Of a DNA stretch of 64,000 bases, positions 1-64,000 are shown one piece after another. This stretch comes from Mycoplasmatota bacterium. GTDB lineage: Bacteria > Bacillota_I > Bacilli_A > Haloplasmatales > Haloplasmataceae. The translations under genes and the position numbers were made by a program. The stretch spans positions 2,549,156 to 2,613,155 of the forward strand of contig CP074573.1 of NCBI GenBank assembly GCA_018394295.1, in the 5' to 3' direction. The notes under the pieces were generated by a model. The model made no database searches, had not been told where the DNA came from, and saw only the letters and a program-made list of their open reading frames with translations. Each line of letters opens with the position of its first letter. Within the stretch, counting starts at the first letter, position 1.

Positions 1-1
1 C

Positions 2-442
2 GATGTTGCGATTGAGGCAATGTGCACGTTAAATAAAATAGGGGCTGAGATTTCTCAATTAGAGGGAGTTGTCGCTTTAACAGATGTTACTGGATTTGGC
101 CTTTTAGGACACTTAGGAGAAATTTGTAGTGGTAGTGGTGTATCAGCGACCATTCAATATGATAAAGTTCCACTATTACCAAATACTGTTAAGTACCTTA
201 ATATGGACTGTGTATCAGGTGGCACTAGAAATAATATTAAAAGTTATGGACATACCATAGAGGAAATGACTGATGAACAAAAATACATCTTATGTGATGC
301 ACAAACATCAGGTGGCTTACTTGTCATCGTTAAAAAAGAAAATGTTTCAGAATTTTTAGATATAACAAAAAATTCAGGATTATCTCTAGAGTCAATTGGG
401 TTCACTCGTAAACTAAGCGATAAATTAATTAAAGTAATATAA
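2..442 (+). CDS. selD: Selenide, water dikinase (selenophosphate synthetase), 5' end outside window
   Basis: SelD makes selenophosphate from selenide and ATP, the selenium donor for selenocysteine and for 2-selenouridine in tRNA. Only the C-terminal half is present; the reading frame is open from base 2, so the start lies upstream of the window. The family signature TDVTGFGLLGHL is clear near the beginning, and the C-terminal block DAQTSGGLLV is the usual AIRS-type ending. The stop is 15 nt before mnmH, so the two genes form one selenium operon. Confidence is high from the motifs and the neighbour. Confidence 0.95.
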   Translation, partial: DVAIEAMCTLNKIGAEISQLEGVVALTDVTGFGLLGHLGEICSGSGVSATIQYDKVPLLPNTVKYLNMDCVSGGTRNNIKSYGHTIEEMTDEQKYILCDAQTSGGLLVIVKKENVSEFLDITKNSGLSLESIGFTRKLSDKLIKVI

Positions 443-457
443 ATGGATGTGTTTTAA

Positions 458-1555
458 ATGGATACAACAGATGACTTTAAAAAAATAGTAGTTGAAGAAA
501 ACCCACTAATTGATGTACGTGCCCCAATTGAATTTAGTAAGGGAGCATTTATTAATTCCATTAATCTCCCCCTTATGACTGATGAAGAAAGACACTTAGT
601 GGGTATTTGTTATAAGGAAAAAGGTCAAGAAGAAGCCATAAAATTAGGACATCAACTTGTTTCAAATACAATACGACAGAATAGAATTGATGCTTGGGTA
701 ACCCAAATTAATCAATACCCTAACGCCATCCTTTATTGTTTTAGAGGAGGACAACGTTCAAGAATAACTCAATCATGGATAAAAGAAACAATCGGTAAAG
801 ATATCCCTTTTATAGAAGGGGGATACAAAGCATTTAGGAATTATTTGATGAATGCCCTTAACCCTGAGGAACAAAAAAGTAAGCCTATCTTACTAGGTGG
901 TAATACGGGTTCTGGTAAAACATCTTTATTAAAGCAATTTGATAACTTCATTGACCTTGAAGGGATTGCTAACCATAGAGGTTCATCATTTGGAAAATAT
1001 ATCACCCCCCAACCGACACAAATCAACTTTGAAAATAACCTAGCATATGCATTAATTCAACATAAACATAAGGGATTTCAATATATGCTTCTTGAAGATG
1101 AAGGTGGAAATGTTGGTAGATGTTTTATTCCCAAACTTTTAACTGAATATTTCAAAAAAGGTGATTTAGTTTTATTAGATGTTCCTTATGAAACCAGACT
1201 TCAAAATACTCTAAATGAATATGTCATAGAGTCACAAATGCAGTATATTAATTGCTTTGGAGAAGAAAAAGGACTTTCAGAGTGGTCTAATTATATTTTG
1301 ACAAGCATTAATAAAATTAAGAAAAGACTTGGGGGAGAACGTCATAAATATGTCATGGAAGCATTTGAATCTGCTAATCAACATCAGATGAATACCGATA
1401 ACCCCAATGTTCACAGTAATTGGTTAGATATTTTACTTAAAGAATATTATGATCCAATGTATGAATATCAAATCAAAACAACAACCAAAGACATTTTGTT
1501 TAAAGGAAATACAGAAGAAGTCTATGAATACCTTAAAACGAATTATAATATGTAG
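458..1555 (+). CDS. mnmH: tRNA 2-selenouridine synthase
   Basis: MnmH (SelU/YbbB) converts 2-thiouridine at the tRNA wobble position to 2-selenouridine using selenophosphate. An N-terminal rhodanese domain (about residues 10-120) is seen, with LIDVRAPIEF near its start and the active-site loop YCFRGGQRS carrying the catalytic Cys. It is followed by a P-loop domain with GGNTGSGKTSLL near residue 147. The 365-residue length fits the family. It directly follows selD, its selenophosphate supplier, and ends 7 nt before a strong hairpin terminator. The ribosome binding site is weak, as expected for a coupled second gene. Confidence 0.96.
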   Translation: MDTTDDFKKIVVEENPLIDVRAPIEFSKGAFINSINLPLMTDEERHLVGICYKEKGQEEAIKLGHQLVSNTIRQNRIDAWVTQINQYPNAILYCFRGGQRSRITQSWIKETIGKDIPFIEGGYKAFRNYLMNALNPEEQKSKPILLGGNTGSGKTSLLKQFDNFIDLEGIANHRGSSFGKYITPQPTQINFENNLAYALIQHKHKGFQYMLLEDEGGNVGRCFIPKLLTEYFKKGDLVLLDVPYETRLQNTLNEYVIESQMQYINCFGEEKGLSEWSNYILTSINKIKKRLGGERHKYVMEAFESANQHQMNTDNPNVHSNWLDILLKEYYDPMYEYQIKTTTKDILFKGNTEEVYEYLKTNYNM

Positions 1556-1561
1556 TTAATT

Positions 1562-1595
1562 AAAAACCTCTTTTCTTTGATGAAAAGAGGTTTTT
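1562..1595 (+). terminator. Rho-independent terminator of selD-mnmH
   Basis: A perfect 14-bp stem (1562-1575 with 1582-1595) and a 6-nt loop ends in a T run, directly after the mnmH stop. The A-rich left arm means it may also serve the convergent gene at 1645. Confidence 0.9.
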
Positions 1596-1644
1596 ACTAT
1601 ATTAAACAAAATTACCTATTAATATTCATATCACTTGTTTCTTA

Positions 1645-2517
1645 TTAATTATTCAAGGAAGGTTTTTCAATAATATTATTTAAAACAAGATATAAGATAT
1701 AAAATGAAAATAAATCAAAAATAGGTACCAATACCATAAAAGCAATACTAACAACCTCACCACTTAATGTCATATTTATTACCATTGCAGTCATTGCCGT
1801 TAACATTGATACCCCTTTTATGATAATAAGGGGTGCTAAGACATAGCCAAAGGGCTTTTTCTTTAATAATAAAACTCCCGCTAAAATTGATGTTGGTACA
1901 ACAAAACCAAGATCCATCCCTTGAATAACTAATGTCGTATAGTGCTCTAACTCTTTTGGATAAGTTCCATCAATTAAAGGGTTAATAATCATTCCTAACC
2001 ACATTAATCCAATAAAGCCCCCAATTACTAGTACGAAACTACTAACAAGTTTAATAGGGAAGGTATCCTTAAAAGAATTTTTTATTTTTGATACATCAAT
2101 TGTCATAAATGTAAGGGTAAAAGTGAAAAAACAAAGTGACATTAATGTGACATTGAGTAAAAATAATTGATTATACATACTATAGAAAGTATAAGAGGTA
2201 TAAGTATATAAAAAGTATCCTAACGTTCCTGTTAACAATAGTTTTCCTTTGATTAAGTTCTTTCTAAATAAATAAAGTGAAATGATTAATAAAGGCAAAC
2301 CAACCACCAATGTAACAAGATCTTGAGCAACTGCTTGTAATGCAAGTGAAACAGAATCATGGTGATAGATACCTTTACCATATAGAGTGATGGTATCACC
2401 ATACAATGATATAAAATTAAGATTCTCATTACTATAATTTGAAAATACACCAATTGACGATGCGATTCCTGATAATACAATAATTATTATTGAAAGTATC
2501 GATATTTCCTTTTTCAT
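1645..2517 (-). CDS. Polytopic membrane protein of unknown function
   Basis: A 290-residue protein with about eight hydrophobic segments: an N-terminal one (residues 5-25), then others near 60-85, 95-115, 118-140, 158-180, 205-222, 228-252 and 258-282. Charged loops are short. The loop after the first segment contains a Gly-rich YGKGIYHHDS stretch. The start has a strong AGGAGGAG ribosome binding site. It stands alone, convergent with mnmH. I do not recognise a family or function, and nothing in the neighbours suggests one. Confidence 0.75.
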   Translation of the reverse strand: MKKEISILSIIIIVLSGIASSIGVFSNYSNENLNFISLYGDTITLYGKGIYHHDSVSLALQAVAQDLVTLVVGLPLLIISLYLFRKNLIKGKLLLTGTLGYFLYTYTSYTFYSMYNQLFLLNVTLMSLCFFTFTLTFMTIDVSKIKNSFKDTFPIKLVSSFVLVIGGFIGLMWLGMIINPLIDGTYPKELEHYTTLVIQGMDLGFVVPTSILAGVLLLKKKPFGYVLAPLIIIKGVSMLTAMTAMVINMTLSGEVVSIAFMVLVPIFDLFSFYILYLVLNNIIEKPSLNN

Positions 2518-2615
2518 TTATCTTCTCCTCCTTAATTAAGACTATATAGTTATAAAATCTTATTAATTATTATACTTTAATTAACAACGTCAGTCAATTA
2601 TCTAATTATTTCTAC

Positions 2616-2649
2616 AAAAAGAGTAACATCATCTGATATTACTCTTTTT
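2616..2649. terminator. Bidirectional hairpin terminator
   Basis: An 11-bp perfect stem (2616-2626 with 2639-2649) has A and T runs at its outer edges. It lies 20 nt beyond the stop of the minus-strand acetyltransferase, which it probably terminates. Confidence 0.85.
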
Positions 2650-2669
2650 AAATATCTATTTTACATTTA

Positions 2670-3497
2670 TTATAATCTTGCAGCGTGAGCGACTACTTCA
2701 AACCCTTCCCTTAAATAGAATTGTAAAGCTTTAGAATTTTCATCAACACAATATAAATATGGGATATTATTACTATCTTCTTTAATTGCATTAAGTGCAT
2801 GATGTATAATCAGTTTTCCATAACCTTTAGATTGTAGTGAAGAACTAACCGCCACATACTCTATTTCACCATCATGATGAAAATACATCCCAATTAGTTT
2901 ATCATTTAAGAGAAAACCAGTAAATCTTGATTTATTTAGATTAGAGAATTTATAATGATAATACTCCCGATGATTGATAAATTCATTTTTTTCAGCGATA
3001 TCAACAAAAGAATCTTCTAACAATTCTAAAACATCATCTAATATCTCTTTCTTGTAAAAAATAGTTTTTAATGGTGTTATATCAATATTTGTTGGTTCCT
3101 TAAAATACATTATTTCACGACTCATATAAACATTTTTTCTATGTAAATTAAATTTACTCATCAAAGTTTTCACTAAATTATGATTTTCATTATAAACCCA
3201 GATACTTGTTTTCTTTTTTTCTTTATTCATAATATCTTTAATCATGTCATAAATTGTTTGAACGTCTGTTTCATCAAGATCTTTCTCGAATGCAACTTGA
3301 AACCGTAAATTATCATTAAAAATCATTGCGGTTAATATTCCTTCATTTGTCTTTGTTTCAAAAATATAAGTAGCAATCCATCTTGAAAGTCCTTCATAAT
3401 TTTCCCCCATTGAAGCTAATCGATATTCTCCACTATCAATTAATTTTATGAGATTTAAATATTTATCTTCAATTTTATTCACTTTTTTTACTTTCAT
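2670..3497 (-). CDS. GNAT-family N-acetyltransferase
   Basis: A 275-residue protein whose C-terminal half is a GNAT fold. The acetyl-CoA binding segment SKGYGKLIIHHALNAI (about residues 222-240) and the terminal LYCVDENSKALQFYLREGF motif are typical. The N-terminal 120 residues look like a second, degenerate GNAT lobe, an arrangement common in firmicute acetyltransferases. The start follows a good AGGAGAAG site. The substrate cannot be told from the sequence. Confidence 0.85.
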   Translation of the reverse strand: MKVKKVNKIEDKYLNLIKLIDSGEYRLASMGENYEGLSRWIATYIFETKTNEGILTAMIFNDNLRFQVAFEKDLDETDVQTIYDMIKDIMNKEKKKTSIWVYNENHNLVKTLMSKFNLHRKNVYMSREIMYFKEPTNIDITPLKTIFYKKEILDDVLELLEDSFVDIAEKNEFINHREYYHYKFSNLNKSRFTGFLLNDKLIGMYFHHDGEIEYVAVSSSLQSKGYGKLIIHHALNAIKEDSNNIPYLYCVDENSKALQFYLREGFEVVAHAARL

Positions 3498-3731
3498 TTT
3501 CTTCTCCTATTAAGAGTTAACCAACCTCTTTATCTTTATTTTCATATTCTATCCCTCCTTTCTAGTCTTTTTTTATAGTAACATAATTTAAATATTCTAT
3601 CAATAGTTTAAATATTTTATAATATCAATTCTTATTTTATATACAAACTATAAATTATAGCAAATATTATCAAGTAATTATTAATAATATTCGCTACAAT
3701 AAAATCATCAATTATTAAGGAGTGAAATTTT

Positions 3732-4190
3732 ATGGAAAAAGAAAACTATATGATTTATCCAATTGGGTATATCAGAAGAAAGGAGAATAAAATCTTTTTA
3801 GAAATCAACAAAGAATATTTACCTGCTTTAAAAGAATTAGAAAAATTTAGTCATGCACACGTGATATGGTGGTTTAATAAATTAGATGATGTTAAGTACA
3901 GAAAAATCACTCAAACAGAACCTCCTTACCAAGCACCTAAACTAGGTGTGTTTGCTTCACGTTCACCTATTAGACCAAATCCAATAGCACTCTCAATAGT
4001 AAAAATATTAACTATTGATTTTAATAATGGAATCATTGAAATTCCACAAATTGATGCCCTTGACAATACACCTATTTTAGATATAAAAGCTTATTTTCCT
4101 AGTTGTGATCGCCTTCAATCACCAAAATTACCAGATTGGGCCAAAAACTGGCCTAAATGGCTACCAGAAGATGGACTTGGATTAGAATAA
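3732..4190 (+). CDS. trmO: tRNA (N6-threonylcarbamoyladenosine-N6)-methyltransferase, TrmO/TsaA family
   Basis: TrmO uses S-adenosylmethionine to methylate N6-threonylcarbamoyladenosine 37 in tRNA. The 152-residue protein begins with the family's YPIGYIRR and carries the signature GVFASRSPIRPNPIALS (about residues 76-93), followed by DALDNTPILDIKAYFPSCD. An AAGGAGTG site precedes the ATG. It is followed 58 nt later by an AraC regulator, which may be co-transcribed. Family assignment is firm; activity on tRNA is taken from the family. Confidence 0.9.
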   Translation: MEKENYMIYPIGYIRRKENKIFLEINKEYLPALKELEKFSHAHVIWWFNKLDDVKYRKITQTEPPYQAPKLGVFASRSPIRPNPIALSIVKILTIDFNNGIIEIPQIDALDNTPILDIKAYFPSCDRLQSPKLPDWAKNWPKWLPEDGLGLE

Positions 4191-4248
4191 CTGATAAAAT
4201 AATAGATATATCGTGTTTATTTAACCGTTTTATGAGGAGGGGATAACA

Positions 4249-5112
4249 GTGAATAATAGAGCTAATATACTTAAAGCGATTAATTTTATTGAAAATCATA
4301 TAAAGGATGATATTAATGTATTGAGTATATCTTCAGAAATCGGTTATTCATTATATCACTTCAGTAGATTATTTCAAGCAGTAACTGGGCATTCTCCAAA
4401 AGAATATTTGCTTAAGAGGAGATTATCAGAAGGAGCTAAAGATATTATTAATACAAAAATTAGATTAACAGATATTGCATTTGATTATCAATTTAATGAT
4501 TATGAAACTTTTAGTCGAGCATTTAAACGCGTTTTTGGATTTAATCCCAATAAACTCAGAAAAAATGATTGTCACAAGCGTATATCTTCCTTATCAAAGA
4601 TAACAATTGATGATATTAATCATATGGATAAAATAAAAGATATTGAACCTGATATTGTAGAACTAGATAAAATATATTTAGTCGGTCTATCAACGTTAGT
4701 TAAAGGTTCAACAAATATTATTACTTGTTTGTGGTCAAAACTAGATGATGAATTACCTGACATTAAAGACATTAAAAAACCAGAGAAATTTTATGAATTG
4801 CATTATTGGTCAGAAAAATATGAACTAGATGGTTTTTTTGTCATGTGTGGGATTGAAACGAATCATCTTGAATCACTGACTCCTATGTTAAATGGTAAAA
4901 TCATTCCAAAAGCGAAATATTTAAAGTTTACACACAAAGGTTTATCACGTAATGTAGGTCTAACATATAAATATATTTTTCAAACATGGCTTCCTAAATC
5001 TAGTTACAAATTACCATTTTCATTTGAGTTTGAATATTATGGACAAAATTACCTAGGACCGAATAATGAACAGTCAGAAAGTGAGATTTATATTCCTATT
5101 GAATTATTATAA
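4249..5112 (+). CDS. AraC-family transcriptional regulator with GyrI-like effector domain
   Basis: The N-terminal 100 residues hold two helix-turn-helix motifs of the AraC type, with YSLYHFSRLFQAVTGHSPKEYL and the second block ending in RAFKRVFGFNPNKLR. Residues about 130-287 form a GyrI/Rob-type small-molecule binding domain (VELDKIYLVGLS at its start, a KYLKFTHKG strand later). The start codon is GTG, supported by a strong GAGGAGGGG site 7 nt upstream. It precedes a cysteine hydrolase by 19 nt and probably regulates or is co-transcribed with it. The effector is unknown. Confidence 0.9.
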   Translation: MNNRANILKAINFIENHIKDDINVLSISSEIGYSLYHFSRLFQAVTGHSPKEYLLKRRLSEGAKDIINTKIRLTDIAFDYQFNDYETFSRAFKRVFGFNPNKLRKNDCHKRISSLSKITIDDINHMDKIKDIEPDIVELDKIYLVGLSTLVKGSTNIITCLWSKLDDELPDIKDIKKPEKFYELHYWSEKYELDGFFVMCGIETNHLESLTPMLNGKIIPKAKYLKFTHKGLSRNVGLTYKYIFQTWLPKSSYKLPFSFEFEYYGQNYLGPNNEQSESEIYIPIELL

Positions 5113-5131
5113 CAAGAAGGAGGGAGTTATT

Positions 5132-5671
5132 ATGAACGAAACTATTAAGAATATGGGGTTATTAGTGGTTGATGTACAAAAAGGATTATTCTATCAGAAA
5201 ACACCTGTATACAAAGAAAAAGAACTCCTTTGTTACATTAATCATCTAATTGATATTGCTAGAACCAATCAACTCCCAATTATATTTATTCAACATTCTA
5301 ATAAAGGTATATTAAAAGAAGGTTGTGATGGATGGAATTTGCATCCAGAGTTAAAACCCTTAGAACATGAACCAATCATTTTAAAATCAAATGCTAGTGC
5401 TTTTAATGACACTATTTTAAATAAATTACTTGTTAAAAAGAATATCAATAAGTTATTTGTGGTAGGATTAACAACCCATGGATGTGTAAAAGTAACTTGT
5501 ACTGATGCCTTGAAATTAGGTTATGATGTAACACTAGTTTCAGATGCTCATAGTAGTTTTAGCGAAAAAGCTGCTCAATTAATCGAGACATGGAATAAAA
5601 AATTATTAGATAAAGGAATTAAGTTAATATCAACAAATAAATTAATCAGTGTCTTAAACGGTAATAAATAA
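5132..5671 (+). CDS. Isochorismatase-like cysteine hydrolase
   Basis: A 179-residue member of the isochorismatase/nicotinamidase superfamily. The catalytic Asp is in LLVVDVQKG and the catalytic Cys in GLTTHGCVKVTCTDAL; the Lys is expected in the segment between them. The chosen ATG at 5132 follows an ideal AAGGAGGG site; a longer in-frame reading from 5066 would overlap the preceding AraC gene and begins without a site. The family includes nicotinamidases, N-carbamoylsarcosine amidases and hydrolases of unknown substrate, and I cannot separate these here. Confidence 0.88.
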   Translation: MNETIKNMGLLVVDVQKGLFYQKTPVYKEKELLCYINHLIDIARTNQLPIIFIQHSNKGILKEGCDGWNLHPELKPLEHEPIILKSNASAFNDTILNKLLVKKNINKLFVVGLTTHGCVKVTCTDALKLGYDVTLVSDAHSSFSEKAAQLIETWNKKLLDKGIKLISTNKLISVLNGNK

Positions 5672-5677
5672 TTTTCT

Positions 5678-5712
5678 AAGAAACTTCCATTAATAAAGAA
5701 GTTTCTTTTCTT
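5678..5712 (+). terminator. Rho-independent terminator
   Basis: A 10-bp stem (5678-5687 with 5698-5707) is followed by a T-rich tail, just after the cysteine hydrolase stop. The rest of the stretch to 5905 is AT-rich and shows no gene. Confidence 0.85.
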
Positions 5713-5905
5713 TTTATATCTACTAAATATTGGATTATTCATTTGAAGTATTTTTTAAAATGATACTATATAATAATTTTAATTTATAAATAATATCAAA
5801 TAAAAATAGCATATAGTTGTTAGTCATGATATAATCATTCTGATATAAATTACAGATTTGTTAAATACTATATTTATACAAGATTGAAAGGACAAAATAT
5901 TTATA

Positions 5906-7489
5906 ATGAAGAAACTTAAATTTGAAGAATTAAATTTATCAAAAGAAATCAAAAAAGCAGTCGCAAATATGGGGTTTGAAGAAGCATCTCCGATTCAATC
6001 CCAAGCCATCCCACATTTACTAAATGGAAAAGATGTTATTGGACAATCTCAAACTGGAACAGGTAAAACTGCTGCGTTTGGAATTCCAATTTTAGAGAAA
6101 ATTGATATAGAGAGTAAAAAACTACAAGCACTCATTCTATGTCCCACTAGAGAACTTGCCATTCAGGTTGCAGAAGAATTAAAGAGACTATCTAAATATA
6201 AAAGAGGAATTGAGATACTTCCAATTTACGGGGGACAACATATTGATAGACAGATTCGTGCACTTAAAAAAGGTGTACAAATAATTATTGGTACTCCAGG
6301 AAGAGTTATGGATCACATGAACCGTAAGACCTTAAAAATGGACCAAGTAAAAATGTTTGTTTTAGATGAAGCAGATGAAATGCTTGATATGGGATTCAGA
6401 GAAGATATTGAATTTATTATTAATAAAGCACCTAAAGATAGACAAACGGTTCTATTTTCAGCAACCATGTCCAAAGTTATCCTAGATTTGACTCGTAAAT
6501 ACCTTAAGAATCCTGTAACTGTTAAAGTAGTCCACAAAGTATTAACCGTTCCAAATATTGAACAAATTTATTTTGAAATGAAACAAAAGAATAAAACAGA
6601 AACCTTATGTCGTTTAATTGATATGTATAATCCAAAATTATCACTAGTTTTCTGTAATACAAAAAGGCAAGTTGACACATTAGTAGACACCCTTCAAACA
6701 AGAGGCTATTTGGCAGATGGACTTCATGGAGATTTAAAACAAAATCAGCGTGATCGGGTTATGTCTAAGTTTAGAAAGGGTACCATTGATATTCTTGTTG
6801 CTACTGATGTTGCTGCAAGAGGGATAGACGTAGATGATATTGAAGCTGTATTTAACTATGATATTCCACAAGATGAGGAATATTATGTACATCGTATCGG
6901 AAGAACAGGACGCGCCGGAAGAACAGGGCGTGCATTTTCCTTTGTAGTTGGTAAAGATATCTATAAACTTCGTGATATTCAGCGATATACGAACACAAAA
7001 ATAAAATTTCACCATGCACCTACTATTAATGATGTGAAAGAAATCAGGATGACATCATTTTTAGATAAAGTAAAAAAGACATTAGAACAAGGACATCTAA
7101 CGGAATATCTTCGTTGGGCTGAGAAACTAATTGAAGAGGATTTTAGTTCTTTAGAAGTTGCAGCTGCACTCATTAAAATGGCTACAGAAGGTAATGAAAA
7201 AGAAAAAGTAAACTTACAAGATGATTATGGAGACACTGGTGCTGCTCCAGGAATGGTTAGATTGTTTATTAATATTGGACGACATAACCATGTAGGTCCT
7301 AGAGACATTGTAGGTAATATCGCTAGTAATACTGGATTAACAGGTAATTTAATCGGAACGATTGATATCTACGATAAATATACCTTTGTTGAAGTACCGA
7401 AAGATTATGCTAAAGAAGTTTTAATGATTATGAAAAATAATCTTATAAAAGGTAAAAAAATCAATATTGAACCAGCTAATAAAAGATAA
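5906..7489 (+). CDS. deaD: DEAD-box ATP-dependent RNA helicase with DbpA-type RNA-binding domain
   Basis: A 527-residue RNA helicase. The Q motif, motif I SQTGTGKTA, motif II VLDEADEM, motif III SAT and motif VI HRIGRTGRAGRTG are intact in order over residues 1-370. The C-terminal 75 residues, from VRLFINIGRHNHVGPRDIVG to the end, match the DbpA/CsdA RNA-recognition domain rather than the basic tail of CshA. Such enzymes remodel rRNA in ribosome assembly, often at low temperature. The ribosome site AAAGGA is somewhat distant (13 nt). A strong terminator follows. Confidence 0.95.
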   Translation: MKKLKFEELNLSKEIKKAVANMGFEEASPIQSQAIPHLLNGKDVIGQSQTGTGKTAAFGIPILEKIDIESKKLQALILCPTRELAIQVAEELKRLSKYKRGIEILPIYGGQHIDRQIRALKKGVQIIIGTPGRVMDHMNRKTLKMDQVKMFVLDEADEMLDMGFREDIEFIINKAPKDRQTVLFSATMSKVILDLTRKYLKNPVTVKVVHKVLTVPNIEQIYFEMKQKNKTETLCRLIDMYNPKLSLVFCNTKRQVDTLVDTLQTRGYLADGLHGDLKQNQRDRVMSKFRKGTIDILVATDVAARGIDVDDIEAVFNYDIPQDEEYYVHRIGRTGRAGRTGRAFSFVVGKDIYKLRDIQRYTNTKIKFHHAPTINDVKEIRMTSFLDKVKKTLEQGHLTEYLRWAEKLIEEDFSSLEVAAALIKMATEGNEKEKVNLQDDYGDTGAAPGMVRLFINIGRHNHVGPRDIVGNIASNTGLTGNLIGTIDIYDKYTFVEVPKDYAKEVLMIMKNNLIKGKKINIEPANKR

Positions 7490-7507
7490 ATTTAATATTT
7501 ATAAACA

Positions 7508-7540
7508 AAAATGACACTGAAAAAACAGTGTCATTTTCTT
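7508..7540 (+). terminator. Rho-independent terminator of the helicase gene
   Basis: A 12-bp perfect stem (7508-7519 with 7526-7537) around an A6 loop is followed by T-rich sequence. Confidence 0.9.
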
Positions 7541-7563
7541 TATAATAATTAAAATCAAACTAC

Positions 7564-8343
7564 CTAATTATTTAGTAACCAAATCAGAACTTTTTCTATA
7601 TATTCATCCCAAAATTTCCAATCATGAATACCACTACTCTCTACATAAGTATGTTCAACATTCTCTTTAATTAAGAAGTCTCTATAATTACGATTATTTT
7701 CAATTAAATAGTCTTCTGTACCACAAGCAAGATAAATTCTAGGCATGATTTGATTTTTTTCTTTTATATTCTTAATAAGTGCTTCTAAATCTTTATCACT
7801 ACCCTTTAACTTAGATAGATCACCAAAGATGGTTTTGTAATAACTTCTCTTTTTAAATATCCATTCATTTTCATCAGTGGATGCTACTACTTGATCCATA
7901 ATAATGGCTGATGATAAACCAGCTATAGAACCAAATGTCTCTTGATATTTTAGACCATTTCTAATAGCACCATATCCTCCCATTGAAAGACCTGCAATAA
8001 ATGTATCTTCTCTCTTAGTAGATAATGGAAATAATTTCCTTGTTTCTTCAACTAGTTCTCTTCCTATAAAATCACCATAATTATTAGTTGAATTCTCTTG
8101 ATCAACATAAAAACTGTTATCTCCAGAAGGCATAATCACTGCCACTCCATGTTGAGCTGCTAATTGACCAACTCTTGTTCTAGTTATCCAATTTGTGTAA
8201 TCACCCATGACTCCATGCAACAAATATAAAGTTTTAAAAGATTTATTTCCATTTGATTTCATTCCTTCTGTTGGAATTATTGCTTTATACGTCACTTGTC
8301 TCATAAGTGAATTAGAATAATAATTTACATCTAATACTGCCAT
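7564..8343 (-). CDS. Alpha/beta-hydrolase esterase of the EstA/esterase D family
   Basis: A 259-residue esterase resembling lactococcal tributyrin esterase. LYLLHGVMGDYTNW near residue 42 holds the oxyanion region, GLSMGGYGAIRNG (about residue 118) the nucleophile Ser, TEDYLI the Asp, and SGIHDWKFW near the end the catalytic His. No signal peptide is seen, so it is cytoplasmic. The start has a strong AAGGAGGG site. It lies 29 nt downstream of the HD-GYP gene with no terminator between, so the two are probably one operon. Short-chain acyl esters are likely substrates. Confidence 0.9.
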   Translation of the reverse strand: MAVLDVNYYSNSLMRQVTYKAIIPTEGMKSNGNKSFKTLYLLHGVMGDYTNWITRTRVGQLAAQHGVAVIMPSGDNSFYVDQENSTNNYGDFIGRELVEETRKLFPLSTKREDTFIAGLSMGGYGAIRNGLKYQETFGSIAGLSSAIIMDQVVASTDENEWIFKKRSYYKTIFGDLSKLKGSDKDLEALIKNIKEKNQIMPRIYLACGTEDYLIENNRNYRDFLIKENVEHTYVESSGIHDWKFWDEYIEKVLIWLLNN

Positions 8344-8372
8344 CTTTTGTCCCTCCTTATTTAATAAATTAA

Positions 8373-9443
8373 TTATTCTCTACTAAATGTATTATAAAAT
8401 ACTGAATCAATTACAACTTTTTTTTCTGTTATTCTATCATATATCTTTTTAAACTCGATTTCACTTTGAAGTAAAGTATCAATAATTATTGGGTCAAAAT
8501 GAGTTCCCTTCCCTTGCTTTATTATTTCAATACTTTTTTCATGAGAATATGCTTCTTTATAAACCCTTTTTGATCTTAAAGCATCATATACATCGATTAT
8601 TGCCATTACTCTTGCTGACAATGGAATATCTTCTCCAGCTAATCCATGGGTATACCCAGTTCCATCCCATTTCTCATGATGATAACAGGCAATTGAAATT
8701 GCAAATTCTAAAATCTTATTATGAGGATATGCTTTTTTAAACTCTAATAATGTATTCGCTCCAATTCTTGTATGAGTTTTTATGACCTCAAACTCCTCTG
8801 GGGTAAGTTTTCCTGGTTTAAGTAAAATTCTATCTGGCATATTAATTTTTCCAATATCATGTAAAGGACTTGCTTTATAGATATTTTCAATATACTCATC
8901 ATCAATATAATCTTTGTATTTAGGTATCTTACGCAACTCACTGGTGAGATATTTACAGAGCACTGCAACTCGTTCAACATGAAGCCCTGTATATTCATCA
9001 CGAGCCTCAGATAACTTAACTAAAGCAAAAATCGTAGCTCTTTGTACTTCAGCTAATTCTTTTTCTTCTTCAATATTCTTTTCGTACTCCTTTTTATAAT
9101 GATCAGCTATATACCCCATAACAAACGCTATTATTATATATATAATCAATCTAATAATCCAGTTCATTGGCGCCTGCATAGTATTTGATTTAACATCTAA
9201 AGGCATTATAGGTCCTAATATAATTCCACTTATTACTGCATTGATAACAGCATATTTTTTCCCATTGCTTGTAGCAATAATCGCAATAGGTATATACATT
9301 AAATTAGTGTAAACCTTAGATGTACCTCCTAAAAAGTAAACTAGAAAGGCTATCATTAACGTTAAAAAATATGAATAAATCATAAGATTTTTTTTAATTA
9401 GTTCTCTATTTTTTCTGAAAATTTCCACAATATTATCCCACAT
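8373..9443 (-). CDS. Membrane-bound HD-GYP domain protein, probable cyclic di-GMP phosphodiesterase
   Basis: A 356-residue protein with about five N-terminal membrane segments (residues 20-130), a short coiled segment rich in Glu and Lys, and an HD-GYP domain from about residue 150. The metal motif HDIGK and the block HHEKWDGTGY are present. The GYP tripeptide reads GYT, a variant of the signature. The family hydrolyses cyclic di-GMP or related dinucleotides. I chose the ATG at 9443, preceded by AGAGGAGT; an upstream in-frame start lacks a ribosome site. No input domain other than the membrane segments is visible. Confidence 0.88.
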   Translation of the reverse strand: MWDNIVEIFRKNRELIKKNLMIYSYFLTLMIAFLVYFLGGTSKVYTNLMYIPIAIIATSNGKKYAVINAVISGIILGPIMPLDVKSNTMQAPMNWIIRLIIYIIIAFVMGYIADHYKKEYEKNIEEEKELAEVQRATIFALVKLSEARDEYTGLHVERVAVLCKYLTSELRKIPKYKDYIDDEYIENIYKASPLHDIGKINMPDRILLKPGKLTPEEFEVIKTHTRIGANTLLEFKKAYPHNKILEFAISIACYHHEKWDGTGYTHGLAGEDIPLSARVMAIIDVYDALRSKRVYKEAYSHEKSIEIIKQGKGTHFDPIIIDTLLQSEIEFKKIYDRITEKKVVIDSVFYNTFSRE

Positions 9444-9671
9444 AAATACTCCTCTAAAAGATTCTTTTTTAATATAATTTTTTGCTTTAACCAAAAAAGA
9501 AATTACTAAAATATATCGTGATTTTTACCCCCACTTATTTTTTTTATTTAATTCTATAACTTGTGTAAACCAACAATAATGAATTCTATGGTATATTATA
9601 ACATGCTAAGACATTATTGGCTATTATTTCCTTTTTAAATTTTCATGTTAAACTTATTGAAATTATCTTAA

Positions 9672-9710
9672 AAATAGGAGTTAAATGCTCTAAACATTTA
9701 ACTCCTATTT
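9672..9710 (-). terminator. Rho-independent terminator downstream of lplA
   Basis: A 16-bp perfect stem (9672-9687 with 9695-9710) with a 7-nt loop lies 28 nt past the lplA stop. Confidence 0.9.
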
Positions 9711-9737
9711 ATTAATTATCTTCTAATAAATGTTTCA

Positions 9738-10736
9738 CTAAAAATTCCTATCATTTATCCAAGTTTGAATACTTTTAATAATTTCCTTATTATATGTTTC
9801 TTTCAAAGTATCTAATTTAGTTATTATATCATCTTTTGTAAATCGAATACTTTTTAATGATTTTTGAATATCTAATATAAGTTTCGAATCCATCGCATCA
9901 GAATAAACGACAACTTCTTCTATATAACCATCTTTTAGATTAAGTTTAAGTTCAATATCTCCAAAATTAAACCTGTTATAAAATTCTATTTCAAAATTAG
10001 GTGTATCACCATATCTCCATTTCCATGAAGCATACTTGTCATAGATATTTTTTAATTCATTGATATTTTCATCTTTTATTATATAACTACTAATATCTTC
10101 ATTATAAGTCTCCATGAAACTTTCTACTAAAGCATCACCTAATCTCTCTATAGTTACTTGAGGGTTTATTTCTTGGAGATTAGCTACCCTAGCTTCAACA
10201 GATTTAATTCCCTTAGATTTTATTTTTTCTTTACTAACTTTTAGATATTTAGCTAATTTCATCATATCTGCAGCTACTAAAAGTGTCCCATGATGATAAC
10301 ATCTATCTTCATCATAATAAAATGCATTCCCAGAAAACTTTTTACCATTTACTAAAATATCATTTCTTCCAGAAAACTTAGCTTCTATTCCTAGTTTATT
10401 CACAGCATCTATTATAATTTGTAGTTGTTTATTAATATCATATAATTTATCTTTCATGATAAAGGTGAAATTTAAGTTCCCTAAATCGTGAAAAACTGCT
10501 CCTCCTCCTGAGAGTCTTCTCGCTAATTTTCCACCATCTTTTTCTAAATCATTCAAGCGACATTCTCTCCAAGGATTTTGATTTCTTCCAATCACAACAG
10601 TATTTTCGTTTTGCCATAAATAAAGAATGATTTCATTATCTTTTATTTGATTAAACAGTTCTTCTTCAAGAGCTAAATTATACCAGGGGTTATGTGTTAT
10701 TGATTTAATGACTTTTAAGATTTTTTTATTCTGCAA
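9738..10736 (-). CDS. lplA: Lipoate-protein ligase A
   Basis: LplA activates lipoate with ATP and transfers it to a lysine of lipoyl domains. The 332-residue protein begins with the family's NPWYNLALEEELF, has RRLSGGGAVFHDLGNLNF (the lipoate-binding glycine loop) and KFSGNAFYY, plus a C-terminal accessory domain. I prefer a TTG start at 10736: it follows AAGGAGGAG by 9 nt, while the upstream in-frame ATG at 10775 has no ribosome site. It then overlaps the lpdA stop by 11 nt, which implies translational coupling with the lipoyl-bearing dehydrogenase that is its probable substrate. Confidence 0.93.
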   Translation of the reverse strand: MQNKKILKVIKSITHNPWYNLALEEELFNQIKDNEIILYLWQNENTVVIGRNQNPWRECRLNDLEKDGGKLARRLSGGGAVFHDLGNLNFTFIMKDKLYDINKQLQIIIDAVNKLGIEAKFSGRNDILVNGKKFSGNAFYYDEDRCYHHGTLLVAADMMKLAKYLKVSKEKIKSKGIKSVEARVANLQEINPQVTIERLGDALVESFMETYNEDISSYIIKDENINELKNIYDKYASWKWRYGDTPNFEIEFYNRFNFGDIELKLNLKDGYIEEVVVYSDAMDSKLILDIQKSLKSIRFTKDDIITKLDTLKETYNKEIIKSIQTWINDRNF

Positions 10737-12393
10737 AATGGAGAGCTCCTCCTTCAACAGATAGAGCACCTTCATGGATTACTTCTGCAGTTGTAGGATG
10801 TGCAAATATTGTTTCTGTTAATTGTTCTGTTGTCACACCATTTCTCATTGCCACTGTAAGCGTTGAGATTAAATCAGCAGCGTTAATACCTACAATGCTA
10901 GCTCCTATTATCTTCTTAGTTTCTTTATCTTTTATTATTTTAATGAATCCTCTGTCATCACCCATTGCTAGTGCTTTTCCATTTGCTGAAAAAGGAAACT
11001 TACCTACCTCAATAGCTAATTTATTTTTAATTGCTTCTTTTTCACTTAAACCAACTGCCGCAATTTCTGGATGAGTAAATATAGCACTTGGTACTGCTAG
11101 ATAATCCATCTCTTTATCTTCACCCATAATATTTTCAACCGCAATGATTCCTTGATGGGATGCTACATGGGCTAGTTGTATTTTATTCGTTACATCACCA
11201 ATAGCATAAATATGTTCAATATTTGTCTGCATTCTTGAATTTACTTTAATTCCTCTTTTACGATCATTTAGTTCAATTCCAACTTTTTCTACATCCAAGT
11301 TATCAAAATATGGTTTTCTACCAACAGACATCAACACTGTATCTACTGATATATATTTTTGTTTTCCATCTGATGTAAATCTTACAATTGATTTATTATC
11401 CTCTGTATCTATTATTTCCTCTACCTTAGATGAAGTATATAGTTTGATTCCTTTTCGTTTCGCTGCAGATGTCATTTCCCGAATAACATCATCATCAAGA
11501 ACTTGTAGGATATTATCCATATATTCTACTACAGATACATCAACACCAAAGGATGCATATATACAAGCAAATTCCATTCCTATTACACCACCACCAATGA
11601 TTGCTAATTTCTCAGGTAGTTTTTTCATTTCCAAAATTTCTTTACTTGTTAATATGTTTTTAGAATCAGCACCAGGTATTGGAAGAAGAGCTGGTGCTGA
11701 ACCAGTCGCAATAATTATATTTTTACTACTTACTTGTATTTTTTTTGTCTTTGTCTCAACTTCAACTGTATTCTTATCGATAAATTTCCCAGCACCACTG
11801 ATTACTTTTACATTATTTTTTTCCATTAGATAAGCTATTCCACCAACAAGCTTACTAACTACATTATTCTTTCTCTCTAATACTTTAGGCATATCCACAC
11901 TAATATCTTTAACACTAAGTCCAAAATCAGAAGCCTTTTTAATATCGTTATATACTTCAGCTGAGCGTACCAAAGCTTTAGTTGGGATACATCCCCAGTT
12001 CAAACAGGTTCCACCTAAAGATTCTTTTTCAACAAGGACAACTTTAGCACCCATTTTAGCAGCTTTTAAAGCAGCCACATAACCACCAGGTCCACCACCA
12101 ATGATTGTTATATCACAATCCATTTTTTCTACTTGTTTTACATCTTCATTCTTATTTGTCTCATTTTCTTCATCAGCTACATTAATCTTAACTAGTATAT
12201 CATTCATTTTTACACTAGCACCTTCTGAAACTTCTATCGATTCAATAATTCCTGAACGACTTGCCTTAATAACCGCATTTCCTTTTTTAGTTTCTATGGA
12301 TAATAATTCATCACCAGTTTGTACTTCATCACTAACATTTACATTTATTTTACCTACAGTCCCTAGCTTAGTACTCTTTACTTCTACTAGCAT
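10726..12393 (-). CDS. lpdA: Dihydrolipoyl dehydrogenase with N-terminal lipoyl domain
   Basis: A 555-residue fusion. Residues 1-72 form a lipoyl domain with the modifiable lysine in ETKKGN (K37). A short charged linker follows, then an FAD/NAD disulfide reductase with GGGPGGYVAALKAAKMGA, the redox pair GGTCLNWGCIP (C130 and C135) and the C-terminal FAHPTTAEVIHEGA with the active-site His. It reoxidises dihydrolipoyl groups with NAD+. No E1 or E2 genes of a 2-oxoacid complex lie nearby; the neighbours are lplA and osmC, pointing to a redox role. A GGAGG site precedes the ATG. Confidence 0.95.
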   Translation of the reverse strand: MLVEVKSTKLGTVGKINVNVSDEVQTGDELLSIETKKGNAVIKASRSGIIESIEVSEGASVKMNDILVKINVADEENETNKNEDVKQVEKMDCDITIIGGGPGGYVAALKAAKMGAKVVLVEKESLGGTCLNWGCIPTKALVRSAEVYNDIKKASDFGLSVKDISVDMPKVLERKNNVVSKLVGGIAYLMEKNNVKVISGAGKFIDKNTVEVETKTKKIQVSSKNIIIATGSAPALLPIPGADSKNILTSKEILEMKKLPEKLAIIGGGVIGMEFACIYASFGVDVSVVEYMDNILQVLDDDVIREMTSAAKRKGIKLYTSSKVEEIIDTEDNKSIVRFTSDGKQKYISVDTVLMSVGRKPYFDNLDVEKVGIELNDRKRGIKVNSRMQTNIEHIYAIGDVTNKIQLAHVASHQGIIAVENIMGEDKEMDYLAVPSAIFTHPEIAAVGLSEKEAIKNKLAIEVGKFPFSANGKALAMGDDRGFIKIIKDKETKKIIGASIVGINAADLISTLTVAMRNGVTTEQLTETIFAHPTTAEVIHEGALSVEGGALHFAE

Positions 12394-12451
12394 TTTAAAC
12401 CTCCATTAATCTATAATTTTTATCAATTGTTTATTAAAATTTATTTATTAA

Positions 12452-12485
12452 AGAAAAAACTAGTTACAATTAACTAGTTTTTTCT
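12452..12485 (-). terminator. Rho-independent terminator after osmC
   Basis: A 15-bp perfect stem (12452-12466 with 12471-12485) around a CAAT loop separates osmC from lpdA. The second osmC copy carries nearly the same hairpin at 24604. Some readthrough into lpdA may occur. Confidence 0.88.
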
Positions 12486-12498
12486 AATGGAAATATTA

Positions 12499-12945
12499 TT
12501 ACTTTTCAATTGTTACTTTCGCTTTATCAAATTGAACTCCATTTTCTAAACTATCTCCAACAGGACATGTTTTTTCAATGAATTCAACAAATTCTTGTAC
12601 TTTTTCTTCTGATGCATCACTCTTGATATGCATATTAAATCTTATCTTTTGGAATCCTTTTCTTACTTGGTCATTTAATCCTAGGAATCCATCAGTATCT
12701 AAGTCTCCTTCAAGTTCAACCCAGAACTCTTCTAAATTAATACCAAATTGTCCTGCAAAAGCACCAGCCACAATCGTTTGACAAGCACCTAAGCTACATA
12801 ATAATGCTTCAACAGGATTCATCCCTGTGTTTGTTCCACCTAAACTCTCTGGCTCATCAAGTATAATTTTAAATCCTCTTGCAGAAGTCTCTACTTGAAT
12901 CCCTTCTTTTTTCTTTACAACTGCTTTAAATGTCTCCATTGGCAT
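12499..12945 (-). CDS. OsmC/Ohr-family peroxiredoxin-like protein (copy 1)
   Basis: A 148-residue OsmC-fold protein. The two family cysteines are seen in LGACQTIVAG (C55) and EKTCPVGDSL (C127). OsmC and Ohr proteins reduce organic hydroperoxides and, in characterised members, take electrons from lipoylated proteins. The ATG at 12945 follows a GAGGAG site; a GTG three codons upstream overlaps that site and is less likely. It lies between marR and the lipoyl dehydrogenase. A paralogue at 24644 is about five-sixths identical. Confidence 0.9.
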   Translation of the reverse strand: MPMETFKAVVKKKEGIQVETSARGFKIILDEPESLGGTNTGMNPVEALLCSLGACQTIVAGAFAGQFGINLEEFWVELEGDLDTDGFLGLNDQVRKGFQKIRFNMHIKSDASEEKVQEFVEFIEKTCPVGDSLENGVQFDKAKVTIEK

Positions 12946-13040
12946 ATAAATCACTCCTCAAATATTAATAGTTAGTATTACAATCATTAGTATAGCAAAC
13001 ATTTGCATGCTAATCAACTATTTTAATAATAATTATTGCT

Positions 13041-13064
13041 AAAAAAAAAAGCCCTTTTGAGCTT
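13041..13064 (-). terminator. Rho-independent terminator after marR
   Basis: On the minus strand a 6-bp stem with one G-T pair and an AAAA loop is followed by a run of about ten T. It ends the marR transcript, so osmC is likely to have its own promoter. Confidence 0.75.
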
Positions 13065-13081
13065 ATTATCGTTATTATATT

Positions 13082-13510
13082 TTATCCAATTTCTCCATTT
13101 TTACATAATTTATTTAAAACTTTATTAAAAATTTCAAATTCTTCATCACTTATTCCTTGTGAAAATAAAATACTCATTTCTTGAACTACAGGAAGTAAAT
13201 CTTCAACTCTTTTTTTGCCTTTATCAGTTAGTATAATATATGTAACCCTTCTATCTGTATTTCCTTTTATTCTTTGAATTATTTCATCTTTTTCCATTCT
13301 GTCTAAAAGTCTAGCAACAGTAGAAGTTTTTAAGTCCAACTTATCAGCAAGCTCTGTCTGACTTAGTTTTTGGTATTTTTCTAAATTATACATAACTAAC
13401 CATTGAGCCCTAGTAGACCCAGCCATTATTAATCTTTTATTTAGTGTATCAGCTAATTTTTTAGATACTTTATTGGTGATAAAACATACACAACTGTCAA
13501 GATCAAACAT
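13082..13510 (-). CDS. MarR-family transcriptional regulator with N-terminal cysteines
   Basis: A 142-residue winged-helix regulator. The recognition region reads LSQTELADKLDLKTSTVARLLDRME and the wing follows with RRVTYIILTDKG. Two cysteines at residues 7 and 9 (DSCVCF) sit in the first helix, where OhrR-type MarR proteins carry their peroxide-sensing Cys. It lies next to osmC, as ohrR lies next to ohr in many bacteria, so redox sensing is a reasonable inference but not shown. A strong AAGGAGAGG site precedes the ATG. Confidence 0.9.
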   Translation of the reverse strand: MFDLDSCVCFITNKVSKKLADTLNKRLIMAGSTRAQWLVMYNLEKYQKLSQTELADKLDLKTSTVARLLDRMEKDEIIQRIKGNTDRRVTYIILTDKGKKRVEDLLPVVQEMSILFSQGISDEEFEIFNKVLNKLCKNGEIG

Positions 13511-13648
13511 TTAAATCCTCTCCTTCTCACATAATTACCACATATTTATATTTCATTGAATCACCCTAAAAACTTAATAAGTTTAATATATTACTTAACT
13601 CATTCAACGTCACCAATTAATTTTTATCCATATATACTAGTATAACAC

Positions 13649-13675
13649 AAAAGCACTGATATTTTCAGTGCTTTT
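13649..13675. repeat. Dispersed hairpin repeat, copy 1 (also a terminator)
   Basis: An 11-bp stem (13649-13659 with 13665-13675) reads AAAAGCACTGA with its complement and ends in T6 on the plus strand. Related hairpins occur at 14441, 16461 and 18041. Here it can terminate the minus-strand membrane gene at 13754. Confidence 0.7.
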
Positions 13676-13753
13676 TTATATAACTATTATTTTTAGACAT
13701 TGATTTATAAATTCTCAATTGAAAAATACATACCTGTGAATTGTAAAATTGAT

Positions 13754-14287
13754 TTACTGTATACCATATTTACCAGTAATTGGATCTTTAAAAAGAGGTA
13801 TCTTCGGTGGATCAAATGTGAAAATAACAAAAGCGAAAATTAAAATTACAATCGCAATCAATGAAATAATGTTCACTTGTTTACTAACATCTTTATCAGA
13901 AGTCATTATTTTATATCCAATATACTGACTAATAATAACACTTATTATAAATATTGCGATATCCATAAAAAGACAGTTTTCCCCAATTATTCCTGTATAT
14001 GTATAAAACAAAGATATTATTAGAAATATACCTAGATAAAATGAAACAGCCTTCGCAGTAATATAGTTATTATAATCTTTATCTAAGAAAATGTATTCAA
14101 CAATAGAAAATAGTAATGCTGGCCAAAACAATAGCTTAAGATGCTCCCAGGTACTTTCATTTACTGCACCAAAAATACCAACCAAAGGATTATTACCTGA
14201 CCATTCATACACAAAATGTAGTAAACTACCAAACAAAATAATAAATATTGTCCCTACAATAAACCATTTTTTAACGTTAGTTTTCAT
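13754..14287 (-). CDS. Small polytopic membrane protein, probably DUF6512 family
   Basis: A 177-residue protein with five hydrophobic segments (about residues 8-28, 52-70, 80-100, 105-128 and 140-160). The loop motif FGAVNESTWEHLKLLFWP after the first segment is the recognisable feature of a family I recall as DUF6512, found in clostridia. Function is unknown. The C-terminal tail PLFKDPITGKYGIQ is hydrophilic. The start overlaps a region with GAGGTGATGATTAATG, a usable site. It is a monocistronic unit with hairpins on both sides. Confidence 0.8.
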   Translation of the reverse strand: MKTNVKKWFIVGTIFIILFGSLLHFVYEWSGNNPLVGIFGAVNESTWEHLKLLFWPALLFSIVEYIFLDKDYNNYITAKAVSFYLGIFLIISLFYTYTGIIGENCLFMDIAIFIISVIISQYIGYKIMTSDKDVSKQVNIISLIAIVILIFAFVIFTFDPPKIPLFKDPITGKYGIQ

Positions 14288-14440
14288 TAATCATCACCTC
14301 TTTAATAATATGATTAATTAACTTCTAATATGATAATATCTTCAATTCTTATTTTATACAGATTCTATCTCTCAATTCCTAATTTATAATTTAATAAAAC
14401 TTAGTATATAACTATTACTCACTCTCAAGTAAAACAAAAT

Positions 14441-14470
14441 AAAAATGCACTGTATTAACAGTACCTTTTT
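14441..14470. repeat. Dispersed hairpin repeat, copy 2
   Basis: GCACTGT, a 4-nt ATTA loop and ACAGTAC form an imperfect hairpin between A and T runs. It is preceded by AAGTAAAACAAA, similar to the context of the other copies. It lies between divergent genes. Confidence 0.6.
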
Positions 14471-14561
14471 GTCATTATTTATACAAAAACAAGTTTTATT
14501 AAATTTATTATCATGATAAGACATGGTATAATATAGTAAAATGTATGTAAGAGGTGTTAAT

Positions 14562-15266
14562 ATGTATTGCAGTCAATGTGGAAAACAAATACCAGACGAT
14601 TCTATTTTCTGTCGCTATTGTGGTACAAAAGTAAATGTGATTGAAGAAAGAAAAACAGAAAATCGATATGAAGTGAATGATGATGAAATTTTATTAACTT
14701 ATAATCCTGAATTTCATGGTGGGTATGTGATTAAAAAATTAATACCACTTTTTATTTTTTTTAGTATCTTTTTCTCATTTTTAATTTCATTTATAAGAGG
14801 TTTTTTATTTGTTAGTGGAATTTTTATAGAATCAAAAACAACATCTATGTATGACCAATTACCAGGGTTTACACATAATTCATCTCCAAGTTCACCATTT
14901 CAACATTTCTTTCAATTTCAAAATTTTCTAATTGGAATATTCATCTCATTTATGTTAGTTATTGTATTCGGTTATAATATAACTAAAAAACGATATCAAC
15001 ATTCTGTCTATCAGTTTTATAAAGACCGAATGGAATATATTGATGGTTATTTTAATTATAATAAAAAACAAGTATATTATAAAAACATACAAGAATTATC
15101 TATGAGTCAAAGTGTATTTCAACGAAAATATTGCATAGGTAGTATCAGAATTACTACAAGTGGAGTGACCTATAGTAATAATCGTGCTTATTCAAATGGA
15201 ATTACTATTTATGATTTAGGTGATATTGATACCGTTTATTCTGAATTAAAAAGACTAAATAAGTAA
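14562..15266 (+). CDS. Zinc-ribbon membrane protein with bacterial PH-like domain
   Basis: A 234-residue protein. Residues 1-23 are a zinc ribbon with CSQCGKQ and CRYCGTK pairs. Two membrane segments follow (about residues 58-85 and 125-150), separated by a Ser/Pro/Phe-rich external loop. The C-terminal 90 residues, from YQFYKDRMEYIDG, resemble a bacterial PH domain as in YdbT/YvbH-type proteins. The ATG at 14562 follows AGAGGTG; an upstream in-frame ATG lacks a site. The zinc ribbon plus membrane architecture is common in clostridia, with no defined role. Confidence 0.85.
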   Translation: MYCSQCGKQIPDDSIFCRYCGTKVNVIEERKTENRYEVNDDEILLTYNPEFHGGYVIKKLIPLFIFFSIFFSFLISFIRGFLFVSGIFIESKTTSMYDQLPGFTHNSSPSSPFQHFFQFQNFLIGIFISFMLVIVFGYNITKKRYQHSVYQFYKDRMEYIDGYFNYNKKQVYYKNIQELSMSQSVFQRKYCIGSIRITTSGVTYSNNRAYSNGITIYDLGDIDTVYSELKRLNK

Positions 15267-15279
15267 TAATAATTTATTT

Positions 15280-15305
15280 AGGATGCTTAGGCATCCTTTT
15301 TCATT
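15280..15305 (+). terminator. Rho-independent terminator
   Basis: AGGATGC and GCATCCT form a 7-bp stem with a 4-nt loop, followed by a T run, shortly after the zinc-ribbon gene. Confidence 0.85.
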
Positions 15306-15380
15306 TATTATTTACTTTTCCTTTAAATATGTCAACACAATAGATAGAATGAGTAATAATATTAATGGTAAAATAAAGAC

Positions 15381-16411
15381 TTAATTCAATAACTTTTCTA
15401 TATCCATTTCACTTAATTCAGATATGATATAGGAACATCTATTATAGATTTTAGTCCATAATTCGCTTTTAAAGCAGTTCGTAAGAATAATGAGGGTTAA
15501 ATCATCCTGAAGTGATTTACCAAGTAGTGCTCTATATCCAAAGGCACTACCATCATGAAAAACAATTTTCTTATTATTTCTATGACGAATTAACCAACCC
15601 ATTCCATAATTAACTGGTGTGGTTTCATTTATCATATTTTTGTGGAAAAGATTTCTTCTATTACTCCTCCAGAAGATAATTTATCGTTATTAAAGACTTG
15701 ACTCCAAAGCAATAAATCTTCAATATTTGAATAAATTCCCCCATCACCTGTTGTAAGAATGAGATGATCATCACAATAGTTAACATTATCTATTTCCTTA
15801 TAAGCATATGCCTTATTTGGAATAATTGGTTGAAGTGGTGAATTTACAAAGGTGCTTTTCATATTTAATGGTTTAAATATCTCATGACTCAAAAACTGTG
15901 AAAAAGATACACCACTTACCTTTTCTACTAACATAGCAAGAAGTACGTAACCTGTATTAGAATATTGAAATTTAGTCCCTATGTGAAATTCTATCATATT
16001 ATTTGTTTTGATATAATGATAGACTTTCTCATTGGTAACACCATTAAGAATGTCTTTATCTAAAAATACTTTAAAATAATCTCGTAAACCAGAAGTATGA
16101 TTTATTAAATTGATTATTTTAATATCCTTATAATAATCTTGTAAATCTGGAAAGTATTCTCTAATACTGTCATTTATATTTACCAAACCTTTATCCCGTA
16201 ACAACATGATAGCAGAAGCAGTAAATGTCTTTGAAACAGATGCAATGTAAAAATTTGTTTTTGAATTAATTTTCACCTGATTTTCTATATTAGACATACC
16301 ATATGATTTCTTATATACAACTCCACCTTTATTTATCGCAACAGCTATTCCTGGTGCTAATGCATATTCAGATTTATAATCATTAATTAATTGTTGAATT
16401 TCGATTATTAT
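15381..16411 (-). pseudogene. Serine beta-lactamase-like hydrolase, frameshifted
   Basis: Together two reading frames encode a class C beta-lactamase-type serine hydrolase of about 340 residues. The upstream frame (16411-15632) has the nucleophile motif SVSKTF and the later YSNTGYVLL (YxN). The downstream frame (15635-15381) has NYGMGWLIRHR and VFHDGSAFGYRALLG, the C-terminal HxG-type box. One extra T in the TTTT run just before 15640 would restore a single frame. The N-terminal part (ALAPGIAVAINKGG) extends upstream of the first ATG at 16297 and reaches an AGAGGG site followed by ATA rather than ATG. Either a pseudogene or a sequencing error. Confidence 0.8.
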
Positions 16412-16460
16412 AATCCACCCTCTTTAATATAATTTTCTATTGTTATACTACTTTTCAAGT

Positions 16461-16490
16461 ATATCAAAAAAAGTGCTGTATTAACAGCAC
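16461..16490. repeat. Dispersed hairpin repeat, copy 3
   Basis: GTGCTGT and ACAGCAC form a 7-bp stem (16473-16479 with 16484-16490). The preceding AAGTATATCAAAAAA is shared almost exactly with copy 4. Confidence 0.65.
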
Positions 16491-16588
16491 CCTGTTTACT
16501 TATCTCTCTATTAACTCCACTATCCTAATTACACTCTTTCAAAAACCACTATTCTCTTTTTGATTTAAGCGATTTTGATATTTAATAC

Positions 16589-17122
16589 TTATACATCCCA
16601 TGGGGTAAAAAAGCCTTCTGATTTAATGTATGGATAGAGATATTTAATATCAATATCACCCTCTTGTAAAGTTCCTAAGATCTTTCTAAATGCACATTCT
16701 TTACATAAAAATTCAATCTTAACTTCATTATCTATAACTTTCCAATTCCAAGGATCATTATCAAAAATTTCAGGTGAACACCAACTATATTGCGCTCTAT
16801 TACCACAAGAACAATATTGATTAGCTTTTGGTAATATTCTTTCTAGATCATTAGCAAGTTCCTCACTAGCAGGTTCTTGTAATAACTCACTAAAATTATA
16901 ATATACGTAACTATTAAATTTTTTCATGGGATGAATAAGGACAGCTTTATATTTGTTTTCATTTAGAACTTTATAAATTTCATGTTCAACACAATCTTTA
17001 CAAACATACCTTTTAACACCTAGTTTGTTTCTTCCATCATTTCTTGTATCAATTATTTGAATTTCTTTTTTCAAAATTATTCTATTACATCTACTACATT
17101 CTATGTCTCTTTTAAAAATCAT
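16589..17122 (-). CDS. Cysteine-rich, probably zinc-binding protein of unknown function
   Basis: A 177-residue protein with two CxxC pairs in the first 45 residues (CSRC and CKDC) and a second set, CSCG near residue 103 and CKEC near residue 137. The spacing suggests two small zinc-ribbon modules joined by a 55-residue linker rich in aromatic and charged residues. No membrane segment or signal peptide. No recognisable family. It is flanked by two frameshifted genes, with no clear operon partner. Confidence 0.7.
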   Translation of the reverse strand: MIFKRDIECSRCNRIILKKEIQIIDTRNDGRNKLGVKRYVCKDCVEHEIYKVLNENKYKAVLIHPMKKFNSYVYYNFSELLQEPASEELANDLERILPKANQYCSCGNRAQYSWCSPEIFDNDPWNWKVIDNEVKIEFLCKECAFRKILGTLQEGDIDIKYLYPYIKSEGFFTPWDV

Positions 17123-17245
17123 GAAAAATTCACCTCTAGATACATTATTATCAGATTCTTTAAAACTCTTACCATTCTTTTTCTTTATCTACATATGAGA
17201 ATTCACCTATGAATTTTAATTAAACTAAATTTATATTTATTTAAA

Positions 17246-17270
17246 AGTCCTTAGCAAAATGCTAAGGACT
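17246..17270 (-). terminator. Hairpin terminator
   Basis: An 11-bp perfect stem (17246-17256 with 17260-17270) with a 3-nt loop; on the minus strand it ends in TTTT, downstream of the lipoprotein pseudogene. The rest of 17123-17400 shows no gene. Confidence 0.7.
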
Positions 17271-17400
17271 AATAAGTATAAAATAGTCTTATAGACTAAG
17301 TATTCATTTGTATACACATAATCAACGCTGTATACTCGTTTTTATATTGTCAAAAAACAATTTATAAGATTTCAAATTTTTTTAAATATAATAATTCTTA

Positions 17401-17882
17401 TTATTCAACAGTAATCGTTTTAGCCCACTTAATATAAAGGTCTTTATTATCATCTAATTTTTTCTCTAAGCACGCAAAGTTCAAAGTATAGTAATGATCT
17501 TCACCTTCCATTACAACTATCATATAGCCAAAGGTTTGATCACCTACAGTTGAAGTATAGTAAGCATACTTATAATCTAAATCATCTTTATCATATGTTT
17601 CTATAGTTGCAGTCTTATTAGAATTTTTTAACACTGCTTTGATGTAAGATTCTAAAGTTTTAATTCCAAAACGACTTAACTCTGTTTTAGACTCCCTATT
17701 AGCCATAAACAAATGGTCTTTCGATTCAAGATAAAATGGTACTTGAATGACTTCCTTTTCAACAAAAGACTTGTTTAATTTGATTGTTACACCTGCGCCT
17801 GAGAATGTTTTACTATTTGGTTTACAACCAACTAAAATTAAAGCACAGAAAAAACACTAAGTAATAATAATCTTCTTTTCAC
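17401..17882 (-). pseudogene. Lipoprotein of unknown function with frameshifted signal peptide
   Basis: A GTG at 17882 behind an AAGGAG site begins a signal peptide (MKRRLLLLSVF) that runs into a stop. Adding one T to the T6 run (plus-strand A run 17849-17854) gives a continuous lipoprotein signal ending in the lipobox LILVGC, and then a mature domain of about 140 residues that ends at 17401. The intact tail contains a Tyr-rich strand region (YKYAYYTSTVGDQTFGYMIVV), consistent with a small secreted beta-rich domain. No family is recognised. Either a recent pseudogene or a homopolymer sequencing error. Confidence 0.75.
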
Positions 17883-18040
17883 TTTAACTCCTTCTAAATA
17901 TAATATTGTTTTAATGTTAGAAAATATAATTAAGTGTTATAACATTTGATTTTTGATATTTACTTAATTTTTAGATTATTAAACAAGTATCGTCAATATA
18001 TAATAAATCGTTATCACTTATATTACATATTTAAGTATAT

Positions 18041-18067
18041 CAAAAAAGCACTGTTATTACAGTACTT
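18041..18067. repeat. Dispersed hairpin repeat, copy 4
   Basis: GCACTGT, TATT and ACAGTAC make the hairpin, preceded by TAAGTATATCAAAAAA as in copy 3. It lies between the lipoprotein pseudogene and the acetyltransferase, in a 330-nt AT-rich gap with no other visible feature. Confidence 0.65.
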
Positions 18068-18216
18068 CTTCTAAATATTTCCAAAAATTTTTTTCCACAT
18101 CTTAAGTAAAAAAAATAATCATTATAATAATTACATGAAAAACTTTATAATATCTATAATATTTTGATTTTAGTAAAACTCTATTTTTAAATAGTGATGT
18201 ATTAGAATGATATGAA

Positions 18217-18672
18217 TTATTTTAAAATTAATCGATATAATAGCTCACCATCAATAATTTTTCCTGTATCTTTAAAATCAAAATTTTCATAAAGACGTTT
18301 AGCAATTTTATTTTCTGAATCAAAAGATAAATAAATTTCATTACAATCTTTAATATCTTTCATTTCTTTTATAACTTCTCTTAAAGCTTCTTTTCCATAT
18401 CCTTTGCCTTGATATTTGTGGTCTATCATAATTCTGCATATCTCATAAAAGTTGTTTTCATAGCAATATCCATACATTGTAAATCCAATCATAACATTAT
18501 CATTATATATTGCTTTAGCAATCCAACCTTTTTGAATTTTTGATTGAGCAATAGATAAAGCATTTGAAGCAACAAATTCTTCACAAACAAAATGTTTATC
18601 CTCTTTATTTGTAGTTAAGAAAATGCATTCTATCCAGTTTTCTTTATTAATTTCTTTTAAACATATACTCAT
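18217..18672 (-). CDS. GNAT acetyltransferase, BltD/PaiA-like
   Basis: A 151-residue acetyltransferase. The acetyl-CoA loop lies in IDHKYQGKGYGKEALREV (about residues 83-100), and SFDSENKIAKRLYENFDFKDTG closes the fold. Overall it resembles the diamine and spermidine N-acetyltransferases BltD and PaiA of bacilli. A second gene of the same family is at 45341. The gene stands alone upstream of nothing obvious; pyrD ends 69 nt beyond its start side. Substrate specificity is not decided by the sequence. Confidence 0.85.
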   Translation of the reverse strand: MSICLKEINKENWIECIFLTTNKEDKHFVCEEFVASNALSIAQSKIQKGWIAKAIYNDNVMIGFTMYGYCYENNFYEICRIMIDHKYQGKGYGKEALREVIKEMKDIKDCNEIYLSFDSENKIAKRLYENFDFKDTGKIIDGELLYRLILK

Positions 18673-18741
18673 TTTCTACAGTCCTTTTTATTAATAGAAT
18701 TATCTTCGTATTATCCTACAATTATGTATCATCCACATTTC

Positions 18742-19647
18742 TTAAATAATACCTCTTATCTCATCAAGAGATTTTATATTTTCTTCTAGCATGAAGTTTT
18801 CTATTCCATCAATAATATCTAATCCAATCCTTGGATTTATGAAATTTGCTGTTCCTACCTGAATACAAGTAGCTCCTACCATAATAAACTCTAATGCATC
18901 TTTATAATTTGTTATGCCTCCCATACCAAATACTGGTATAGAGACATTATGGCACACCTCATGAACCATTCTTAATGCGATTGGTTTGATTGCTGGTCCA
19001 GAAAGCCCTGCGTATGTATTTTGAAATATATTGCTTCTCGATTTAATATCAATTGCCATTGCTTTAAAAGTATTGACAAGAGAAATCCCATCAGCCCCCT
19101 CTTCTTCACAAGCAACTGCCATTTTGATAATATCTTCCGCATTAGGAGAAAGTTTTACAACAAGTGGGAGTTTAGTCGCTTTTCTCGCTTCTTTAATAAC
19201 TCTTCTTGCGATTCCATCATTTATCCCAAATGCCATACCACCTTCTTTAACATTTGGACAAGATATATTTAACTCAATCATATCAATTTTTTCTTTGGAT
19301 AGTATTTCAATTGCCTTTATATAATCCTCTATTGTTGAGCCACCAACATTTGTGATTTTTATTAAATCAAGATTTTCAAAGAAAGAAAGCTCATTTTGAA
19401 TAAAGCCTTCTACTCCAGGGTTTTCAAGTCCAACACTATTTAACATCCCTGCGGCTGTCTCATGAATCCTATTACCTTTATTCCCCTCTTTTTTATGAAG
19501 CGTTAGTCCTTTACAGGATATACCCCCTAATTTTTCTATATCATAGATTTCTTGATATTCTTTCCCAAACCCAAATGTTCCAGATGCCATTATAACTGGA
19601 TTTTTAAACTTAAGAGAAGAAAATTTCACTTCTAATTTATTACTCAT
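18742..19647 (-). CDS. pyrD: Dihydroorotate dehydrogenase B, catalytic subunit
   Basis: Class 1B dihydroorotate dehydrogenase, 301 residues, oxidising dihydroorotate to orotate with [19 protein letters not shown] at the N-terminus, the active-site [13 protein letters not shown] (catalytic Cys) and the C-terminal [21 protein letters not shown] phosphate-binding block are all present. It overlaps pyrK by 8 nt, and PyrK is its electron-transfer partner, which is the hallmark of the NAD-linked 1B form. Last gene of the pyr operon. Confidence 0.97.
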
Positions 19648-20329
19648 TATAAAACACTTCCTCTCCTAAAAAGACTGGTCCATCCTTACAAGTTTTTTTA
19701 TTCCCATGTTTTGTTTGACAAGTACATACAAGACATGCCCCAACACCACAAGCCATCCTTTTTTCCATAGAGACATAAACGATTGTATTAGATTCCTTCG
19801 CCATCTCAACAATCTTTTTCATCATCTCTTTTGGACCACATGTAAATATATAATCATACTTTGACACATCTAAATCATCTGTCACATTATTTCCAATTGA
19901 CACATAAACATTATCTACTTGTTTTTTATATTCTTCTACTAAGATAGCCTTATCTCTAAAGCCTAAATAAACATCCACATTTTTAATTGTCTTCGCAGCG
20001 AGATATAATGGTGCAATCCCCATTCCGCCACCTACTATAGCAATTTTTCCTTGAATTTTAGGAAACCCATTACCATAGGGACCTTCTAAATTAATCTCAT
20101 CATCTACTTTTAATTTACTTAATAGGGTTGTTCCTTTACCAACGACTTTATATAAAAAGCTAATGTAGCCTTCTCCCATATCATAAATACTAATGGGTCT
20201 TGAAAGAAGAGGATAGTTATCCCAAGCTCTAAGCATATAAAACTGACCCATTTTTCCTTTATAATTTCCACACACTTTAAGAAGGTACATATCACTACCT
20301 AAACAATCATTTGAAATTACCTTAGCCAT
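19640..20329 (-). CDS. pyrK: Dihydroorotate dehydrogenase B, electron transfer subunit
   Basis: A 229-residue ferredoxin-reductase-like flavoprotein. RPISIYDM near residue 45 binds [17 protein letters not shown] the nucleotide, and the C-terminal cluster [11 protein letters not shown] with a later Cys ([10 protein letters not shown]) binds the [2Fe-2S] centre. It passes electrons from PyrD to NAD+. It overlaps pyrF by 13 nt and pyrD by 8 nt, so translation is likely coupled. Confidence 0.96.
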
Positions 20330-21141
20330 TTTAATATATCCTCCTTCATCTTAAGTACTGCTTCTCGAGGATTTTCTGATTTTATGATTCCTCTTGATGA
20401 ATTAACAATTCCACATCGATTATCCTTAAATAATATTGATAGATCTTTTCCACTTCCACCTTGTGCTCCATATCCTGGAATTAGAAAAAACATATTGTTG
20501 TGATTTTTACTAATTCCAACGATTTCTTTTGGGTGTGTACAGCCAACAACCCCTCCTATTAAACTAAATCCATAGTTCCCAATATATTTTTCTCCCCACT
20601 TATCTACTTGTTGTGCTACCTTATTATATAATAGTTCTTCTCCTACTTCTAATTCTTGAAAATCTTTTGAACTATTATTGGATGTTTTCACAAGTACAAA
20701 TATGCCTTTATTTCCTTTTTCTAAATAAGGAAAATAGGGACTGATTGCATCAATTCCCATGTAAGGATTTACTGTGATAAAATCCGCTTCAAAATCTCCT
20801 TCAAAATGGGCTTTCGCATACATCTCACCAGTAGATGAGATATCTCCTCGTTTTATATCTCCGATACTTATAATCCCTTTTTCTTTGATATACTTCAACG
20901 TTCTACTATATGCCTTCAATCCCTCTATTCCTAATGCCTCATAACAAGCAATTTGTAGTTTATAACAGGCAACTAAATCAAATGTTTCATCAATTATTCT
21001 CTTATTAAACTGAAATATTTTATCTTCAACTGCATCTGAAGAACTTAATAGTTTCTCCGGTATATAATCTATTCTCGTATCTAGCCCTACACATATCGGT
21101 CCTTTTTTCATTACTTCTTCATACAATTTATCGATTATCAT
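20317..21141 (-). CDS. pyrF: Orotidine 5'-phosphate decarboxylase (PyrF type 2)
   Basis: Decarboxylates OMP to UMP. The 274-residue protein starts MIIDKLYEEVMKKGPICVGLDTR and carries the catalytic ISIGDIKRGDI (Lys-x-x-Asp). FLIPGYGAQGG and VNSSRGI bind the phosphate. The length and motifs match the longer type 2 subgroup found in clostridia. The ATG at 21141 is preferred over a GTG four codons upstream that overlaps the AGGGGTG site. Confidence 0.96.
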   Translation of the reverse strand: MIIDKLYEEVMKKGPICVGLDTRIDYIPEKLLSSSDAVEDKIFQFNKRIIDETFDLVACYKLQIACYEALGIEGLKAYSRTLKYIKEKGIISIGDIKRGDISSTGEMYAKAHFEGDFEADFITVNPYMGIDAISPYFPYLEKGNKGIFVLVKTSNNSSKDFQELEVGEELLYNKVAQQVDKWGEKYIGNYGFSLIGGVVGCTHPKEIVGISKNHNNMFFLIPGYGAQGGSGKDLSILFKDNRCGIVNSSRGIIKSENPREAVLKMKEDILKWLR

Positions 21142-22276
21142 ATAGGATGTCACCCCTTTTTATTGTCAACTTGATTTCTCCTAGTCCCTTATAACCATCA
21201 AAAGGATTATTCTTACCTTTTGAACTAAAATCATTAGTATTGATTTTCTTCTCTTTATTTAAATCAACAAGAACTACATTTCCTTCATATCCCGCTTCAA
21301 TTAATCCTGATTTCAACTTTAATAGTCTCCCTGGATTATAAGACATCATCTCACTTAATTTATTTAAAGAAATATTGTAATCTTTAAATACTTTATTTAC
21401 CATTGGAAAGGCAACTTCAATCAAAGAAATTCCTGGTGCCCCATTAAGTTTATCTTCCAAACTATGAGGCGCATGATCAGTTCCAATAATATCTATATAT
21501 CCATTTTTTAACCCTTCAATTAACGTTTCATGATCTTTCTTATTACCAAATGAAGGATTTACTCTATAATCTATTCCATATGAAAATAAGTGATGGGGTG
21601 TTATCTCACACGTAAATTTTAATCCTTTAGTTTTATATTCTTTTATTGTCTCTAATGTTTCTTTACGACTAATATGACAGATATGGAGATTACCACCGAT
21701 TTTCTCAAGTAACTTTAAATCTCTTTTTACAATATCAACTTCAGGTTCACAATGTGTTAGAATATGAAAATCATATTCTTTTGATAAAAGAAGCACATCC
21801 TTCATCATCTTTTCACTCAATATCGTTTTTCCATCATCAGAAAAAAGCATGGTGTATTTTCTCATCGATTCAATATTAACTAATTCTATTCCCTCTAAAT
21901 TCTTTGAAACAGATGAGATTTGAATCACATCACATAAATTTAGGTCTTTACTTTTACCCAATACATATTTAATTATCTCTTTATTATCACAAACAGGGTT
22001 TGTGTTAGCCATGGCACAAAGTGTTGTATATCCACCCTTTAATGCTGCTTTTTGTCCTGTTTCTAAATCCTCTTTATAAGTATAACCTGGGTCCCTTAAA
22101 TGCGTATGCATATCAATAAAGGAAGGAAGAAGGGTGTAACCTTCCCCGTCTATAGTTATACAAACACCCTTTAAATCTTGTCCTACTTTTTCTATCTTTC
22201 CATTCTTTATTAATACATCTCCATAGGTTGTTTTCAGTGCATCAACAATATTTACATTTTTAATTAATAAATCCAC
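21128..22276 (-). CDS. pyrC: Dihydroorotase
   Basis: Closes carbamoyl aspartate to dihydroorotate. A 382-residue amidohydrolase with the metal-binding FIDMHTHLRDPGYTYKEDL, LTHCEPE, and IGTDHAPHSLEDK near residue 288. The start is GTG, supported by a GGAGGA site 7 nt upstream. It belongs to the class I dihydroorotases of gram-positive bacteria. It overlaps pyrF by 14 nt at its end. Confidence 0.96.
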   Translation of the reverse strand: MDLLIKNVNIVDALKTTYGDVLIKNGKIEKVGQDLKGVCITIDGEGYTLLPSFIDMHTHLRDPGYTYKEDLETGQKAALKGGYTTLCAMANTNPVCDNKEIIKYVLGKSKDLNLCDVIQISSVSKNLEGIELVNIESMRKYTMLFSDDGKTILSEKMMKDVLLLSKEYDFHILTHCEPEVDIVKRDLKLLEKIGGNLHICHISRKETLETIKEYKTKGLKFTCEITPHHLFSYGIDYRVNPSFGNKKDHETLIEGLKNGYIDIIGTDHAPHSLEDKLNGAPGISLIEVAFPMVNKVFKDYNISLNKLSEMMSYNPGRLLKLKSGLIEAGYEGNVVLVDLNKEKKINTNDFSSKGKNNPFDGYKGLGEIKLTIKRGDILYDNR

Positions 22277-22300
22277 TATTTATCCTCCATTATCTATAAG

Positions 22301-22723
22301 TTACAACGAAGTAATAGCATCACAATATTCACATTTATATTCTTTCTTATCTTTATTTACCAATGTAAATTCTATTTCTTCAATCTGTTCAACTGTACTG
22401 ACACATCTTGGATTCTTACATTTTAATATTCCTTTAACACTTTGTGGTAAACTTAATTTTCTTTTTTCCTTTATCTTTTCATTTTCTATAATATTAATCG
22501 TGATATTCGGATCCATAATTCCAAGTACAGTAAAATCAATATCAATTTCATTTTCTATTTTAATGATATCTTTCTTCCCTATTCTATTTGAATTAACATT
22601 CTTAAGTAATGCTACTGTATATTCTGCCTTATGAAGACCTAATTCTTTAAATATTTTATAACCACATCCTGCTTTGATATGGTCAATCACAATTCCTTTT
22701 TTTATACTATTTACATTAAGCAT
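22301..22723 (-). CDS. pyrI: Aspartate carbamoyltransferase regulatory subunit
   Basis: The 140-residue regulatory chain that binds nucleotide effectors and joins catalytic trimers. [19 protein letters not shown] is the usual N-terminus, and the C-terminal zinc site has four Cys (CKNPRC and CEYC). The ATG at 22723 overlaps the pyrB stop by 8 nt and has an AGGTGG site; a longer in-frame start is unsupported. A separate PyrI is characteristic of clostridia among firmicutes and implies allosteric control by CTP. Confidence 0.95.
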
Positions 22724-23639
22724 TGATATCACCACCTAATAATTTCATGATTAAAGCCATTCTTACATACATCCCATATTTCGCTTGTTTGAAATAAACT
22801 GCTTTTGGATTATTGTCTACTTCTCTAGCGATTTCATTTACTCTAGGTAGGGGATGCATGATAAGCATATCTTCTTTAGACTTTTTTAATTTATCTTCAG
22901 TAAGGATATAACTATCCTTTAATCTTAAGTACTCTTCTTCATTAAAGAATCTTTCTCTCTGTACTCTTGTCATATAAAGAATATCAATAGAATCAATTAC
23001 TTCTTCTAAATTTTCTGTTTCATAATAAGTATGACCTTTTATTTCATCTTTAATATAATCTGGAATTCTTAGTTCAGTTGGTGAAATGAAGATGAACTTT
23101 GTTCCCTCATATCTTGCCATGGCTTTTACTAAGGAGTGTACGGTACGACCAAATTTTAAATCTCCACATAGTGCGATTGTATGATTACTTAAATCACCCT
23201 TTAAAGATTTAATGGTAAGTAAATCTGTTAGCGTTTGGGTAGGATGCTGATGGCCCCCATCCCCTGCATTAATGACAGGAATAGTAGAGAATTTAGAAGC
23301 TAGTTTTACTGATCCTTCCTTTGGATGTCTCATTACTGCGATATCAGCATAACATCCAACCGTTCTTATAGTATCAGGAATACTTTCACCTTTAGCGGTA
23401 GAAGAAGAGTTGGGTTCTGAAAAACCTATGATACTTCCACCTAATCTTAACATGGCAGCTTCAAAACTAAATCTTGTTCTAGTAGATGGTTCATAAAATA
23501 ATGTCGCTAATAATTTACCTTTACATACCTCTGCATATTTTTCTGGACTTTCAATAATTTCTTGCCCTAATGAAAGAATTGAATCCAATTCTTCTAATGT
23601 AAAATCTTTTGGTTCAATTAAGTGTCTTCCTTTTAACAT
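22716..23639 (-). CDS. pyrB: Aspartate carbamoyltransferase catalytic subunit
   Basis: Makes carbamoyl aspartate from carbamoyl phosphate and aspartate. The 307-residue chain shows the carbamoyl-phosphate loop [17 protein letters not shown], the [12 protein letters not shown] block and the C-terminal [11 protein letters not shown]. It is the first gene of the operon. Its GGAGG ribosome site lies 3 nt after a PyrR-binding-loop sequence (23653-23670), so translation may be regulated as well as transcription. Confidence 0.97.
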
Positions 23640-23652
23640 GTTTTCCTCCTTT

Positions 23653-23670
23653 ATAGCCTCTCTGGACTAT
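23653..23670 (-). promoter_or_regulatory. PyrR-binding loop at the pyrB ribosome binding site
   Basis: On the minus strand the site reads ATAGTCCAGAGAGGCTAT: a 4-bp stem closing the conserved TCCAGAGAGG core of PyrR RNA sites. The pyrB Shine-Dalgarno starts 3 nt downstream. It lies after the attenuator, so it could act only on translation. Confidence 0.8.
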
Positions 23671-23693
23671 TTTTAAAGATAGTTTTAAATATC

Positions 23694-23725
23694 AAAAAAA
23701 GCCTTCCTAGTGACTAGGAAGGCTT
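23694..23725 (-). terminator. Attenuator (intrinsic terminator) of the pyr leader
   Basis: A 13-bp stem with one unpaired central base plus T7 on the minus strand. The left arm, CCTTCCTAG, is complementary to CTAGGAAGG in the upstream PyrR loop, which gives a competing antiterminator. Confidence 0.9.
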
Positions 23726-23799
23726 AAAGCTAAACCAATTCATTAAAAAATATACTTAATCCATATCTAGTATTAAATATACATTTATTCATATAACAA

Positions 23800-23822
23800 C
23801 CTTCCTAGCCTCTCTGGACTAG
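23800..23822 (-). promoter_or_regulatory. Upstream PyrR-binding loop and antiterminator arm
   Basis: CTAGTCCAGAGAGGCTAG (minus strand, 23805-23822) holds the conserved PyrR core. The adjoining GCTAGGAAGG can pair with the terminator's left arm. PyrR with UMP bound here would prevent that pairing and allow termination. Confidence 0.88.
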
Positions 23823-23849
23823 AATTAAAGATCTATTTAATTCTTAATG

Positions 23850-23878
23850 ATAATAACATTAACTATTTCAAATGTCAA
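23850..23878 (-). promoter_or_regulatory. Sigma-A type promoter of the pyr operon
   Basis: TTGACA (23873-23878), a 17-nt spacer and TATTAT (23850-23855) on the minus strand. Start of transcription is expected near 23843, just upstream of the first PyrR loop. Confidence 0.85.
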
Positions 23879-23947
23879 TAGAAATCGAAAACAGGAATAT
23901 TTTGTATACTAACATTTTTAACTTTTACTAATAAGAACAACTTAAGT

Positions 23948-24433
23948 TTAGAATTTATACCCATTAGCATTTCTTATTTCATTAATTAATTCCATTTGTT
24001 TACTAATATCTTTATTAGAATGTTTTAAAATATGTTCAATATCATTTGTGATTTTTAGAATCATATGACCATCAATATTTAATTTAATATAAATTAAATT
24101 TAAATTCCCCCTACTAATCTTATGTCTTCGTATATATTTAATATTCTTCTTTGCCTTTTTAGATAAATCATATTTGTAATTTTTAATAAAATGATTAATC
24201 ATCTTCTTTTCTTCTTTATCTAATTTATGATCATCAGCATAACTAATTGCGATTGTAGTTGCTAATAGCCCTGCAATATATGATTCATGGTAAGACGTTT
24301 CATCTAGGGAATTTATTTCTATAGTTTTATCAAGAGAATTTGTTCCTCTATTTTTATCACCTATTATTTCAGAAAATACACCCTCTAATATCCCTCCTAC
24401 TAATTCAATCACTATTTCTAATAAAAAATCCAA
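23948..24433 (-). CDS. TerB-like (tellurite-resistance fold) protein of unknown function
   Basis: A 161-residue protein if translation starts at TTG 24433, which follows GGAGGG by 7 nt; an ATG at 24484 gives a longer form with no ribosome site. The first 25 residues are hydrophobic and acidic (DFLLEIVIELVGGILEG). Residues about 75-130 resemble a TerB-type helical domain, with SYADDHKLDKEEKKMINHFI carrying the acidic cluster. The remainder is Lys-rich and helical. The assignment to the TerB fold is tentative and the function unknown. Confidence 0.65.
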   Translation of the reverse strand: MDFLLEIVIELVGGILEGVFSEIIGDKNRGTNSLDKTIEINSLDETSYHESYIAGLLATTIAISYADDHKLDKEEKKMINHFIKNYKYDLSKKAKKNIKYIRRHKISRGNLNLIYIKLNIDGHMILKITNDIEHILKHSNKDISKQMELINEIRNANGYKF

Positions 24434-24535
24434 AAAGTATCCCTCCATTAATTTAATCATATCCCAAATACTGTATAAAATCATTATAACAGAAAATATC
24501 TAAATAATTTAGCTTTATCATATTTAATTTAATAA

Positions 24536-24568
24536 AAAGAGTTAAATACACTTAGCATCTAACTCTTT
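24536..24568 (-). terminator. Hairpin terminator
   Basis: AAAGAGTTA and TAACTCTTT form a 9-bp stem (24536-24544 with 24560-24568). It is the second hairpin downstream of the osmC copy at 24644. Confidence 0.7.
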
Positions 24569-24603
24569 AATAGTTTTTAAACACCTCAAATTGAACATAC
24601 AAA

Positions 24604-24634
24604 AGAAAAAACTAGTTACATGACTAGTTTTTCT
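24604..24634 (-). terminator. Rho-independent terminator after osmC copy 2
   Basis: A stem built on ACTAGT with long flanking A and T runs closes the second osmC. The same core is found after copy 1 at 12452, so the duplication seems to have included the terminator. Confidence 0.85.
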
Positions 24635-24643
24635 AATATATTA

Positions 24644-25090
24644 TTACTTTTCAATTGTCACTTTTGCTTTTTCAAATTGAACTCCATTTTCTAAACTGTC
24701 TCCAACAGGACATGTTTTTTCTATAAATTCAATTAATTCATTTACTTTTTCTTCTGAAGCATCACTCTTAACATGCATATGAAATCTTAACTTTTGATAT
24801 CCTTTTCTTACTTCATCATTTACTCCAAGGAATCCATCAGTATCTAAATCTCCTTCTAGTTCAACCCAGAAGTCTTCTAAATTAATTCCAAATTTCCCAG
24901 AAAATGCACTTGCAACAATTGTTTGACAAGCTCCAAGGCTACATAACAATAATTCAACAGGATTCATCCCTGTATTTGTTCCACCTAAACTCTCTGGTTC
25001 ATCAATTGTAATTTTAAAATCTCTTGCTGAAACTTCAACCGCTAATCCTTCTTTTTTCTTTGCTGTTGCTTTAAATGTTTCCATTGGCAT
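24644..25090 (-). CDS. OsmC/Ohr-family peroxiredoxin-like protein (copy 2)
   Basis: 148 residues, co-linear with the copy at 12499 and about five-sixths identical; both family cysteines (LGACQTIVAS and EKTCPVGDSL) are kept. The same AAGGAGTGATT-type leader precedes the ATG. Unlike copy 1 it has no redox partner nearby. Substitutions cluster in the first 30 residues and in the central helix (SAFSGKFG), so the two may differ in substrate or expression. Confidence 0.88.
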   Translation of the reverse strand: MPMETFKATAKKKEGLAVEVSARDFKITIDEPESLGGTNTGMNPVELLLCSLGACQTIVASAFSGKFGINLEDFWVELEGDLDTDGFLGVNDEVRKGYQKLRFHMHVKSDASEEKVNELIEFIEKTCPVGDSLENGVQFEKAKVTIEK

Positions 25091-25300
25091 ATAGAATCAC
25101 TCCTTAAATTATTATAAATATTTAATTAATATTAAACATTATTACAACAACTATATTTTTTGTATATAATTTTTTTTTATTCATTACGCTTATTTAAAAC
25201 GTTACCTAAGGTAAACACAATATGTATCAATCCATTCTTATTATATCAAGATATATTTTATAACATATTTTATTATATAAAAACTTTTTAGGAGGATTTA

Positions 25301-26365
25301 ATGATAAATCTGTATAATAATAGACAACAGTTAATGGTTCATACACAAAATTGGAAAACATATTGGAATAAACGGATTATCTCATTAGATGAAATTGTTC
25401 CTGTAAAACAACGAGATTCTATTCCATCTATTGATAATCCACAATTCGTTAATATTGATACTGCAAAAACTTATCTAAGTGATCAAACACCTGTAATCTC
25501 AGTTCAGTTAGCTGATGAAGCTCGTGCCTATCCGCTTGAAATCATGATGTGGCATGAAATTGTTAATGATACAATCAACGGAATTCCAATCACTGTCACA
25601 TACTGTCCATTATGTAGTTCAGAATTTGTTTATTCAAGTGTTATAAATGGTAAAAATCTTCAGTTTGGAACTTCAGGATTACTAAGGAATTCTAATTTAA
25701 TCATGTATGACCGTCAAACGGATAGTCTATGGCAACAATTTACTGGTCAAGCACTTATAGGTGATTATGTTAACAGAAGTTTAAACCCTATTCCATCAAA
25801 TGTCGTTAGTTTTAAAAAATTTTATTCAACTTATCCTAATGGATTAGTCCTTTCTAGAAATACAGGTTTTATTAGAGATTATGGAAATAATCCTTATGTT
25901 AATTACGACCAAATTACGAACCAACCATTATTTTTTAAAGGAATAATTGATACAAGATTACCAGCTATGCAAAGAGTACTAGGTATACAAATTGGTAATA
26001 ACGCATTAGCTTATCCGCTTTATATGTTACAAACCAGTCCAATTATATATAATACTCTAAATAACGTTGAGTATGTTATATTCTACAATAGTGGAATGTC
26101 ATCAGCATTAGATTCACCTATCATCAGTGAAGGAAAAGATGTTGGAATGACTGGTGTTTTTATTCCCTATTTAAATGGAGAACGATTAAATTTTACAAAA
26201 AATTCTTTAAATCAAATAATTGACACTAATACCAATAGTACATGGAGTATTCTCGGAAAGGCTTTATCTGGTCCATTAAAGGGTATCCAACTGACACCCT
26301 TGGTTCATGGGGATGTATTTTGGTTTGCATGGTCTTCTTTTTATCCAAATACATCTTTAACTTGA
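25301..26365 (+). CDS. DUF3179 domain-containing protein
   Basis: A 354-residue protein with a DUF3179-type core. Recognisable blocks are ARAYPLEIMMWHEIVNDTI, VTYCPLCSSEFVYS (with a CxxC pair), FGTSGLLRNSNLIMYDRQT and SLWQQFTGQALIG, all in the family order. No signal peptide is seen, unlike many relatives. The biochemical role of the family is not known to me; the CxxC pair suggests metal or redox chemistry. An AGGAGG site precedes the ATG and a hairpin follows the stop. Confidence 0.85.
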   Translation: MINLYNNRQQLMVHTQNWKTYWNKRIISLDEIVPVKQRDSIPSIDNPQFVNIDTAKTYLSDQTPVISVQLADEARAYPLEIMMWHEIVNDTINGIPITVTYCPLCSSEFVYSSVINGKNLQFGTSGLLRNSNLIMYDRQTDSLWQQFTGQALIGDYVNRSLNPIPSNVVSFKKFYSTYPNGLVLSRNTGFIRDYGNNPYVNYDQITNQPLFFKGIIDTRLPAMQRVLGIQIGNNALAYPLYMLQTSPIIYNTLNNVEYVIFYNSGMSSALDSPIISEGKDVGMTGVFIPYLNGERLNFTKNSLNQIIDTNTNSTWSILGKALSGPLKGIQLTPLVHGDVFWFAWSSFYPNTSLT

Positions 26366-26378
26366 TCTAGTTAAAAAA

Positions 26379-26409
26379 AAACTACTAAATGAAATTCATT
26401 TAGTAGTTT
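26379..26409. terminator. Bidirectional terminator between DUF3179 gene and YjcZ-like gene
   Basis: A near-perfect palindrome of about 13 bp per arm with an A8 run on the left and T's on the right; it separates two convergent genes. Confidence 0.8.
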
Positions 26410-26423
26410 AAAGCTAGTTAATA

Positions 26424-26525
26424 TTAGCAACCATACCCACCATGACAGCATGTGCAGCCGATAATAACAAGTAATATAAATAATACTAAAATAAAAGATG
26501 AACAATAACCATATCCACCAGACAT
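26424..26525 (-). CDS. YjcZ-like small sporulation-associated membrane peptide
   Basis: A 33-residue ORF, translated on the minus strand as MSGGYGYCSSFILVLF, then LLVIIGCTCCHGGYGC. A Gly/Tyr-rich head, one hydrophobic segment and a Gly-rich tail match the YjcZ family annotated in spore-forming bacilli and clostridia. The AAAGGAG site 8 nt upstream supports it. The tail is unusual in carrying four cysteines within ten residues. It is convergent with the DUF3179 gene. Function unknown; spore localisation is inferred from the family. Confidence 0.8.
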   Translation of the reverse strand: MSGGYGYCSSFILVLFILLVIIGCTCCHGGYGC

Positions 26526-26760
26526 TATATATTCTCCTTTCAAATTGAATTTATTATATCTTATTCAAGTTATTTTAAATTGCTTGTGATAAAAGCACAT
26601 TAGTAAAGAAAATGTATAAATACCCAATCAAAACATAATTATTATATATATTATTTAGACTATTACATTTGCCCTTTTTTAAATAATAGGTTAATTCATT
26701 GAACTGAATAGACTGATTAATCATAAAATACATTGAAAAACCACAGAAAGAGGTTCAAAA

Positions 26761-27312
26761 ATGGAAAAAAATAATATGTATCAATGTTCTATGCAACCAA
26801 CTGGGTATTCTATGCAGTGCATGACTCCTAAACAACCTGTTCAACCTATGAACAGTATGCATTCTATGCAGTCTATGGATTATAAACAGCCTGCTCAACC
26901 TATGGATTGTATGCAGCCTATACAATGTATGGATTCTAAACAACCTGTTCAATCTATGGATTGCATGCAACCTATGCAATGCATGACTCCTAAACAACCT
27001 GTTCAACCTATGAACCCTATGCATTCTATGCAGTGCATGACTCCTAAGCAACCTGTTCAATCTATGGATTACATGCAGCCTATGCAATGCATGACTCCTA
27101 AACAACCTGTTCAATCTATGGATTGCATGCAGCCTATGCAATGCATGACTCCTAAACAACCTGTTCAATCTATGGATTGCATGCAGCCTATGCAATGCAT
27201 GACTCCTAAACAACCTGTTCAATCTATGAACCCTATGCATTCTATGCAGTGCATGGATTATCAATGTCCTATGTATACTATGCCAAAAAAAACCTATTAT
27301 GATGAAGAATAA
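26761..27312 (+). CDS. Met/Gln/Cys/Pro-rich tandem-repeat protein
   Basis: A 183-residue protein made of a 17-residue head, eight 18-residue repeats and a 22-residue tail ending in TYYDEE. The repeat consensus is MQCMTPKQPVQSMDCMQP, so each unit carries one or two Cys and four Met with regular Pro. No signal peptide, membrane segment or known domain. AAAGAGG precedes the ATG. It converges on a YcaO gene across a shared terminator, and spore-type genes lie on either side. Two readings are possible: a spore coat or metal-binding protein, or a repeated substrate of the YcaO enzyme. Confidence 0.8.
   Translation: MEKNNMYQCSMQPTGYSMQCMTPKQPVQPMNSMHSMQSMDYKQPAQPMDCMQPIQCMDSKQPVQSMDCMQPMQCMTPKQPVQPMNPMHSMQCMTPKQPVQSMDYMQPMQCMTPKQPVQSMDCMQPMQCMTPKQPVQSMDCMQPMQCMTPKQPVQSMNPMHSMQCMDYQCPMYTMPKKTYYDEE
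26812..27243 (+). repeat. Eight 54-bp in-frame tandem repeats
   Basis: Eight 54-nt units encode the 18-residue repeats. Units five to eight are nearly identical at the DNA level, while the first three are more diverged, which suggests recent expansion by unequal exchange or slippage at the 3' side. Confidence 0.92.
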
Positions 27313-27343
27313 ATAACTATCATAATTAATTTTAATAAGTTTT

Positions 27344-27372
27344 AGAGCGTATTTTGTCATACGCTCTTTATT
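27344..27372. terminator. Bidirectional terminator between repeat-protein gene and ycaO gene
   Basis: AGAGCGTAT and ATACGCTCT form a 9-bp perfect stem with a 6-nt loop and T's after it. It separates the convergent genes. Confidence 0.85.
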
Positions 27373-27388
27373 TTTATCTATTTAATTG

Positions 27389-29194
27389 TTATATTATATT
27401 CCTTTGATCAATAAAATTTATATTATAAATATCTTTTAATACCATATAAACCTGTTTTAGATTTTGATATGAACAGGTATTTAATTTAGGACATTTATCA
27501 CATTGCCAACAATGTAATAAACCAAATTGATTAAAAATTAAATCTGGTTGATTAAATTTTTCAATTACATCATTAATCATATTTTTAGGATAAAAATAAG
27601 CTAAAGCATTAATACAATCTTGCTTACTTAAATGATTTATCTTTGTTCCCATATAATCTCTTACACATTTGTAAAAGGTATAGATTTCATGATTAAATTT
27701 ATTTACAATCATATAACTTAAATAGTTATCTAATATATTATATGCTTTTTTAAAATTACCCACTTTATAATTTAACGCCACTCTAAATAAATCAATTGAT
27801 TGATAATACCAAGGATAAGTATCTTCAATATTAAAACTTAGAAACTGAAGGATAGAGCCTTCACCATGAATATCATATTTATCCATTAAACCTATTAGTT
27901 CAATAATACCATCATCTGATAATTTATCAATATTTCGTATTGATTGTTTAATCTTTATATAGGCTACATATTCATCCAACGTTTTAAAATCATCTATTTT
28001 TTCCACTTCACTAAATCCAGGAACAATCATGTGATAACTTGGGAAACCTAAATAAGAAACATCACGTACAAAAACATGGTAGTTTTCTCTTCTTAATAAG
28101 TTTAATAAATGGATCATCATATCTTTGTTGGATGATTCTTTTGGCATACTGTAATCATTAAAAGGATAACTATAATTTTTTGAAAAAAATTCACTTTGAT
28201 AATAACCAGATCCATTAACTAGAATACCCATCAAATTTTTATCTTCATCAACTATTGGTGGATTGTATGAATACTCTTTTATCCCCATCATTTGATTTAC
28301 ATCTTGACCTTGAAGTAATTCAGTTAATGTTCTTTCCATCGCTATTTCCATTTGTGGATGAGATCCAAATTTAACAAAATAATGTTGATTATCTCGATTA
28401 ATAAATATTGCTCCAACGACTGGATAGTTTTTTCCCAATGAACAATCTTTCATAATAACTTTATAATTACCTTTTTGTTCAATTCGAGAAATCATATCCA
28501 TAATTCTTGGGCACTGTTTCAAATATTCTCGTGGAATTGTCGGAGGACATATTTTTTCTAACACTATTTTTCTATTTACATACCGTTCAAACACTTCTGA
28601 AAGTCCTTGGACTAATGCTTCTTCAATCGTATTTCCTGCACACATGCCATTAGACATATACATTTTAGAAACCATTTTAACAGGAATATTAGAAATATTT
28701 TTAGTCATTAAATTTAAATATGGAATTGTTACTAATTCATTAGGGGTATCTTCATAAGATATCATTTTCCATCTATTAAACAATTTTTTAATATCTGTTT
28801 TATTATCTAACAATGCCATTTGAATCTGTGTCCATTCCTCGTTGAGTATTAAAAAATCTTTTATACTTGTATATCTCTCATCAGGGGCATAGAAAAAATG
28901 AAGATAGTTTAAGGCACCTGGTCCTAAATCAATCGATAATCGATAAAAGGATTGATTCTGTAACCTTTCCATTAACTCTCCATAAGCACTAGCTAATGCA
29001 TATTCAATAGACGTCCCTTTTCCATTCGTTGCTAACTTTGTCCCCCTAATAGAAACACTAAGAGAATAATATCCATCTACAGAATTTTTCCAATTTGATT
29101 CAATAGGTATTAAGTTATAACTATATAATATATTTTTTATTTTATCAACAGTATTAATCGGGGAATCATCTTTATATTTAGTCTCATTAAACAT
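27389..29194 (-). CDS. YcaO-family protein (ATP-dependent peptide backbone activation)
   Basis: A 601-residue YcaO protein, near the length of the E. coli type (about 586). The ATP and metal-binding blocks are seen as NGKGTSIEYALASAYGELMER (residues about 57-77), NTIEEALVQGLSEVFERYV and GSHPQMEIAMERTLTELLQG. A helical C-terminal region (about 420-560) follows and ends in a Cys cluster, CWQCDKCPKLNTC. YcaO enzymes use ATP to activate backbone amides and form azolines, thioamides or amidines, usually with partner proteins. No dehydrogenase, E1-like or TfuA partner is in the window. The convergent repeat protein is a candidate substrate, by proximity only. Confidence 0.88.
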   Translation of the reverse strand: MFNETKYKDDSPINTVDKIKNILYSYNLIPIESNWKNSVDGYYSLSVSIRGTKLATNGKGTSIEYALASAYGELMERLQNQSFYRLSIDLGPGALNYLHFFYAPDERYTSIKDFLILNEEWTQIQMALLDNKTDIKKLFNRWKMISYEDTPNELVTIPYLNLMTKNISNIPVKMVSKMYMSNGMCAGNTIEEALVQGLSEVFERYVNRKIVLEKICPPTIPREYLKQCPRIMDMISRIEQKGNYKVIMKDCSLGKNYPVVGAIFINRDNQHYFVKFGSHPQMEIAMERTLTELLQGQDVNQMMGIKEYSYNPPIVDEDKNLMGILVNGSGYYQSEFFSKNYSYPFNDYSMPKESSNKDMMIHLLNLLRRENYHVFVRDVSYLGFPSYHMIVPGFSEVEKIDDFKTLDEYVAYIKIKQSIRNIDKLSDDGIIELIGLMDKYDIHGEGSILQFLSFNIEDTYPWYYQSIDLFRVALNYKVGNFKKAYNILDNYLSYMIVNKFNHEIYTFYKCVRDYMGTKINHLSKQDCINALAYFYPKNMINDVIEKFNQPDLIFNQFGLLHCWQCDKCPKLNTCSYQNLKQVYMVLKDIYNINFIDQRNII

Positions 29195-29731
29195 CTTAAC
29201 TCCTCAATTCACAAATATTTACTTATGTTAATAATATACTATCACTTATAACAATATATTCTATTTAGAACAGTTCAAGTTTTGATGATATATTTATAAT
29301 TAAACTTATTTATAAATATTAAAAAATGGTCCCTATAGAAACCATTTTTTTATTCTCATTATTTTAATAATTATTATTCCACCAAAAAAGCGCTCTAAAT
29401 GTAGCGCTTTTTTAGTATATCTCTATATATTTTTACTATTTGTTTGTTTTACCAACTTTATACTCCATGAAAAGCAAATTCAACACATGTGAAATAAAGG
29501 TAAATCCAACTATTTAAGTAATCATAATATTAAAAGAAATATATAAAAGAAAAGGATAATTAAAAATAATTCAGTATACATCCAACATTCACTGTGTGAA
29601 GGTCATAGAGTTAATAAAGTTTCTTAATTAATCACTATATTAATTTCCACATCATTGAAAATTATAGTTTATCTTTAAGTGAATTTTAGCCATACTTATA
29701 AAAATTATATTCAATTATCATTATCCACAAA
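29195..29731. other. Intergenic stretch with two hairpins
   Basis: This AT-rich gap holds two tandem terminator-like hairpins: a 10-bp stem at 29321-29350 and an 11-bp stem with GCGCT core at 29384-29413, each with A and T runs. They lie about 320 nt beyond the cspA stop on the minus strand, leaving an unexplained stretch 29414-29731 with no open reading frame of note. Confidence 0.65.
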
Positions 29732-29929
29732 TTATAATACTCTTACGTTAACTGCTTGTGGACCACGTTGACTTTCTTCTACTTCAAATTCAACACTTTG
29801 CCCTTCTTCAAGAGACTTGTATCCCTCTACTTGTATTGCTGAGAAATGTACAAATACGTCTTCGCCATTTTCTCTTTCAATGAACCCAAATCCTTTTTCA
29901 CGATTAAACCATTTTACTGTACCAACCAT
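29732..29929 (-). CDS. cspA: Cold shock protein
   Basis: A 65-residue single OB-fold RNA chaperone. The RNP1 motif GFGFIE and RNP2 VFVHFSAI are intact; [13 protein letters not shown] is the usual start. A strong AAAGGAGGTG site precedes the ATG. Members melt RNA secondary structure at low temperature or during growth. It stands alone. Confidence 0.96.
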
Positions 29930-30205
29930 TGAATCCTACACCTCCTTTTACATTTAATAGATTAAGCATATAAATATTAGTAATGCTTCTAAATATATTA
30001 TGTAAGTATCAAGAAACTGTTATTCATCCTTCATCATTATTATACCAAAAACTGGACTCGATTTCAGCGTTTTTTTAACAATTATCTTTATAAATTTCAA
30101 TTTTATGGATTTGATGATAAATATAATCTTATATTATTACATTGTCTATTAAAAAGATGAAATGATATTTGGTATAAAAAAGATTCCCTTTAATAGTTCT
30201 ATACC

Positions 30206-30505
30206 TTACATTTTACCCATTTTACTTAGAAAACTCATGGCCATATTCAGTGCATTCGTTAACTCTTTTTCAATTTTTTCTTTATTCTTTTCTTCAGTAC
30301 CTTCTTTTACAGTTAATCTACAAATATTTTTACCTATTTCTAATTTAATAAAATCATTTTTAAGTATACCCATTGCTTTTTGTTTAATCATCTTTCTATT
30401 TTTATCTTCATGCAGGTAACTTTGAAACTGTGGATTAACTGCTACTAATATTCTTTTTACCTCATCAAATTTAACATAGCTAATAAATTGATTTGAAATT
30501 GCCAT
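30206..30505 (-). CDS. Small protein of unknown function
   Basis: A 99-residue, Lys- and Glu-rich, probably alpha-helical cytoplasmic protein. The segment from FIKLEIGKNICRLTVKEG resembles two beta strands, followed by a long amphipathic C-terminal helix ending in MAMSFLSKMGKM. No family is recognised. It is flanked by cspA and cotA, with its own AAAGGAATGA-type site. It is convincing as a gene mainly because of its isolation and ordinary composition. Confidence 0.6.
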   Translation of the reverse strand: MAISNQFISYVKFDEVKRILVAVNPQFQSYLHEDKNRKMIKQKAMGILKNDFIKLEIGKNICRLTVKEGTEEKNKEKIEKELTNALNMAMSFLSKMGKM

Positions 30506-30716
30506 ACCAGTTTCATTCCTTTCTATTATAGAAATAAATCACTTTTCCTATTTATTATACTATTTATTTGCTGTGTATTGAAGATTTTTTATTACATCTT
30601 TTTCATCTTTTTAAGTTTTTCTGACATTTATCTAAATTAAAAATCTTTATGATTATAGATAAATAGTTTTTTATGAATTATAGGTTGATATCATTTTGTT
30701 CTATACAAATTTACTC

Positions 30717-32258
30717 TTAAGAGCTACTAACAATTTCGTATGGTCTCATCATTTCATGATCCTCATGTTCTAATATATGGCAATGCCAAGGGTATAATCC
30801 AGAAAATGGGCCAAATCGCATAATTATTCTTGTCATTTCACCAGGATTTGCTCTTACGGTATCTTTCCATCCCTTTTCATTTAAATCAGGTAATTCTACT
30901 GGTCCAGTAGTTAATATTTTTCCTGTTTTCTTATAGTGTTCGACATCAAAAGGCTGTCTACTGATGATTTGAAAATTAACTAAATGAATGTGGATTGGAT
31001 GAGTGGAATTTGCTAGATTAATTAAATTCCAAACCTCTATACTACCTAATTCTGGTTTTATAGTGATTGGATTATCCCACCTTTTTCTATCAAGAAGAAG
31101 TAATGCTCTTCCATATTGATCTGTTTCCCTAACAAGCGTAAGATTCCTTTTTAGTTTTGCGTTTTTCTCTTCCAAAGGAATTATTGTACTTAACCTATTA
31201 GGAATCCTACAATAGTCAATACCAGAAAGTGGAAGAGATACTCTAAACTGCATAATCTGACCATCGGTATTTAAATCTACAGATTTTCCGCTTGGATATG
31301 GTGAAGGAGCATCATTAACAAATACAATATTACGCCCATCAAATTTAGAAAAATCTATTATAACATCGGCTCGCTCCGCTGGTGCTAACAAAATTTGGTT
31401 GGTTATAATTGTCTCTTGAAGAAGACCTCCATCAGTTCCTATTTGATAAATTGGTTGCCCTGAAGAAAGACTTATTCGATAGAATCTTGAATTAGAACCA
31501 TTGATTATACGAAATCGATATTTTCTTGGTTCAACCTCTAAATAGGGCCAAACCTTTCCGTTAACTAATATATTCTCACCAAAAAAATCAGGTACTACAG
31601 ATGGAAAAACATTTGCAACAGGTGGATTTGGTTCTGTTGGGTAATAAAGAGAACCATCAGCATTAAAGGTTCTATCTTGGATAAGCAAAAGTGTTTCATA
31701 GCTTCCTTTAGGAAGATTAAGACATTTTTCTAAAGGACCCCGAATAATATAGGCTCCCGCTAATCCTGCATAAACGTTAAGACGGGTTATACCAATAGCA
31801 TGGGCATGATACCAAAGCGTAGACCCACGTTGATTATTAGTATAATCATATATTTTTCTAGTAAAATAAGGTCCTACTTCTTTATATCCTTTTGTAAACC
31901 ATGCTTCAGGATAACCATCACTATCCGGTCTCACAACTCCACCATGTAGATGAATTACTGTTCTAACTTTAGGTTTATTTGATTCAGCTCCGTGTACTGT
32001 CGTATCAACAGGAAGTAAATGTCTATCTTGAAGGTCGTTTATCCACTTCACCTTAATCCACTCATTACGATTCACCTCAAATGTAGGTCCTGGATAATGC
32101 CCATTGAATCCCCATACTGTTGTTTCTGGCAAATCTCTATGGAGTTTTTGCTTAAATTGTTGCATTCGCACTTCATAATAAGGTACTCCATCCATTTCAC
32201 CTGTTGTCTTTAATGTTTTAATGATAGGAAGTTTGTCTACAAACTTGGATAAAATCAT
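30717..32258 (-). CDS. cotA: CotA-type multicopper oxidase (spore coat laccase / bilirubin oxidase)
   Basis: A 513-residue three-cupredoxin oxidase. All copper motifs are visible: VIHLHGG near residue 102, LWYHAHAIG, HPIHIHLVNF and the C-terminal WHCHILEHEDHEMM that binds type 1 copper (Cys, His, Met). The TVWGFNGHYPGPTFE block near the N-terminus matches CotA. There is no signal peptide, as for spore coat laccases that are assembled from the mother cell. An AAAGGAGA site precedes the ATG. Confidence 0.95.
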   Translation of the reverse strand: MILSKFVDKLPIIKTLKTTGEMDGVPYYEVRMQQFKQKLHRDLPETTVWGFNGHYPGPTFEVNRNEWIKVKWINDLQDRHLLPVDTTVHGAESNKPKVRTVIHLHGGVVRPDSDGYPEAWFTKGYKEVGPYFTRKIYDYTNNQRGSTLWYHAHAIGITRLNVYAGLAGAYIIRGPLEKCLNLPKGSYETLLLIQDRTFNADGSLYYPTEPNPPVANVFPSVVPDFFGENILVNGKVWPYLEVEPRKYRFRIINGSNSRFYRISLSSGQPIYQIGTDGGLLQETIITNQILLAPAERADVIIDFSKFDGRNIVFVNDAPSPYPSGKSVDLNTDGQIMQFRVSLPLSGIDYCRIPNRLSTIIPLEEKNAKLKRNLTLVRETDQYGRALLLLDRKRWDNPITIKPELGSIEVWNLINLANSTHPIHIHLVNFQIISRQPFDVEHYKKTGKILTTGPVELPDLNEKGWKDTVRANPGEMTRIIMRFGPFSGLYPWHCHILEHEDHEMMRPYEIVSSS

Positions 32259-32527
32259 TAAATATCTCCTTTAATTTAATTATATAAAATAATATGTTTT
32301 GTTTGATTGCTTTATGTGTAAGGAAACTTTGCTACCATTTTTTTATTCCTTTTCACCAACCTAGTTACCCTGATTCCAAAGTCAAAAGATATTTTGGAGT
32401 CCATTCTATTAGCTTAATTTCTGATTCCCAAATAAAAATCCACCTCCTTCTTTCTTACAAAAGAAGAATTGCTATCAATATAGATATACTATATAATAAA
32501 AATAAATGAATGATGAGAGGTGTTTTT

Positions 32528-32830
32528 ATGAGAGAATATATTTATGTATTAAAATTAATACCTAGACTATATTATGAAAAAAATTGGACAGCTGATGATC
32601 AACAAATTGTTACCGAACATTTTTTGAGATTAAAAAGATACTGTGAGGAAGGAAAAGTAATTACTGCTGGTAAAACAGATAGAGAAGATAAAAAAGGTTT
32701 TGGAATCGTAATATTTAAAGAAGAAAATGATGAAAAAGCAATTGATTTTATGAAACAAGATCCTACAGTAAAGCATGGTATAATGAATGCTGAGGTTTTT
32801 CCATATAGAACGGCCTTACTTCAGAAATAA
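32528..32830 (+). CDS. YciI-like protein
   Basis: A 100-residue protein of the YciI/DGPF fold. LIPRLYYEKNWTADDQQIVTEHFLRL, then GKVITAGKTD and AIDFMKQDPTVKHGIMNAEVFPY match the small dimeric alpha-beta fold. The ATG at 32528 follows AGAGGTG; upstream in-frame ATGs have no site. Function in the family is mostly unknown. Its terminator has been split by the IS element that follows. Confidence 0.85.
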   Translation: MREYIYVLKLIPRLYYEKNWTADDQQIVTEHFLRLKRYCEEGKVITAGKTDREDKKGFGIVIFKEENDEKAIDFMKQDPTVKHGIMNAEVFPYRTALLQK

Positions 32831-32900
32831 CAAATAAATCTCACAAGTATTAGTTGGTATTTTATATTTAAGTTAGAAAAAGGTGCTTAACTGATATTAT

Positions 32901-34373
32901 ACCTATATAGTAGACACGAAATAAAAAAGTGTTGGTTATGTAGGTATTTTATTTTATAATAGAGAAAGTTGAAGACGGGAGTAATAATAATGAGTAAAAT
33001 AAGTATTAAAGAATATATTAAAGAACATCGTCAAGAATTGGAACAGAATCCTAATGTGCTTAAGGTAGGTAAGATACTTCAATATACCCCTAAATTTAAG
33101 ATTAAGGCTGTAGAGATGAGAAAACAAGGATATCCAATGAGGGAAATATTCGAACTAAATAAACTACCATTTAATAAAGATAAAAATGATATGTATGTAC
33201 TAAAGTGGATAAAGCAATATGATGAACAAGGAAAAGAATCCTTCTATAAGAAAAATAGAGGTCGTAATAAAAATGGCAAATCAGGACGACCAAAGAAAGA
33301 AATAGAATTATCTAGTGATGAAAAAGTACTGATCCAAGAGAAATTAATAGAAGTCCTAAGAAAAGAAAATGAAGAATTAAAAAAAGAATACAGGCTAGGA
33401 AAGGAAGTGAAACAAAGCGGAAATGAGTTTAAAATTAAGCCTACTCAAGATATTTTCCGTTATATACATAAATTAAAAGATCAAGTTAAAATATCCATTG
33501 AGTTATTATGTAAATATTATGAAGTATCTCGATCAGGTTATTATAAGTGGGTTAAAACAATACCTAATAGACAAAAAAGAGAAGAACAGGATTACGCTGA
33601 TTTTGTAGTTATAAAAAAAACATGGTTAAAACATAATAAGAAGCATGGATACTTAAGAATAAATATGGATTTAAAAAACGATGAAGGCATTGTCATGAAT
33701 CCTAAGAAGATTTATAGACTAATGAAGAAATATGGAATACGAGCTGAAATACGTAAGGTAAACCCTTATTTAGGGATTATGCAGGCAAATAAGGAACACA
33801 ATTATTTTGAAAACAAATTAGATAGACAGTTTGATGTTAAAGAGCCAGATACTGTATTTGTGACCGACATAACTTATTTAATCTATGGTAACCAAAGATA
33901 TTATTTATCTGTCGTTAAAGAGCTTTGTACGAGAGAAATAGTGGCTTGGAAGCTATCTAGAGGATTAAGTTTAAATTTATCACTTGAAATAATTGATCAA
34001 CTTGTTAAAAAATACGGAAAGAAAAAGTTGAAAAACACCATGATTCATTCAGACCAAGGTGTTCATTATACAAATCCGTCATATGTAAATAAATTGAAAG
34101 AATTAAATATAATACAATCTATGTCTAGAAGAGGTAATTGCCTGGATAACGCTAAAATGGAAACATTCTTTGGTCATTTCAAAGATGAATGTGATTATCA
34201 ACAGGCTAAAGACTTTTATGAGTTATATAAAATTGTTGATAACTATATGAGATATTATAACTGTAAGAGATATCAATGGACATTAAATAAGATGGCCCCT
34301 ACTCAATATAGAAACCATCTTAAAGCAGCTTAATGAAATTTTTACTTTTTTTATTTCTGTCTACTTGACAGGT
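32901..34373 (+). mobile_element. IS3-family insertion sequence (IS-A)
   Basis: An element of about 1.47 kb with imperfect terminal inverted repeats: ACCTATATAGTAGACA (32901-32916) and, at the right, the complement of ACCTGTCAAGTAGACA (34358-34373). The homology continues inward through GAAATAAAAAA. It carries one transposase gene. No clear target-site duplication could be read. Confidence 0.85.
32990..34333 (+). CDS. IS3-family transposase, single fused reading frame
   Basis: A 447-residue transposase. Residues 1-140 correspond to OrfA, with a helix-turn-helix and a charged coiled segment. The remainder is OrfB: an HTH_21 motif (LLCKYYEVSRSGYYKW) and an rve integrase core with the DDE triad in VTDITYL, IHSDQGVHY and DNAKMETFFG. 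In most IS3 elements OrfA and OrfB overlap and need a -1 frameshift; here they are in one frame with no interruption. A GGGAG site lies before the ATG at 32990. It looks intact. Confidence 0.92.
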   Translation: MSKISIKEYIKEHRQELEQNPNVLKVGKILQYTPKFKIKAVEMRKQGYPMREIFELNKLPFNKDKNDMYVLKWIKQYDEQGKESFYKKNRGRNKNGKSGRPKKEIELSSDEKVLIQEKLIEVLRKENEELKKEYRLGKEVKQSGNEFKIKPTQDIFRYIHKLKDQVKISIELLCKYYEVSRSGYYKWVKTIPNRQKREEQDYADFVVIKKTWLKHNKKHGYLRINMDLKNDEGIVMNPKKIYRLMKKYGIRAEIRKVNPYLGIMQANKEHNYFENKLDRQFDVKEPDTVFVTDITYLIYGNQRYYLSVVKELCTREIVAWKLSRGLSLNLSLEIIDQLVKKYGKKKLKNTMIHSDQGVHYTNPSYVNKLKELNIIQSMSRRGNCLDNAKMETFFGHFKDECDYQQAKDFYELYKIVDNYMRYYNCKRYQWTLNKMAPTQYRNHLKAA

Positions 34374-34413
34374 GTAAGTTCATAACAAGCACCTTTTTAA
34401 TTATTTTGTAATA

Positions 34414-34740
34414 TTAAGATCCAATTAATTGATTTAAGATACACTGTGCTCTTAGCCAGCTATCTCGTTTAAGTTTAAGATATTTTATACCTGATGGTGT
34501 AATGCTATAATACTTTCGTTTCGTATTATTTAATCCATCTTTCCAATAAGAAGAAATATATCCAGCTTTTTCTAAACGTTTAAAAGCTGTATATAACGTA
34601 GCTTCTGTCAAACTAAACTCATCGTTAGTAGCCTTTGCGATTGTACTATTAATCTCATATCCATAAGAATCAACATTATCTAGGATTGCTAGTATGATAG
34701 TATCTGTATGCCCTCTTAAATAGTCACCAACTAACTCCAT
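34414..34740 (-). CDS. PadR-family transcriptional regulator
   Basis: A 108-residue winged-helix regulator. YLRGHTDTIILAILDNVDSYGYEI at the N-terminus and LTEATLYTAFKRLEKAGYI in the recognition helix, followed by RKYYSITPSGIKYL, are the PadR signature. It begins 2 nt after the stop of the HAAS-type membrane gene, so they are one transcript. PadR and HAAS (DUF1700-like) pairs are common in firmicutes; the regulator usually controls its own operon. Confidence 0.92.
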   Translation of the reverse strand: MELVGDYLRGHTDTIILAILDNVDSYGYEINSTIAKATNDEFSLTEATLYTAFKRLEKAGYISSYWKDGLNNTKRKYYSITPSGIKYLKLKRDSWLRAQCILNQLIGS

Positions 34741-34742
34741 AC

Positions 34743-35939
34743 CTATTTATCTCTTTTGATTTCTATATTATTTATCTTAATGGTCCCTCTAATTAAAAGA
34801 ATAATTGTTAACAAGATACATGCAAATAAGGCATAAAAGAAACTCGACTGATTATAAATTTCTAATTTGTTTGAATAAAAATAATAAGAGAGAAAATACA
34901 TGAATAGTATACTAGAATACCAAGCATAATATCCAACCACTAAAATCCATTGTTTTTTAATTTTATCTGTAAGAGTTAATACAATAAAAATAATATTCAT
35001 AATTAGGAAGAAAAGTGGACCTACAGCAATAATCCAATAAGGCTTATGCATAAACTCAATTAAACCACTAAGTAGTATTGTAAAAAACCAATAATTACCA
35101 GAATCTTTCCATTCAAATGGTAATGACAGGTGTAGCAAAATTAAGATAATCCCAAGTATAGGCAAAAATCTTTTTGAAAATAGGATGCTATTCTTAGATT
35201 TATTTCTACCATATAAGAATTCATAACTTTCTCTAATTTTTCCTTTTAAATTAGTGGTCCCTGTTAAAAAGTAATACTGGTGCATAAGACGTTTATATAT
35301 TTCTCTAAATACTAGTAAGAATATAAGTAATGCAATAAAGAATAAGATGAAATAAATAAAAAGATATTCACTTATTGAACTAAAAATAACTTTGGTTGGA
35401 TCAATTAAAACCATTTGGGTAATTAAATTCATTACAAGTGAAGCCATGATTAAAGATAAACTTATCGCCCAAAATATAAAACTTGTCTTCATGTATTTAA
35501 AGATTTTTTTCAGCAACATATTATGTTTCTCAATATCCATATATTGTTTTCTTACATACTGAGAATAAGAATAAAGATAATATGCTGACCCACTAAATAA
35601 AAGAATACTTAATGCAGTAAATATAATGCCTGCAACTGCACTAAAAAAAGTGATTAATAGACCAAAAATACTTAAAATAGCTCCACTCATTAATAAGATA
35701 TCAGGAATTGAGGGTTTCACGCTGTATTCGTTAGGAATATCATTCATTTTATTTTCTGAAAAGTCTCCCATTGATTTAATCGCAGCAATATATGCATCTT
35801 CAGGATTCTTACCTGAGTGAATATTATCTTGATAACGATCAATTAAATTCGCAATGATTTCTGCTTTAAGTTCCTCAATATCTTCACGCTCATCAAATCT
35901 AAACTGGTAATCAACATATTTTTTAATTTTTTCCTCCGT
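34743..35939 (-). CDS. HAAS-domain membrane protein partner of PadR
   Basis: About 398 residues. The first 60 (EEKIKKYVDYQFRFDERED, then IEELKAEIIANLIDRY) form the amphipathic HAAS signalling motif; seven to nine membrane segments follow. The N-terminal region is clearly coding, but no ATG, GTG or TTG is in frame upstream of 35771. At 35939 the codon after an AGGAGG site and a 5-nt gap is ACG, a single transition from ATG, and would give M-E-E-K-I-K-K. The first ATG in frame (35771) would delete the HAAS motif. It lies immediately upstream of padR. Confidence 0.78.
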   Translation of the reverse strand, partial: TEEKIKKYVDYQFRFDEREDIEELKAEIIANLIDRYQDNIHSGKNPEDAYIAAIKSMGDFSENKMNDIPNEYSVKPSIPDILLMSGAILSIFGLLITFFSAVAGIIFTALSILLFSGSAYYLYSYSQYVRKQYMDIEKHNMLLKKIFKYMKTSFIFWAISLSLIMASLVMNLITQMVLIDPTKVIFSSISEYLFIYFILFFIALLIFLLVFREIYKRLMHQYYFLTGTTNLKGKIRESYEFLYGRNKSKNSILFSKRFLPILGIILILLHLSLPFEWKDSGNYWFFTILLSGLIEFMHKPYWIIAVGPLFFLIMNIIFIVLTLTDKIKKQWILVVGYYAWYSSILFMYFLSYYFYSNKLEIYNQSSFFYALFACILLTIILLIRGTIKINNIEIKRDK

Positions 35940-35955
35940 AAAAACCTCCTAAAAT

Positions 35956-36013
35956 ATACCTAATCTGTTTATGTGTTAATAATAATATATAATACCTAAT
36001 CTTTCAAGGTATT
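35956..36013 (-). promoter_or_regulatory. Promoter and candidate PadR operator
   Basis: On the minus strand TTGAAA (36002-36007), a 17-nt spacer and TATTAT (35979-35984) form a promoter for the HAAS-padR operon. An 11-nt direct repeat AGATTAGGTAT occurs at 35956-35966 and 35992-36002, and AATACCT/AGGTATT form an inverted repeat around the -35. These could bind PadR. Confidence 0.6.
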
Positions 36014-36043
36014 ACAACAACTTTATTTAATGATATAAAGAAA

Positions 36044-36079
36044 AAGAGACCTTATTATTCATACATAATAGGCTCTCTT
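36044..36079 (-). terminator. Hairpin terminator after the toxin-antitoxin unit
   Basis: AAGAGA and TCTCTT flank further pairing (TTATTAT with ATAATAG) in an imperfect 14-bp stem. It is 270 nt beyond the toxin stop; the stretch 36080-36346 between them is AT-rich with no other recognisable feature. Confidence 0.6.
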
Positions 36080-36346
36080 ATCTACAATTTCATTTGATTT
36101 CTTATATTTTATAACAATCATTAATGTATCAAAATTGTATTTCAAATATACAAATGGTGTATACTATTTCTATCGATGATTTAACTTACATTTGTAGTAT
36201 GAATTTGTTTTTTTTAAAATCATGTTAAATGATAATGAATAATATATTTATAATCCACACAACTTATCCATTTATTAAAAAACTAATCATCATTAACTTT
36301 AATTTACAATTTAGTTTTTAAATTAACTCCTGATTTTCTTCTTATA

Positions 36347-36610
36347 TTAATACTTATTCAAAATATCATGATGACCAATTTCAATAAGAACAATATGTAA
36401 ATCGTCTTCATAATACCATATTATCCTAATATCCTTGTTTATACTACTCTCATACAAACTCTTATTTCCTTGAAGTTTCCTAGTTCTTAATGATGGATGT
36501 AATTCGTTTTCAATAAATAAATCCATTTTTCGAGCAAACAGTTTTTGTTCATTGGTTTCAAGATTTTTAAATTGCTTTTTGAACCTTTTAGTGTAAACCA
36601 AATTGTACAT
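36347..36610 (-). CDS. RelE/YafQ-like toxin of a type II toxin-antitoxin pair
   Basis: An 87-residue RelE/ParE-fold protein: VYTKRFKKQFKNL at the N-terminus, LQGNKSLYESSINKDIRIIWYY in the core and IEIGHHDILNKY at the end. The terminal His residues and the Arg of DIRIIW fit ribosome-dependent mRNA interferases such as YafQ. It is 5 nt downstream of the AbrB-type antitoxin, the normal order for such pairs. Activity inferred from family. Confidence 0.88.
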   Translation of the reverse strand: MYNLVYTKRFKKQFKNLETNEQKLFARKMDLFIENELHPSLRTRKLQGNKSLYESSINKDIRIIWYYEDDLHIVLIEIGHHDILNKY

Positions 36611-36615
36611 ACTAT

Positions 36616-36888
36616 TTAATCCTCTTCAGAATCATCATTCAAACTTTTCATTAAATCATTAACATTATCAAATGGACCAATTGTATATTTGGCGATATCT
36701 TCTCTTAGAACTTTTATTTCTTCTTCTAACTGTATAATATATTCTTTAGGATAAACTACTACAGGTTGTAGTTTTATAACACCATTTTCAATACATACCT
36801 CAAATTTATCTCCCTCAACCAATCCTAAATTACATACAATTTCCTTTGGTAATGTTATTTGAGATTTCTTTCTTAATTCAATGATCAT
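36616..36888 (-). CDS. AbrB/SpoVT-type antitoxin
   Basis: A 90-residue protein with an N-terminal SpoVT-AbrB DNA-binding domain (ELRKKSQITLPKEIVCNLGL, then GDKFEVCIENGVIKLQP) and an acidic C-terminal tail (NDLMKSLNDDSEED) that should wrap the toxin. AbrB-type antitoxins with RelE-type toxins are less usual than with MazF or VapC. An ideal AAGGAG site precedes the ATG and an operator palindrome covers its promoter. Confidence 0.88.
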   Translation of the reverse strand: MIIELRKKSQITLPKEIVCNLGLVEGDKFEVCIENGVIKLQPVVVYPKEYIIQLEEEIKVLREDIAKYTIGPFDNVNDLMKSLNDDSEED

Positions 36889-36903
36889 AACACTTTCTCC
36901 TTA

Positions 36904-36958
36904 GTTAGAATTTCCTACTTTCTAACCATTATTATATGCATAATAGTTAGAAAAATCA
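36904..36958 (-). promoter_or_regulatory. Promoter and operator of the toxin-antitoxin operon
   Basis: On the minus strand TTGATT, 17 nt and TATAAT form a promoter. TTTCTAAC (36919-36926) and GTTAGAAA (36946-36953) with inner ATTAT/ATAAT arms make a palindrome over the -10 and spacer, and a third GTTAGAA lies at 36904-36910. Autorepression by the AbrB-type antitoxin is likely. Confidence 0.75.
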
Positions 36959-37060
36959 ATGTAATTTATACATCTAAACAAAATAACCAATAAATTTTTT
37001 AAAGTATAACTACTATTTAACATCTTATTTTTACATAATGATTTATTCATGATGTTTTAT

Positions 37061-37073
37061 GATAATCATTATC
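37061..37073. promoter_or_regulatory. Fur-box-like palindrome
   Basis: GATAATCATTATC is a perfect palindrome around one base and matches the core of Fur-type operators. It lies downstream of the importer operon's last gene and 170 nt upstream of the antitoxin start, so its target is not clear. Confidence 0.4.
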
Positions 37074-37134
37074 TTAATTTTAAACTATTTAATTTATTTT
37101 TAGACAGATTAGATACTATTTTTATTAACTTTTT

Positions 37135-37902
37135 CTACACTCCTAGAAAATAATATGTATCATCAGTCGATTGAATTTTCTCAAAAGGCATATCAAATAT
37201 CTTCTTAAGATTCTTCTGATTGATTATTTCTATTGATTTACCATGACTAATGACTTCACCATCTTTTAATAAAATAGTGTAATCACAATACTTCTTAATT
37301 AAATTAGGATCATGTAGTGAAATGATAATTGCTTTTTTATATAATTTACTAATTTCTTTAATTTTATCAAGTACATGTCGTTGATTTTTCAAATCAAGAT
37401 TAGATACTGGTTCATCCATTATAATAAACTCTGTATTTTGAATGAGTGCTCTTGCGATTAACACCATTTGTAGTTCTCCACCACTTAAAGAGGATAAGTT
37501 ATTTTCTTTTAAATGGGATAACTGCATTTGATTAAGCAACTCTAAAGCTTCTAGTTCATGATTCTTACTAGGTTTTTCAAATAACTTCATAAAGGGATTA
37601 AATCCCATTAAAATGAAGTCTAAAACAGTAACATCATAACTAATAGATAAGTTTTGAGGAACATAAGCAATATATTTTGAAATTTCATCGACTTTATAAT
37701 CTAATTTGTTCTTTTCATTTATTGATACCATTCCTTGGTCTTCTTTTAATAAACCTAAAATTAGTTTTAATAATGTCGTTTTCCCCGAACCATTTAATCC
37801 TAACAGTCCATATATTTTTCCTTTTTCAAAATGTAAATTAATATTTCTTAAGACCTTTTTATCCTTGTACGAAAAACATAAATCTTCTATATCTATCCCC
37901 AT
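37135..37902 (-). CDS. ABC transporter ATP-binding protein (FecE-type)
   Basis: A 255-residue ATPase for a class II importer. Walker A GLNGSGKTTLL, the signature LSGGELQMVLIARAL, Walker B EFIIMDEPVSNLD and the switch His in ISLHDPN are intact. It powers uptake through the permease encoded 11 nt upstream. Relatives move ferric siderophores, haem, cobalamin or molybdate/tungstate; the ATPase does not reveal which. Last gene of a four-gene operon. Confidence 0.93.
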   Translation of the reverse strand: MGIDIEDLCFSYKDKKVLRNINLHFEKGKIYGLLGLNGSGKTTLLKLILGLLKEDQGMVSINEKNKLDYKVDEISKYIAYVPQNLSISYDVTVLDFILMGFNPFMKLFEKPSKNHELEALELLNQMQLSHLKENNLSSLSGGELQMVLIARALIQNTEFIIMDEPVSNLDLKNQRHVLDKIKEISKLYKKAIIISLHDPNLIKKYCDYTILLKDGEVISHGKSIEIINQKNLKKIFDMPFEKIQSTDDTYYFLGV

Positions 37903-37913
37903 GATTACATCTC

Positions 37914-38924
37914 CTAGATGGTTTTTTTAACTATAATTAAATATCCCAAAATAGGTGCTCCTATTAGGGATGTAAGTATTCCAATTGGTATTTCTGATGG
38001 TGTTAAGCTCCTAGCGACTGTATCTATAAGTACTAGAGAAATTGCACCTATTAGACCAGTATAAATCGTTAATCCTTTATCATTTTTAAAGATGAGTCGT
38101 GAAATATGAGGTATGATAAGCGCTACCCAACCAATGACACCGGATATACTTACACAAATAGCTACCATAAATGAGGTTAATATTAAAATACTATTTCTTA
38201 ATCTAGAAACATTAATCCCCATGGTTTTAGCTAAATCCTCATCCATTGATAATATACTAATTTTATAACTAAGTTTTTGAAAAATATAACCTAATAAAAG
38301 CACTAATAATAAACAAAATAAAGTGTTTGACCAATTTGCCTTATAAAGACCTCCCATCGTCCAAAATACGATTGAAGGCAACTGTTGATAAGGGTCAGCT
38401 AAATACTTAACTGCTGACAATAGTGAAGAAAAAAAAGCTGATACAATAATTCCTGATAAAACTAAATATAATATATTATCATTTTTAGATATTTTCTTAA
38501 TCATATAAGCAATCAACACAGCCAATAACCCAAATATAAAACTAAATAATTGAATTGAATGTGGTATATTAAAAGCAAGTATCATTGCTAGTGCAGCTCC
38601 AAAACTAGCACCTGAAGAAACACCAAGAATATCAGGTGATGCGATTGGATTTTTAAAAATCTGTTGGAATATTAATCCCGCTATTGAAAGAGCAGCACCT
38701 ATTGAGATAGCTAAAATAATTCTTGGTAGTCTAATACCAAATATGATTGTAAATGAAGGGGTAGCATATTCACCCGTTTTAAAATAATCTAATAACTGTG
38801 GAAAAAAGTAAATAAAGTCATTGATATTTAAACGAAATCTTCCTGATAAAATAGATATGATCAAACTTACTATAAATAATAGACAAAGTATGGCTTTATG
38901 ATTTAATTTGAGTATTTTCCTCAA
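37914..38924 (-). CDS. ABC transporter permease (FecCD family)
   Basis: A 336-residue permease with nine to ten membrane segments. The FecCD motifs RLPRIILAISIGAALSIAGL and GVSSGASFGAALAMI are present, together with the cytoplasmic coupling sequence near GVIGWVALIIPHISRLIF. It overlaps the substrate-binding gene by 4 nt (ATGA), implying coupled translation. Confidence 0.93.
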   Translation of the reverse strand: MRKILKLNHKAILCLLFIVSLIISILSGRFRLNINDFIYFFPQLLDYFKTGEYATPSFTIIFGIRLPRIILAISIGAALSIAGLIFQQIFKNPIASPDILGVSSGASFGAALAMILAFNIPHSIQLFSFIFGLLAVLIAYMIKKISKNDNILYLVLSGIIVSAFFSSLLSAVKYLADPYQQLPSIVFWTMGGLYKANWSNTLFCLLLVLLLGYIFQKLSYKISILSMDEDLAKTMGINVSRLRNSILILTSFMVAICVSISGVIGWVALIIPHISRLIFKNDKGLTIYTGLIGAISLVLIDTVARSLTPSEIPIGILTSLIGAPILGYLIIVKKTI

Positions 38925-39889
38925 AATGTTCCACCTAACTCTTCAAATGTTTGACCATAAAATTTGGTATAAAAATCATTTGTTTCTTTCATTAAATCAA
39001 TATCAGTAAATTTATCAGGATATAATGTTTTTCCCATCCATAATATTCCTAAAATACTTGATGGTTTAGGCAAATCCCATGAATCAATATTAGATGGAAT
39101 TTCATATACTTGTCCTTCATTAATTGCTTTAATAGAACTTAATAATTGATTATCTAGTATACTAGTAACATTATCAGGACTATAATTTACGGTTATAATA
39201 ACATCAGGATTCCAATTAACTAATTGTTCAACAGATATTTCATTCCATCCCCCAACTAAATATTCAGCAAAATCATATCCTCCTGCTAGAGTAATTATTT
39301 CATGTTGATAAAAACTACCTGAACAGGTAGATAATACCCCTCTAGCACCAGCTAAATAAATATTCTTTTTATTAATAATATCCTTAACTCTGTTTATAAC
39401 ATCATCTAGTTTGGTATTCATATAGGCAATTAACTCATTTGCTTCTTTCTCTTTTCCGATTGCTTTACCTACCATAAAAATATCATGTTTTAAAAGGTCC
39501 ATTGTTTCTGGATTAATCTTAACAACCTTTATTCCCTTGTGTTCAAGTTGCTCCATGGTATCATCTGAGTCATTTGTTGGATATAGGATTACAACATCTG
39601 GGTTTAGACTAATAATTTGCTCAATATTGATCCCATTTTTCTTACTTCCTATCCCTATTAACTCATGTTTAGGATGTAATTTTTTAAGTAAATCACTTTT
39701 AATACTATTATCATCAACCGCAACTAAATTATCCTTACCTGATAATGATAAAACCATATCAGTAGCTGGTGAATAAGTTGTCACTATTCTAATTTCAGAT
39801 TCTTGATGATTTTTTTCATTGTTAACACAGCCTGTAGTAAAAACTAAAAAAACAATTAAAAAGAAAAAAACAATAATTCTACACCTCAT
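38921..39889 (-). CDS. ABC transporter substrate-binding lipoprotein (FecB/BtuF type)
   Basis: A 322-residue class III binding protein with a signal peptide and lipobox FTTGC, cleaved before Cys-21. The two lobes contain TTYSPATDMVLSL and LNPDVVILYP in the first, and STCSGSFYQHEIITLAGGYDFAEYL and WNPDVIITVNYSP in the second. The residues SWDLPKPSSILGILWMGK near the end are shared with relatives in anaerobes and archaea. The ligand could be iron, a corrinoid or an oxyanion; this cannot be settled here. Confidence 0.9.
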   Translation of the reverse strand: MRCRIIVFFFLIVFLVFTTGCVNNEKNHQESEIRIVTTYSPATDMVLSLSGKDNLVAVDDNSIKSDLLKKLHPKHELIGIGSKKNGINIEQIISLNPDVVILYPTNDSDDTMEQLEHKGIKVVKINPETMDLLKHDIFMVGKAIGKEKEANELIAYMNTKLDDVINRVKDIINKKNIYLAGARGVLSTCSGSFYQHEIITLAGGYDFAEYLVGGWNEISVEQLVNWNPDVIITVNYSPDNVTSILDNQLLSSIKAINEGQVYEIPSNIDSWDLPKPSSILGILWMGKTLYPDKFTDIDLMKETNDFYTKFYGQTFEELGGTF

Positions 39890-40421
39890 ACTTATCCCTC
39901 CAAATATGGCGAATTTGATTTTTAATTTTATCCCTATTATCTTTTGTTACTTCAATCACAACAACATCTTTACGTATTTTTATACTTTCTAAGAAAGGAT
40001 TGTTTTTCTTTTTTAATACCCCTAAAACACACAATTTAGCATCTAAAATTTCAAATACTTTTTCCTTAAATTTATCTGCTTTTAATTCAAAGAAACCTAA
40101 CTCATCTAATCTGACTAAATCACTATTACTATCAATTGCGTGATTTAAAATCTCTACACCTCGTGTGTTAAAAGCCTCTGTTATGCCTTCATTTTTTCTC
40201 CCATTTGGAAAAAGTTTATTAATACCAACTAAAGTAAAATCCTCTTTAGGATATAATTGATCCTCTAAGTAATACCCTAATAAACAATTGTTTTTCATTA
40301 ATTCTTTTGTTTTAAATCCCGAAATCCTCTTATATATCTCTTTATTTTCTTTTATGTACTCATCAATAATCGTACTTTTGCCCACATTAATATCACCTGT
40401 TAAAAATATATTACTTATCAA
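39879..40421 (-). CDS. THEP1-like nucleoside triphosphatase
   Basis: A 180-residue P-loop NTPase of the THEP1/NTPase_1 family. FLTGDINVGKSTIID is the Walker A motif, GFKTKEL a conserved strand and LVRLDELGFFEL the Walker B region. The TTG at 40421 follows GAGGTGGAG by a few nt and gives the usual MxxNIFLTGD start; an ATG four codons upstream overlaps that site. It heads the importer operon and overlaps the binding-protein gene by 11 nt. Why an NTPase of this type is tied to a FecBCDE importer is unknown. Confidence 0.82.
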   Translation of the reverse strand: MISNIFLTGDINVGKSTIIDEYIKENKEIYKRISGFKTKELMKNNCLLGYYLEDQLYPKEDFTLVGINKLFPNGRKNEGITEAFNTRGVEILNHAIDSNSDLVRLDELGFFELKADKFKEKVFEILDAKLCVLGVLKKKNNPFLESIKIRKDVVVIEVTKDNRDKIKNQIRHIWRDKYEV

Positions 40422-40530
40422 TCTCCACCTCATTAATTAGATTTTTAATATTATCTTTAGTTATTATTATACTTTTTTCTATTCATATTGTAAATAATGT
40501 ATTTATATTAATACTTATTGCTTTTTTCAT

Positions 40531-40568
40531 AAAAAAAGCTTTCCACAATTTAGGAAAACTTTTTTAAC
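40531..40568 (-). terminator. Rho-independent terminator downstream of the hydrogenase-like gene
   Basis: AAAAGCTTTCC and GGAAAACTTTT form an imperfect stem with A7 and T6 runs, just after the stop at 40585 on the minus strand. Confidence 0.8.
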
Positions 40569-40584
40569 ATTATTTAATTCATTA

Positions 40585-41814
40585 TTATGTAAAATGACGA
40601 GTAAAGATCTCATTATCTTCTAATAGTTCATCAATTGTATGAATATCTAAACGGTGTAGGAGTTCTATCACATATGGGTTATCAATTGGTGTTTTATATA
40701 AGGATTCATCGGCATAATTTCTAACTTTTTCTGTTGCTACTTCTTTATCGATGATTGCTCTTGGTCCACCGACACATCCTCCAACACAACCCATTCCTTC
40801 TAAGAAATTGGCCTCTATTTTACCTTCCTTAATATTATTTAATAATGCTTTACACTCTAGAATACCATTGGCTTGTATAGCTTTAACTTGAATTGGTTTT
40901 TCTGGATTAATTCTCTTAACAGCTAATCTTACTGCTTCACTAACACCACTTGTTATCGCATAAATTCTACCTGCACTAGAAGAATGTTCTCTTAAATCAC
41001 TTTTTAAGTTTTCCACATTTACATTAGCAGCTTCGAAGATTGCTTTTACTTCTTGGAAGGTTAGTACAATGTCAACAGCTTCACTGATATCCGGTTCTTT
41101 AGCCTCTGCCTTTTTAGCTAGACATGGTCCTACAAAAACAATAACTGCATTGGGAATTATTTTTTTTACCACTCTACCTGTAGCAACCATTGGTGACACA
41201 GCTTTTGGTACATGGCTAAGTAAATCAGGATAAATTTTTCTAATCATATTAATCCATATAGGGCAACAACAACTTGTTAATTGAAAATCTTCTTCATCAT
41301 TTATTTCTTTATCAAACTCTAAAGCTTCCTTTAATGTTAAGATATCGGCAAATAAAGACACCTCAACCATCCCAGCAAAACCTAACTGTTTAAAAGCATT
41401 ACGTAGTTGTCCATCACTAATCATATCAAATTGACTTAAAAAAGCAGGGGCAATTATCGCATAAACAGGTCTAGATCCTTCATAAATGGCTTCCAACACA
41501 GCCATAATGTCCTTTGATGCGAATAATTTATCAATATTTTTTACATCAAAGCATTCCTTACATTTTTGATCCTTGAATTCAAATACATTCTGATTATTTT
41601 CATCTTGACTCAAATGTTTAAAGAAACATTCAATAAAAGGCTTTCCTTCTACACAACAGTCATTACTACACTGCCACTTTTTTATTGATAAATCAGGTTC
41701 TAAAATACACTCTAGATGATAAGGGTCATATTGTAATTTTTCTAAATCCTCATCTCTTTCTTTTGTTTCAGATGAAGCAACAACCTTTTTATATAATTCT
41801 TCAAAAGTAAGCAT
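40585..41814 (-). CDS. Divergent [FeFe]-hydrogenase-like protein
   Basis: A 409-residue protein built around an [FeFe]-hydrogenase large domain. The three H-cluster loops are changed from the prototype: TSCCCPIWIN (usually TSCCPAW), VGPCLAKKAEA (usually PCxAKK) and EGMGCVGGCVGGPRA (usually ExMACPGGCxxGGG). The cysteines that ligate the H cluster are still present. The N-terminal 110 residues hold CSNDCCVEG and CKECFD motifs instead of ordinary 2[4Fe-4S] ferredoxin repeats. It fits the putative sensory or unassigned hydrogenase groups rather than a fermentative HydA. No maturases are in the window. Confidence 0.85.
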   Translation of the reverse strand: MLTFEELYKKVVASSETKERDEDLEKLQYDPYHLECILEPDLSIKKWQCSNDCCVEGKPFIECFFKHLSQDENNQNVFEFKDQKCKECFDVKNIDKLFASKDIMAVLEAIYEGSRPVYAIIAPAFLSQFDMISDGQLRNAFKQLGFAGMVEVSLFADILTLKEALEFDKEINDEEDFQLTSCCCPIWINMIRKIYPDLLSHVPKAVSPMVATGRVVKKIIPNAVIVFVGPCLAKKAEAKEPDISEAVDIVLTFQEVKAIFEAANVNVENLKSDLREHSSSAGRIYAITSGVSEAVRLAVKRINPEKPIQVKAIQANGILECKALLNNIKEGKIEANFLEGMGCVGGCVGGPRAIIDKEVATEKVRNYADESLYKTPIDNPYVIELLHRLDIHTIDELLEDNEIFTRHFT

Positions 41815-41869
41815 CTAATCATTCCTTATCTTTTAATATTCTTATTATTTTAATTTTTAATATTTTTAT

Positions 41870-42766
41870 TTACCTGTCTTTTAAATATTTCATTACTTCT
41901 AAAACAGCTAAATCTTTTTTCTTCGCTTCTACCATTACATCAACATTCATCTTACCAGATATCTTTTTTATTATTTCACAATCTTCATGAGTTATATAAT
42001 CATGATGCCTTCTATCTTTATTACAGGTTTTTCCTGAACTAATATGAATTTTAGGCGTTAAACCAGACCATGATTTTTTTATCGTATCAATTTGATTATT
42101 GGTGAGGGGTTTATCGACTAAACATCTATGATGGTGTAAATCAAGTACAATTGGGATACCTGTTCTATGATATATATCAATCACATCTGAAATGGTAAAA
42201 GACTTATCATCGTTTTCAATTCTTAAATACCTTTTTATTTTTGAATCTAACAATTGATATTGATTAATAAATCGCTCTATGGCTTCAATTTTATTACCTC
42301 CTACGCCACCTACATGTAGAATCATATCCTGCCCACTTATTTTTTCTAATATTTCACTATGATACTTCAAATAGTCGATACTAAATTTAACAACTTCAGA
42401 TCTTTTACTATTTAGTACAGTATATTGGTCTGGATGCATAGAAATTCGTAATTTTTGTTTTTCAACAATTGTTTTAATCTTCTTCAATTTTTCTAATATT
42501 TCGCTGTCTTCATACCATCGCCATGTAAAATCCTTCAACAAGTCAGGGTGAGTCACAAGTGGCATTAAATCACTTGATACCCGGTACATGTATATACCAT
42601 TTTCAACATTCCATTCTAAAATATCATAGGTTAAGTCTAAGTTATTAATTATTACATTTCTTAAATAATCAATACCATAGTTATAAACTGATTTAAGCCG
42701 ACAACTTTTAAATGTTCTTGGTCTTAAGTTTTCATTAATACAGGCATAGCCAACTTTATTTATCAT
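41870..42766 (-). CDS. uvsE: UV damage endonuclease
   Basis: UvsE/UvdE nicks DNA 5' to UV photoproducts, independent of UvrABC. The 298-residue TIM-barrel metal enzyme starts with VGYACINENLRPRTFKSC and carries RISMHPDQYTVLNS, LHVGGVGGNK, RIENDDKSF and VLDLHHHRC, the metal-binding strands. It lies 14 nt after azoR on the same transcript. With the splB relative nearby it suggests a local set of spore or UV repair genes. Confidence 0.95.
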   Translation of the reverse strand: MINKVGYACINENLRPRTFKSCRLKSVYNYGIDYLRNVIINNLDLTYDILEWNVENGIYMYRVSSDLMPLVTHPDLLKDFTWRWYEDSEILEKLKKIKTIVEKQKLRISMHPDQYTVLNSKRSEVVKFSIDYLKYHSEILEKISGQDMILHVGGVGGNKIEAIERFINQYQLLDSKIKRYLRIENDDKSFTISDVIDIYHRTGIPIVLDLHHHRCLVDKPLTNNQIDTIKKSWSGLTPKIHISSGKTCNKDRRHHDYITHEDCEIIKKISGKMNVDVMVEAKKKDLAVLEVMKYLKDR

Positions 42767-42780
42767 ATTGTACCTTCTAT

Positions 42781-43422
42781 CTATAGTTTAGATACCAAAT
42801 CTTTTGCTTTTTGTTTTCCTCTTTCAATTGCATCATGTTGTTCTTCATCAGTAAATCCTGTTTTATCCACAAGTATCTCATAATAATTTTTAATACCTGT
42901 AAATTTAAATATATCTTTTATATACGTTCCACCATGATTTATTTTTCCTTCTAATAACCAAGGAATCGCTCCACCAGAAGATTGAATATATACCATGGTT
43001 CTTATTTTATCATTTAGAAGACCTCCTATTTCTTCAGGACCAATCTTTACTGTAATCTCATTTTGAATAATACAATCTAAATACTCTTTAAGTCTTGCAG
43101 GAAACATAAGATTCCACATTGGTGCGACTAACACATAAAAATCTGCTTCTTTGAATTCATTGGCTAGTTCAATAATTTTATCAACATCTTTTTTCTCCTT
43201 AGGAGATAAGTTATCATAAGCCTTAGCATCAACTACTGCACTTCTATCATTAAAATACTTATATTGAAGTTTTGGAATACTCATTTCATACAAATCTAAT
43301 TGCTTCACTACAAAATCATCATCTTTTTCAATCAGTGTCCTTATAAACGATCTTCCAACAGTCTTACTCGCAGATAATTTTTCTGGTTTCGAATTACAAG
43401 TAATATACAATAATTTTTTCAT
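42781..43422 (-). CDS. azoR: FMN-dependent NADH-azoreductase / flavodoxin-fold quinone reductase
   Basis: A 213-residue flavodoxin-fold protein of the AzoR family. KLLYITCNSKPEKLSASKTVG binds FMN phosphate, APMWNLMFPARLKEYLDCI (about residues 101-119) is the classical AzoR loop, and YIQSSGGAIPW the second FMN strand. It reduces azo compounds and quinones with NADH. A GAGGTG site precedes the ATG. First gene of the azoR-uvsE pair. Confidence 0.92.
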   Translation of the reverse strand: MKKLLYITCNSKPEKLSASKTVGRSFIRTLIEKDDDFVVKQLDLYEMSIPKLQYKYFNDRSAVVDAKAYDNLSPKEKKDVDKIIELANEFKEADFYVLVAPMWNLMFPARLKEYLDCIIQNEITVKIGPEEIGGLLNDKIRTMVYIQSSGGAIPWLLEGKINHGGTYIKDIFKFTGIKNYYEILVDKTGFTDEEQHDAIERGKQKAKDLVSKL

Positions 43423-43560
43423 ATAAACACCTCAATTTTTATTTGTACTATTGATAGTATTTCACTATGAGGTATTAATAAACCCATTTTATTCTTATTA
43501 ATAATCGTCAAATGATAATTAATATTTCTAAATAGGAAAAAATACTAAAGAGGTGAATAT

Positions 43561-44571
43561 ATGAAATTATTTATACCAGATGCTGCTTATATAGATCCTA
43601 AAGTTCTAAACATAGAAACCGGAAAGAAAACTCTAAAATACCTAGAAAAATTTAATATTCCAATTATTAAATCTAGAAAAGTTACTATTTTAGGAAAGTC
43701 ACCTACAGAGAATTATGCAAAAGCGAAAAAGACTATTTATGTGACCACAAATCAACAAAAAAAATTAAGACCTTGTAAACCATCGGCTGATTACCAATTT
43801 TCATTATCTAGTTCCTGTCCAGGACATTGTGAGTACTGTTATCTACAAACCACTCAAGGTGAAAAACCTTTTATAAAGTTATTTGTAAATATTGATGAAA
43901 TACTTAATGTCATCCAAGAACACATTAATAATAACTTACCGAATATAACCACCTTTGAATCAGGTAGTATTACTGACCCTGTTGCACTTGAACATTTAAC
44001 CGGTAATCTAAAAAAGTGTATTGAATTTTTCGCAGAAAATGATTATGGAAGACTTAGAGTTATCACAAAATATAATAATGTTGACTCCTTTTTATCAATA
44101 AATCATAATAACCATACTAAATTTAGATTTAGTATCAACACAGACTATGTTATTAATACATTTGAACATGGTACTTCTAACTTAGAAGAAAGATTAGAAA
44201 CAGCAAAAAAAATCGCAAATGCAAATTATCCCATTGGTTTTATCATTGCACCTATTATGATTTATGATAACTGGAAATCTGATTATAAAGACTTAATTAA
44301 TGACCTAAAAACTAAGTTAAATAATTATAATGACAAAATAACGTTCGAACTAATCCAACATAGATTCACAAATACTGCCAAGGAATTAATACTTTCAAGA
44401 TTTCCAAATACAAAACTTGACTTAAATGAAGAAAATAGAGTCCTAAAATGGGGACCGTATGGTAAATTCAAACATGTATATCCCAAAGAAAAAAGCAATG
44501 AAATGAAAACATATATCACTCAACTTATTAAGGATAATTTTGAAAATGCAGATATTGAATATTTTACATAA
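43561..44571 (+). CDS. splB: Spore photoproduct lyase-family radical SAM protein
   Basis: SPL repairs the spore photoproduct thymine dimer. The 336-residue protein has the radical SAM triad CPGHCEYC at residues 86-93, preceded by the family N-terminus FIPDAAYIDPKVL, and the downstream FRFSINTDYVINTFEHG and WKSDYKDLI blocks. The residue that donates hydrogen in characterised SPL (Cys-141 in B. subtilis) aligns by eye with Ser-136 here (FESGSITD). Either the enzyme uses another donor or it belongs to a related subfamily. An AGAGGTG site precedes the ATG. Confidence 0.88.
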   Translation: MKLFIPDAAYIDPKVLNIETGKKTLKYLEKFNIPIIKSRKVTILGKSPTENYAKAKKTIYVTTNQQKKLRPCKPSADYQFSLSSSCPGHCEYCYLQTTQGEKPFIKLFVNIDEILNVIQEHINNNLPNITTFESGSITDPVALEHLTGNLKKCIEFFAENDYGRLRVITKYNNVDSFLSINHNNHTKFRFSINTDYVINTFEHGTSNLEERLETAKKIANANYPIGFIIAPIMIYDNWKSDYKDLINDLKTKLNNYNDKITFELIQHRFTNTAKELILSRFPNTKLDLNEENRVLKWGPYGKFKHVYPKEKSNEMKTYITQLIKDNFENADIEYFT

Positions 44572-44603
44572 AAATCTAAACTATTAATATTAACAATTTA
44601 AAT

Positions 44604-44634
44604 GAATAGGATTAAAAAATCCTATTCTTTTTTT
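44604..44634 (+). terminator. Rho-independent terminator of splB
   Basis: GAATAGGATT and AATCCTATTC form a 10-bp stem with a short A loop, followed by a T7 run. Confidence 0.9.
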
Positions 44635-44643
44635 AAAAAAAAG

Positions 44644-44696
44644 GTTGCAATAGTTAACAAAATAACATATAATAGATTTAGTACGAACTTCGTACT
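44644..44696 (+). promoter_or_regulatory. Promoter and MarR operator
   Basis: TTGCAA (44644-44649), a 17-nt spacer and TATAAT (44667-44672) form a promoter. The perfect palindrome AGTACGAACTTCGTACT (44680-44696) lies right at the expected transcription start and is a likely binding site for the MarR protein encoded 18 nt downstream. Confidence 0.82.
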
Positions 44697-44714
44697 ATTA
44701 TAAGGAGATGAATT

Positions 44715-45146
44715 ATGGAAAAAATTAAACACTTGAATCAGCTTTATCACCGTATCATTAATTTAAACTTTAATACTCAGCTCCCAACAGATATGCAAGT
44801 TTTCCTAAAATTGAATCAACTAGACCAAAACATAATGAATATACTATTTGAAACACCGAGTATGACAATGGATGTCTTGCGTAAAATGTTAAATAAATCT
44901 AAAAGTACTATAACAAGTGCACTTAACCGATTAGAAAAACAAGATTTAATTGAACGTAAACAATCTAAAGAAGATAAACGTGTTTTTCATATTATTCTTA
45001 CAAATGATGGAATGAAGTTACAAAAAGCACATCATATGTTTGAATATGTCTTATTTGATAAAATACTATCTTCTTTAGAAAATGAGAGAGAAAAGGAAAC
45101 TTTTTTAGATTTATTAGAAAAAATTATAAAGGAGTTTGAAAAATAA
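44715..45146 (+). CDS. MarR-family transcriptional regulator
   Basis: A 143-residue winged-helix regulator with an N-terminal helix for dimerisation, the recognition region LNKSKSTITSALNRLEKQDLIERKQSKEDKRVFHI and a Glu/Lys-rich C-terminal helix. No cysteine, so not an OhrR-type redox sensor. AAGGAG precedes the ATG. It heads an operon with a 44-residue membrane peptide (20 nt gap) and a GNAT enzyme. Autoregulation through the palindrome at its promoter is likely. Confidence 0.9.
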   Translation: MEKIKHLNQLYHRIINLNFNTQLPTDMQVFLKLNQLDQNIMNILFETPSMTMDVLRKMLNKSKSTITSALNRLEKQDLIERKQSKEDKRVFHIILTNDGMKLQKAHHMFEYVLFDKILSSLENEREKETFLDLLEKIIKEFEK

Positions 45147-45166
45147 AAATGAAAGGGAGGAAAAAA

Positions 45167-45301
45167 ATGAAAATACTATATATCGGTTTAATTATCTTAA
45201 TCATATGTATTTATGCAATTGCTTTTTCTCATCCGCAAGATTGGTTTAAATGGGATGAATGGAAAGAACATATTAAAACGCATCATCAAAAAAACAAATA
45301 G
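45167..45301 (+). CDS. Single-pass membrane miniprotein
   Basis: A 44-residue peptide with one hydrophobic segment (residues 4-20) and a tail rich in Trp, His and Lys (HPQDWFKWDEWKEH, then HHQKNK). GGGAGG 6 nt upstream of the ATG is a strong ribosome site. It lies between marR and the GNAT gene in an obvious operon. Too small for ordinary gene finders but well supported by position, ribosome site and topology. No family recognised. Confidence 0.72.
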   Translation: MKILYIGLIILIICIYAIAFSHPQDWFKWDEWKEHIKTHHQKNK

Positions 45302-45340
45302 ATGAAAATAAATAAAAATTTGATATAGGGAGGTAATGAA

Positions 45341-45778
45341 ATGAACCTTAATTTTAAAGAAATAACTAAAGAAAACTGGGAAAAATGTGTTGACTTAACC
45401 GTATCAAAAGAACAAGCTAATTTTGTTGCACCAAACTGGTATTCCATATTACAATCTAAATTTGAAAGTGATTTTTATCCATTATGTATTTATGATGGAG
45501 ACGTAATGATTGGTTTTTTAATGTATGATATAGACCCAGATACAAAAAGACATGAGATGAGTAGATTGATGATTGATCATAAATTCCAAGGGAAAGGTTA
45601 TGGAAAAATAGCTATCACAAAACTATTAGAATTAATCAGAAACAAATATGGTAATATTAACTTTTATACAAGCATAGAACCTAACAATATAGGTGCACAG
45701 AAATTATATGAAAGTTTAGGATTTAAAAAAACAGGAGAAATCATGTGGGATGAAGTGGTAATGGTTGTTAAGTTATAA
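45341..45778 (+). CDS. GNAT acetyltransferase, BltD/PaiA-like
   Basis: A 145-residue acetyltransferase from the same family as the one at 18217: FKEITKENWEKCVDLTV at the start, MSRLMIDHKFQGKGYGKIA for acetyl-CoA and IGAQKLYESLGFKKTGE at the end. Polyamine or small-amine acetylation is plausible. It is the third gene of the marR operon, so its expression probably responds to the MarR ligand. GGGAGG precedes the ATG. Confidence 0.88.
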   Translation: MNLNFKEITKENWEKCVDLTVSKEQANFVAPNWYSILQSKFESDFYPLCIYDGDVMIGFLMYDIDPDTKRHEMSRLMIDHKFQGKGYGKIAITKLLELIRNKYGNINFYTSIEPNNIGAQKLYESLGFKKTGEIMWDEVVMVVKL

Positions 45779-45790
45779 CAAGTATATAAA

Positions 45791-45824
45791 ATAAGAGATT
45801 ATCTACAAACAGATAATCTCTTAT
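45791..45824. terminator. Bidirectional terminator between the GNAT gene and the convergent membrane gene
   Basis: A 14-bp perfect stem (45791-45804 with 45811-45824) around ACAAAC, with T's on the right. Confidence 0.88.
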
Positions 45825-45827
45825 TTA

Positions 45828-47225
45828 TTATTTTATTTTAATGTAAGGTTTTGGTTCTTCAAAAATTTCTGAAGATTGTATATAGTAATCATCAAAAGGT
45901 GCATATTCTATTTCAATCTTCTTTCCAGTTAAAGTATATCCTTCAATTTTACTACGATTTTGATCAAAATAACGTTTACCATATAAGTTATACACATCTA
46001 CTTTAGTAATAGATTCTTTCTTTGTGATGAGATACCGATATATTTTTTTAGTACCATACGAATAGAGTGAACCATCACAATAGTTAACTTTGTCATTACA
46101 AGTTACTTTTAGATGTATCCTATCCGCAAAAATAGACGAAGTTAATACATGATTTTTATACTGATAGTATGTATATGGATTTTCTTTATCACTATTCCTA
46201 TTTTTATATTCATATGTGTTATCATAACTTCTCCATGCATCTACCTCTTCATCGATATAACTAAATTGACCATTATAGCCATTAAGATTATAAGTAACAC
46301 CTGCTTTATACACCCAGAATATGTCTGTATAATTTATCATATCTATTTTTTTCACATATTGCATAAGGGTATCTATATATTGTTCAACACTTATCCTTTC
46401 ATCTAGCTTCTTATACAAATAAGAGGAAGTAAATACAGTCTGAATCAATTCATTTTTTGAATACAACAATTCTGGTTTCATTAAAGATTTCTCAATTTTA
46501 ATATTATACAAGTAAACAGGTGAAACATCTTCATCACTATGAATTGCACTATAATATCCATGTTGAATTAAAATCACATATCCATTAGCTATATATTTAA
46601 TTTCACGACTTTGTTTAAAAGAGGTATCTTGGTATTCATAGGTTGTAGTAATGACTTTTTCATCAATTATTAATGGAATATTATTCTCTAACATTATTTT
46701 TTCATTATAGATAGTTTCAATTGTCTTTTTGATGTTTCCACTTTCATAACTACGTTCAAAACCATGATTATTAATTTCATATTTTAAATAACTAAGTTGA
46801 TTATTACCATCATATTCTTTTTCTATTAACTCAAGTTTTTTACATCCTGTTTCAAATGAATAAAGCTTATAATGATAATCATCATAATAGGTACAATAAA
46901 GCAAATCAGGTACTACAAAGGTTTTCAAATACTTGATATGCAGTATTCCAGTAACGGTTGCCACAAATATTGATAATACTAACAACATAACTTTAAAGTG
47001 CCTTTTTACTAGTTCACTGCTATTTCTATAATCCTTTAACACGACATAAACAATCCATATTAAAGTCGAAGAATAAATAATATAAATTAAATTCGTCATG
47101 ATAAAAAATGATGTACTTAAGTTACGTACCGGTAATAATATTAGAAGTATTAAAAAAATAAATTCTATAATAATAATTTTTCTTAAACTTTTTAACCTAT
47201 TTTTTATAAAATATCTTGTGTTTAT
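45828..47225 (-). CDS. Membrane protein of unknown function, start codon apparently lost
   Basis: The open frame runs to 47225, where an AAAGGAG site is followed after 8 nt by ATA (then Asn-Thr-Arg-Tyr-Phe), one transition from ATG. The first usable ATG in frame is at 47099 and would remove a strongly hydrophobic, basic-flanked segment (KIIIIEFIFLILLILLP). From 47225 the protein has 465 residues with three membrane segments in the first 100 and a long external domain rich in Tyr, Asn and Lys. No family is recognised. It is the last gene of a LytTR-led operon. Confidence 0.65.
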   Translation of the reverse strand: MNTRYFIKNRLKSLRKIIIIEFIFLILLILLPVRNLSTSFFIMTNLIYIIYSSTLIWIVYVVLKDYRNSSELVKRHFKVMLLVLSIFVATVTGILHIKYLKTFVVPDLLYCTYYDDYHYKLYSFETGCKKLELIEKEYDGNNQLSYLKYEINNHGFERSYESGNIKKTIETIYNEKIMLENNIPLIIDEKVITTTYEYQDTSFKQSREIKYIANGYVILIQHGYYSAIHSDEDVSPVYLYNIKIEKSLMKPELLYSKNELIQTVFTSSYLYKKLDERISVEQYIDTLMQYVKKIDMINYTDIFWVYKAGVTYNLNGYNGQFSYIDEEVDAWRSYDNTYEYKNRNSDKENPYTYYQYKNHVLTSSIFADRIHLKVTCNDKVNYCDGSLYSYGTKKIYRYLITKKESITKVDVYNLYGKRYFDQNRSKIEGYTLTGKKIEIEYAPFDDYYIQSSEIFEEPKPYIKIK

Positions 47226-47270
47226 TTTAACCGCTCCTTTCTCACATTTATTTAAAGGTAAATGTAAGAA

Positions 47271-47645
47271 TCAACAACGCATCACACAAGAACTATTTAT
47301 TATAGTTGAATTGTTTATTATTGTTTGACTGAATATACATTTCATTTTTACTATTTGTAAACAAATAGGTTTAGGATAATTTCTAAAAAATGACATACTG
47401 ATAAATACATTCTCTAACTTAGTAATTATCCATAGTAAATAAATAATCAAATACGTCATTCCTAATAGATAGAAAGAAAATAGAAGAATCAGTAATCCTA
47501 AATATGAATTAGAAGAAGTGATTAAAGAGGGTTGAATCAATTGATAACTCTTTTTTATAAATAGGTAATAGACACAGGCAATTGAGAAAAAATATAAAAT
47601 TAGAAACGATATATTTTTCACTTTTGAAATAAATTTTTCATTCAT
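47271..47645 (-). CDS. Small membrane protein of unknown function
   Basis: A 124-residue protein with two membrane segments (about residues 12-30 and 48-72) followed by a basic region. The last 25 residues (CIFSQTIINNSTIINSS) are low in complexity and may reflect a lost original C-terminus. GGGGAAGTGG lies before the ATG. It sits between the GLUG-repeat gene and the larger membrane gene in the same orientation, with small gaps. Confidence 0.55.
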   Translation of the reverse strand: MNEKFISKVKNISFLILYFFSIACVYYLFIKKSYQLIQPSLITSSNSYLGLLILLFSFYLLGMTYLIIYLLWIITKLENVFISMSFFRNYPKPICLQIVKMKCIFSQTIINNSTIINSSCVMRC

Positions 47646-47671
47646 TACACCACTTCCCCTCTTCTTCTATA

Positions 47672-48823
47672 TTAATTAATTAGAACTTTGTCTTGATTGG
47701 TTAATCCTTTTAATTGTGGAAAATAGCCTTCATTAACTAAAGACAAATCCCATATGTTTTCATCTAATTCTATAACATTACGATACCAATTAATATCCAA
47801 TAATTGTGATTTTGTCACTATTCTTTCAGTAAATTTAAATTGATCATTAATTAATTGTTCCTCATATTGATAACTGTTTTTAATAGTAGATTCATCTTCC
47901 CTATTAACTAGTCCATACGCTTCTTCTTCCCCACCGTATACATTTCCATAGGAAAAGCAGTTTTCTGTATCTAATCTTCTACTATCACCAGAAATTCCAC
48001 CCGCCACATTTTTTCCAATCGTATTACCTACTGAGTAAGAATTGTATATATTTCCCCAGCTTTGTCCAGCTATCCCCCCTGCTCCGTAGCCATTAGCCTG
48101 TACATCTGTAACTGAGTAGGAATTTAATATAGTTATTTGAGTGAACCCTGCTAGCCCTCCTACTCCTCGTTTACCTGTTACTTTTCCAATTACATAAGTC
48201 GTGTCAATAGTACCTAAACCACTATGGCCTATTAAACCACCCACCTCATCTTGACCTGTAATTGTTCCTTTAACATAAGATTTAATTACTTCTGTCGTAT
48301 TATTACTAGCACCAATCAATCCACCTACTCGAATTAAACCATTTACATCTCCTATAAATGAACTATTTTGAATTGTTCCAAAATCATTGTAACCAACAAA
48401 TCCACCAGTATTCTCATATCCAGTAACAGTACCTTCAATATGAACATTGTCAATTAAACCTCTATTCATATTCGCGATAACACCCGTATATTCAGCATAT
48501 CGCGCTTTAATTGATACATTCTTTAATTTTTAATCTTTAATAACCGCATTATTTAATGTACAAAAAAACAGGGTTTGATTTACATTAGTTAATGTTTTAT
48601 GATTACCATCAAAAACCCCATCAAAGTAGGATTCTTCACACTCCGTATAATATTCTGTTTCTTCTTTTCTTTTTGATAAATCCAAATCATTCATTAGTTT
48701 ATAATGTCCATTTGGATTGATTTTTATTTTTTCAAAGTCATTTAAAGTATAGATACGTTTTGGTATATACTCGATAGATAACACTAAACAAAATAGGAGT
48801 AGAAACATTATTCGATAATACAA
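47672..48823 (-). pseudogene. GLUG-repeat surface protein, 3' part of an IS-interrupted gene
   Basis: Starting after a membrane segment (FLLLFCLVLS), the frame encodes a hallmark YKLMNDLDLS...FDGVFDGNHKTL motif and then at least seven GLUG-type repeats (TGGFVGYNDFGTIQNSSF and similar). A TAA at 48530-48532 interrupts it with no change of frame; KLKNVSIKARYAEYTGVIAN after the stop is clearly the continuation. The 5' side is open up to the IS end at 48870 and reads LHLYPFDYWFKRF. GLUG proteins are usually extracellular adhesins. The 5' part of the gene seems to lie beyond the IS, at 50311-50550. Confidence 0.78.
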
Positions 48824-48868
48824 TTTAAAACGTTTAAACCAATAATCAAAAGGATATAGATGTAAAAT

Positions 48869-48921
48869 ATACCCTATAGTGTGGACACTTTGAAAAAGAA
48901 AGTGTTCCCTCTATAGGGTAT
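48869..48921 (+). terminator. Long hairpin at the left end of IS-B
   Basis: ATACCCTATAG (48869-48879) and CTATAGGGTAT (48911-48921) pair perfectly, enclosing a second stem ACACTTT/AAAGTGT, and T5 follows. It overlaps the IS end and precedes the transposase, so it can block transcription entering from outside. Confidence 0.75.
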
Positions 48922-48967
48922 TTTTGTATGTTATAATAATTTTAGTGTGTATTAAGGAGAAGAGGAT

Positions 48968-49531
48968 ATGAGCATTAATGTATTTAATGAAACAGAAATT
49001 GAACTAATAAAAAATAATCCAAATGTTAAGCGTGTGTCAAGTAAATCTATTACTTATACCCTTGAATTCAAGATTGACTTTATGCATGAATATAGAGGCG
49101 GAAAATTACCACGTCAAATATTTATTGAACATGGTTTTGATGTTGATATTATAGGGATGAAACGAATAGAACAATGTGCAACTAGATGGAAGAGACTTTA
49201 TAATGACGGAGGCGTTGTTTCACTTGATGATTCCCGTAAAGATAATCGAGGAAGATATAAGCATGAAATTCAAACCGAAGAACAAGAGATTGAGAAATTA
49301 AAGGCTAAAATTGCTTTAATAGAAATGGAAAATGATATGTTAAAAAAGCTCGACGAAAGCGAAAGGAGGAATGGGAAAGAAATAAGAAAAAGTGATAAAT
49401 TTGAGATGATCAAAAAGTCATCCATAAATCTAGAAGACCAGGAATACAAGATTATTTATGTAGTGTGGCAGAAGTATCAAGAAGTGGTTACTATAACTAC
49501 CATTCAGAAAAATCAAAGAAGAATAGAATGA
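48968..49531 (+). CDS. IS3-family transposase OrfA
   Basis: A 187-residue protein with an N-terminal helix-turn-helix (TLEFKIDFMHEYRGGKLPRQIFIEHGFD) and a Leu/Glu-rich coiled coil (EEQEIEKLKAKIALIEMENDMLKKLDE split across about residues 105-130). GGAGAAGAGG precedes the ATG. The last 40 residues are translated over the start of orfB and are not conserved; the functional product is likely the OrfAB fusion formed by a -1 frameshift. Confidence 0.85.
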   Translation: MSINVFNETEIELIKNNPNVKRVSSKSITYTLEFKIDFMHEYRGGKLPRQIFIEHGFDVDIIGMKRIEQCATRWKRLYNDGGVVSLDDSRKDNRGRYKHEIQTEEQEIEKLKAKIALIEMENDMLKKLDESERRNGKEIRKSDKFEMIKKSSINLEDQEYKIIYVVWQKYQEVVTITTIQKNQRRIE

Positions 49532-50268
49532 AAAAGGAACAAAATGATAAGAAAAGATTTAAACTCATCAAGGAAGTATTTGAGGTTGGAAAGAAAAAGT
49601 ATGGTGCTAAACAAATTAAGATGCATTTAAAGGAAAACATGAATTTGAAGTCCATTAGAAGAATTATGAGTAAATATGGTCTAGTATGTAAAATACGTAG
49701 ACAGGATCCTTATAAGCAGATGTTAAAAGCAGATCAAAACCATAGAGTACACAAGAATCATTTAAATAGAAACTTTGATCAGCAGTCTCCATATAAGGTG
49801 TTACTGACTGATATTACGTATATAAGGTATAATAATAGATTCGCATATTTATCTACCATATTAGATGGTAGTACGAAAGAATTAGTTGCTTATAAGGTAT
49901 CAAATAATCTTAAAATTGACTTTGTATTGGATACAGTTAAAGAATTAGACAATATAAACTTACCCGAAAATGCCATTATACATTCGGACCAAGGAAGTCA
50001 TTATACAAGTCCTAAATTCTCAAAAGAAGTGAGGTCAAGAAACTTACTTCAATCAATGTCTCGTAGAGGTAACTGTTGGGATAATGCACCTATAGAATCG
50101 TTCTTTGGCCATATGAAAGACTATATAGACTTTTCAGAATGTAAAACATTAAAAGATGTAGAACTAAAAATAGATGATTATATGTACTATTACAATCACC
50201 AAAGATATCAGTGGAAACTAAATAAGCTGACTCCTATTGAATTCAGGAATCAGCTTAAAGCAGCATAA
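49465..50268 (+). CDS. IS3-family transposase OrfB (rve integrase core)
   Basis: The DDE catalytic core: LLTDITYIRY (first Asp), IHSDQGSHY (second Asp) and CWDNAPIESFFGHMKD (Glu). The frame is open from 49405, just before a CAAAAAG slippery heptamer at 49411, so a -1 shift there would fuse OrfA to OrfB. The region LCSVAEVSRSGYYNY upstream of the called start is homologous to the single-frame transposase at 32990. It looks intact. Confidence 0.9.
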   Translation: MAEVSRSGYYNYHSEKSKKNRMKKEQNDKKRFKLIKEVFEVGKKKYGAKQIKMHLKENMNLKSIRRIMSKYGLVCKIRRQDPYKQMLKADQNHRVHKNHLNRNFDQQSPYKVLLTDITYIRYNNRFAYLSTILDGSTKELVAYKVSNNLKIDFVLDTVKELDNINLPENAIIHSDQGSHYTSPKFSKEVRSRNLLQSMSRRGNCWDNAPIESFFGHMKDYIDFSECKTLKDVELKIDDYMYYYNHQRYQWKLNKLTPIEFRNQLKAA

Positions 50269-50286
50269 TATAATATATTCTTTTTT

Positions 50287-50550
50287 TCAATATGTCCTTG
50301 ACATAGGGTACAGTTTAAGATGTTGTGTTTGTTCTTTTTTTTGTACAAATAAAAGCTTCTGATTTATTTTATCTTGGTAAAGTCTTATCAAAATGAATAT
50401 AAATACTACACCTATTAAAAATATTGCGATTAAACAGATATTAATGGATGTAATAAAGAACAAGTTTCTAAATATTATTTTGGCTGTAATTAATAATAAG
50501 ATTGTTAGAATTAGATATCTCTTAATGAACCAAATGATACATTTTCTCAT
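50287..50550 (-). pseudogene. 5' fragment of the IS-interrupted membrane/GLUG gene
   Basis: The first 80 residues (50550 to about 50311) contain two membrane segments (YLILTILLLITAKII and ICLIAIFLIGVVFIFILI) and a Gln/Lys-rich linker; the last residues are translated from the IS end and terminate inside it. Rejoining it to the flank at 48869 with one TA removed keeps the frame (TQHLKLY, then ILHLYPFDYWFKRF). It starts 27 nt downstream of the LytTR gene. Confidence 0.7.
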
Positions 50551-50577
50551 CTTTCTCCCCCTCGATTATATTTACTA

Positions 50578-50982
50578 CTATATATCTAAATACTCTTTGA
50601 ATATTAAATAGTAAGTTCTAGTGATATCAATTTTAGCATCATCAGTCATCATCAAGATAAATTTACGATTGATTATAGGCTTTATTCTTCGAATTTTTTG
50701 AATATTAACCACATATGATTTGTTAACTCGTAAAAAAGAATCAGGAAACTTAGATTCTATCTGATATAACTTTTCTTTTACTAAATATTGATGTTTATTT
50801 GTATAAGCATATACACAATCTTTAACAGCTTCAAAATAGAGGATATCATTTATCTGAATTCGATGGTAAGTTTGATTTAAAAACCCTAATATTGTCTTTT
50901 GATCTTGTATGTATAGCTCTTTTTTTATAAGAATAAATTCTGCATCATCTTCTGAAACAAAGGTTAACTCCTTAGTAAGCAA
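50578..50982 (-). CDS. LytTR-type transcriptional regulator, 5' end uncertain
   Basis: The C-terminal 100 residues form a LytTR DNA-binding domain (ILYFEAVKDCVYAYT, then FPDSFLRVNKSYVVNIQKIRRI and FILMMTDDAKIDI). The called start is an internal TTG. The frame continues upstream (SIKLIASKDEQDEIKELLTKEL), which looks coding and resembles the MKIKL start of short LytTR regulators, but no start codon or ribosome site remains. The 5' end meets the truncated transglutaminase-like gene near 51030. It would head the membrane/GLUG operon. Confidence 0.75.
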   Translation of the reverse strand: MLTKELTFVSEDDAEFILIKKELYIQDQKTILGFLNQTYHRIQINDILYFEAVKDCVYAYTNKHQYLVKEKLYQIESKFPDSFLRVNKSYVVNIQKIRRIKPIINRKFILMMTDDAKIDITRTYYLIFKEYLDI

Positions 50983-51031
50983 TTCTTTTATCTCATCTTG
51001 CTCATCCTTGCTAGCAATTAATTTTATAGAC

Positions 51032-51901
51032 TTGGCTGATTGGTTATCAAATGATATCAGAGTTATTTTTCAAACTGTACAAGGTCTTTTAATTCATGGC
51101 GCATGGTTAAGATTTTATAAAGTAGAAAATGAATTTTCATATACTGTTTGTGTAGAGGATCTTCTAAAGAAAACTCAAAGTATTAATAATCAATCACTTA
51201 CTATTCCTCGTTCACCAGAAGATAGAATTGTAGTGTCCTGTCGTGAGTTCGCTGTGTTATTTTGTGCTATTTTAAGAGCGAAAAATATACCATCCAGGGT
51301 TAGATGTGGTTTTTCGACCTATCTAGCAAAAGAGGGTTATTATGAAGACCACTGGATTTGTGAGTACTGGAAAAATAATAGGTGGATAAAAGTTGATCCA
51401 CAAATTGATCCATTCCAACAAAGCAGTTTAATTCATTGGGCGTTAAAAGACAATACTACCAGTGATAAATACAAGGACCTTATTAAAAATTTAAACCCAC
51501 TAGATTTATCTAGTGATCACTTTATAACCGCAGGTAAAGCTTGGCTACAATGTAGAAAAGAAGGCTTAAATTCAAATCGTTTCGGGATATATGGAAATCC
51601 AGAAGAATATGGTTTAAAAACCCTTTATGGCTTATGGTTTATAAGAGGCAATTTATTAAGAGATTTTGCATGTTTAAACAAAGTGGAAACAGTACCATTT
51701 TTGAATCGATTAGATAATAAACTTAATTGACAAAGTTGGGAACTAGTAGCGAAAAAAAATGAAGAAATTAATGAAGATGATTTAAAACTATTAGACCGAA
51801 TCGCTTTTATTACCATGAATCCTAATAAATATTATGATGAGATAAAATATATTTATAATACTTACCAAAAAACTCAAGTTCCACAAGAAATTTTAAAATA
51901 A
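51032..51901 (+). pseudogene. Transglutaminase-like protein, 5'-truncated with internal stop
   Basis: The frame encodes a transglutaminase-like cysteine domain: VQGLLIHGAWLRFY, then SCREFAVLFCAILRAKNIPSR (catalytic Cys), YEDHWICEYW (His) and KVDPQID (Asp). The N-terminal 20 to 30 residues usual in relatives are absent, and no ribosome site precedes a start. A TGA at 51728-51730 interrupts the frame; QSWELVAKKNEE and LLDRIAFITMNPNKYYDEI after it are clearly the natural C-terminus, ending at 51901. The upstream 5' extension read on the plus strand (50909 on) is antisense to the LytTR gene and not real. Confidence 0.8.
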
Positions 51902-51924
51902 TACTTAGAAAAATTTATTTATAT

Positions 51925-51957
51925 AAGAGAAAAAAAATTAATCTTCTCTTTTTTTAT
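51925..51957 (+). terminator. Hairpin terminator after the transglutaminase-like pseudogene
   Basis: AAGAGAA and TTCTCTT with a long A-rich loop and T7 after it. The rest of 51958-52246 is AT-rich, with no gene seen. Confidence 0.65.
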
Positions 51958-52246
51958 TCTTTATTTTGGTGTTACTACAAAATATCTCTCCAACTACATA
52001 TACTGGCTCAAGTGGTTACAACTATTTAACACAGAAAAAGATACTGTATACATTAACATTTTTTGTACAATCCCAAACCTCATACTCTAATACAAGGAGC
52101 AATTTACATGTAATTTGTTTAAAACTTGAAATGCTAAGTTAAATTAAATATAATAAAATAGATAAAAAATGATACAACATATTTGTAAGGAGTCACAAGA
52201 AGATATAATTTATTAAGACATAATAATATAAATTGGAGGAATCAAG

Positions 52247-52636
52247 ATGAAATTAGGAGCGATAGGTTTCTTTGTAGAAAACTTGGATTTAATGGTTAAA
52301 TTCTATAGGGACGTAATGAATATGAAACAAAATATTGATATCGATGGTTTTGCTGGATTTATAACAGAAGATGGTTTTTTCTTTAATTTATGTACAAGAG
52401 GTGAAAGGGAAAACTTATCATCAATACCAATATCTTATCCCAAAGGACTAAATGGTACTATGGAGTTATCCTTTGGTGTTCCAAAATATGAAGATGTGGA
52501 CATGGAGTATGAACGATTAATAAAAGCAGGTGCAAAACCTGTTAGTAAACCTGTTACCAAGCCATATGGCTTGCGAGAAGCCTATGTTGCTGACCCTGAA
52601 GGTAATCTTATTGAAATTGTTTCGTCTAACGAGTGA
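52247..52636 (+). CDS. VOC-superfamily (glyoxalase/bleomycin-resistance-like) protein
   Basis: A 129-residue protein with two beta-alpha-beta-beta-beta modules. It opens with GAIGFFVENLDLMVKFYRDVMNMK and closes with REAYVADPEGNLIEIVSS, the standard VOC ends, with a metal-binding Glu near the terminus. Its length and KAGAKPVSKPVTKPYG loop fit small stand-alone VOC proteins. A TTGGAGGA site precedes the ATG. Function is not determined. Confidence 0.9.
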   Translation: MKLGAIGFFVENLDLMVKFYRDVMNMKQNIDIDGFAGFITEDGFFFNLCTRGERENLSSIPISYPKGLNGTMELSFGVPKYEDVDMEYERLIKAGAKPVSKPVTKPYGLREAYVADPEGNLIEIVSSNE

Positions 52637-52666
52637 TTTTTTGTACATAATTTAATTATTTAAGAA

Positions 52667-52692
52667 AAAAGGAACCTATCAAGATTCCTTTT
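52667..52692 (+). terminator. Rho-independent terminator after the VOC gene
   Basis: AAAAGGAA and TTCCTTTT form an 8-bp stem, 30 nt after the VOC stop. Confidence 0.75.
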
Positions 52693-52851
52693 AAAAACTA
52701 TTTTATCAACATTATTTTTAAACATAGCCAAATGAAAAAAGATATTCATAATTGTTATATAAGTATATAATAATTTAAATATCTTTTTTAATTTATATAT
52801 TTATACGGACTGTAAATCTACTATTTTATCAATTCCATATTAGAATCAAAA

Positions 52852-54240
52852 TTACACAACAGGTAGCGTAAAACTGATTTTAGTTCCCTTACCTAGTGAA
52901 CTTTTAACAAATATTCTTCCACCATGTCTATTTATAATTTCTTTACATATAGCCAGTCCTAATCCAACACCTTCATAGTCAGATTTTTTTGATGCTTGAC
53001 CTTGATAATAATAATCAAATATATAAGGTAAATCTCTAGCATCAATACCCTCACCATTATCTTCAACAGATATTAACAATTCATGGTCTTGTCTGTATGT
53101 TTCTAATATTAAAGTTCCATTCTCTGGAGTATGCTTAATCGCGTTGTTGTAGAAATTTAAAATTACTTGTTCAATTCGAATCACATCGACATTAATCATA
53201 CACTTTGGTATATTATTCTTTATAATTATTTTTCTTTTGTTCTCTTTATCTATAATTTGTTTTAGTATTTTATCAAAAACTTCATCAGCATATATTTCTT
53301 CAAAATTATACTTAAACTGATTCATATCTTCTTGAGCATATTTAAATAAATCCTCTACTTGATTCATCAAGTTTTTCATTTTATCTTGGATAATTATTTG
53401 ATAATTAAGTCTTGTAGCTTCATCTTTTGCAACCCCGCTAACTAAACCTTCAATATAGGCATTTATTGTAGCTATAGGTGTTTTAAGTTCATGACTAATA
53501 GTAGTTAAGAAACTCTTTCTTTGTCCTTCATATGATTGTTTCTTCTTCATTAAATAAGATAATTCTTCTACCATACGATTATAACTAATATATATTGATT
53601 GTTCTCTAGACTCTTTAGGTAATTTTAATGGTTTGAAAATACCTTTGGATACATGATTTAATCCCTCAATAAGTTCCTCAAATTCATTAGTTGTCTGTTT
53701 CTTATGGTTTATAATGGTCGCAATGATAGATATAACGAATAGTATACTAAATAAACTGATACTAATAATCCATTCAGATGGCATCTTCATTCCATCATTT
53801 CTGTTATTTATAGCCACCTCAAATAGGACATACCCTTCAACAGATTCTTGGTTATATATTGGATAAGAAATTAAATGTTTTCCCTCATTCCTCACTTTAT
53901 AACTATAATCATAATACATGTGCTCTACTAGATCAATTTGAATACCTAGTTCAAATTGACTATTATATTTATATAATACATATCCATTTAAATCAGTAAC
54001 TGTACAAGCTATATTTTCCTTCTTAAGTTCCTCATCTAATTGTTTTTGTACATCATTTGAAAGCGGCCAATTATCAAGAATTAAAAGATATTCTGGGTTT
54101 ACTTTAAGTCTAATCTCATTAATAGGGTTTTGATCTTCTTTAATAAGGCTATTCTTCCAACCAATAAGTAAGGTGATGACAATACCAATTGAGCATAAAA
54201 TTGTAATTACATAACTTATTTTATAAAGTCTATGCCTCAT
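52852..54240 (-). CDS. Sensor histidine kinase
   Basis: A 462-residue two-pass membrane kinase. Membrane segments at about residues 8-28 and 157-178 bracket an external sensor domain of about 130 residues. The phospho-acceptor is in FLTTISHELKTPIA (near residue 245); the N, G1 and G2 boxes are NFYNNAIKHTPENG, VEDNGEGIDARDLPYIF and GVGLGLAICKEIINRHGG. The ATG at 54240 overlaps the response-regulator gene. It is the last gene of an ABC transporter plus two-component operon. Confidence 0.93.
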   Translation of the reverse strand: MRHRLYKISYVITILCSIGIVITLLIGWKNSLIKEDQNPINEIRLKVNPEYLLILDNWPLSNDVQKQLDEELKKENIACTVTDLNGYVLYKYNSQFELGIQIDLVEHMYYDYSYKVRNEGKHLISYPIYNQESVEGYVLFEVAINNRNDGMKMPSEWIISISLFSILFVISIIATIINHKKQTTNEFEELIEGLNHVSKGIFKPLKLPKESREQSIYISYNRMVEELSYLMKKKQSYEGQRKSFLTTISHELKTPIATINAYIEGLVSGVAKDEATRLNYQIIIQDKMKNLMNQVEDLFKYAQEDMNQFKYNFEEIYADEVFDKILKQIIDKENKRKIIIKNNIPKCMINVDVIRIEQVILNFYNNAIKHTPENGTLILETYRQDHELLISVEDNGEGIDARDLPYIFDYYYQGQASKKSDYEGVGLGLAICKEIINRHGGRIFVKSSLGKGTKISFTLPVV

Positions 54241-54922
54241 CAAACTTATACCCCACTCCCCATATTGTCTTAATATATTCTGGATTAGATGGATCTACTT
54301 CAATTTTTGTTCTTAGTTTTCTTATATGAACGGTAACGGTTCCTATCTCTCCAAACTCATCAATTCCCCATACTTGATCGTATATTTCTTCTTTAGAAAA
54401 GACTTTTCCTGGATTAGTGGCTAAAAGACATAAGATTTCAAATTCTTTACTAACTAGTTCTATCTTTTTATCATTTATTCTTACTAAATGCTTTTTGATA
54501 TCAATCATCATATCTTTAATAAATAATCTCTCATCTGAAGCGTTGTTATTTTTTGACATATACCTTCTTAACTGAGCTTTAACATGGGCAACAGCAACAG
54601 CTGGACTAAAGGGTTTGGTTAAATAATCATCTGCCCCTAATCCAAGAGAGAGTATTTTATCAATGTCTGTATCCTTAGCACTAAGCATAATAATAGGAAT
54701 ATCTGATTCATTACGTATACGTCTGCAAATCTCCATCCCATCATCATCTGGGAGCATGATATCTAAAATAACAAGAGAAGGAGAGAAACTTTTAAATTTC
54801 TCATAAGCTTCTCTTCCATTATAAGCAGTCATTGCTTTTATCCCTTCATTCTCCATAAAATCACAAAGTATATTAGCAATTTCCTTCTCATCATCTACAA
54901 CAAGTACACGTTTCTCGTTCAT
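54230..54922 (-). CDS. OmpR-family response regulator
   Basis: A 230-residue regulator. The receiver domain shows VLVVDDEKEIANIL, the phospho-Asp in LVILDIMLPDDDG, and SAKD and LTKPF. The C-terminal winged helix carries ISKEFEILCLLATNPGKVFSKEEIYDQVWG-type sequence and VHIRKLRTKIE. The ATG at 54922 follows GAGGTG; a GTG three codons upstream is part of that site. It probably binds the 11-bp direct repeats at 58169 ahead of the operon. Confidence 0.94.
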   Translation of the reverse strand: MNEKRVLVVDDEKEIANILCDFMENEGIKAMTAYNGREAYEKFKSFSPSLVILDIMLPDDDGMEICRRIRNESDIPIIMLSAKDTDIDKILSLGLGADDYLTKPFSPAVAVAHVKAQLRRYMSKNNNASDERLFIKDMMIDIKKHLVRINDKKIELVSKEFEILCLLATNPGKVFSKEEIYDQVWGIDEFGEIGTVTVHIRKLRTKIEVDPSNPEYIKTIWGVGYKFDEA

Positions 54923-54937
54923 ATAAATCACCTCAAT

Positions 54938-57289
54938 TTATTCAGCAATTAAATTCTTTGGTGAAATACTAGCAATTCGTTTTGTCGGTATAAGAGTAGC
55001 TATTAATGCGATTAAACAATATAACAATGCAATTAATAACCCTTGATTATGTGAAAATACAACAGGTAATTTGATTGTACTAAATGGTGTTAATGATAAC
55101 ATTCCTACCATTACCTTATCAACTGTTAGAGCACATAAGACATAACCAGAAATTATACCAATTAAAGTTAATATGACAGATTTAGAAATAAGTAAAACTC
55201 TTAACTCACTATTACTAAATCCAGTCGCCTTTAGTATTCCGTATGTTTTTACTGAATGAGTAATGTCAATTATCGTCCAGTTGAAGATAATTATTCCACA
55301 TACAATTATGAATATTCCCAGTATCATATTCGTTACCGTTGGAAATGATTTGACTGTGTTAATTATTTCTTGAGCATCACTTCCAAATTCATCTACAATT
55401 GCTGTATCACCTAATACATCAGTAATACTTTCTTCTATATCTTCCATTATAACATTTTCTGTCTCCATGTATACCCAATAAATACCATTTACATGTTTTT
55501 GTTCTTCTGGAATATGCTTTTCAACCATCACATACGATAAACTTGAATGATATATGGAATTATATATACCAGATATTAAGTACTTTTTGTCCCCCTCTTC
55601 TTTTTTGATTACAATATAATCTCCTATTGTTTTGCCTGCTTTCTGTGCTACTAGTGCACTAACGACAATTTCATTATTGTTAAGAGGTTGACGCCCTTCT
55701 GATAAGATAATTAAGTTCTCAAAAGCATCACCATATATAGTTGTGACTAATAAAGGAATATTTTCTGTACCATCTTTAGAAAGAGTACTTTCTGAAAGAT
55801 TTATTGTAGAAAATAATACTCTCTCTACATTTTCAATACTTTCTAGCTTGTTGATTACTTCTTTTGAAGACATATCAGATGAATAAGTCACTGATACATC
55901 TCCTGCAGTTATCCCAATTAGGGATTTTGATAAATGTCTGGCATTTGACATAGACCCGGAGATATTACTAATCGTTAAACTAACGAAAGTGATAATCATA
56001 ATAGAAACTATGCTTGCTAATGTCTTTCTTTTATTCATCAGAATTTGTTTTATAGCTATAATAAAACATAATGGTACATTCTTAAAATGATCAACTCTAA
56101 ACTTTGTTCCTTTTAATTTATTCTCAGGCATGCCATATTTTATCGCCTGTATTGGTCTAATTTTATTCGATTTATTTGCAGCGATAGACACAAAAATAAT
56201 TAATAATCCCAATATTATTATAATAGTGATAACAAAATACCAATCTAAGGTAGTATTATCTCCTACTTGCAAATCGTTTGTTAATATCTGAACTAAGAAA
56301 CGTCTAACTGGTAATCCGAGAAACACCCCAATAGATGATGCAATTACACCAATAATGATATACATATACAAAAACATTTGTCTAATTTGCTTACTACTAT
56401 AACCAATCACTTTTCTTACACCTATTGTTTTATATTGTTGTAAAATTTCATTTCTAACGGTAGCACGTATTATAAACACAACAATAATAAACATAAAAAT
56501 AGACGTAAGTAACAATGCAGCTGCAATAATTTTACCAATTGTATTGTAACTAGCATCAATCTCTGCATACTTTATAAAAGTTGGCTGTATCGAATTAAAC
56601 ATATAGTTATCAAACTCTTTTTTGAGTGCTGTTTCTTTTTCAGGGGTATAAGTTTTATACTTTATACCTAATAAGGATATATCTGAACTAATACCCTTTT
56701 TTTGAAAAAAATCTGAAGCAACAAAACATCTTGAAGGTGACATAAATCCATTACTAAATTGGGGATCAACAATAAGCTCTGAAACAACCAATTCGAAAGT
56801 ATGTTCATCCGCACGAACCTTTACTACATCACCAATTTCCAATTGATTATTATGAGCAAAATAATAAGAGATATAGATTTCTCCATCTTTTGGTGAGGTG
56901 GCTTTTTTATTTTCTGTAATATATACTTTATCTTGTTCAATAAATTCCTCAAACTCTGTTAAAAATATAGTAATACTTGTTTTTTCATCATTTTTTAGAA
57001 ATTCAATATTACTTTTATGAGCAATATATTCACTTACACCTTCTATAGACTCATGGTCTCCTAACCAACTTTTGATATCCTCAGTATCATGTATCTTTGT
57101 ATTAAGAAACAATAAATTTTCTGATCCATTTGCACGAGTATACATTTTATCAAATGGATTTGTTAGATTCATTAAGGATAAACCAATATATATTAGTAAT
57201 GCGGTTAACATAATTGTTAATCCAACAAGAATACTTTGAAACTTCTTTCTTCTTAATATAGCAACTGCTGACTTTAATCCAATTATCAC
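54938..57289 (-). CDS. ABC transporter permease, FtsX/MacB-like
   Basis: A 783-residue membrane protein with an N-terminal segment, a large external domain (about residues 40-240), three membrane segments, a fourth that begins a second module, another external domain (about 450-650) and three C-terminal segments. Both modules have an FtsX-type pattern (VIGYSSKQIRQMFLYMYIIIG and ATGFSNSELRVLLISKSVI). Such permeases export or extract peptides and lipoproteins in mechanotransmission rather than ordinary transport. It is 1 nt from the ATPase gene and 15 nt from the response regulator. Confidence 0.92.
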   Translation of the reverse strand: MIIGLKSAVAILRRKKFQSILVGLTIMLTALLIYIGLSLMNLTNPFDKMYTRANGSENLLFLNTKIHDTEDIKSWLGDHESIEGVSEYIAHKSNIEFLKNDEKTSITIFLTEFEEFIEQDKVYITENKKATSPKDGEIYISYYFAHNNQLEIGDVVKVRADEHTFELVVSELIVDPQFSNGFMSPSRCFVASDFFQKKGISSDISLLGIKYKTYTPEKETALKKEFDNYMFNSIQPTFIKYAEIDASYNTIGKIIAAALLLTSIFMFIIVVFIIRATVRNEILQQYKTIGVRKVIGYSSKQIRQMFLYMYIIIGVIASSIGVFLGLPVRRFLVQILTNDLQVGDNTTLDWYFVITIIIILGLLIIFVSIAANKSNKIRPIQAIKYGMPENKLKGTKFRVDHFKNVPLCFIIAIKQILMNKRKTLASIVSIMIITFVSLTISNISGSMSNARHLSKSLIGITAGDVSVTYSSDMSSKEVINKLESIENVERVLFSTINLSESTLSKDGTENIPLLVTTIYGDAFENLIILSEGRQPLNNNEIVVSALVAQKAGKTIGDYIVIKKEEGDKKYLISGIYNSIYHSSLSYVMVEKHIPEEQKHVNGIYWVYMETENVIMEDIEESITDVLGDTAIVDEFGSDAQEIINTVKSFPTVTNMILGIFIIVCGIIIFNWTIIDITHSVKTYGILKATGFSNSELRVLLISKSVILTLIGIISGYVLCALTVDKVMVGMLSLTPFSTIKLPVVFSHNQGLLIALLYCLIALIATLIPTKRIASISPKNLIAE

Positions 57290-57290
57290 A

Positions 57291-58049
57291 CTACCACCCC
57301 TTACTCATTATAAAGTCAAAAATTTGTTTCTCTCGTTCCTCTAAACTATCCACAATGAATTGATCTAGGTTTAATTCACCATCAATTTTTCCATCTTTAA
57401 TGTATAAAATTCTGTTCCCTCTACATGCAGCTTTAATATCATGGGTAACCATTAAGATTGTTTGACCAGCGTCATTAATATTTGATAATAAATCTAACGC
57501 ATGCTTACTTTGTTTAGCATTTAAAGCCCCGGTTGGTTCATCCGCAAAGACGATGTCTGGGTTATTAATTAAACTTCTTGCAATCGATACACGTTGCTTC
57601 TGACCACCTGATAATTGAGAAGGATATTTAGTTCTATGTTCCGTCATATCAACATTTTTCAATAATTCATCTGTTTTAGAATGAACTTTCTTACGATTTT
57701 TTGATCCTAAATAGCCTGTGATGATGACATTTTCATAAACTGTAAAATCATCTAATAGATTTGGTTCTTGAAAAACAAAACCAATCTGTTTTCTTCGAAT
57801 ATCCATCATTTTACTCTCTTTTAAATGATCCACACGTTTTTCATTTAAATTAATTTCTCCAGAAGTAAGATCATCAATCCCGCTTAGTAAGTATAGCAAG
57901 GTTGATTTACCCGCTCCTGATGTTCCCATAATCACTGTGAAATCACCTTTATAGATTTCAACATCCAAATTCCTAATAACGTTAGTTGATACTTTCCCAT
58001 TTGTAAATGTCTTGCAAAGACTTTTACCTTCTAATACTATAGATTTCAT
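57291..58049 (-). CDS. ABC transporter ATP-binding protein, MacB/LolD type
   Basis: A 252-residue ATPase. Walker A GTSGAGKSTLL, signature LSGGQKQRVSIARSL, Walker B PDIVFADEPTGALN and the switch His in MVTHDIKAAC are intact; the FVFQEPNLLDDF Q-loop fits the MacB/BceA group. First gene of a four-gene operon with the FtsX-type permease, the response regulator and the kinase. This order is common for antimicrobial-peptide sensing and detoxification modules, which is the best guess for its role. Confidence 0.94.
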   Translation of the reverse strand: MKSIVLEGKSLCKTFTNGKVSTNVIRNLDVEIYKGDFTVIMGTSGAGKSTLLYLLSGIDDLTSGEINLNEKRVDHLKESKMMDIRRKQIGFVFQEPNLLDDFTVYENVIITGYLGSKNRKKVHSKTDELLKNVDMTEHRTKYPSQLSGGQKQRVSIARSLINNPDIVFADEPTGALNAKQSKHALDLLSNINDAGQTILMVTHDIKAACRGNRILYIKDGKIDGELNLDQFIVDSLEEREKQIFDFIMSKGW

Positions 58050-58168
58050 TATACTTTCTCCCTTTCATTAACCTACTAAGACTCTTAATCCTTAGAATCT
58101 AGTGGTAATTTATTTTTTACTTTTAACTTACATACCTATGATATTACATATTAGGTAAAAAAGTCCTT

Positions 58169-58190
58169 AACTATTTATTAACTATTTATT
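58169..58190 (-). promoter_or_regulatory. Perfect 11-bp direct repeats, candidate response-regulator site
   Basis: AACTATTTATT occurs twice in immediate succession (58169-58179 and 58180-58190), about 120 nt upstream of the ABC operon. An 11-bp period is typical for OmpR/PhoB-family sites. TAATAT, a possible -10, lies about 18 nt downstream on the minus strand. Confidence 0.65.
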
Positions 58191-58237
58191 AAAGATTAGT
58201 AATATACATCTTTAAATAGACAGTTTTTTATAAAAAC

Positions 58238-58276
58238 ACCCTATAGCTAGACTTTTTTTAGTCTACTCTATAGGGT
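58238..58276 (-). terminator. Hairpin terminator resembling an IS-B end
   Basis: ACCCTATAG and CTATAGGGT enclose a second stem AGACT/AGTCT, and T5 follows on the minus strand. It ends the EamA transporter transcript. The minus-strand sequence TACCCTATAGAGTAGAC closely matches the IS-B terminal repeat. Confidence 0.8.
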
Positions 58277-58287
58277 ATATTCAGTAA

Positions 58288-59355
58288 TTAGTGACTATGT
58301 CTATGATGTAAATCTGGTGTATGTGGATGTTTATGCTTGATCGTTTCGTGAGTATGAACATGACTATGTTCGCCTATGATTTCTTGTTCATGCGTATGAT
58401 TATGATGCATATCTTCGTGATTATGCTTATGGTCATGTATAATCTCCTCATGCGTATGCATATGGTTATGCTTTTCTGATACTGCATAATAAGAACCAAT
58501 AAGCATGATTACTAACGCAACAAAAAATGATATGGTTATTGATTCCTTTAGAAAAATCCATGAAGCTACAACACCTATAAATGGTGCGGTTGCATAGAAT
58601 ACACTTGTCCTTGCAGCTCCTAAATCTCTTTGCGCAATAATGTAAAAATAGATACTAAGTCCAAAAGCTACAAATCCCAATAAAAGAGCCATTAAAATAT
58701 AGATGAAGTCTTGAGTATATTCCTTTATTGCCAAAGAAATTAAAAGTGACCCAATTCCAGAACCAAATCCTTTTACTACTACAATTTGTAGTGGGTCTTT
58801 TAAAGACAACATACGCGTACAATTATTTTCAAATCCCCAACAAATCGTTGCTACAATTACAAAAATTGACCCAATAGAAAGTGAAAACCTACTAAAGTCC
58901 TCAACTGATAATATGACACTTGCTATGGTGATTAATAATATCGCAATCCACATTCTCTTTCCAATTACCTCTTTAAAAATGAATAAAGCAATTAATGATG
59001 TGGCAACAATTTCAAAATTATTCAATAAAGATACATTTCCTGATGTTGTTAGGCTAAGTCCCATCATCATAAAAATGGGTGCTGCTATATCAAGCAATAT
59101 CATTCCTACAATATAAGGAAGTTCCCTTTTTGTCATCTTAGCTTCTAAACGCTCATTTTTACCCCATACTTTTATTAAGTTAACCATAAACATCCCAAAT
59201 CCTGCACCTAAATATAATAAAGCAGCCATTAAAGTTGGTGGAATCTTTAAAAGTAATAATTTAGATACTGGTGAACTGATACCATAAAGAGCAGCAGCAA
59301 GAATTGCCATAAAGATTGCTTTGTTGGTCTTACTTTGTATGTCTAATCTTTTCAT
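58288..59355 (-). CDS. EamA/DMT-family transporter with His-rich C-terminal tail
   Basis: A 355-residue protein with ten membrane segments in two EamA repeats (FMAILAAALYGISSPVSKLL; SIGSIFVIVATICWGFENNCT). The cytoplasmic C-terminal 60 residues hold 23 His in alternating His-x-His patterns (HNHMHTHEE, HDHKHNH, HSHVHTHE, HHRHSH), a strong metal-binding tail. The ATG at 59355 follows CGGAGGA; a TTG five codons upstream overlaps the csoR-type gene. Downstream of a CsoR-type metal repressor, it is probably a metal exporter, perhaps of nickel, cobalt, zinc or copper. Confidence 0.9.
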   Translation of the reverse strand: MKRLDIQSKTNKAIFMAILAAALYGISSPVSKLLLLKIPPTLMAALLYLGAGFGMFMVNLIKVWGKNERLEAKMTKRELPYIVGMILLDIAAPIFMMMGLSLTTSGNVSLLNNFEIVATSLIALFIFKEVIGKRMWIAILLITIASVILSVEDFSRFSLSIGSIFVIVATICWGFENNCTRMLSLKDPLQIVVVKGFGSGIGSLLISLAIKEYTQDFIYILMALLLGFVAFGLSIYFYIIAQRDLGAARTSVFYATAPFIGVVASWIFLKESITISFFVALVIMLIGSYYAVSEKHNHMHTHEEIIHDHKHNHEDMHHNHTHEQEIIGEHSHVHTHETIKHKHPHTPDLHHRHSH

Positions 59356-59370
59356 ATTATCCTCCGTCAA

Positions 59371-59637
59371 TTATAAAAATTTTCCTAATGCTGATTTTAA
59401 TTTTTTTAATGTTTCCTCTTCCTTACCTTCTTTAATATCTTCGATAACACAACCTGAAATATGATCCTCAAGTATAATTAATCCAACTTTATGCATCGCT
59501 GATTCAATTGAGGCTATCTGCACTAAAATTTCTTCACATGGTCTTTGATCCTCAACCATCTTTTTAATTCCTCTTACATGACCTTCAATTCTTGATAATC
59601 GATTGGATATAGCTTTTACATCTTGACAATGACTCAT
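59371..59637 (-). CDS. CsoR/RcnR-family metal-sensing repressor
   Basis: An 88-residue DUF156 helical repressor. SRIEGHVRGIKKMVEDQRPCEEILVQ and ILEDHISGCV carry the metal-ligand candidates Cys-34, His-59 and Cys-63; His-3, Cys-4 and His-20 are further candidates. The Cys-His-Cys set is that of CsoR, while His-3 recalls RcnR. I chose ATG 59637, 9 nt after GGAAGGA. It lies 15 nt upstream of the His-tailed transporter and its promoter contains a G6-tract operator of the type bound by this family. Confidence 0.92.
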   Translation of the reverse strand: MSHCQDVKAISNRLSRIEGHVRGIKKMVEDQRPCEEILVQIASIESAMHKVGLIILEDHISGCVIEDIKEGKEEETLKKLKSALGKFL

Positions 59638-59663
59638 TATATTCATTCCTTCCAAATAACCCT

Positions 59664-59716
59664 CATGGGGGGATGGGGCATATAAATATAATACGTTTTA
59701 TTTTCTTGTTTGTCAA
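59664..59716 (-). promoter_or_regulatory. Promoter and G-tract operator of the csoR-transporter operon
   Basis: TTGACA (59711-59716), 17 nt and TATTAT (59688-59693) form a strong minus-strand promoter. Immediately beyond the expected start, CATGGGGGGATG (59664-59675, plus strand) is a G6 tract flanked by CAT/ATG inverted repeats, like the sites bound by RcnR and CsoR proteins. It is strikingly GC-rich for this AT-rich sequence. Confidence 0.85.
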
Positions 59717-59755
59717 TAGAAATTATTACTAGTATTTAACAATTCATATACACAC

Positions 59756-60553
59756 CTACCTGTTTAGATTTTGAAGTTGTGATCTGTACATTAGTGACTT
59801 TATAGGTAACTGTATAAAGTTAGTTATACTCTCCATTACTCTTTGTCCTGCACGTATACTTTTTACATATATATTACAGTCATCGGCATATCGTACAAAT
59901 CTTAATCCTCTTTTAGTTAACTCTTTATCTAGTTCATTAAGCATGATATTTGATAATAATGGACTTAATGGTCCTCCTTGTGGTGTTCCTTCCTCACTAT
60001 CTATTACGACTCCATTTATCATGATACCACTAACTAGATATTTCCTTATCAAACTCATTAAATCACTATCTTTAATTGTTAAAGATAATATTTGCATGAG
60101 TTTATCATGGTTAACCTTATCAAAGAATTTCTCTAAATCCGTATCAACTATAACTTTGTAACCATCATTTAAATACATTAAACTTCTCTCAATTGCCATA
60201 TGACAACCTCGATTTGGTCTAAATCCAAAACTAGAGTCACTAAATTGTTTCTCAAATATTGGTGATAGCACTTGATTAATGGCTTGTTGAATGATTCTAT
60301 CTATAACCGTTGGTATTCCTAGTAGTCTTACCCCACCATCAGGTTTTGGTATTTCTACTCTCCTAACGGGGTTAGGTTTATACTTTCTATTTCTTATGGC
60401 TCTTTTAATTTCATCACCATGTTTCATAAAATGTAATCCTCCTTGTTCAACATTCATCCCATCAATTCCAGCAGCACCTTTATTCTTCACTACTCTAGCG
60501 ATGGCTTCATTTAAATTGCAGTTACTTAAGATTAATTCTAGAAGATTTTCCAT
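59756..60553 (-). pseudogene. Group II intron reverse transcriptase, C-terminally truncated
   Basis: The RT domain is intact through RT motifs: RRVEIPKPDGGVRLLGIPTV, FGFRPNRGCHMAI, VDTDLEKFFD, TPQGGPLSPLLSNI and FVRYADDCNIYV. After ITNFI (about residue 248) the sequence changes to unrelated residues and stops, so the thumb/maturase (X) domain is missing; full proteins have about 420 residues. The start has an AAAGGAG site. Encoded inside a group IIC intron whose 3' end is also absent. Confidence 0.88.
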
Positions 60554-61053
60554 TAGTAATTGCTCCTTTCATTGTTAAGACCATACTGTTTGTCCTAAAG
60601 GCTCCTAGGTTCCTTACGATACCATCGAAGTTAGGCAGGTAATCCTGATTTTCTACTGTTCATATAGTCTTATAATTTACATTTACAATTAAACATACTG
60701 TTTCGCCCTTCGGTTTGGACCCTACTATGGCTCTGCTGACTTCTCGTGACAAACCTTTTTCGACTACTGATTAGTATTCACGAGATCTCCCAGGGTAAGT
60801 CTATTCACTTTCATTTCATATACTCGCCACATTTACGTGTATTATTGCTTTGATGACTACGCACTTTGTTTTGTCTAGCAAACTCATCCACAATACCCAC
60901 CTGATTTGATTCGTGTTCCTCGAGTCGAAACTTTGCCTCCTGCTTCCTTCAGATTCCACCTCGCGATGGACACCCTTGCACTTGGCTAACACTTTAGTCA
61001 TCTTCCCATGTAGTGAACTTTCACCACCAAGTTAATAGACATGCCCGGCACAC
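59808..61053 (-). mobile_element. 5' part of a bacterial group IIC intron
   Basis: On the minus strand the intron RNA begins GTGTGCCGGGCATGTC at 61053 and continues with conserved class C segments: CAAGGGTGTCCATCG, GGAATCTGAAGGAAGC, GAGGAACACGAA and a GGATGAGTTTGC element, closely similar in layout to the Oceanobacillus iheyensis IIC intron. The RT gene lies in domain IV. The sequence after about 59808 shows no domain V or VI, so it should not splice. It starts one base after the T run of a terminator, the usual target of IIC introns. Confidence 0.85.
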
Positions 61054-61054
61054 T

Positions 61055-61088
61055 AAAAAGAGCAATAGTATTTAAACTATCACTCTTT
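61055..61088 (-). terminator. Terminator of the VOC gene and IIC intron target
   Basis: AAAGAG-T-GATAGT pairs with ACTATT-G-CTCTTT on the minus strand, followed by T5. It overlaps the VOC stop codon, and the intron begins right after it. Confidence 0.8.
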
Positions 61089-61562
61089 CAGATTAACATC
61101 ACTCTCTTGGTTATTATCACTGGATTTTCTTGTTGAATAATCAATATTTTTGATTGAGGTACTATTTTGTCCTATAATATTCCCTTCATCATCAGTAATA
61201 AAAGTACCTTTTGTAGCATCTAATATTACATATTGATTACCCCAAGGGTCTTTTATAACAGCACATTTTCCTATTTTTATATCAAAAGGTCCATATATAA
61301 TTTCTCCACCTGCTCTTTTTATTTCTGGAATTGTATCTATTACTGATTTTACTTTAATGTCAATCTCTTGTGCCTTTCGCTCATTTTGAATAACAATTTC
61401 CGTTACTCCTTCGCTCATTCCAAGTCCTATTGCTGAATCGGATTTCCATATAATTCTCAACCCAAGGTTATTGCAATAATATTCTAATCCTTCCTGTAAA
61501 TTAGGAATATAAAATTGCACACAGTCTATATTTTTAAAGATTGGTTGTTTTGATATCTCCAT
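61080..61562 (-). CDS. VOC-superfamily protein
   Basis: A 160-residue VOC protein. VQFYIPNLQEGLEYYCNNLGLRIIWKSDSAI and KCAVIKDPWGNQYVILDATKG are the two ends of the fold, with conserved metal-site residues. A 25-residue hydrophilic tail (TSIKNIDYSTRKSSDNNQES) follows. The ATG at 61562 has a strong GGGGGA site; an upstream in-frame start lies beyond that site. Function unknown. Its terminator was the target of the group II intron. Confidence 0.88.
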   Translation of the reverse strand: MEISKQPIFKNIDCVQFYIPNLQEGLEYYCNNLGLRIIWKSDSAIGLGMSEGVTEIVIQNERKAQEIDIKVKSVIDTIPEIKRAGGEIIYGPFDIKIGKCAVIKDPWGNQYVILDATKGTFITDDEGNIIGQNSTSIKNIDYSTRKSSDNNQESDVNLKE

Positions 61563-61666
61563 TTGTATCCCCCTTTTAAATATATTTAACATAATATTAA
61601 ATAAATTTAGTGTTCATAAAATACCTCGTATATTTGGAGCAAAGTCATTACATTCTAAAAGCAATA

Positions 61667-61853
61667 TTACTCACTCTTTCCATTATTAATAAGTAATTGA
61701 ATATGTTCTTTTATTTCTTCTACATCGTCTTCTTTTTTCTGGAATCTATTAAGAACACTATTGTATAAGTTATTTTAATTGCAAAAGTAATTAATGCAAA
61801 TAATGATAAATACAATGCTGGTTGTAAAAATATGGGTTTTTTATTATCGAACA
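61667..61853 (-). pseudogene. Remnant of a small membrane protein, frameshifted
   Basis: A GTG at 61853 begins FDNKKPIFLQPALYLSLF and a membrane segment (ALITFAIKITYTIVFLI), then the frame is lost near the A-rich SRKKKT region. The next frame continues as QKKEDDVEEIKEHIQLLINNGKSE and ends at 61667. One base difference would join them into about 62 residues. No ribosome site. Probably decayed. Confidence 0.5.
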
Positions 61854-61959
61854 CAAACAGTTATTATAGTAATTATAGCACATTAATAATCACAATATAA
61901 CGTTATTTTTCCATTGTTTCTAATTTGTTCTGTTAGTTGTTCTACTTTATTTTGAATTA

Positions 61960-62580
61960 TCAATGGTAATGTTCTTCATCATCTTTAACTCCTAGCTCAA
62001 ATGACTCGAAATCTTCAGGTACTTTAGTTTTGTCGAATTCAAAAACAAATGTATCGTTTGCACCTGTAAGATTGCTACTAGAACTCTTGGTAAGCTCTAC
62101 CTCACTGATATAATTTTCTTCTGTTAATACATCAAGAGAATTAATTTTTTGATTAAAGAAAAAGATATATGGAACAATTTTTTCTCTATCTTTGCAACCT
62201 ATTGTATTTTGATTATATGCTGTAAAATATTAAGTTATAATTGTTTCTTCTGTGTCACTTACTACAGTTACTTGGTATGTGAACTTAAATATTTCTCTTG
62301 CTTCTTTTTTGATTACGATGTGATTTAACTTAACTCCATTAGGATTATCATAATTAAGGCTATATACTATTTCAGAAGTAACATTTGGCATATTTTTGAA
62401 AACTTCATTATTACTATTGTCGATCCAAAATGTTGATAACGCTATATCTACTGATTCAAGTTCACCAAAATCCTCAGTATATGTTACTCCTTTTTGAAAG
62501 TGTTTTGTTCCAGTATCAACAAGTTGATGTCCAAATATTGTATTATCATTTACATAAATATTAATTAATAAAAATATTAT
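61960..62580 (-). pseudogene. Decayed gene for a secreted or surface protein of unknown function
   Basis: A clearly coding-like frame with no start codon and one internal TAA (62230-62232). It opens with a hydrophobic IIFLLINIYVNDN, then QLVDTGTKHFQKGVTYTEDFGELESVDIALSTFWIDNS and, after the stop, FTAYNQNTIGCKDREKIVPY and a beta-rich ending FVFEFDKTKVPEDFESFELGVKDD. The composition suggests an extracytoplasmic beta domain. No family is recognised. It accounts for most of the apparent gap 61593-62776; the remaining 62581-62776 shows nothing. Confidence 0.6.
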
Positions 62581-62776
62581 CTATGCAGGTTATCATCGGA
62601 AAACATAATAAAGGATATATATAATCTTTTACTCTAAAAAATGAATTAGAAGTATCTTTATGTGTTCGATTTCATTATAATTTTTATACGTGATAATTGA
62701 TTGCTTTAATCCTATTGCACATATATAGTGAATAAATTAGTTAAAACAAAATACACCATTAACACTTTGAGGTTGC

Positions 62777-63727
62777 CTATAATATAAATTCTAATGCTTG
62801 CTCTACTTTATCACTTAAATCTTCAGGATACCAATGTCCTATCCCTTTATTTATGTAATATTCATAAGGAAAACCAACCTCATTGAAAACACTAACCATT
62901 TCTTCTTCGACAGGAACTATGCTCTGTTCACCTTCCATAAATACACCTTTAATCCCTCTTTTACAAGCATTCATAACATTCTCTTTCGTAAACGAATGTG
63001 GTTTTTCATCAGGGCATAAAGAAATAAAGCCTCTTACCGGTATCTCATTTGCCATGGTTATATCTATCGCAGCTATGGCTCCACCTGAAAAACCTCCGAT
63101 AATAACACATTCTTTATCAATCGAATATTGCTGTGATATTATTTTAAAGAAATTTATAATTTCACTTCTAGATTTAATAGGATCTTTACACCATCCATAA
63201 CCATTATGATAGATCATCTGTGATGATTGAATATACACAACAATGAAGTCTTTTTTTAGAAAATTATCAGGTTTCCAATACATACTATGCTCTTTAATGC
63301 TTTCTCCATCTCCATGGAGATTTAAAAATAATGGATACTGTTTATTTTCAGTATAACCTTCTGGAAGATGGACAACATATTCTGGTTTTGATTTTTTTTC
63401 TGTGTTATGAAATATTAAATCATTCATTTTTTTAAGTTTTGCAAATCTAATATCTTCCTTTAAAGGTTCAAAACGTTTCCAATCTAATGGACAAGCATAC
63501 CCTTGTTCAACAAGATTTATTAATATCTCAATACATTCATCATACATCTTACAGTTGGTAGAAAAACGAGCTTTATTAAAGTGAATATCAAAATAGTGTT
63601 CTTCATATTCCTTACAAGAAAGAAGCTCTGATGCTCTTCCTAGTAAATTGACTGCTTCTCTATAATTTTCCTGTTCTAAAAGTTCCACAAAATCTTTTTC
63701 TAATTGACTATAGCTAATATTTTCCAT
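62777..63727 (-). CDS. Alpha/beta hydrolase with N-terminal helical repeat region
   Basis: A 316-residue protein. Residues 1-110 look like TPR-type helices (FVELLEQENYREAVNLLGRASELL; YDECIEILINLVEQGY). A dienelactone-hydrolase or esterase-like alpha/beta hydrolase domain follows: PLFLNLHGDGESIKEH, nucleophile GGFSGGAIAAIDI (near residue 208), and the catalytic His in GIGHWYPEDL near the end. An AAGGAGGT site precedes the ATG. A paralogue begins immediately upstream at 63803. No signal peptide; the substrate is unknown. Confidence 0.88.
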   Translation of the reverse strand: MENISYSQLEKDFVELLEQENYREAVNLLGRASELLSCKEYEEHYFDIHFNKARFSTNCKMYDECIEILINLVEQGYACPLDWKRFEPLKEDIRFAKLKKMNDLIFHNTEKKSKPEYVVHLPEGYTENKQYPLFLNLHGDGESIKEHSMYWKPDNFLKKDFIVVYIQSSQMIYHNGYGWCKDPIKSRSEIINFFKIISQQYSIDKECVIIGGFSGGAIAAIDITMANEIPVRGFISLCPDEKPHSFTKENVMNACKRGIKGVFMEGEQSIVPVEEEMVSVFNEVGFPYEYYINKGIGHWYPEDLSDKVEQALEFIL

Positions 63728-63802
63728 CGCTATACCTCCTTATTATTTTTTAATCTAAGTTAGTCTTTATCGTCAAAAATACTTATCCACAAGTAACCTA
63801 TT

Positions 63803-64000
63803 CTATGCAAGAATATAATCAACTGCTTTTTCTACCTGATTTTCAAGGTCATCAGGATACCAGTGTCCTATTTCCTGATTGATATGATACCTATATTTTA
63901 AATTATAGCGTTTAAAAGTTTCTATCATTTCTTCAACTTCAATAACAGGTGTATCTTCTTCACCCTCTAAAAATACTGCTTTCACACCTCTTTGAGCAGC
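63803..64000 (-). CDS. Alpha/beta hydrolase paralogue, 5' part outside window
   Basis: The last 65 residues of a protein similar to the gene at 62777 (AVFLEGEEDTPVIEVEEMI; IGHWYPDDLENQVEKAVDYIL), with the catalytic His of GHWYP. The frame is open through the window end, so the start is outside. It ends 75 nt upstream of the other gene, and the two are a tandem duplication. Confidence 0.85.
   Translation of the reverse strand, partial: AAQRGVKAVFLEGEEDTPVIEVEEMIETFKRYNLKYRYHINQEIGHWYPDDLENQVEKAVDYILA

Follow-up and report, generated by a model that had tools for sequence, protein, structure and literature searches.

Work published in 2026 established that YcaO of Escherichia coli (EcYcaO) directly thioamidates Met82 in the ribosomal protein uL16; it uses ATP, Mg and sulfide and no TfuA or RRE partner (PMC13063428). 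This activity was tied to a very acidic enzyme surface, whereas the genomic context of the few members of the group that are not acidic suggests a link with RiPPs (PMC13063428). McrA and uL16 are the only two proteins described as thioamidated by YcaO enzymes; further protein substrates are expected, and EcYcaO is noted to have relatives that are not acidic and serve other functions (PMC13063428). Thioamidation of McrA, like formation of the thioamitides, belongs to YcaO-TfuA systems (PMC5589413, PMC8120280). Dedicated modification of repetitive coat proteins is described from Bacillus subtilis, in which CotH modifies the tandem repeats of CotB and CotG and the genes cluster (PMC7821199). Our literature search found no paper that connects YcaO to the spore coat; a single paper contained both terms, each of them once. 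Here we describe a stand-alone YcaO gene that lies beside, and probably forms a functional pair with, the gene of a Met-rich tandem-repeat protein in a spore-former of the family Haloplasmataceae.

Results

Layout of the gene pair

The window (the whole 64-kb stretch of DNA that was analysed) contains the two genes in convergent orientation and 76 nt apart, both open reading frames being found as the original prediction had described them (Table 1).

Table 1. Positions in the window of the gene pair and associated features.
Feature	Position	Strand	Evidence
Proposed substrate: repeat protein of 183 aa, rich in Met, Gln, Pro and Cys	26761..27312	+	ORF, TRF; orthologue known from Inordinaticella
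Proposed modifying enzyme: YcaO of 601 aa	27389..29194	-	PF02624, 175 bits; NF040716, 323 bits; ATP/Mg positions kept
Eight 54-nt (18-residue) repeat units	26821..27252	+	TRF
Gene of a YjcZ-like peptide (39 aa), next to and divergent from the repeat gene	26424..26543	-	PF09680, TIGR01732; adjoins the repeat gene in Inordinaticella too
Sigma-K-like promoter before the repeat gene, AC-N17-CATAAAATA	26703..26730	+	Pattern; distance equal in Inordinaticella
Terminator-like hairpin between the convergent genes	27344..27367	+	9 pairs, 4 GC, U-tract
C-terminal CxxCxxCx5C insert of YcaO (C562-C574)	27473..27511	-	Invariant in Inordinaticella orthologue; absent from aligned E. coli-type YcaO proteins

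The plus strand was taken as the coding strand of the repeat gene because it carries a ribosome-binding site and a conserved start and upstream region, and has an orthologue with the same N- and C-terminus. A 201-aa open frame with HRLNRLFRSHAL units runs antisense to the repeats (window 26755-27360, minus strand) and is probably a by-product of the repeat's codon use. The YjcZ-like peptide scored above the cut-offs of both its families (PF09680, 33.5 bits, cut-off 21; TIGR01732, 27.9 bits, cut-off 21.35), and its gene is adjoined by that of a DUF3179 protein (PF11376, 343 bits; window 25301-26365), the Inordinaticella orthologue of which (L044:2308-3378) also lies between YjcZ-like genes, away from the YcaO pair. 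Beyond the YcaO gene, a multicopper oxidase (window 30717-32258) had as its best match the O-aminophenol oxidase PhsA (324 bits, cut-off 950) and is CotA-like by position only, and an IS3-type transposase (window 32969-34333) had many DNA matches in related genomes.

The YcaO enzyme

The 601-aa protein is a genuine YcaO with the C-terminal CxxCxxCx5C cluster that had been predicted for it: its YcaO domain matched PF02624 in Pfam (175 bits, E=3e-51), and the four cysteines are C562, C565, C568 and C574. It is the sole YcaO of the 3.29-Mb source genome. Its best curated match was the E. coli YcaO equivalog (NF040716, 322.8 bits, under the cut-off of 700) and the best solved structure matched was that of EcYcaO (E=1e-52, full-length similarity), with lower scores for the SagD type (TIGR03604, 60.8 bits, cut-off 219) and methan_mark_1 (48 bits, far under the cut-off of 365). 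At the positions that bind ATP and Mg in the EcYcaO structure, residues E75, E78, E191, E199, E202, R286 and E290 (E. coli numbering) were all kept; the differences at the positions compared were S16>T and S184>C.

Like EcYcaO, the enzyme combines the same ATP/Mg residues and full-length similarity with a stand-alone state, lacking an RRE, TfuA and an E1 partner, and a Met-bearing target is plausible for it. It differs from EcYcaO in its 25–27% identity, its 323 bits where 700 are asked for, its pI of 6.3 rather than 4.4 and its Cys4 insert, and in that its gene is paired, in a spore-forming host, with that of a repeat protein. In a small tree, the rows of which are of unusual composition, the window and Inordinaticella proteins formed a long branch of their own (length 2.4) apart from six other YcaO proteins, with 25-27% identity to the E. 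coli group; on sequence comparison, the enzyme is nearest that group, yet on a separate branch. The pI values of the two proteins (6.26 and 6.18, against 4.4-4.6 for four other YcaO proteins) fit the non-acidic, RiPP-associated members of the EcYcaO group (PMC13063428).

The Cys4 insert lies between a conserved GL and the last helix and was seen in none of the YcaO tails compared, and all four of its cysteines are invariant in the Inordinaticella enzyme, which shares 74% identity. The C-terminal TPR-like domain YcaO_C (PF18381) scored 20.1 bits against a cut-off of 26.1, and the protein ends in ...FIDQRNII, with no PxPxP-like end. An AlphaFold2 model made from the two sequences had a pLDDT of 37.

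The claim that no usual partner is present held up. TfuA (PF07812) had 0 matches in the source genome, and Pfam searches of the neighbours tested (23.9-32.8 kb) recovered neither an E1-like (Ocin-ThiF) protein nor a nitroreductase-type dehydrogenase. The proposed class of product is that of the YcaO-TfuA systems, and the enzyme has some similarity to methan_mark_1 (the 48 bits given above), but TfuA is missing from the source genome and that score is far under the cut-off. With LAP/TOMM (SagD-type) clusters the locus has the YcaO fold and ATP chemistry in common, but not the PxPxP-like end, nor E1-like or dehydrogenase genes among the neighbours tested, nor a SagD score anywhere near the cut-off. 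A role of YcaO as accessory factor to RimO in S12 methylthiolation, the older view, was ruled out since neither YcaO-bearing genome has RimO: in the source genome (G000) and in Inordinaticella (G003), only MiaB and MtaB exceeded their cut-offs. The sole true RimO found in the family is encoded in G005 (L020, C17:27221-28504), a genome without YcaO.

The repeat protein

Residues 21-164 of the repeat protein comprise eight 18-residue units with the consensus MTPKQPVQSMDCMQPMQC (TRF: period 54 nt, 7.8 copies, 86% match, score 586). Met is invariant at unit positions 1, 10 and 13 and present at position 16 in 7/8 units, and Lys, Gln and Pro are invariant at positions 4-6, 8 and 17; Cys18 occurs in 7/8 units and Cys12 in only 4/8. 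The number and length of the units therefore stand as predicted, although ‘nearly perfect’ was a slightly generous description and Cys is less regular than Met. The protein contains 38 Met (21%), has a pI near neutral, and shows no evident signal peptide and no obvious leader.

Comparison with the orthologue from Inordinaticella fortuita 4B identified Met spacing as the common feature of the two proteins. In both, Met recurs at i, i+3 far more often than in shuffles (24 observed against 7.6, 9 against 2.7 and 11 against 3.5; p ~0.0002), whereas the number and context of Cys differ, there being ~4 Cys per 86-88 aa piece of the Inordinaticella protein. N-terminal MEKN and C-terminal YDEE are also common to both.

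Other candidate homologues were rejected. Phage and plasmid matches were of low complexity (20-33% identity, to unrelated repeat proteins), as were three weak matches in class genomes, of which one (L058) was examined and proved to be antisense to a GPT-repeat gene of collagen-like type; matches to amelogenin and glutenin were below cut-off and reflect composition.

Conservation and distribution of the pair

Among 100 related genomes, one more carries the YcaO (74% identity), that of I. fortuita 4B, which belongs to the same family and another genus. There a Met-rich repeat ORF converges on the YcaO gene at a contig end and the rest of the gene starts a second contig (L003, L009); we infer from a common 24-residue repeat that the two ends join into one gene. 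The repeat unit thus has 24 residues in Inordinaticella and 18 in the source genome. The YjcZ gene, upstream of the pair, is conserved together with the intergenic region between it and the repeat gene, whereas the gene flanking YcaO is ligA in Inordinaticella and a cold-shock gene here, and in Inordinaticella DUF3179 is on another contig than the pair. As neighbours outside the block differ between the two genomes, the conserved unit is yjcZ - repeat - ycaO. In Inordinaticella, a DUF4397 protein with a Met/Gln/Pro/Tyr/Cys-rich middle is encoded at L009:3171-4010, ~3 kb away from the repeat gene.

Across eight family genomes, both genes occur in 2/8 and neither was found in 6/8, with no genome having one alone (1/28 by Fisher's exact test, for genomes that are related to one another); the six include G001, a sister species in the same genus as the source. 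YcaO is rare more widely (2/392 genomes at E<=1e-20; any PF02624 match in 5/395). No additional orthologue turned up when 395 class genomes were searched with each of the two repeat proteins; the sensitivity of this search is limited, as either orthologue hardly recovers the other (E=3e-4 one way, no match at 0.01 the other). A contig scan with N-terminal patterns returned Inordinaticella alone, and a scan of viral sequences gave a single YcaO, of E. coli-like type.

In G005 (85% complete, without YcaO), a 236-aa Met/Pro/Gln/Cys-rich protein ending in FEEE is encoded near YjcZ genes, and so such a composition does not need YcaO; this protein has no tandem 18-24-residue units and its gene no promoter-like element. 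The region (L065:2469-4836) also contains four YjcZ-like peptide genes in a row and a peptide deformylase-like gene.

Promoter and sporulation context

Upstream of the repeat gene, both genomes contain AC-N17-CATAAAATA at -58/-39 from the ATG, which fits the sigma-K consensus AC-N17-CATANNNTA. A sigma-K-like pattern with a 16-17 nt spacer had 5 matches in the whole 64-kb window, both strands included. The AC-N17 element is compatible with the outcome of a genome-wide study, in which longer elements are separated by 14-16 nt (PMC517825). No promoter element shared by the two genomes was found before the YcaO gene. SpoIVA, a core spore protein, is encoded in 8/8 family genomes, and the sigma-K-like element and SpoIVA together make a late mother-cell (sigma-K-type), spore-surface protein the best reading of the repeat gene from its sequence context; the protein would then sit in the spore coat. 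A coat role had been suggested from the nearby YjcZ and CotA genes. The spore context is supported by conservation of the YjcZ neighbour and of the sigma-K-like promoter, and by the presence of SpoIVA throughout the family, but membership of CotA is unsupported: around the Inordinaticella pair, nothing matched the CotA-like multicopper oxidase gene at the DNA level.

Discussion

Our preferred reading, to which we give a probability of roughly 0.42, is that the two genes form a module of late sporulation: the YcaO would be dedicated to the repeat protein of the coat and alter its backbone, thioamidation being the likeliest reaction. One gene, of sigma-K type, would encode a spore-surface protein built of Met-rich tandem repeats, and the other a YcaO that works without partners. 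The enzyme would bind ATP-Mg and phosphorylate, and so activate, backbone amides of the repeat protein; attack by a sulfide source would then yield thioamides at recurrent positions in the repeats, the evenly spaced Met residues or positions next to them being the likeliest sites, and the Cys4 insert may bind metal or serve in sulfur handling. That the repeat protein is the substrate of the adjoining YcaO seems to us somewhat better than an even bet; that the product is a thioamide is tentative, at rather under even odds; and the whole statement, of a spore coat made partly of a Met-rich repeat protein thioamidated at many backbone positions by a stand-alone YcaO, is more doubtful again. The proposal that YcaO acts on the repeat protein gains from the finding of the pair, convergent, in a second genus despite a changed repeat unit, and from the failure to find either gene in the other six family genomes. 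Its implied chemistry, heterocyclisation of Cys, Ser or Thr, has become less likely, because the enzyme is nearest the partner-free EcYcaO, which thioamidates at Met, and because Met spacing and not Cys is conserved. Several points count against the preferred reading: EcYcaO acts on folded uL16 and not on peptides (PMC13063428), whereas the repeat protein is probably disordered; no sulfur donor was identified; no shared promoter element was found before the YcaO gene; G005 has a protein of similar composition but no YcaO; and the repeat search has low sensitivity.

Passive inheritance could account for the adjacency, since the pair occurs in two genomes only and these are relatives. The genes would then be neighbours by common descent, with an unmodified coat protein and a YcaO that acts elsewhere or is vestigial; the similar Met-rich protein of G005, without YcaO, and the convergent arrangement, which is not an operon, both suit such a coincidence. 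We nevertheless think it unlikely, given that other genes around the pair have not been kept as neighbours, that both genes were not found in 6/8 family genomes, and that the enzyme retains its catalytic residues and 74% identity. A separate rival is that YcaO acts on the ribosome, by thioamidating uL16 Met82 as in E. coli, its position beside a coat gene being accidental. Full-length similarity to EcYcaO and a uL16 RMG loop with its Met would suit this target, but the loop is present in the source genome and in six other family genomes, identical whether or not they have YcaO, and so counts neither for nor against it. A pI of 6.3 rather than 4.4 (enzymes of the uL16 type are proposed to be recognisable by their acidity; PMC13063428), the separate branch (length 2.4, 25-27% identity) and the pairing kept in a second genus make a ribosomal role improbable.

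Two further explanations retain the repeat protein as substrate and alter the chemistry or its purpose. Azoline formation is the commonest YcaO reaction, and the window repeats offer 14 Cys and many Ser and Thr for cyclodehydration of the LAP/TOMM kind, giving a heterocycle-bearing coat protein. Against such a product stand the SagD-type score (61 bits, cut-off 219), the lack of a PxPxP-like end of the sort seen in the TOMM-type L012 and L013, the lack of E1-like or dehydrogenase partners among the neighbours tested, and lack of conservation of Cys in the orthologue (~4 per 86-88 aa piece), so that we hold it to be rather a long shot. Alternatively, MxxM, Cys and His might bind Cu(I) in connection with the multicopper oxidase at 30717-32258, with YcaO supplying further ligands (thioamides or azolines), much as in the copper-binding RiPPs made by MNIO enzymes (bufferins). 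MxxM spacing with Cys and His does occur in both repeat proteins; however, the oxidase gene has no DNA match near the Inordinaticella pair, no copper transport gene was found among the neighbours tested and no signal peptide is evident, and we regard copper binding as very improbable.

If the preferred reading, thioamidation of a coat repeat protein, is right, the arrangement would be comparable in logic to that of CotB, CotH and CotG, in which a dedicated enzyme gene is clustered with tandem-repeat coat genes and the clustering is kept in related species (PMC7821199). There is no homology between the two systems: the repeats modified by the kinase CotH are rich in Ser, whereas here a YcaO is set beside Met-rich repeats. 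The locus presents a known kind of enzyme with a proposed new class of substrate, and is a small and concrete candidate, consisting of one enzyme and one repetitive substrate that is probably expressed in sporulation. A repeat substrate would allow site selection to be read many times in one molecule. The repeat protein would be a new class of YcaO protein substrate, after McrA and uL16, and its modification, of a kind new to the coat, would add backbone thioamidation to spore-coat chemistry.
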